Source: a virus
IMG/VR virus record: IMGVR_UViG_3300048930_000663
Coordinates: 1-20,104 of that record
Direction: 5' to 3' (one strand)
Length of the DNA: 20,104 bases
Each line of letters begins with the position of its first letter. Positions within the stretch are counted from its first letter, which is position 1. The translations under genes were made by a program, and so were the position numbers. The notes under the pieces were generated by a model. That model saw nothing but the letters and a program-made list of their open reading frames with translations. It did no database searches and was not told where the DNA came from. Shown here piece after piece: positions 1-20,104 of the stretch.

Positions 1-194
1 GCGAAGTCCGTCAGCAGGTCGGAGGTTTGCGCACCGGCAATCATGAACGCGCGATCGTGCTGGTCTTCCCACAAATCATCCCAGCGCGACGTTGGCACCA
101 GCTTGCGCAGCTTGTTGCGCCAGAACGCGATCTGCTCCGCGAAGGGCTCGCGGAATACCTGGCGCAGCTGCGGCGTTGCGGTGGCGGGATTCAC
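1..194 (-). CDS. Phage head morphogenesis protein, Mu F/gp30-like (N-terminal fragment)
   Basis: Only the first 64 or so codons are in the window; the gene continues past position 1. The start is a GTG whose last two bases and the next base form the stop of the portal gene (GTGA overlap), the usual arrangement in this operon. The visible residues include PFAEQIAFWRNKL, then a segment with W-D-D-L-W and HDRAFMIAGA. This resembles the N-terminus of Mu F-type minor head proteins, which act with the portal in prohead assembly. The position directly downstream of the DUF935 portal gene supports this. The family call rests on the fragment and on gene order, because the main conserved domain would be outside the window. 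Confidence 0.85.
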   Translation of the reverse strand, partial: MNPATATPQLRQVFREPFAEQIAFWRNKLRKLVPTSRWDDLWEDQHDRAFMIAGAQTSDLLTDF

Positions 195-1738
195 GACGAC
201 TCCGCGTCAGCCTCGAATCGCCCGACCAGGTCAGCCACCGCAAAGCCGGCTTGCATGACTCGAACCAGCTTGTCCTGGTCGAGATCCGCAAATGCGTTCA
301 GCAGGTGCTCGCGCAGCTCCTCCAGGCTGGTGGCCGAGTCGACAAGGTCGCGCACCTGGTCAAGCGTGGCACGCCACGGATCGGCGGCTTCGGTCTGGAG
401 CTGCTCGGCGACCAGGTCGGCCGGCGTTTGCTGCCGGTCCTCTGCGTTCAGAGCGCGGTTGCTGGCTGGCGCTGGCGCCGGTGCAGGCGTAGCCGGCCGC
501 ATCTGGATCAGCTCGGCGCCTGGCTCAGGATCTGGCAGGCCCAGTTTGTCGCGCATCACACTGGTCTCAACCGTGAAGCCGAAAGGCGCGAGTGCCACGA
601 CCGCATCCACCAGCGCCTTTGTGTCCTCCGGCTCGGGCACCACCAGGCGCAGTTTCGGCAGCTTGCCTGGACCGAAGTTCAGGTCCATCAGCGCGCGCAC
701 CAGCTGGCGGTTCAGCGTGTTCTGCAGCGCCACCGCATCGGCGCTGAGCAGATCCAGCCGCACTTCGTTGTGCACCTTTGCCTGCGCCTGGCTGCTGCCA
801 TCGTCCGAGGTCATCGTCTGGCCCAGCACGCCCTTGGACACTTGACGGTCCCACCAGCTGGCCAGCTTCTCGAAGAAGTCGCCGGCGCCGGTGACCTGGG
901 CGGCCTGCTCGAACTCGATCTTTACCGAGTCGGGCATCACGGCCGCGGCATCCGAGCCAAGGTTCGCCACCGCACTGATCAGCTTGCGGATGTCCTCCTT
1001 GCTGGCGCCGGGGCCGTAGCGGCCGACGCGCATCGGCAACCCGAAGATGTCGGCGAACGACATCCAGTCACGCCATGACCATGCCTTGCACATATAGGCC
1101 GGTGCCGCCAAGCGCGCCAGGCCGCCTCGAATCGGCAAGCCGCTGCGGATGCGCGGCGTGTGGACGATGAACTTGTACGGCGGCAGCGCGATGCCGCGCG
1201 CGGTGTCCTCGGCATCGAGCAGGCGCAGCTCGCGGCCGGTGTCCTGGTCATAGCGGAACCAGCGCTGGTCGCGCGGCTCAAAGCGCGGCCGCCACTCCTT
1301 GCCGGAGCGGTCCCAGATCAGCTCTGCCACGGCATAGCCCTTGCCCAGAGCGTCGACCTGCTCGGCCAGCATCTCGCCGAACTCGGGCTCGTCGATCAGC
1401 TCGCGCACGAAGTCGGCTCGGCGGACGTCCTCGGCCGCATCGCTCGCCGACTCGACCACCACCTTCAGCCCGCTGACCGCCAGCTTGCGCGTGCCCAGCA
1501 CCGAGGCGTAGTGCATGTCGCGCTCTTCCATCTCCTCGGCAAGCGTGAGGTATTGGTGCGCGTCGCCTTCGGCTGCGGCCTCCAAGATGCGGTGCAGCCG
1601 CGCTGGCGTCAGCCCGACAGTGACCGACGGATTCCAGACCTGCCGGATGCCGGTCAGCGACGGCGCCGAGATCTCCTCGGTCAGCACGTCCAGTTCGATC
1701 GGCCGGCCGCGGTGGTCGACGATGCTTGAGGTGGCCAT
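191..1738 (-). CDS. Portal protein, DUF935 family (Mu gp29-like)
   Basis: A 515-residue protein of the size and character of Mu gp29-type portals, which form the ring at one prohead vertex through which DNA is packaged. Recognisable segments are the N-terminal region with VDHRGRPI, the DMHYASVLGTRK segment near residue 75, a segment reading LPPYKFIVHTPR with a following GLPIRGGLAR, and ADIFGLPMRVGRY near the middle. A proline/alanine-rich linker precedes a helical C-terminal tail, which may be a gp30-interacting extension. The chosen start is the ATG at 1738, which overlaps the terminase stop as TGATG. An in-frame GTG one codon upstream (1741) is also possible. An AAGAAGGGA sequence just upstream is a reasonable ribosome-binding site for either. 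Confidence 0.94.
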   Translation of the reverse strand: MATSSIVDHRGRPIELDVLTEEISAPSLTGIRQVWNPSVTVGLTPARLHRILEAAAEGDAHQYLTLAEEMEERDMHYASVLGTRKLAVSGLKVVVESASDAAEDVRRADFVRELIDEPEFGEMLAEQVDALGKGYAVAELIWDRSGKEWRPRFEPRDQRWFRYDQDTGRELRLLDAEDTARGIALPPYKFIVHTPRIRSGLPIRGGLARLAAPAYMCKAWSWRDWMSFADIFGLPMRVGRYGPGASKEDIRKLISAVANLGSDAAAVMPDSVKIEFEQAAQVTGAGDFFEKLASWWDRQVSKGVLGQTMTSDDGSSQAQAKVHNEVRLDLLSADAVALQNTLNRQLVRALMDLNFGPGKLPKLRLVVPEPEDTKALVDAVVALAPFGFTVETSVMRDKLGLPDPEPGAELIQMRPATPAPAPAPASNRALNAEDRQQTPADLVAEQLQTEAADPWRATLDQVRDLVDSATSLEELREHLLNAFADLDQDKLVRVMQAGFAVADLVGRFEADAESS

Positions 1739-3303
1739 CACCAGATCCCTTCTTTGTCACGCCAGCCGCCACCGCGCCGCAAGCCGAACTCCTGCTCGCG
1801 CTCGGTGTGGGATTGGACGCGGTGTGATTCGTAGACCTCGACCGGGAGGCGCGAGGCGTAGTGCATCAATGCGATGGCGATCGCGGCGTCGCCGTGGCGC
1901 TGGCCGCCATCCTTTCCGGTCGACTTGCCGTCGGGCACCCGAGCGACGCCCTTGAGTACCTTCACCGCGCGCAGGTCCGCCAGCACATCCTTGTCGCGCG
2001 GCAGGCTGATGCCATCGTCTTCGAAGGCGGCCTTCAGCGGCGGCATCTCCTCGCGGTACCAGCTCTCCGTGAACATCACCAGTTCGATGCGGTTCCAGCC
2101 GTACTTCTGGGCGGCGAACTCGGCCAGCGCGTGGCCGTTGCCTCGGGCGTCCATCGCGCCCTTCACGAACTTGGGCATGCGATCGCAGACGTACTCGAGC
2201 ACTTCAGTCTGCTGCTTGTGCGGCATGTTCCGCAGCTCCAGCATGAACGGCACACGCCGGCGCAGGTTCTGCTCGATCTGCGCGGGCGCCATCACGGACA
2301 GATCGCCCGACCGGCCGAAGTCCCAGCCGAACATGCTCTGCAGGTCCGGATCCATCGCGTCGAGCAATGGCTTGACTTCAAGGTCAAGCCACTCGCGGAT
2401 CTCGGCGGTCCGCGCGGCGTCTGGCTCGCGCTCGAATCCAGGCCTGCAGGTGTAGCGCAGCACCGGCGCGTCGGCCATGCGTGCCTCGACCAAGGCGCTC
2501 GATAGCCAGGCGCCGCTGCCCTGGCTGGGAATGACGTCCAGCTCTTCGGTGGCGTCGTCGCCGTAGAACTCGTACACCTCGTCACGCCAGATCTGTTCGC
2601 TCTCCGCGCTCCAGGTCAGGCCCTTGCGCAAGCAAACGCGCCGGTACAGCCCGTCGGCGATCGCCTCGTCGAAGGTCGTGCGGTGCACCGAACCGCGGCG
2701 CTTGCCGGCTCGGATCTCCTGCACCAGCTCGTTGAACGGGTTCTGGTCGCCATCGTGGGTGGAGATCACGCGCACCCGGCCGCCCCAGATCAGGAGCGCC
2801 AGCGCGGCCTTCAGCAGCTCGCCCAGTTGCCCATGGAAGGCCGCCTCGTCGATGACCACCACGCCTTGCTTGCCGCGCAGGTTGGCCGGCCGGCTGGACA
2901 GCGCAACGATGCGGAAGCCCGACGCAAAGCGGATGGTGTAGGTCTTGATGGCGCGTTCGTCATTGCCATCCTTAAAGACTTCCTCGCCTTCCTCGATCGC
3001 ACCGGCCGCCTGGCTGAACACGCGCGCCCACATGGCACAGGCCTCGATGTATTCGATGGCCATGTCCATGTTGTAGCCGATGTAGTAGCAGTTCTGGCCG
3101 CCGGCGGAGAGCTCACTCGCGGCGGTCAGCACGTTGTCCGCAGCCTCGGCCCAGGTCAGGCCGATTCGGCGGCTCTTCTCAGCCACCTTGAGCTGGCTTT
3201 TATCGGCGATCCAATCGGCCTGGTAGTCGAGCAGGACCGCCGGCGACTCGGCATCAAAGAGGGCCGCGTCGGTGGCCGGCAGCTGAGCGCGCAGGTTGCT
3301 CAT
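1738..3303 (-). CDS. Large terminase subunit (Mu gp28-like, TerL)
   Basis: A 521-residue packaging motor ATPase/nuclease. The N-terminal ATPase half shows a Walker A-like KSRRIGLTW at about residues 43-51, typical of the degenerate P-loop of Mu-type terminases, and a Walker B VVVIDEAAF at about 148-156. An ISTHDG segment at about 180-185 resembles the coupling motif. The C-terminal half looks like the RNase H-fold nuclease, with acidic residues in GWDFG (D328), MDARG (D385) and RHGDAAIAIAL (D472). It cleaves DNA during headful packaging, which in Mu-like phages captures flanking host DNA. The start is the ATG at 3303, overlapping the stop of the DUF3486 gene as ATGA. A longer open frame upstream lies over that gene and is not used. 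Confidence 0.96.
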   Translation of the reverse strand: MSNLRAQLPATDAALFDAESPAVLLDYQADWIADKSQLKVAEKSRRIGLTWAEAADNVLTAASELSAGGQNCYYIGYNMDMAIEYIEACAMWARVFSQAAGAIEEGEEVFKDGNDERAIKTYTIRFASGFRIVALSSRPANLRGKQGVVVIDEAAFHGQLGELLKAALALLIWGGRVRVISTHDGDQNPFNELVQEIRAGKRRGSVHRTTFDEAIADGLYRRVCLRKGLTWSAESEQIWRDEVYEFYGDDATEELDVIPSQGSGAWLSSALVEARMADAPVLRYTCRPGFEREPDAARTAEIREWLDLEVKPLLDAMDPDLQSMFGWDFGRSGDLSVMAPAQIEQNLRRRVPFMLELRNMPHKQQTEVLEYVCDRMPKFVKGAMDARGNGHALAEFAAQKYGWNRIELVMFTESWYREEMPPLKAAFEDDGISLPRDKDVLADLRAVKVLKGVARVPDGKSTGKDGGQRHGDAAIAIALMHYASRLPVEVYESHRVQSHTEREQEFGLRRGGGWRDKEGIW

Positions 3304-3851
3304 GCAGCAACGCCGAGGATCTGCTTGCGGATCGCGTCGGCGGTCTCCTGTGTCAGGCCGGCCGTCTTCACGACCGACTCCAGCGCCTTGGTCTGCTGCT
3401 TGCGCAAGCGCTCTTCGGCCGCCCGCTCGATCGCCTGGCGCTCGGCCAGCGTGGCCTTGCGAGCGCTGCTGGCTTCGCGGGCCATGCGGGCCAGCGCCAG
3501 CGCATCCTTGATGCTGGTCTCCTCGTCGGACGCGGTGGCGCGCATGGCCACGTGGCCGCACAGTGCGGTGACGGCCTGCACCATCAGGCCGCCGACCTTG
3601 TCGTCGGGGTTCTCGCCCAAGTCAGCGACGACGGCCGAGGCGGCCGCCTGCATGTCGCGAATACGCTGCGTCATCGCCTGGACGTCTTGCTGGTGGCGAT
3701 GCAGCCCGGAGCGCGACGGCAGATCGACCGCCGGGAAGCGCCGCTGCAGCTCGGCGATCAGCTCGTCGAGCGTGTGGCGATCCTCGCGCAGCAGACCGTC
3801 GATCGCTTCCCGCACATCGGGCGGCAGCCGTTTGACCTTCGAGCGCGCCAT
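3300..3851 (-). CDS. DUF3486 family protein, probable small terminase (Mu gp27-like)
   Basis: A 183-residue, strongly helical and charged protein. The start MARSKVKRLPPDVREAIDGL is a hallmark of DUF3486 proteins. It is followed by a helix-turn-helix-like stretch (TLDELIAELQRRFP) and a serine-arginine SGLHRHQ segment, then long coiled-coil-prone helices to the end. In Mu-like phages the protein encoded directly before the large terminase is taken as the small terminase that recognises phage DNA near the left end. The start ATG at 3851 lies one base after the stop of the preceding gene. Family assignment is firm; the small-terminase role is inferred from position and known members. Confidence 0.92.
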   Translation of the reverse strand: MARSKVKRLPPDVREAIDGLLREDRHTLDELIAELQRRFPAVDLPSRSGLHRHQQDVQAMTQRIRDMQAAASAVVADLGENPDDKVGGLMVQAVTALCGHVAMRATASDEETSIKDALALARMAREASSARKATLAERQAIERAAEERLRKQQTKALESVVKTAGLTQETADAIRKQILGVAA

Positions 3852-3852
3852 G

Positions 3853-4149
3853 TCACTTCGGGCTCGGCCGGGCGACGCCTGGCACGATGGCGCGACCGTT
3901 GGCGACGTCATCACCGCGGGCGGTGATCGTGACCAGCTGCACGGAGACGTGTTGCTCGCTCGTCACCAGCGATTGGTCGACCAGCCACTGGATGTCGGTG
4001 GTCATGTCGTCGCGGGTGGACGGCACGCCGACCGACTCCACGCCCGCGCGCAGCAGGCTGGCGTTCGCGCGGTTGGTCGGCAGCTCGCTCAGGATGCGCA
4101 GGATCACCAGGCGGCGATGCTTCCGCAGGTCTTCCAGGTAAGCGCTCAC
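3853..4149 (-). CDS. Mu gp26-like phage protein (VpaChn25_0724-type family), winged-helix-like
   Basis: A 98-residue protein beginning MSAYLEDLRKHRRLVILRIL, a signature N-terminus of this small Mu-like family. The middle has LPTNRANASLLRAGVESVGVPSTRDDMTTDIQWLVDQSLV, which reads as a helix-turn-helix followed by a wing (VTITARGDDVANGRAIVPGV). Members sit between the gp25-like coiled-coil protein and the small terminase in many Mu-like genomes, as here. The function is unknown; the winged-helix appearance suggests DNA contact in packaging or regulation. It overlaps the DUF2730 gene by four bases (ATGA). Confidence 0.9.
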   Translation of the reverse strand: MSAYLEDLRKHRRLVILRILSELPTNRANASLLRAGVESVGVPSTRDDMTTDIQWLVDQSLVTSEQHVSVQLVTITARGDDVANGRAIVPGVARPSPK

Positions 4150-4454
4150 GGCTTGACTCCCATCAGGTGTTGCGAGATCAGCTGCACGGTCTGCAGCGTC
4201 GAATTGCTCTGCGCTTCGAGCCGGCCGATGCGTTGGCTGACGTCGTGGACGTCATTGCGCAGATGGTCCAGATCCTCGCGCTTGGGCATGTGCAGCAGGG
4301 CGGCCTCGGTGCGCACCACGCGTGTCTCCAGGGCGCGGTGCTCGGCCTGCAGCTCAGTGATTGCGCCAGCACGGCCGTTGCCGCGCACCATGGCGCCCAG
4401 GGCGATGCCGATCACCAATGCCAGCGCGGTCAATTCCAAGGTCAGGTCCATCAT
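4146..4454 (-). CDS. DUF2730 family protein (Mu gp25-like), membrane-anchored coiled coil
   Basis: A 102-residue protein with an N-terminal hydrophobic segment (about residues 6-24, containing LELTALALVIGIALGAMV) followed by heptad-rich charged sequence to the end, including ALETRVVRTEAALLHMPKRE and LRNDVHDVSQRIGRLE. This layout and its place before the gp26-like gene match DUF2730/Mu gp25. The exact role is unknown. The first two codons are both ATG (4454 and 4451), so the start may be one codon later. The stop of the TraR-like gene directly abuts the start. Confidence 0.9.
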   Translation of the reverse strand: MMDLTLELTALALVIGIALGAMVRGNGRAGAITELQAEHRALETRVVRTEAALLHMPKREDLDHLRNDVHDVSQRIGRLEAQSNSTLQTVQLISQHLMGVKP

Positions 4455-4688
4455 CTAAGCCGGCCTCCCTCGCCGGATCTCCAACTCAAAGCGGGTGGCG
4501 CACTCGGTGCAGCGACTGACACGAATCAGCGCCGCGCGGCGGCGCGGATCGATCTCGCCACCGCAGTCCAGGCACTCGACCAGATCAGCTTCGCGAGGCG
4601 CGGCCTTCGCGGCATTGACCCTGGCCTGCACCAGATCCTCGCGCTCGCGCTCGGACAGGTCGGTTGCATGGTCTGCGGCGTCACTCAC
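4455..4688 (-). CDS. TraR/DksA-type zinc-finger protein
   Basis: A 77-residue protein with a four-cysteine zinc finger: ECLDCGGEID (C39, C42) and RCTECA (C60, C63). An N-terminal helix contains LSEREREDLVQARV. This short form matches TraR-like proteins rather than full-length DksA, which has a long coiled coil. Such proteins bind RNA polymerase through the secondary channel and can alter promoter choice without ppGpp. They are regularly found between the lysis and packaging genes of Mu-like phages. The start overlaps the end of Rz by four bases (ATGA). Zinc-finger assignment is firm; the regulatory target is not known. Confidence 0.93.
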   Translation of the reverse strand: MSDAADHATDLSEREREDLVQARVNAAKAAPREADLVECLDCGGEIDPRRRAALIRVSRCTECATRFELEIRRGRPA

Positions 4689-4995
4689 TGGGTGGATCCA
4701 GCTGTCGAAGGGACGCCCGGTCCCGGTTGGCCCGACGCATGAGGATCTCCAGCTGTGCCGAACAGATCTCCAGCTCCGCGTTCGCGCTGCCCTTGCAACT
4801 CGTTGGGAGCACCAGCGGTGTGGTCAGCTCCGGCGGGATCTCCCGCGCCACCGGCACCTCCACGATCCGCACTTCCGGTGGCGGACAATTCGCTGCGCTC
4901 GAGGTCGCGCAGCCGGAGCAAAGCAGGGCAAACAGGCTGCAGGCCCCAATCACGGCACTCGCCGGCGTAGAGCGCCGCACGTTCGCTGACTCCAT
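4681..4995 (-). CDS. Rz1-like outer-membrane spanin lipoprotein, nested within Rz
   Basis: A 104-residue protein read in a different frame inside the Rz gene, ending four bases beyond it. The N-terminus is a lipoprotein signal: basic residues (RR at 7-8), a hydrophobic core, and LLCSGC with the candidate lipidated cysteine at 29. The mature part is rich in proline and valine (CPPPEVRIVEVPVAREIPPEL), as expected for Rz1. A near-perfect ribosome-binding site (GGAGGTGAT, 4998-5006) sits just before the ATG at 4995, which is strong evidence that this frame is translated. O-spanins pair with Rz to fuse inner and outer membranes in the last step of lysis. It is longer than many Rz1 proteins (about 60 residues in lambda). 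Confidence 0.87.
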   Translation of the reverse strand: MESANVRRSTPASAVIGACSLFALLCSGCATSSAANCPPPEVRIVEVPVAREIPPELTTPLVLPTSCKGSANAELEICSAQLEILMRRANRDRASLRQLDPPSE

Positions 4996-5350
4996 CGATC
5001 ACCTCCGCCACCTGTTGTGCCGCCGATGCCTGCGCTGCGCGTCGCAGCGCCAGGGCCTCGCCCTCGATCCGACGCACGCGCCCCTGCCACTCGGCCGCGG
5101 TGCGCTCCGCCACGGCCAGGTCAGCCGCGCATTGCGTTGCCTCCTGTTGCGCGGCTTCGAGCCGCCAGACGTCCCAGCGATCGCCAACGCCAGCGGCCGC
5201 CACAGCCACCGCCTCGACGATGCCCGGCGCACGCTGACCGGACGCGATGGACTGCGCAGCGCGCAGCCAGGTCGGTCTGCCGATCTCGTAGCCGACCCAG
5301 CCGCCAGCGATTGCGCCGAGCAGTAGCCATGCCCACCAGCGGACGGTCAT
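4685..5350 (-). CDS. Rz-like inner-membrane spanin
   Basis: A 221-residue type II membrane protein. An N-terminal transmembrane segment (about residues 4-22, WWAWLLLGAIAGGWVGY) is followed by a long alanine-rich, helix-prone periplasmic domain with arginines and glutamates. A segment near residue 145 reads ECRDWGLQPVCPALLRLRD, similar to the end of other Rz proteins. The last 60 or so residues are glycine/alanine-rich and low in complexity, which probably reflects constraint from the Rz1 frame that overlaps them. It is paired with the nested Rz1 to form the spanin complex. The start at 5350 overlaps the upstream small membrane gene as ATGA; a more upstream in-frame ATG (5377) lies inside that gene. 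Confidence 0.88.
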   Translation of the reverse strand: MTVRWWAWLLLGAIAGGWVGYEIGRPTWLRAAQSIASGQRAPGIVEAVAVAAAGVGDRWDVWRLEAAQQEATQCAADLAVAERTAAEWQGRVRRIEGEALALRRAAQASAAQQVAEVIDGVSERAALYAGECRDWGLQPVCPALLRLRDLERSELSATGSADRGGAGGAGDPAGADHTAGAPNELQGQRERGAGDLFGTAGDPHASGQPGPGVPSTAGSTQ

Positions 5351-5493
5351 TGCGTCGGCTCCTGTTTCGGGTTCCACACAGTCAGGAACAGGGCGTACAG
5401 GAAGACCACAGCCAGCTTGCCCGCGGTGTCACCGGCGGCGTTGACCCAAGCGATCGCAACCAAAAATGAGATGAAGAGCCAAACCCACCTCAT
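5347..5493 (-). CDS. Small membrane protein of the lysis cassette (48 aa)
   Basis: A 48-residue protein beginning MRWVWLFISFLVAIAWV, with a second hydrophobic stretch KLAVVFLYALFLTVW and a short polar tail. It has two short predicted membrane segments separated by NAAGDTAG, which is a small hairpin topology. Both ends overlap neighbours by four bases (ATGA), so it is almost certainly translated with the operon. The family was not recognised. The position in the lysis cassette makes a holin, antiholin or pinholin accessory role possible, but that is inference. Confidence 0.78.
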   Translation of the reverse strand: MRWVWLFISFLVAIAWVNAAGDTAGKLAVVFLYALFLTVWNPKQEPTQ

Positions 5494-5891
5494 CGCGACG
5501 CGCCCTCATCTGGCCGCACGAAGCACGCCATGCCATCAGCCACATCCACCTGAATCTCGCGGCTGTCCTGCGCCACGACCAGGACATCGATGTCGCCGCG
5601 CAGCTCAGTCCAGGCACTGCGTCCCGTCGCGCGCCAGACGAGGCGGCGCTGGCCAGCAGCATCGAAGCGCCAGCACTCGACCACCACGCCGTGTGGATGC
5701 CCTTGCACCGCTTCGGCGGCGAGCGCCTTCAGGTTCCCGGCCATGAAGCCGAGCATCATTCCCACCAAAATCCACACGAACGCCGCGCTCCGCCACATCC
5801 GTGCTTGTAGCCGCGCCCGTGTTGCTTCTTGCTCAGCCGCCTCCGCTCGCATCCGCAGCTGGTCCAGCGGGCCGTAGCTTGTGCCGTACAT
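5490..5891 (-). CDS. Hypothetical single-span membrane protein (133 aa)
   Basis: A 133-residue protein. The N-terminal 32 residues form a charged coiled-coil-like helix (LRMRAEAAEQEATRARLQAR). A transmembrane segment follows at about residues 35-58 (SAAFVWILVGMMLGFMAGNL). The rest is a soluble beta-rich part containing VVVECWRFDAAGQRRLVWRA and DIDVLVVAQDSREIQVDV. No family was recognised. It starts with TGATG overlap to the 29-residue gene and ends with ATGA overlap to the 48-residue gene, inside the lysis cassette. Confidence 0.8.
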   Translation of the reverse strand: MYGTSYGPLDQLRMRAEAAEQEATRARLQARMWRSAAFVWILVGMMLGFMAGNLKALAAEAVQGHPHGVVVECWRFDAAGQRRLVWRATGRSAWTELRGDIDVLVVAQDSREIQVDVADGMACFVRPDEGASR

Positions 5892-5980
5892 CAGTCATGC
5901 CTCCCGCTCTTGCGTGAAATTCCGTAGTCCATGACCAGCACCAAGCCCCAGATGAGCAGAAGCGGTGCCAGTAGCCACAT
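5891..5980 (-). CDS. Very small membrane protein (29 aa)
   Basis: A 29-residue ORF of which residues 2-17 (WLLAPLLLIWGLVLVM) form one membrane segment, followed by a basic tail (SRKSGRHD). It overlaps the gene on each side by a single shared base (TGATG), so translation by re-initiation is likely. It is too short for most gene finders. The function is unknown; a lysis-cassette accessory role is suggested only by place. Confidence 0.68.
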   Translation of the reverse strand: MWLLAPLLLIWGLVLVMDYGISRKSGRHD

Positions 5981-6090
5981 CACGGCCGCCGCACCTTGTT
6001 GACCAGGTGCACCGCGCCCCAGAGCACCGCGAACAGCAGCGCCACCGGCAGCAGAACAACCAGGCCCAACCCGAGAACGAACTCGATCAT
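5980..6090 (-). CDS. Very small membrane protein (36 aa)
   Basis: A 36-residue ORF, almost entirely one hydrophobic helix (FVLGLGLVVLLPVALLFAVL) with a short basic end (NKVRRP). The start overlaps the transglycosylase stop as ATGA and the stop overlaps the next start as TGATG. The family is unknown. Together with the 29-, 48- and 133-residue proteins it forms a run of four small membrane genes in the lysis region. Confidence 0.72.
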   Translation of the reverse strand: MIEFVLGLGLVVLLPVALLFAVLWGAVHLVNKVRRP

Positions 6091-6827
6091 CGGTCGCACT
6101 CCAATGAACCGGCCCACCCAGCAGCGGCGTAAGCCGGCTCCAGCAGTTTCAGGATTCTCTGGACGTAGCCGCGGTTCTCGGTCCAGGCCCAGCGCGCCCG
6201 GCGGGATTCGCGCGCGACGTGGCCGAACCAGCGCGACCTGTCTCTTCCGGCAGCAAGCGCCAGCGCCTGGTCGCGCCAAACCCAGCGCTCGCCACCGTTG
6301 TATCCGGCGAGCGCAAAGGCCCAGGTATCGCAAGACGTCGCGCCTGGATTGCGCCGATGCAGGTGCGCCATGTACTGCGCCTGCGCACGGAGCGCCCAGT
6401 GCGGGTCCCAAGGGTCCGGCTTGCCGACCGCTGGATAGGCTTGCGCGATCCAGTCAGCCGTTGCCGGCGTGAACTGGGTCAGCCCTTCGGCGTAGGGACT
6501 TCGCGCCTTGGCGCGCCAGCGGCTCTCCTGGTGGACCTGCGCAGCGAGCAATGCCGTGGGCGGGTGCAGGCCCCAGTGCAGGACCGCATGCCGCTCCAGC
6601 GTCAGCCGCCACGCCGTTGGGATGGTCGGGATCTGCGGCACGTCCGCGCTGGCCGCTTCGGCCTTGGAACAGGACACTGCGAGCAATGCCACGAGCAGCG
6701 CCCCGACCAGCACTCCGCTGACCCAGCTGATCGTATGGGTGAGCAGCTGCTGCGACAGGCCGGTCAGCTGCGCGGCGCCCGCCGCGGCCGCGCTGGCCTT
6801 GCGGGCGATGGCCTTCAGCAGGCTCAC
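6087..6827 (-). CDS. Membrane-anchored lytic transglycosylase (SLT/lysozyme-like), phage endolysin
   Basis: A 246-residue protein with an N-terminal hydrophobic segment (about residues 32-52) followed by a transglycosylase SLT domain. The catalytic glutamate is E101 in VHQESRW, followed by AEGLTQFTPATA (113-124) and ALAGYNGG (172-179), the classic three motifs. It cleaves peptidoglycan glycan strands with formation of 1,6-anhydro ends. The hydrophobic segment could be a signal-anchor that lets the enzyme reach the periplasm through the Sec pathway, as in SAR endolysins, or a cleaved signal. LLAVSC does not fit a lipobox well. The start is the GTG at 6827, overlapping the holin stop as GTGA. 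Confidence 0.93.
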   Translation of the reverse strand: MSLLKAIARKASAAAAGAAQLTGLSQQLLTHTISWVSGVLVGALLVALLAVSCSKAEAASADVPQIPTIPTAWRLTLERHAVLHWGLHPPTALLAAQVHQESRWRAKARSPYAEGLTQFTPATADWIAQAYPAVGKPDPWDPHWALRAQAQYMAHLHRRNPGATSCDTWAFALAGYNGGERWVWRDQALALAAGRDRSRWFGHVARESRRARWAWTENRGYVQRILKLLEPAYAAAGWAGSLECDR

Positions 6828-7111
6828 GGGATCAGCCCCGCAGCCACGATGCACGCGGCAACAGTCAGCGCCCGGCGCTTGTAGGCAAGCCCCTGTTCGA
6901 TGCCGTCAAGCTGCTCGGGCGTCGCGTCCGGGTTCTGGCTCCAGTCGATCAGGAAGCCGGCGGTGGCGCCGAGGCTCAGCTTGGTAAGGCCCCACATCAG
7001 CAGCCCGAACTTCGCGGGCGCGAGCACGAGGACCACGATGAAGCTGAGCAGGAACACGCTGGGCATGGCCCACATCGCCCAGCGGTGGATGGCTTGCTGC
7101 AATCGACTCAT
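6824..7111 (-). CDS. Putative holin, three-span membrane protein
   Basis: A 95-residue protein with three predicted membrane segments: about 13-31 (MWAMPSVFLLSFIVVLVLA), 35-55 (FGLLMWGLTKLSLGATAGFLI) and 81-94. A polar loop between the last two contains DWSQNPDATPEQLDG. It is the first gene of the lysis cassette, directly upstream of and overlapping the endolysin. Small membrane proteins with a DW...P sequence like this precede the endolysin in B3-like phages and are usually annotated as holins. The ATG at 7111 has a good ribosome-binding site (CAGGAG, eight bases upstream). The role is inferred from size, topology and place. Confidence 0.82.
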   Translation of the reverse strand: MSRLQQAIHRWAMWAMPSVFLLSFIVVLVLAPAKFGLLMWGLTKLSLGATAGFLIDWSQNPDATPEQLDGIEQGLAYKRRALTVAACIVAAGLIP

Positions 7112-7357
7112 CGCCTCGCTCCTGAAGAAGCGGGGCGGTCACCCGCCCCGAAGTTCATGCCCTGATTGAGGCTTGATCTTCGTGCGCGGGCGAACGAGAG
7201 CGGGGACGAAAGGTTTCGGCGGACGAAACTTACGGGTTTGATTATCTATGCCGCGAGGCGGTCGTCCTTGGTCAATGGTGATCTCTTCATCTAGCTCATT
7301 CCGCACTAGATGTTGGACGGGCCGGAGCTAGCGACCCGCTGCTTCCTTGTGCTTACT
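7112..7357 (-). promoter_or_regulatory. Gene-free regulatory stretch upstream of the lysis genes, candidate late promoter
   Basis: No convincing gene was found on either strand between the endonuclease stop and the holin start. Reading on the minus strand there is a -10-like TAGATAAT (plus-strand 7241-7248). A TTGACC lies further upstream (7270-7275) at a spacing of 21 or more, too long for a normal sigma-70 promoter. Upstream of these lies a perfect 7-bp inverted repeat, CATCTAG (7288-7294) and CTAGATG (7306-7312), separated by 11 bases. Poor -35 spacing plus an upstream dyad would fit an activator-dependent late promoter of the Mor/C type. This is inference from layout. Confidence 0.4.
7131..7150. 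other. GC-rich hairpin in the leader of the lysis operon
   Basis: The arms GGGGCGG (7132-7138) and CCGCCCC (7143-7149) are perfectly complementary around a four-base loop, and the flanking C/G pair extends the stem to eight. It lies about 20 bases upstream of the holin start and just before its ribosome-binding site. No T-tract follows on the minus strand, and only GAAGTTC follows on the plus strand, so an intrinsic terminator is not clearly supported. It could be a terminator of upstream reading, a translation-control stem or a stability element. Confidence 0.55.
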
Positions 7358-8293
7358 TCAATAGGGGCCCAAGAATCGCTCACCATTGAAATGGGTCAGG
7401 TGATCCGGTTCATCGGCAGCCCAAGCTTCCGTTTCCCAAGCAATGTCAGCCAAGTACTTGCGCATGATTGCGCGGCTCGGGAAGGCAGAGACATAGATTA
7501 CGCCGGCAGTGCTATTCGCGAACAGCTTGGCGAGCTCGCCGTGGCGCTTAGCGTCCACGGGGCCGTGCGAAGACGCAGCCTCGGCCAAGATCAGCCAGTT
7601 CCGGGCTATGTCGTGGAGGACGACATCGGGCAGCTTGCCGTGATTGTCGACGACTACGCCCAGCGCTGCCAGGGCGTCGCGATCAAAGTAGCCATGCTTG
7701 TCACCAGTATCGCCGGCGTAGAGCAGCATGGCACCGCGCACAAACCTCGGCGCGAACTGCTCGATGACGTCGCGGATAAGCTCGCTATGTGCGCCTGGCG
7801 AAAGCACCAACTGCCCGCCAGGTATCGCCACAGGCACCTGTGCCAGGTCGCGCGCTTTGCCGTACTTTGCAGCAAGCCCTGGTTTAACCTTTAAAAACGC
7901 GGCAAGCGCCGCGTCCCAATCCTTGCTACCAAACTGGCGAACCAGCGCTAGTGTTTCTGGAGAAACCTGGTAGCAGTTATCTGGGCTGTTGACCGGCCTC
8001 GCCGGATCGTCAGGATTGTACAGCACCAACCCCGCCTCGATCATTTGATGGAGCGAGAACCTCCGCAGCGTTTCGCGCGAGTTCGGGGCATAGTGCTTAT
8101 CGTAGTGATCGCGCAGCCATTGCATGATCTCCACCGTGCGCCAGCGATTCGCCCCGTCTGCGTTCGCCCACGGCGAACTGGGTCGCAGGTTCAATAGCGC
8201 CAGCAGAATGTACGCGGTGCGGTCATTCTGTTGTGCCTGCGGCATGTTGAGCAAGGCCAGAATGCGCTTGGCCTGATCGATCCGTTCCCTCAT
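7358..8293 (-). CDS. Type II restriction endonuclease, BsuBI/PstI family
   Basis: A 311-residue protein, close to the length of known members (R.BsuBI and R.PstI are a little over 310-320). Residues 1-130 look like the N-terminal helical/winged-helix DNA-binding domain. The C-terminal domain carries the family landmarks: PGGQLVLSPGAHSELI (158-173), FAPRFVRGAMLLYAGDTGDKH (180-200), KLPDVVLHD (220-228), WLILAEAASSHGPVDAKR (233-250), IYVSAF (266-271), IAWETEAWAADEPDH (284-298) and FNGERFLGP at the end. The PD at 222-223 with E238 and the SHGP...K segment form the likely metal-dependent active site. The expected specificity by family is CTGCAG, but this is not shown by the sequence. The start ATG at 8293 overlaps the methyltransferase stop (ATGA). 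It is A+T-richer than its neighbours. Confidence 0.93.
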   Translation of the reverse strand: MRERIDQAKRILALLNMPQAQQNDRTAYILLALLNLRPSSPWANADGANRWRTVEIMQWLRDHYDKHYAPNSRETLRRFSLHQMIEAGLVLYNPDDPARPVNSPDNCYQVSPETLALVRQFGSKDWDAALAAFLKVKPGLAAKYGKARDLAQVPVAIPGGQLVLSPGAHSELIRDVIEQFAPRFVRGAMLLYAGDTGDKHGYFDRDALAALGVVVDNHGKLPDVVLHDIARNWLILAEAASSHGPVDAKRHGELAKLFANSTAGVIYVSAFPSRAIMRKYLADIAWETEAWAADEPDHLTHFNGERFLGPY

Positions 8294-9768
8294 GCCAACA
8301 ACTCCCCCACAAGTCCGTCTAGCGTACCCTGGTCCGGTGGGGAAAGTTTCTTCACCTTCTTTCCCAACGCTTCCAGTGCGGAGCGTTCGGGGTAGCGTAT
8401 GTTGCGCAGATCGGTCGCGTTGACCTGGGTATGTCCCGAGAAGCGGCGCAAGTGTTGATCTAGCACGGTCGAGTTGAGCCAGGCATAAAGGCCCCACGCC
8501 AACGCCTCAGGCAGACCTTGTTTGCCCGCGTGGAAGACATTCATGTGGTTCTCGAAACCAACGCGCGAGGAAGGCAGCGCGTCGCCAGGGAGCAGATACG
8601 CCACTATGCGGCGCTTCTCCTCCTTCGATGAAAAGCGACGGGTCAGGACATATGTTCCTGCTGGAAACAGCCAGCGGGATGTGCGTTCGTTATGCGCGAT
8701 GGCGTTGGCCTTCTTGCTACGAGCTGCTGGCCAAGCCAAGGTAGAACCAAGCAGGTGATGGGGATAGATTAAGGGCACATCGCCAGGGCCAGGTTCCTGG
8801 CGCAGGTCCTCGCGCATGCGGAAGTCCACCACTGGCCCCGTGGAAACGCCCACGCCCAAGTCAGAGAGCGAAGACGCCACGCGTTTCGTGTCCAACGGGT
8901 CGGCAGTACCGTTTGGCACATGGAGGAACCGTTCACGGTCACCGGGGCGGAAGATGGCTGAGTACGGCACCGTCTCTTGGGCCAAGTCCGTGAAGGTGTC
9001 GTCGGTCGAGTGCGACACTTGGACCAGCCCTTCCTGTCCTCCCCGCTCAATGCGCAGGATGATGTTTTCCTGCAGCACGTCGTCGTCACGGAAGGCGCTA
9101 TCGCGGCTGCCGAACAGGTGCAGGTGGCGGATTGCGCCATGCGCGCGCATCCATTCTCGAAAGGGCTTGTAGTAGGGGCCGTTGGCGAAACTGCGCGGAA
9201 TGATTGCCACTAGCTGCCCGCCTGGGCATAGAAGAGACAAAGCCAAGCCCACGAACGCTGAGTAGAGGTTCACCGTCTCCAAGCCGGTGCGACTGGCTGC
9301 TGCCCTGGCGTCTGAGCTGGTGGAGATCTTCTTGTAGGGCGGGTTGAGGATGGCATGCGTGAACGGCGCCTCGCCCGAGGCGATTCGATGCGCAGCGTGG
9401 TCCAGGAAATCTCCAGCGTGAACGACGCTTCGGGCCGAGTAGCCGGCCAGGGTGGCCGTTAGATTCTCGCGCAGGCGGTTGTCGATCTCGTAAGCCTCCA
9501 CCATCGCCCCTGGGTCCTGCCAGCGGTCCAAGACGGCGCAGGTCAGAGCGCCCAGGCCAGCGCCGGCGTCCAGAAGCCGGCGCGGACCAAGGCCATCCGG
9601 GAACAGTGAGGCCATGAAGCCCGCGACGCTGGCCGGGGTCATGAACTGCCCCAGTGCGGCCTTGTGGTCGCGCGGCGTCGCTGCGTGGATCTCATTGCGA
9701 TGGGTTTCAGCGATATGAAGCATTGGTGCGAGCTGTTCCACAAGGTGATGGGGCGTTTGGCTCGTCAT
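8290..9768 (-). CDS. Type II DNA adenine-N6 methyltransferase, BsuBI/PstI-type partner
   Basis: A 492-residue gamma-class methyltransferase. Motif X is GQFMTP (40-45), motif I (SAM binding) is LLDAGAGLG (65-73), motif II has EAYEID (91-96), GDF is at 119-121, and the catalytic motif IV is NPPY (142-145). The C-terminal half has no motif I recognised by eye and should hold the target-recognition domain. Size and place fit M.BsuBI/M.PstI (about 500 residues), which methylate adenine in CTGCAG. It is encoded before the endonuclease and overlaps it by four bases, so the methylase would be made first. A GAGAGGG sequence lies about 12 bases before the ATG, rather far. No controller (C) gene was seen nearby. 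Confidence 0.94.
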   Translation of the reverse strand: MTSQTPHHLVEQLAPMLHIAETHRNEIHAATPRDHKAALGQFMTPASVAGFMASLFPDGLGPRRLLDAGAGLGALTCAVLDRWQDPGAMVEAYEIDNRLRENLTATLAGYSARSVVHAGDFLDHAAHRIASGEAPFTHAILNPPYKKISTSSDARAAASRTGLETVNLYSAFVGLALSLLCPGGQLVAIIPRSFANGPYYKPFREWMRAHGAIRHLHLFGSRDSAFRDDDVLQENIILRIERGGQEGLVQVSHSTDDTFTDLAQETVPYSAIFRPGDRERFLHVPNGTADPLDTKRVASSLSDLGVGVSTGPVVDFRMREDLRQEPGPGDVPLIYPHHLLGSTLAWPAARSKKANAIAHNERTSRWLFPAGTYVLTRRFSSKEEKRRIVAYLLPGDALPSSRVGFENHMNVFHAGKQGLPEALAWGLYAWLNSTVLDQHLRRFSGHTQVNATDLRNIRYPERSALEALGKKVKKLSPPDQGTLDGLVGELLA

Positions 9769-9960
9769 GCTTCGAATTAACCCTCTCGTTTAGCCCCAGG
9801 GATGGGACCATGATTGCCGATGGCTTCAGGAGTCGGCGCATGCTCAGTCACCGCCGGCGCTGTTGTGCTCGGACTTTGACACCAAGAACTCGCGCTGTGA
9901 AGGCCCCAAACTGTGCCGTCAGCGACGGCCAAGCGCTGGCGGCGATGACCATGGAGTCAG

Positions 9961-10182
9961 CTAAGTGCCTTCGGGCACGATCCCGCGCGCGCTTCTCAAG
10001 GACCCTGCGATCGCGTTCAATTGCCTGACAAGCTCCTGTGCTGTTCGCTCATTTCCGGGGAAAGACTGCGAACAGCCGCAGATCATGCAGGTTGCGGTGT
10101 GACGTCCGGTTCCATCTGCGCTGATTCTTGTGGACGTCCATTTTCCACAGGGCACACAGGGGGCCAGAACAACCTGGTTCAT
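9961..10182 (-). CDS. Small cysteine-rich, zinc-ribbon-like protein (73 aa), family unknown
   Basis: A 73-residue ORF starting at an ATG that shares one base with the stop of the upstream 23-codon ORF (TGATG). It has two CxxC pairs: CVPC near residues 9-12 and CMIC near 32-35, with a CGC shortly after, separated by a K/R/T-rich loop. This is the usual layout of a zinc ribbon. A helical end (AQELVRQLNAIAGSLRS) follows. An in-frame longer ORF (to 10332) exists but would run over the upstream ORF with less convincing sequence. No family was recognised. It could be a DNA- or RNA-binding regulator, or the two ORFs could be one gene with a frameshift. Confidence 0.55.
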   Translation of the reverse strand: MNQVVLAPCVPCGKWTSTRISADGTGRHTATCMICGCSQSFPGNERTAQELVRQLNAIAGSLRSARGIVPEGT

Positions 10183-10253
10183 CAGGCTTCTGGCGCCACT
10201 AGCTCGCACAGGGTGCCGCACTTGCTGCACCGAATGTCTGTCTTTGACGTCAT
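10182..10253 (-). CDS. 23-residue Com-like cysteine-rich mini-ORF
   Basis: A 23-residue ORF with the sequence IRCSKCGTLCELV near its middle. The IRCxxC start resembles Com, the small zinc-finger translational activator of Mu mom, but Com proteins are about 60 residues and have two CxxC pairs, so this is at most the first half. A purine-rich GGGGG sequence lies seven to eight bases before the ATG, and the stop overlaps the next start as TGATG. The position just after mor and before a DNA-modifying gene is the kind of place where com-mom-like genes can occur. Together with the next ORF it may be a broken or split Com-like zinc-ribbon gene. Confidence 0.4.
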   Translation of the reverse strand: MTSKTDIRCSKCGTLCELVAPEA

Positions 10254-10343
10254 AAGCGCTACCCCCGAGGCTGCCGAAGAATGCTTCTCGACGGATGCTC
10301 CCGTCGGGGGATCCTGATAGGCAGGGTGTCAAACACTCTCACC

Positions 10344-10366
10344 ATTGTAGCCCGCTGTAAAGGATC
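10344..10366 (-). promoter_or_regulatory. Candidate middle promoter downstream of mor
   Basis: On the minus strand TACAAT (plus-strand 10344-10349) matches the sigma-70 -10 in five of six bases. No -35 hexamer is found at 16-18 bp (CTGGAC at 17 bp is poor). It lies between the end of mor and the first mini-ORF. In Mu the Mor-dependent middle promoter is in the corresponding place and also lacks a good -35. The match is a layout argument only. Confidence 0.3.
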
Positions 10367-10392
10367 GTCCAGGCAGTCGGGCCATACGCTTC

Positions 10393-10806
10393 TCACCTTG
10401 CGGCGAACAGCGGCATTTGCACCCGCGCCCGGTGCAGCTCCAGTTGCCGCTTGACGATGTTCTGCACCTGGCGTTCGGTCAGGTCATAGCGGCGGGCCAG
10501 CGCCTCGGTGTTGCCGCGGCGGTGCGCGCGGTAGATCTCGTCGTCGCGCAGGGCTTGCTCGAGCTGCTTGCCGCGCGGCAGGTAGAGGTGGCGACCGCCC
10601 TGATAGAGCGATTGCGCGATGACCATGGCACGGGCGTAGCGCTCGGCCTGTTCCTCCGGCAAGCCCATGTGCACCAGGGCGGCGGTCTGGACCTCGATCA
10701 GATCCACGATCAGCTGCGGCCAGCGGGCGTCGTCGCGTGTACGCGCCACGTTGCCCGCCAACTCGGCGGCGGCTTCGGGTTCGAGGCGGAAGGCTGCCTG
10801 GCTCAC
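10393..10806 (-). CDS. mor: Mor-family transcription activator
   Basis: A 137-residue protein of nearly the same length as Mu Mor (129). Residues 30-68 form the N-terminal dimerisation helices (QLIVDLIEVQTAALVHMGLP). The family signature GGRHLYLPRG is at 70-79, then LRDDEIYRAHRRGNTEALARRYDLTERQVQNIVKRQ (86-121), which is the helix-turn-helix. Mor activates the middle promoter in Mu; in related phages with a single Mor/C protein it is likely to drive later genes as well. It is the last gene of the early operon. The start is a GTG at 10806 overlapping the previous stop (GTGA). Confidence 0.93.
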   Translation of the reverse strand: MSQAAFRLEPEAAAELAGNVARTRDDARWPQLIVDLIEVQTAALVHMGLPEEQAERYARAMVIAQSLYQGGRHLYLPRGKQLEQALRDDEIYRAHRRGNTEALARRYDLTERQVQNIVKRQLELHRARVQMPLFAAR

Positions 10807-11411
10807 GCAGGAACCTCGCGCGCGGCGTCGATGTTGTCGAGCATCTTCCCGGCTCGCGCCGCACTGACATCGCACTGGCCGAGCTGTGCCATTGCCTGGT
10901 CGCGCGTGATTCTGCCTTCGCCGTAGGCCTCGCAGGCATCGCGGATCGGATCGTCCGGGGCGTTGCGCTTGATTCGCGGGCCTTCCACGGGTGCCGTGAA
11001 CCGAGCCTGCTCACGCTGCGCGCGGAACTCGGTGCTAGTGGCCAGCTTGTGCACGCATGCCCGCAGCAGGCCGTGGCCGGAAAGCGGCAGGGACAGCTCG
11101 TCGCGCTGGTCAACCAGGCGCTCGATGCCGGCGATCCACACCCAGGGTGACGTGCGCACCTGGTCGCCCTTCCAGGAGATGGTCCCGGCGTGCACCAGGT
11201 CGATAAGTTCGCCGACAATCCGGGCCGCGCGGCCGAGCTTGAGCGCGCGCTTGGTCGGCTTGTGCAGCGCCAGGTAAGCCAGTGCCGCCCGGCCCAGATC
11301 CGGCGCCAGCTCCGCCATCAGCGCAGCCAGCGCCTTGCCATCACGCTCGATCAAGCCGGCCTCCAACGGGAAGCAGAGCTGGCAGCTCGGGCAGGTGACA
11401 TTCACGGTCAC
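10803..11411 (-). CDS. Hypothetical phage protein with N-terminal zinc-binding cysteines (202 aa)
   Basis: A 202-residue protein. The start of the protein is VNVTCPSCQLCFPLEAGL, a CxxCxxC cysteine cluster, followed by helices (RDGKALAALMAELAPDLGRAALAYLALHKP) and a long helical remainder. Similar proteins are common in the early region of Mu-like phages of high-GC hosts but have no assigned function. The presumed start is a GTG at 11411 overlapping the upstream stop (GTGA). A second in-frame GTG is two codons downstream. A possible replication or nucleic-acid-binding role is inferred only from place and the cysteine motif. Confidence 0.82.
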   Translation of the reverse strand: MTVNVTCPSCQLCFPLEAGLIERDGKALAALMAELAPDLGRAALAYLALHKPTKRALKLGRAARIVGELIDLVHAGTISWKGDQVRTSPWVWIAGIERLVDQRDELSLPLSGHGLLRACVHKLATSTEFRAQREQARFTAPVEGPRIKRNAPDDPIRDACEAYGEGRITRDQAMAQLGQCDVSAARAGKMLDNIDAAREVPA

Positions 11412-11821
11412 AGGCCCTCCAGCAGTTCGAGATCCGGCTCGTTCTTGCGCAGGTGCGCGCACAGACGCTTCGGGCAGGTCCAGTAGGGATGGCGAAACGA
11501 GTAGGTTCTGTCGATCCCTGAGAGCCGGCGGGCTTCCTTCTTGCCGAAGGCCCTGGTGAGCTTTGGCAGCTCTGCCTTGGCCTTTGACTTCGACACCAGG
11601 CGGCGAGTGACGAGCGGATAAAAGCGACGCCCGATCTCGTCCTCCTCGCGGAGAAACTTGCCGCGCATGTAGCCATCGACATACACGACCACGCCGTAGC
11701 GAAGGCCATTCTTGCTGATTGGCTCGACGCGGAGCACAAGCTCGTTGGTCCCGGCGCGCAGGTTGACACTCCCGAACGGGCTCGAAAGCCGGCGCTCGAT
11801 GTCAGACCAATCAATGGCCAT
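11408..11821 (-). CDS. Hypothetical early phage protein (137 aa)
   Basis: A 137-residue protein. The first part is beta-rich (VNLRAGTNELVLRVEPISKNGLRYGVVVYVDGYMRGKF), followed by a basic middle (SKSKAKAELPKLTRAFGKKEARRL) and a tail with YWTCPKRLCAHLRKNEPDLELLEGL. It was not recognised beyond being typical of Mu-like early regions. The ATG at 11821 shares a base with the GemA stop (TGATG). A longer frame upstream lies over gemA and is rejected. The two cysteines CPKRLC could bind metal, but this is uncertain. Confidence 0.83.
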   Translation of the reverse strand: MAIDWSDIERRLSSPFGSVNLRAGTNELVLRVEPISKNGLRYGVVVYVDGYMRGKFLREEDEIGRRFYPLVTRRLVSKSKAKAELPKLTRAFGKKEARRLSGIDRTYSFRHPYWTCPKRLCAHLRKNEPDLELLEGL

Positions 11822-12249
11822 CAGCCTGCCCTCCGCTGCTGGTCGTATTCCAACGCGGCGATCACCTTGGTCAGCTGCGCGGTGGTGCACCATTCGAGCC
11901 GCTCGACCTTGCACAGCCGTTGGGCCAACGAGTCGCCATAGGCTAGGTCGCGATCGGCGCCGGCGAGCAGTGCACGGATCTTGCGCAGCTGCGCGCTGTC
12001 CTTCCCGCGGGCGGCCAGGTACTTCTTCTTTCGCTCACGAACCACGCTGGGCGGCCGCTTCCAGCCGCGGCTTTCGAACTCAGCCAGCAACTCGGCGCGC
12101 TCGGCCGAGTTCAGTGCGGCCGAGCTGAGCACGCCCCAGCGATCGCACAGCAGCGCGCGATAGTCCTGGTCGGGCATCTCCAGCGCTTTGCATGCGATGT
12201 GGATCATCGCCAGGTCGGCGCGGCGGCTGGGATCGGTGGCGACGGTCAT
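11821..12249 (-). CDS. gemA: GemA-like regulatory protein (DUF1018)
   Basis: A 142-residue protein beginning with ADLAMIHIACKALEMPDQDYRALL, the signature start of the GemA/DUF1018 family. Other family traits are SSAALNSAERAELLAEFESRGWKRP, then a basic stretch and a C-terminal helix. In Mu, GemA modulates host gene expression (gyrase and other functions) and is in the semi-essential early region, as here. The start overlaps the upstream gene as ATGA. Function is by family, since no separate evidence is in the sequence. Confidence 0.92.
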   Translation of the reverse strand: MTVATDPSRRADLAMIHIACKALEMPDQDYRALLCDRWGVLSSAALNSAERAELLAEFESRGWKRPPSVVRERKKKYLAARGKDSAQLRKIRALLAGADRDLAYGDSLAQRLCKVERLEWCTTAQLTKVIAALEYDQQRRAG

Positions 12250-12542
12250 GGCGCACGGCCCTGCTTACGCAGCTCCGCCAACGGCCGAGGATCCGACAGC
12301 TCTCCCAGATCCTCGAGCACGCCGGCGAGGCAATCATCGACGTAGCCCCAGCCATCGTCGACGGCTCGCTCTGGCCAAGCGCCACGGGTCAACTCGTCCA
12401 GTGCCTCGCAAGCACAGCCCACGTTGGTGAACGCGCGGCTGGTCAGAAGGCGATCGTCAGTCTTCAGCGTGTCAACGGCGAGGCGCTCGTCAAGGTGATC
12501 GAGCAGCCGACGAAGGTCCTCCAGAATCTCTTGCGCGCTCAC
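12246..12542 (-). CDS. Hypothetical early phage protein (98 aa)
   Basis: A 98-residue acidic protein rich in leucine and aspartate. The N-terminal helix reads ILEDLRRLLDHLDERLAV. The rest is low in hydrophobics except for VGCACEALDEL. It has no recognised domain. The start is a GTG at 12542 overlapping the Gam stop (GTGA), and the end overlaps gemA by ATGA. The tight coupling to Gam and GemA supports it as real. Confidence 0.78.
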   Translation of the reverse strand: MSAQEILEDLRRLLDHLDERLAVDTLKTDDRLLTSRAFTNVGCACEALDELTRGAWPERAVDDGWGYVDDCLAGVLEDLGELSDPRPLAELRKQGRAP

Positions 12543-13066
12543 GACTCCTCTTCCTCGGTCAGCGCCCTGATCAGCTTGTCGATCTGGTCTTCCGGCGCGT
12601 GGATGATGATGGTGTCGGTGGTATCGGTCAGGCGGCAGCCGATGGCGGCCAGCTCGCGCACGTCGAGCGTGGCCAGGGCTGGCTTGATCGGCTCTTCCTT
12701 GACGCGGATCAGCGTCGGCGCCTTGTCCGGCAGCTCCTTGCGGATGGCCTGCACAACGGCGTTGGCGTCGTCCCAGGCGATCGTTCCAGGCATCTTGCGC
12801 AAGCCCACTTTGATGCCGCTGAAGACGCGCGTCCGAGGCTCTTCGAAGACGCTTCGATTGGCGTTGATCAGGGCTTCAAGTTCGGTGCGGGCGTCGGCTG
12901 CGCTGGATGCAGCGGCGCGCACCTGCGGCCGGTAGCGCTCGCGGATGGCGGCGATCTCGGCCTGGATCAGGGCGCCGATCGAGCGCAGCTCATCGCGCGC
13001 GCCGGCGAAGTGGTGCGTGGCGGCCTCGATCTCGGCCAGGGTGTTACGGGTGGAAACGTTGGGCAT
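12539..13066 (-). CDS. gam: Gam-like host-nuclease inhibitor (Mu Gam family)
   Basis: A 175-residue protein of the same length as Mu Gam (174). The N-terminal coiled-coil helices include IEAATHHFAGARDELRSIGALIQAEIAAIRERY. The core segment SVFEEPRTRVFSGIKVGLRKMPG matches the Gam family (a beta-rich fold forming a Ku-like ring). It ends in an acidic EEEES tail. Gam binds double-stranded DNA ends and protects them from exonucleases such as RecBCD, and is a homologue of the bacterial Ku protein. A strong ribosome-binding site, TGAGGAG, lies six or so bases before the ATG at 13066, although the gene starts inside the upstream ORF. Confidence 0.95.
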   Translation of the reverse strand: MPNVSTRNTLAEIEAATHHFAGARDELRSIGALIQAEIAAIRERYRPQVRAAASSAADARTELEALINANRSVFEEPRTRVFSGIKVGLRKMPGTIAWDDANAVVQAIRKELPDKAPTLIRVKEEPIKPALATLDVRELAAIGCRLTDTTDTIIIHAPEDQIDKLIRALTEEEES

Positions 13067-13247
13067 GGCGACTCCTCATTCGCTTGATGGTGGCCTCGCG
13101 CAGCACCATGCCGGCGAGGTATTCCTGGACACAGGTTTGGACGTGCAGGTCTTCAATCTCGGCGATGGCTGCGGCCCACTGCGCTTGCGGCCGCTCGCGC
13201 TGGATGAGCGTGGCGATCGTCAGGCAAGGTCCGCACAGGCCGTTCAT
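13044..13247 (-). CDS. Small CxxC protein (67 aa)
   Basis: A 67-residue protein beginning MNGLCGPCLTIATLIQRE, with a thioredoxin-like CGPC motif that is more likely a metal-binding pair at this size. A helix AAAIAEIEDLHVQTCVQEYLAG and a basic tail follow. The start overlaps the upstream gene as ATGA, and the end overlaps the Gam start region by 23 bases, so Gam initiates inside it. No family was recognised. Confidence 0.72.
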   Translation of the reverse strand: MNGLCGPCLTIATLIQRERPQAQWAAAIAEIEDLHVQTCVQEYLAGMVLREATIKRMRSRHAQRFHP

Positions 13248-14146
13248 GACATCCGCGGCATCGCGGCCAGGGCATGCCGCAGGCTGATCTGCGCTGACAG
13301 CACACAGCGCGCGACCTTGTGCGGCGCCTCGGCGTCGAGCACTTCGGAGAGCAAGTCGTCGACGTCGCGCAGCGAGCCTTCGATGCCGGCGCGGATGCTG
13401 GCCTCGAAGTTGTCGACGCGGGCCATGTCCTGCTGCAGGAAGTCGCCGATGCTGCGGAGGGCGTCTCCCGCCGCAACTTCGATCGAGTCGCTGGGATGCG
13501 CGGTCACCGGGCGGGAGGTGTGGACGCCCGGCCCGCGCTGCGGCGGTTCTTCGCCGACCTGATCGGCCTGGACACTCACCGCTTGTCCAGCTTGTGCGGG
13601 TTGATTCGCGGTCCGGACGCTTGCCTGGTCTGGCAAGCAGTAGGCGTAGAACCCGCTCGGTGCGGTGTGGCGCACCAGCTTGCCGGTCTTCACCAGCCCG
13701 GCGATCGCGAGCGCGACTTGCCGCGTTTCCTGCGCCAGTTCGGACGCGAGGGCACCGGCCGACCACCCCGCGCCGTCGTTCGGCACGTTCTCGGCATCGG
13801 CCATGAAGCTGAGGATCTCCTCGGCGAGCGCAGCGCGCAGCTCGTCTGCCTCGCTGGCCGACGGACGAGTGCGTTCGAGCAACTGGTCGGAGCTGAGCTT
13901 GGGCGACGAGGCGGCTGCGGCCGTGGGGTCGACGCGCTCGGTTCTCGGGAGGCTGTAGATGGACGCTTTCCCGCGACCCGTCCTCACGATCCGGCCGTCT
14001 CTCACGTGCTGCCTGACAATCCAGGCGATGCTGTGCTCGGTGGATTCGAGTACCCGGATGCAGGCGTCGAAGAAGTCCTGCTGCCGTGCCGGCTGAATCT
14101 CGTCCAAGACGGTCAGCACCCCCGCGGTCTTGGTCATGGCGCTCAC
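13244..14146 (-). CDS. Hypothetical phage protein with two winged-helix-like regions (300 aa)
   Basis: A 300-residue protein. Residues 22-66 (FFDACIRVLESTEHSIAWIV, then VRDGRIVRTGRGKASIYSLP) have the look of a winged helix. Residues 127-171 (WSAGALASELAQETRQVALA, then LVKTGKLVRHTAPSGFYAY) repeat the same helix-turn-helix plus wing pattern. The two are joined by a Pro/Ala/Ser-rich linker; a second linker then leads to a helical C-terminal domain (RSIGDFLQQDMARVDNFEAS). The double winged-helix layout suggests DNA binding during replicative transposition or regulation, but no family was recognised. The start is GTG at 14146 (GTGA overlap) or ATG at 14137. Confidence 0.82.
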   Translation of the reverse strand: MSAMTKTAGVLTVLDEIQPARQQDFFDACIRVLESTEHSIAWIVRQHVRDGRIVRTGRGKASIYSLPRTERVDPTAAAASSPKLSSDQLLERTRPSASEADELRAALAEEILSFMADAENVPNDGAGWSAGALASELAQETRQVALAIAGLVKTGKLVRHTAPSGFYAYCLPDQASVRTANQPAQAGQAVSVQADQVGEEPPQRGPGVHTSRPVTAHPSDSIEVAAGDALRSIGDFLQQDMARVDNFEASIRAGIEGSLRDVDDLLSEVLDAEAPHKVARCVLSAQISLRHALAAMPRMS

Positions 14147-14397
14147 GCGACACCTCCCCAGCGCACTTCGCAGCCGTCGAGGTGGGTGGCGTAGATCTCG
14201 GCGATGCGCTGTTTGATTCGCTCTCGCCGCATGACGCCGCCATCCAGCACGCCGGCCGGAGGCGGGTCGATCTCGATCCGCGGGTTGCGTGACGTGATGC
14301 GCACATCGCGCACCGTGCAGCCGAGCTGTTCGAGCCGCTCCAGGCAGGCCCCTGCGGCGGTGAGCCCGAGCGCGACAATCGCGTTCATGCGGTTCAT
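14143..14397 (-). CDS. Hypothetical early phage protein (84 aa)
   Basis: An 84-residue protein. The N-terminal helix MNAIVALGLTAAGACLERLEQLGC is followed by a strand-rich VRDVRITSRNPRIEIDPPPAG and a helix RRERIKQRIAEIYATHLDGCEV. The overall layout suggests a small beta-alpha fold. It overlaps its neighbours by four bases (ATGA at the start, GTGA at the end). A second ATG is three codons downstream. No family was recognised; similar small proteins are common in Mu-like early regions. Confidence 0.75.
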   Translation of the reverse strand: MNRMNAIVALGLTAAGACLERLEQLGCTVRDVRITSRNPRIEIDPPPAGVLDGGVMRRERIKQRIAEIYATHLDGCEVRWGGVA

Positions 14398-14711
14398 CGG
14401 CGGCCTCCCGTAATCAGGCCAAGATCGCGAACGCTGAGGTCACCCGGACAGGTCCCGTTTGTGATCTCGTTGATCGCAGTCAGCATCAGCTGGCAGGTGG
14501 TCTCCAGATCGCCTTGCCCTTGGCATTGGGCGTAGCCCAGCGCGATGCGGTACAGCCAGCCCGCGCTGGCCACGACGTCCTCCCACGTGAAGTCACAGGC
14601 GGGGCCGATGACCGGCCCGGGCTTGGAAGTTGACGCGGCAGCCGTTGAGGGACCGGCAACAGCGCCGGCAGTGGCGGCCGCGACGGCGGCCAGAAGGGAT
14701 CGACGGTTCAT
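14394..14711 (-). CDS. Small protein with a Tat-like signal peptide (105 aa)
   Basis: A 105-residue protein with an N-terminal NRRSLLAAVAAATAGAVAG, resembling a twin-arginine export signal, then an Ala/Ser-rich region ending near AAAS (residues 24-27). The mature part has CDFTWEDVVASAGWLYRIALG and three further cysteines (QCQGQ, TTCQ, GTCPGD). An export signal is odd in an early transposition operon. The start ATG at 14711 follows a TAGGAG in which the previous gene's stop codon is part of the ribosome-binding site. Function is unknown. Export is predicted from the sequence only. Confidence 0.72.
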   Translation of the reverse strand: MNRRSLLAAVAAATAGAVAGPSTAAASTSKPGPVIGPACDFTWEDVVASAGWLYRIALGYAQCQGQGDLETTCQLMLTAINEITNGTCPGDLSVRDLGLITGGRR

Positions 14712-14720
14712 GCCGTGCTC

Positions 14721-15056
14721 CTAGTGGGTAGTGGGCTGAAACGGCTGCTCGCCGCGGGCGCGACGGCACTTTTCGCAGTTGCAGTTGTTGCGCAGGCGGA
14801 CCTCACGAAACATCGCCGGCAACTCGCTGGTCAGCGTCTCGATCGCGTCAAGGAACAGCGGGTCGGCCGCTTCCTTGAGGATGGCGGCCACCAGCGTGAT
14901 AGCCCGCTGCATGCGGTAACCGTTGGCGGTGGCTGGCAGCTGACCGTGGGAGGTGACAAACGCAATGCCGTCGCTTCCAATCGAGGCGGCGACCACAGCC
15001 TGCGCACTCACCTGCATCTCGCCAGGCGCCAGGTGATTGATGGTGGGCGTGCTCAT
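14721..15056 (-). CDS. Hypothetical protein with C-terminal cysteine cluster (111 aa)
   Basis: A 111-residue protein directly after the MuB gene, sharing four bases with its stop (ATGA). Residues 20-65 are hydrophobic and beta/helix mixed (VVAASIGSDGIAFVTSHGQL). A helix (LFLDAIETLTSELPAMFREV) leads to a CxCxxC cluster at residues 92-97 (NCNCEKCRRARGEQP), which could bind zinc. No family was recognised. The same frame continues open upstream into the MuB gene, but that part is a shadow. Confidence 0.76.
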   Translation of the reverse strand: MSTPTINHLAPGEMQVSAQAVVAASIGSDGIAFVTSHGQLPATANGYRMQRAITLVAAILKEAADPLFLDAIETLTSELPAMFREVRLRNNCNCEKCRRARGEQPFQPTTH

Positions 15057-15988
15057 GCCGCACCTCCGAGTTCCCGCCAGGCGGAGCGGACGTCGTCGCA
15101 ACAGACCGGACGGCCGGCTGCCGATGCTGTGGCCGTCGCCAATCGAATGGCTTTCGTGACGCCCCGGAGCGCGCCTGGCAGAGCAGCGATGCCCTCCAGC
15201 GCCTTGCGACAGTCGTCGCCCATGCCCCAGGCCCCAGCGATGGCGCGCACGTCCTGCTTGCTGGCGCCGTTGAGCGACACGCGCTTGCCGATGCGGCTGA
15301 ACAGCCGGTCCAGGTATGCGGCTCGCTGGCCGCCAGACATGCGGGTGAATACCGACTCGTTGCCCACCAGCGCCAAGCCGATGCCGGTGGCGTCGTGGAT
15401 CGAGCGGAGTTGGTCGAGCGCGGCGACGCTCAGGTGCTGCGCCTCGTCGATGACCAGCAGCCCGCCGGTGCCCGAGATCTTCTTGAGGATGGCGCGGTGC
15501 AGTCGCGAAGCGCCGCCCGAGTAGGCAATCCCGATCTGCTCGCAGATCTCCTCCAGGCAGGTCACGACGCTGGCCGAAGCCGGCGTCATGGTCGCGACCC
15601 ACACCTGCGGGCTGACCGTGGCGTAGTGGCGAATCGCCGAAGTCTTGCCCAGCCCCGCACCGCCGTAGATGACCGTGATGTCGGCGGCCATCTGCGCGTA
15701 CTGCAGCGCCACCAGGACCCGCTCGGCGGTTGGCGTGGAGACGAAGTCCGGCGCGGCAGGCATGCGGCGCTGTTCTTCCTCCCGCGCCTGCCGCGCGTCG
15801 AGCCAACGCTTGACCTTCACCGCAACGGCATCGTTGTCGCCGGGGTACTGGTCGGCCAGCCACTGGCTCAGGGTCGTGGCGGAGACGCCCGACTCCTTCG
15901 CGATCAGTGCCTGCGTCAGCCCGGCAGTCAGGGCCGCGCGTACACCGACGCGCACCTTGTCGCTCACATCCATACTGCTACCATCCAT
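15053..15988 (-). CDS. MuB-like transposition-target AAA+ ATPase
   Basis: A 311-residue protein, nearly identical in length to MuB (312). Residues 21-50 form an N-terminal helix-turn-helix (LTQALIAKESGVSATTLSQW), as in MuB. The AAA+ core has Walker A GGAGLGKT (109-116) and Walker B LLVIDEAQ (177-184). MuB binds DNA non-specifically with ATP, delivers target DNA to the transposase and gives target immunity. The ATG at 15988 is chosen because AAGAGGTG lies six bases upstream. More upstream in-frame ATGs (16003, 16039) lack a ribosome-binding site or lie in a hairpin. It is separated from the transposase gene by 65 bases, the longest gap in the early operon. Confidence 0.94.
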   Translation of the reverse strand: MDGSSMDVSDKVRVGVRAALTAGLTQALIAKESGVSATTLSQWLADQYPGDNDAVAVKVKRWLDARQAREEEQRRMPAAPDFVSTPTAERVLVALQYAQMAADITVIYGGAGLGKTSAIRHYATVSPQVWVATMTPASASVVTCLEEICEQIGIAYSGGASRLHRAILKKISGTGGLLVIDEAQHLSVAALDQLRSIHDATGIGLALVGNESVFTRMSGGQRAAYLDRLFSRIGKRVSLNGASKQDVRAIAGAWGMGDDCRKALEGIAALPGALRGVTKAIRLATATASAAGRPVCCDDVRSAWRELGGAA

Positions 15989-16022
15989 TTCGCACCTCTT
16001 CATCAGGTGTTGCCGTTGAAAG

Positions 16023-16050
16023 CCCGGCCAGCGCGGCAACGCTGGCCGGG
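16023..16050. other. 11-bp perfect hairpin between transposase and MuB genes
   Basis: The arms CCCGGCCAGCG (16023-16033) and CGCTGGCCGGG (16040-16050) are perfectly complementary around a six-base loop. It lies immediately after the transposase stop and 35 bases before the MuB start. On the minus strand it is followed by CTTTC rather than a T-tract, so it is a poor intrinsic terminator, but such a strong stem could attenuate transcription or protect the upstream mRNA end. It may also set the transposase to MuB ratio. Confidence 0.7.
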
Positions 16051-16053
16051 TGC

Positions 16054-18081
16054 CTAAATCTCTCGTCTGAATTGGCCCAGGTACGCGCCCAGCCGGCGCT
16101 CCTGTTCGAGTTGCTCCAGATCCGCGTCCTGCAGCGGTGAGTCGTCGACCGGGAAGCGCACGACGTTTGCCGGCCGCAGTGGTTCGTTCTCCGCAAGGTC
16201 ATCAGCCAGCGCACGACCGGCGTCTCGCTCGGGGTTGGGAGTGCCCTTGAAGTGCCCGGCCACGACCTTCGCGGTGGGCTTCTCGGCCGGCTCGCCCAGG
16301 TGGCGGGTTGCCGATTCGTACAGCGCGGCGCGCTCCTTGGCGTCCATCCGTTGCGCCTCGACCTCGGCAGCCTTCAGCGCCTTGACCTGCCGCTTCTTGA
16401 ACTTGCTGACTTCATCGCCGGCCTGCTTATCGTTGAAGGCGTAGCTCGGGATGTGTTCGAGCGGCAGCAGGTAGCGACCGTCCAGGCCATACAGATGCGC
16501 ACCGGCGTGCAGGTTTTCCGGATCGAAGTGGACGTAGCACAGGCGCCCTGCGTAGCGGCTCAGCCCGTCGCCTCGATAGCGGTTCTCGCCGAGGCGGTTG
16601 CGGCCAGCCTTGATGCGGACTTCGAAGACCTGCTTGCCAACTCGAACTTGCTCGCGGCACATCAGCAGCACGCGGCGCTGCTCTTCGCTCAAGGTGCGGA
16701 GGACGTGTCCTTCCGAAAGCTGATCCCATGCCTGGTTCAGGCTCATGACGCCGCCTGCGGCGCGGTTCAGCCGGCCCTCTTGGGCGTTGTGCCTGGCCAC
16801 CTCGATTGCGACGACTTCCTGCAGCAGCTCGAAGCTGATCGCGCTGGCCTTGCTGAACCCACCGGCTGCGCGGATCCGCGGGTTGGTGGCGACCTTGTCG
16901 TGCAGACCACCGATGCCGAAGGCGCGCTCGATGGGCTTGGAGCCGGGATTGCCGGTCTCCTTGTCCGGGTTGGTAAAGCGCGCCTCCATGCCAAGGATGG
17001 CCAGCAGACCCATGCCGTCTTCCGGCCGGCTGCGGAAGCGATGCCGGTTCTGCTGGGGCGCCGCTGTCATCAGCTTGTTGGCCGCGACGCGGGTGTTGTC
17101 TAGCCAGACGAACTCGGGCAGGCAGATGCCGGTCAGGTCGTAAGTGGCGAGGCGGAAAAGGTCAGTCGACTCGGTCTTGCCGAGCCGATAGGCCAGCAGC
17201 TTGCGGGTGCGGACGTCTTGCCAGAACCAGCCGGTGGCGGTGTTGATGATCTCGCCGTCGGGGAACTTGACCCACAGTCGATCGAACTTCAGGCCGTCAC
17301 CATTCACTGCCTGACCTGGGTAGAAGACGGACTCGTCCCGGCGCGAGGCGGGCAAGTGGCGCATCGCGCCGGCGACACCTTCGCGCGCGCTCACCTGAGT
17401 CAGGCGGTCGTAGGTGCTGTCCAGCCAGCGCTTGACGGTCTTGGCTGAAGGGATCGACCAACCCTTGTGGGCGGCCACTTCCTTCAGGCGCCGGTAGCAT
17501 TCGGCGTGGGTCGGCTGCGCGCGGCTCAGATAGTCGCCGGCGTAGTACTCCTGCGCCAGGGCGTCGAAGTCAGCACACTTGGTGCGTCCGACATAGTCGT
17601 CGACCAGGACCGCTGGCCAGTCGGCGCGCTCGATACCAACGACCTGCTTGCGCCAGCGCCAGAGCGTAGTTTCCGAGCACGCAAAGCCATCGGCGCGCAT
17701 CTGACTGGCGACCAGATCAACGGCCTGGCGCTTGCTGACGCCCTCGGCCGTGAGGCTGGCGAAGGTCATCACCGCACGCGCCGCACCTTCCGCCCGCGCC
17801 CGCGCCTGATCCGTGACCGTGGCGTACCGTCGGCGCGCTGATTCGATGAATGCAGGGCTCGGCGCCGCAGCTGCGGTCTTGGGCGAAACCGGGCGCTTGA
17901 TCAGGATGGCCGCCTTGACGTCGACGGGCAGCGCGTCGACAGCGAAGTAGCGCTTCTTGCCGCCCCGGACCGACGCTTCCGTGAACGCCCATGCTTCCCG
18001 CTGCGCCCGTCGTTCGACGGCCCGCTTGCTGACGTTCAGAGCTGCGGCGATCGCTGCGCCGTCCATCCGATCCGGGCTCAT
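16054..18081 (-). CDS. MuA-like DDE transposase
   Basis: A 675-residue protein, close to MuA (663). Residues 1-65 form an N-terminal winged-helix domain (MDGAAIAAALNVSKRAVERR) of the Mu transposase DNA-binding family. Helix-turn-helix segments follow at about 115-145 and 190-220. The catalytic triad is D262 in NGDGLKFD, D328 in VWLDNTRVA and E385 in SKPIERAFG. After it comes the non-specific beta-barrel (about 485-550), then a helical C-terminus that in MuA contacts MuB and ClpX. It cuts the phage ends and joins them to target DNA. The start ATG at 18081 overlaps the upstream gene as ATGA. The open frame continues to 18558 but that stretch is a shadow of the upstream gene. Confidence 0.97.
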   Translation of the reverse strand: MSPDRMDGAAIAAALNVSKRAVERRAQREAWAFTEASVRGGKKRYFAVDALPVDVKAAILIKRPVSPKTAAAAPSPAFIESARRRYATVTDQARARAEGAARAVMTFASLTAEGVSKRQAVDLVASQMRADGFACSETTLWRWRKQVVGIERADWPAVLVDDYVGRTKCADFDALAQEYYAGDYLSRAQPTHAECYRRLKEVAAHKGWSIPSAKTVKRWLDSTYDRLTQVSAREGVAGAMRHLPASRRDESVFYPGQAVNGDGLKFDRLWVKFPDGEIINTATGWFWQDVRTRKLLAYRLGKTESTDLFRLATYDLTGICLPEFVWLDNTRVAANKLMTAAPQQNRHRFRSRPEDGMGLLAILGMEARFTNPDKETGNPGSKPIERAFGIGGLHDKVATNPRIRAAGGFSKASAISFELLQEVVAIEVARHNAQEGRLNRAAGGVMSLNQAWDQLSEGHVLRTLSEEQRRVLLMCREQVRVGKQVFEVRIKAGRNRLGENRYRGDGLSRYAGRLCYVHFDPENLHAGAHLYGLDGRYLLPLEHIPSYAFNDKQAGDEVSKFKKRQVKALKAAEVEAQRMDAKERAALYESATRHLGEPAEKPTAKVVAGHFKGTPNPERDAGRALADDLAENEPLRPANVVRFPVDDSPLQDADLEQLEQERRLGAYLGQFRREI

Positions 18082-18524
18082 GGACGCGACCTCCGCAGGA
18101 CGTCGCGCAGCAGGGCTTTGCGCTCCTTCAGCCCCTGCTCCTGCTCTTCGATGCGGCCCAGCTCGGCGGCGAGCGCGTCGCGGCCGACCAGGAGCTGGCC
18201 ACCGCGTTGCACTGCGAGCCAGCTGCTCAGTCGCGTGCTGCGGCAGACTTCTTCGAGTACGGGCACCAGGGCCATGCAAACGTTGAACTCTTCGCGGCTC
18301 TCGGCGGTGTAGCCGTCCAGCATCGCCTTGCTGATGGGCCTGCCAGTGAGGCGACTGGATCGAGCGCTGATCTCGTAGCGGTCCATTCCCGAGTCGGCGA
18401 TCATGGCGCTCAGCTCGATTGACACGGCCGCGCGAAAGTCCATCGTCCCTGGGGCGGCCGTTGCGGGTTGAGGCACCTGCGGAAGTGCGAACAAGTCGGC
18501 GGTGTGGAGATCTCGGCGGCGCAT
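18078..18524 (-). CDS. Early regulator-like protein encoded before the transposase (148 aa)
   Basis: A 148-residue protein. A disordered N-terminal part precedes FRAAVSIELSAMIADSGMDRYEISARSSRLTGRPISKAMLDGYTAE, which reads as an atypical helix-turn-helix. The C-terminal half is helical, ending in a charged coiled coil (ELGRIEEQEQGLKERKALL). Proteins of this layout sit between Ner and transposase in B3/BcepMu-like phages; their function is not established. A sequence GAAGTGCGAAC (18482-18492) near its 5' end matches the half-site found in the operator region, so a repressor-binding site inside this gene is possible. Confidence 0.85.
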   Translation of the reverse strand: MRRRDLHTADLFALPQVPQPATAAPGTMDFRAAVSIELSAMIADSGMDRYEISARSSRLTGRPISKAMLDGYTAESREEFNVCMALVPVLEEVCRSTRLSSWLAVQRGGQLLVGRDALAAELGRIEEQEQGLKERKALLRDVLRRSRP

Positions 18525-18526
18525 AT

Positions 18527-18766
18527 CTACGCGGCCTCCGCCGTTTGTGTATTGGCACCGAAGCCGTCGGTGCTAGGCTTTGCCTTCATGCCGAGCGCGA
18601 TGGCTATCTCATGGGCGGAACCGAAACGACCCTTCGCACGATTGTTCAACACGTTGTAGACGTGCTGGCGCTCGAAACCGCGCTGCTCAGCCCACTGCGC
18701 GACCGTGATCCCCTTCGCGCGGATTCGTTCCTTCGCTTGTTCTGAGGATAGAAGTTTGGAGGCCAT
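18527..18766 (-). CDS. Ner/Cro-like DNA-binding protein
   Basis: A 79-residue helix-turn-helix protein: ITVAQWAEQRGFERQHVYNVLNN (20-42) followed by RAKGRFGSAHEIAIALGMK. Similar small proteins occupy the Ner position, first gene of the early operon, in B3- and BcepMu-like phages. By analogy it should turn down the early promoter and repressor transcription after induction. It is divergent from the repressor across a 210-bp operator region. The ATG at 18766 has no strong ribosome-binding site. Confidence 0.9.
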   Translation of the reverse strand: MASKLLSSEQAKERIRAKGITVAQWAEQRGFERQHVYNVLNNRAKGRFGSAHEIAIALGMKAKPSTDGFGANTQTAEAA

Positions 18767-18976
18767 CGCTTGCGTCTGCCGCTGTCGTGCTGAAGCGTAT
18801 GTTTTCGTACAACCGTGCGAGTGTCAAGCGCCGCACTTCGCCATAACGTGCCGTTTTGCGAACTTCTGCGGCAACTCATTGCGATTCAATGGCTTAGGGA
18901 AAGTGCGACAATCGCACGTTAGTGCGTCCTCATGTTCGCACTTTCAGCGCCTAAGCCCGAACCGGGGAACCGAGCG
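18767..18976. promoter_or_regulatory. Divergent early/repressor operator-promoter region
   Basis: A 210-bp gene-free region with repeated GTGCGA / TCGCAC half-sites: 18815-18820, the perfect dyad GTGCGA-CAA-TCGCAC at 18903-18917, AGTGCG at 18921-18926 and TCGCACTTTC at 18936-18945. A wider dyad, GAAAGTGCGA (18899-18908) and TCGCACTTTC (18936-18945), brackets the cluster. On the minus strand TTGACA (plus-strand 18822-18827) is a perfect -35, and AAACAT 17 bases on (18799-18804) is a weak -10; the 18815-18820 half-site falls within this promoter. This arrangement fits repression of the early promoter by the S24 repressor and/or Ner. Confidence 0.72.
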
Positions 18977-19741
18977 ATGAACACGGTGGGTGAACGGCTC
19001 ATGCACGTCCGTGGCGAGACCAACCAGCGCGACTTCGCCAAGATGCTGGGTGTCGGCGCTCGGACGTACTGGAACTACGAAGCCGACGAGCGGCCGCCGT
19101 CAGCGGACGCGCTGCGGCACATTGCGCAGCTGGGCTGGAACCCAGCTTGGGTGTTGACTGGCCAGGGTCCGGAGAAGCTCGGTGAGCAGGCGGATCCTGA
19201 GACCGTGGCGGATGTGGCCGCTGTGTTGGTCGGCGATCAGGAAGCGGCGCAGCGGCTTCGCGACCGTGAGGCGCGCGTGCTCGACCATCTGAAGTCCGGC
19301 GGTCAGCCAGAATCACTGGCGGAAGACTTCGCGTTCGTTCCATACCTGCGGGTGAAAGTGGCTGCGGGCGCCGGCCAGGTGGTGGAATCAGAGCAGATCG
19401 TTGCCTGGATGGCGTTCCGCCGCGGCTACCTGCAGATGCTGGGCGTGCCCACGGCCGCCGCGTGCCTGGTGCGCGTGCGCGGCGACTCGATGGAGCCAGA
19501 CTTGCGTGACGGCGACACCGTTCTGCTCGACACGACCGACAACAAGGTGACTGACAAGGCCCACGCGTTTGCCTTCCGCTTCGAGGGCAGCGACGAGCTG
19601 GCCGTCAAGCGTTTGCGCGAGAGCCAGGGCGAACTGCACATCAGCGGCAGCGACCACTGGCCAGCGACGGTTCTGAAGGCCGATCAGCCCAGGCCCTTGA
19701 TCATCGGCCGCGTCCGCTGGTCAGGTCGCACTTGGGACTAG
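18977..19741 (+). CDS. S24/LexA-type phage repressor
   Basis: A 254-residue repressor. The N-terminal part (MNTVGERLMHVRGETNQRDFAKMLGVGARTYWNYEADER) is a Cro/CI-type helix-turn-helix. The C-terminal peptidase S24 domain has the catalytic serine S171 in RGDSMEPDL and lysine K211 in LAVKRLR; a possible Ala-Gly cleavage site is in KVAAGAG (residues 127-133). This suggests RecA-stimulated self-cleavage and SOS induction, unlike Mu's own c repressor. The ATG at 18977 is preceded by GGGGAAC; a longer in-frame start at 18932 would place 15 codons over the operator and is less likely. It is the only gene on the plus strand. Confidence 0.94.
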   Translation: MNTVGERLMHVRGETNQRDFAKMLGVGARTYWNYEADERPPSADALRHIAQLGWNPAWVLTGQGPEKLGEQADPETVADVAAVLVGDQEAAQRLRDREARVLDHLKSGGQPESLAEDFAFVPYLRVKVAAGAGQVVESEQIVAWMAFRRGYLQMLGVPTAAACLVRVRGDSMEPDLRDGDTVLLDTTDNKVTDKAHAFAFRFEGSDELAVKRLRESQGELHISGSDHWPATVLKADQPRPLIIGRVRWSGRTWD

Positions 19742-20104
19742 CCTTAAACGCCATTTGAGGCACCAATGAAGAACAGCTGCGCCGGCGTCGGACTTTTCAA
19801 GCGATGTGTCCCGACCGGGCCACCCAGGTCGGATCTTTCAGACTGCGGCGCGGCGCCCGTTCCGATTGCAGGCTACAGCAGCAGCGGCAAAAACCGCACA
19901 ACCACGCCATCGGTCCCAGCCCATCCCACTCAGTCCCAGCCCATCCCGGTTTCTTTCTCTTCTAGTGTCCCGGTGCAAGGTTGGTGCGAGTCAGGCTGAC
20001 GTAGAGCAGGCGATTGTCACGGGACTGTCGACAACCCACGTCTCGCTTGGGAGTATCGATCCCGTCGCTGCCTCGGATTGAATCGCAGCTGGTTCCGGAG
20101 GGCC
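19742..20104. other. Gene-free stretch after the repressor: expected phage left end and host junction
   Basis: No convincing gene was found in these 363 bases. In Mu-like phages the transposase-binding left end lies just beyond the repressor gene, so the junction with host DNA should be here. Visible structure is a 15-bp direct repeat pair (19913-19927 and 19933-19947) and shorter repeats such as GGTGCAAG (19972-19979) and GGTGCGAG (19983-19990). One candidate terminus in ACA is at 20030-20032 (the palindrome TGTCGACA), but nothing proves it. Short open frames here run over this DNA but lack gene-like sequence. Confidence 0.5.
19913..19947. repeat. 15-bp direct repeat pair with 20-bp period, candidate transposase-binding sites
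   Basis: GTCCCAGCCCATCCC occurs twice without mismatch, at 19913-19927 and 19933-19947, giving a 20-bp period close to two DNA turns. MuA-family transposases bind repeated sites of about 22 bp at each phage end, and this is where the left-end sites are expected. No third copy was found in the window. Confidence 0.65.

What the first reader, a model, noticed from the sequence alone, without database searches (positions are those of the whole stretch)
7358..9768. Complete BsuBI/PstI-type restriction-modification pair inserted in a Mu-like prophage between mor and lysis genes
The two overlapping genes have the full set of family landmarks: methylase GQFMTP, DAGAGLG and NPPY; endonuclease PD...E, SHGP and FNGERFLGP. 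They lie in the reading direction of the phage, exactly where the early/middle region meets the lysis cassette. A phage that carries an intact restriction enzyme must protect its own replicating DNA and would attack other phages in the lysogen. The pair could serve as superinfection exclusion, as an addiction module that makes prophage loss lethal, or, for the methylase, as a functional substitute for Mom-type DNA modification. This is cargo rather than core, and it appears unusual for the phage type.
Basis: partly seen in the sequence, partly recalled or inferred. Interest (0 to 1): 0.75.

Follow-up and report, generated by a model that had tools for sequence, protein, structure and literature searches.

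The report
PstI-type restriction cargo in Mu-like phage
A Mu-like bacterial virus carries, as optional cargo next to its lysis genes, a complete enzyme pair that marks its own and its host's DNA and cuts unmarked DNA, probably to keep rival viruses out; the same kind of pair is already known in other phages, so this is a new example rather than a new kind of system.

Summary
Window 7358-8293 (-) encodes a 311-aa BsuBI/PstI-family endonuclease with both Pfam domains. Window 8290-9768 (-) encodes a 492-aa gamma-class adenine methylase, and the two genes overlap by 4 bp. They lie between mor and the holin of a Mu-like phage fragment (IMG/VR, 20,104 bp).

The pair is cargo. None of about 140 related Mu-like loci carries it, including 17 in which both flanking genes were found; there the interval is 0.3-2.7 kb and holds other small genes. 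The closest relative found is a chromosomal copy in a Lysobacteraceae-family genome. DNA similarity between the two covers only the two genes (window 7362-9723). Both genes are intact and under purifying selection (dN/dS 0.05 for R, 0.14 for M).

Most likely it acts as a lysogen-encoded restriction barrier at CTGCAG. Shiga-toxin phages carry a related pair (EcoGIII, 54-58% identical) that methylates CTGCAG and is reported to block lambda-like phages. Specificity is inferred: the only solved relative found, SdaI, reads an 8-bp site.

Addiction and a Mom-like role are weaker readings. I found no earlier report of such a pair in a Mu-like phage, but the kind is known.

The parts
7358..8293 (-). 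R: BsuBI/PstI-family type II restriction endonuclease, 311 aa (N-terminal HTH domain + C-terminal PD-(D/E)XK-type domain)
   Evidence: Pfam PF17728 and PF06616; PADLOC REase_II 2.9e-125; SdaI 2ixs E=6e-72; 58-60% identical to phage and plasmid homologues with PD, E and SHGPVD.KRH conserved
8290..9768 (-). M: gamma-class N6-adenine DNA methyltransferase, 492 aa, cognate of R
   Evidence: PF07669; PADLOC MTase_II 1e-175; M.TaqI structural relatives; GQFMTP, DAGAG.GAL, NPPY invariant among five homologues; ATGA overlap with R
7362..9723 (-). Minimal transferred unit: the stretch with DNA similarity (81.6%) to a chromosomal copy in another genome
   Evidence: blastn of window against L211; flanks of L211 are M16-type peptidase and Roadblock/GTPase-type genes by reading, not phage
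9961..10268 (-). Two small cysteine-rich (zinc-ribbon-like) ORFs between mor and M (23 and 73 aa, overlapping as TGATG); coding status uncertain
   Evidence: sequence reading; no Pfam or PHROG match; no Com-family match
10393..10875 (-). Mor-type middle transcription activator (upstream flank)
   Evidence: PF08765 E=3.3e-24
6087..7111 (-). Lysis cassette: holin (6824-7111) and SLT lytic transglycosylase (6087-6854), downstream flank
   Evidence: PHROG holin 2e-7 and endolysin 5e-44; PF01464
11821..18072 (-). Mu-like early region: GemA, Gam, MuB, MuA
   Evidence: PF06252, PF07352, PF09077, PF02914/PF09039

Best explanation
A complete, probably co-transcribed BsuBI/PstI-type R-M pair, acquired from a bacterial (chromosomal or plasmid) pool, sits in the accessory slot between mor and the lysis genes of a Mu-like phage. 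In the lysogen, M methylates the adenine of its target (most likely CTGCAG) in host and prophage DNA. R cleaves unmodified DNA that enters, so the lysogen restricts competing phages and other foreign DNA. During lytic growth the phage's own CTGCAG sites (13 in this fragment) are protected by M. Shown here: family, intactness, gene layout, cargo status, purifying selection. Inferred: target sequence, expression in the lysogen, restriction phenotype.
For: Pfam/PADLOC assignment. ATGA overlap, also seen in the plasmid homologues. dN/dS 0.05 (R) and 0.14 (M) against the closest copy. R and M trees both group window + L211 + L213, so the pair travelled together. Absent from all MuB-related Mu-like loci examined, with 17 carrying both flanks and other content in the gap. 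Homology to the chromosomal copy ends at the edges of the pair. CTGCAG is not depleted, 13 observed vs 12.6 expected, as expected if M protects the phage. Functional precedent: the E. coli phage copy L003 is 100% identical at DNA level to that in O104:H4 genomes; its methylase M.EcoGIII methylates CTGCAG and the system is reported to restrict other lambda-like phages (PMC3893438; PMC6602927).
Against: No expression, methylation or restriction data. The promoter scan upstream of M found no more than chance. The record is an incomplete fragment of one uncultured phage. SdaI, the only solved relative found, reads CCTGCAGG (own knowledge), so the target could differ. CTGCAG is not depleted in most relatives lacking the pair either, so site counts do not discriminate.
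Confidence: 0.72

Rival explanations
1. Addiction module: the pair persists because loss of the prophage leaves undermethylated chromosome that R cuts, so cured cells die.
For: Known behaviour of some type II R-M systems (established knowledge, not tested here). The pair is mobile and also found on many plasmids (153 PLSDB records).
Against: Mu-like prophages integrate by transposition and are not normally excised and lost, so the benefit is small. Not found in related prophages, so not selected as a maintenance device in this group.
Confidence: 0.1
2. Mom substitute: the methylase protects phage DNA from host restriction in the next host, and R is incidental.
For: Mu-like phages often carry DNA-modification genes (established knowledge; Mom reported on Mu-like prophages in PMC12724379). 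No Mom was seen in the fragment, but the right end of the phage is missing.
Against: M is a sequence-specific type II methylase with about 13 sites in 20 kb, giving narrow protection. R is kept under stronger purifying selection than M. No Com-family gene was detected.
Confidence: 0.07
3. Neutral recent passenger: the pair hitchhiked into the slot and has no phage-specific role yet.
For: Seen in one phage record only. Lower G+C than its surroundings. Decay of such pairs in phages happens: a 101-aa R remnant in PhiR12_3.
Against: Both frames intact and low dN/dS, although much of that history may lie outside the phage. The slot carries accessory genes in relatives, so cargo here is tolerated and possibly selected.
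Confidence: 0.11

Closest known systems
EcoGIII R-M pair of Shiga-toxin (lambdoid) phages
   Same: Phage-borne, same family, M upstream of R in the same orientation, M 54% and R 58% identical. CTGCAG methylation by the methylase, and restriction of lambda-like phages, reported (PMC3893438, PMC6602927).
   Different: Lambdoid phage; in PhiR12_3 the R remnant lies next to cI. The window is a Mu-like transposable phage with the pair between mor and lysis.
Chromosomal R-M pair in a Lysobacteraceae-family genome (G138, L211)
   Same: R 91% and M 81% aa identity; same gene order and overlap.
   Different: Flanked by ordinary chromosomal genes, no phage; that genome has no match to this phage's MuB.
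Plasmid BsuBI/PstI-type pairs (e.g. Pseudomonas aeruginosa p60512-NR, Skermanella rosea pSR-4)
   Same: Same family and M-R overlap layout, R 59-60% identical.
   Different: Plasmid context.
SdaI (PDB 2ixs)
   Same: Only solved structure with a full-length match, E=6e-72.
   Different: Recognises CCTGCAGG (own knowledge); distant outgroup in the R tree.

Membership tests
BsuBI/PstI restriction endonuclease | N-terminal HTH domain PF17728 plus C-terminal nuclease domain PF06616 | tested here: met
   157 and 190 bits against cut-offs of 27
BsuBI/PstI restriction endonuclease | Conserved catalytic-region residues PD, E, SHGPVD.KRH as in the phage-borne relative reported active | tested here: met
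   P222 D223 E238 S242-H243-G244-P245-V246-D247 K249-R250-H251 invariant with L003, L007, L008; L003 DNA is 100% identical to O104:H4 copies
BsuBI/PstI restriction endonuclease | Cleaves CTGCA^G | not testable with these tools
   Needs an enzyme assay; supported only by the clade next to the EcoGIII-containing group; SdaI shows that specificity can differ within the fold family
Type II gamma-class m6A methyltransferase | Motif order X (GQFMTP) - I (DAGAGLG) - IV (NPPY), C-terminal target-recognition region | tested here: met
   Motifs conserved in the alignment of five homologues; M.TaqI similarity
Type II R-M system | R and cognate M adjacent, both intact | tested here: met
   4-bp overlap, no stops, dN/dS 0.05 and 0.14
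Mu-like transposable phage | MuA transposase, MuB, Gam, GemA, Mor in Mu order, followed by lysis, terminase and portal genes | tested here: met
   Pfam matches; synteny with relatives
Phage accessory gene (moron-type cargo) | Absent from related phages at the same site, which hold other genes or little | tested here: met
   0 of about 140 related loci carry R or M; 17 with Mor and holin/SLT flanks have gaps of 0.3-2.7 kb with other ORFs
Phage accessory gene (moron-type cargo) | Own promoter and terminator | tested here: inconclusive
   Consensus scan gives chance-level matches
Com-Mom type DNA modification module | Com zinc-ribbon translational activator upstream of the modification gene | tested here: not met
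   PF10122 finds nothing in the record even at E<=10; a 23-aa CxxC peptide upstream of M remains unexplained

The most novel reading that the evidence does not exclude
The pair is wired into the phage's middle/late programme downstream of Mor, with the small zinc-ribbon ORFs acting as a Com-like translational switch, so that a phage-timed site-specific methylase with its own nuclease takes the place of the Com-Mom module and destroys unmodified competitor DNA during the lytic cycle.
Probability: 0.06. Interest if true: 0.6.

Novelty: new member of a known kind. Interest (0 to 1): 0.33.

Why it matters
It extends phage-borne PstI-type restriction, in the papers found here described from Shiga-toxin phages, to a transposable Mu-like phage. 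It also marks the mor-lysis gap as an accessory slot where anti-competitor genes can be looked for. A Mu-like phage that modifies its host's DNA would alter the epigenome of lysogens and limit gene flow into them.

Tried and rejected
Single-sequence scan of IMG/VR with R found no other close copy. Alignment scan found 31 other R loci, none with Mu-like proteins. Depletion of CTGCAG as a mark of long association: not depleted, and relatives vary widely (median O/E 1.2), so uninformative. Com-family test of the small ORFs: negative. Promoter/terminator scan: chance level. PADLOC hits (PDC-M30, PDC-M41) among interval ORFs of relatives were seen in a pooled scan but not pinned to a locus in two follow-ups. 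Literature searches for R-M pairs in Mu-like phages gave no report of this family there, but only open-licence papers were searched. Structure prediction was not run: sequence evidence already fixed the family.

Full report
What is there. Window 8290-9768 (-) encodes a 492-aa DNA methyltransferase and 7358-8293 (-) a 311-aa endonuclease. The stop of M and the start of R overlap as ATGA. R matches both halves of the BsuBI/PstI family in Pfam (PF17728 E=3e-46, PF06616 E=3e-56), PADLOC REase_II (3e-125) and PHROG 1639 (3e-135). M matches Eco57I-type methylases, PADLOC MTase_II (1e-175) and M.TaqI, with motifs X, I and IV in gamma order. The 379-aa ORF in the mechanical list has an upstream extension inside M; homologues start at the internal ATG at 8293.

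The vehicle. The same strand carries MuA, MuB, Gam, GemA, Mor, holin, lytic transglycosylase, terminase and portal in Mu order. The record is an IMG/VR virus fragment of 20,104 bp. Its right end shows conserved phage-end sequence around 19891-19967 shared with L002, beyond which similarity stops. This suggests the phage left end with host DNA attached, but it does not tell a prophage from a packaged genome. The nearest phage relatives that reach the site lie in Lysobacteraceae-family genomes (L212, L214) and metagenomes, which suggests, without proof, a host in that family.

Cargo, not core. tblastn of the window proteins against some 140 MuB-related loci from genomes and IMG/VR finds no R and no M in any. 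In 17 loci with Mor and holin or SLT recognised, the interval is 0.3-2.7 kb and holds other genes: small exported proteins (L212, L214, L130), zinc-ribbon and regulatory proteins, unknowns. G+C over the pair is 58-65% against 65-71% for most of the phage. The closest pair found anywhere (R 91%, M 81% aa) is chromosomal in genome G138, which has no match to this phage's MuB. DNA similarity covers window 7362-9723, that is, the two genes and nothing else. So the two genes moved as a unit; the direction of transfer is not resolved.

Is it functional? Both frames are intact. Against the G138 copy, dN/dS is 0.049 for R and 0.139 for M, so both have been under selection, R more strictly; part of that history lies outside the phage. 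The catalytic-region residues of R are identical to those of the phage and plasmid relatives.

Target. The R and M trees place window + G138 + G160 as one clade near a larger group holding the E. coli phage copies. The E. coli copy fetched here (L003) is 100% identical at DNA level to copies in O104:H4 genomes and is found in 138 of 5426 E. coli genomes, all on chromosomes. Papers report that the O104:H4 methylase M.EcoGIII methylates CTGCAG, that its R is active, and that the system restricts other lambda-like phages (PMC3893438; PMC6602927). CTGCAG is therefore the likely target. The only solved relative found is SdaI, which reads the 8-bp CCTGCAGG (own knowledge), so specificity must be measured. 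The fragment has 13 CTGCAG sites (12.6 expected) and one CCTGCAGG.

How it most likely works. As lysogen-encoded restriction: M keeps host and phage DNA modified, R cuts unmodified newcomers. Addiction fits poorly with a prophage that does not normally excise. A Mom-like protective role fits poorly with a narrow site-specific methylase and with the stricter conservation of R. Timing and promoters are unknown: the scan gave chance-level matches.

Novelty. Phage-borne pairs of this family are known and partly tested in E. coli, and the family is common on plasmids (153 PLSDB records). A copy in a Mu-like phage, at the mor-lysis slot, was not found in the searched papers or collections, but the literature search covered open-licence papers only. 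It is a new member of a known kind.

Noticed in passing
window 9961-10268 (-): Two overlapping small cysteine-rich ORFs (MTSKTDIRCSKCGTLC..., 23 aa; MNQVVLAPCVPCGKW...CMICGC, 73 aa) between mor and M. The first CxxC resembles by eye the start of Mu Com, but there is no Pfam, PHROG or Com-family match.
   Followed up: partly
window 19891-20104: Phage-end-like repeats shared with L002 at 19891-19967, then no similarity to the end: probably the phage left end with host DNA attached.
   Followed up: partly
L212 9534-9881, L214 12900-13322, L130 8971-9345: Relatives carry at the same mor-holin site a family of small exported proteins with a CGEVNAKN.[FY]G.Y motif and no Pfam match.
   Followed up: partly
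L004 (PhiR12_3) 6013-6315: An E. coli lambdoid phage keeps only a 101-aa C-terminal piece of the same R next to cI: a decayed phage-borne pair.
   Followed up: no
L208 (genome G064): The genome that hosts the close phage relative L212 has a separate R homologue with one in-frame TGA.
   Followed up: no
alignment A3 (interval ORFs of Mu-like relatives): Pooled scans show strong PADLOC candidates PDC-M30B (1e-110) and PDC-M41B (1e-109) and DUF5131 (1.6e-109) somewhere in the equivalent intervals; carrier loci not pinned down.
   Followed up: partly
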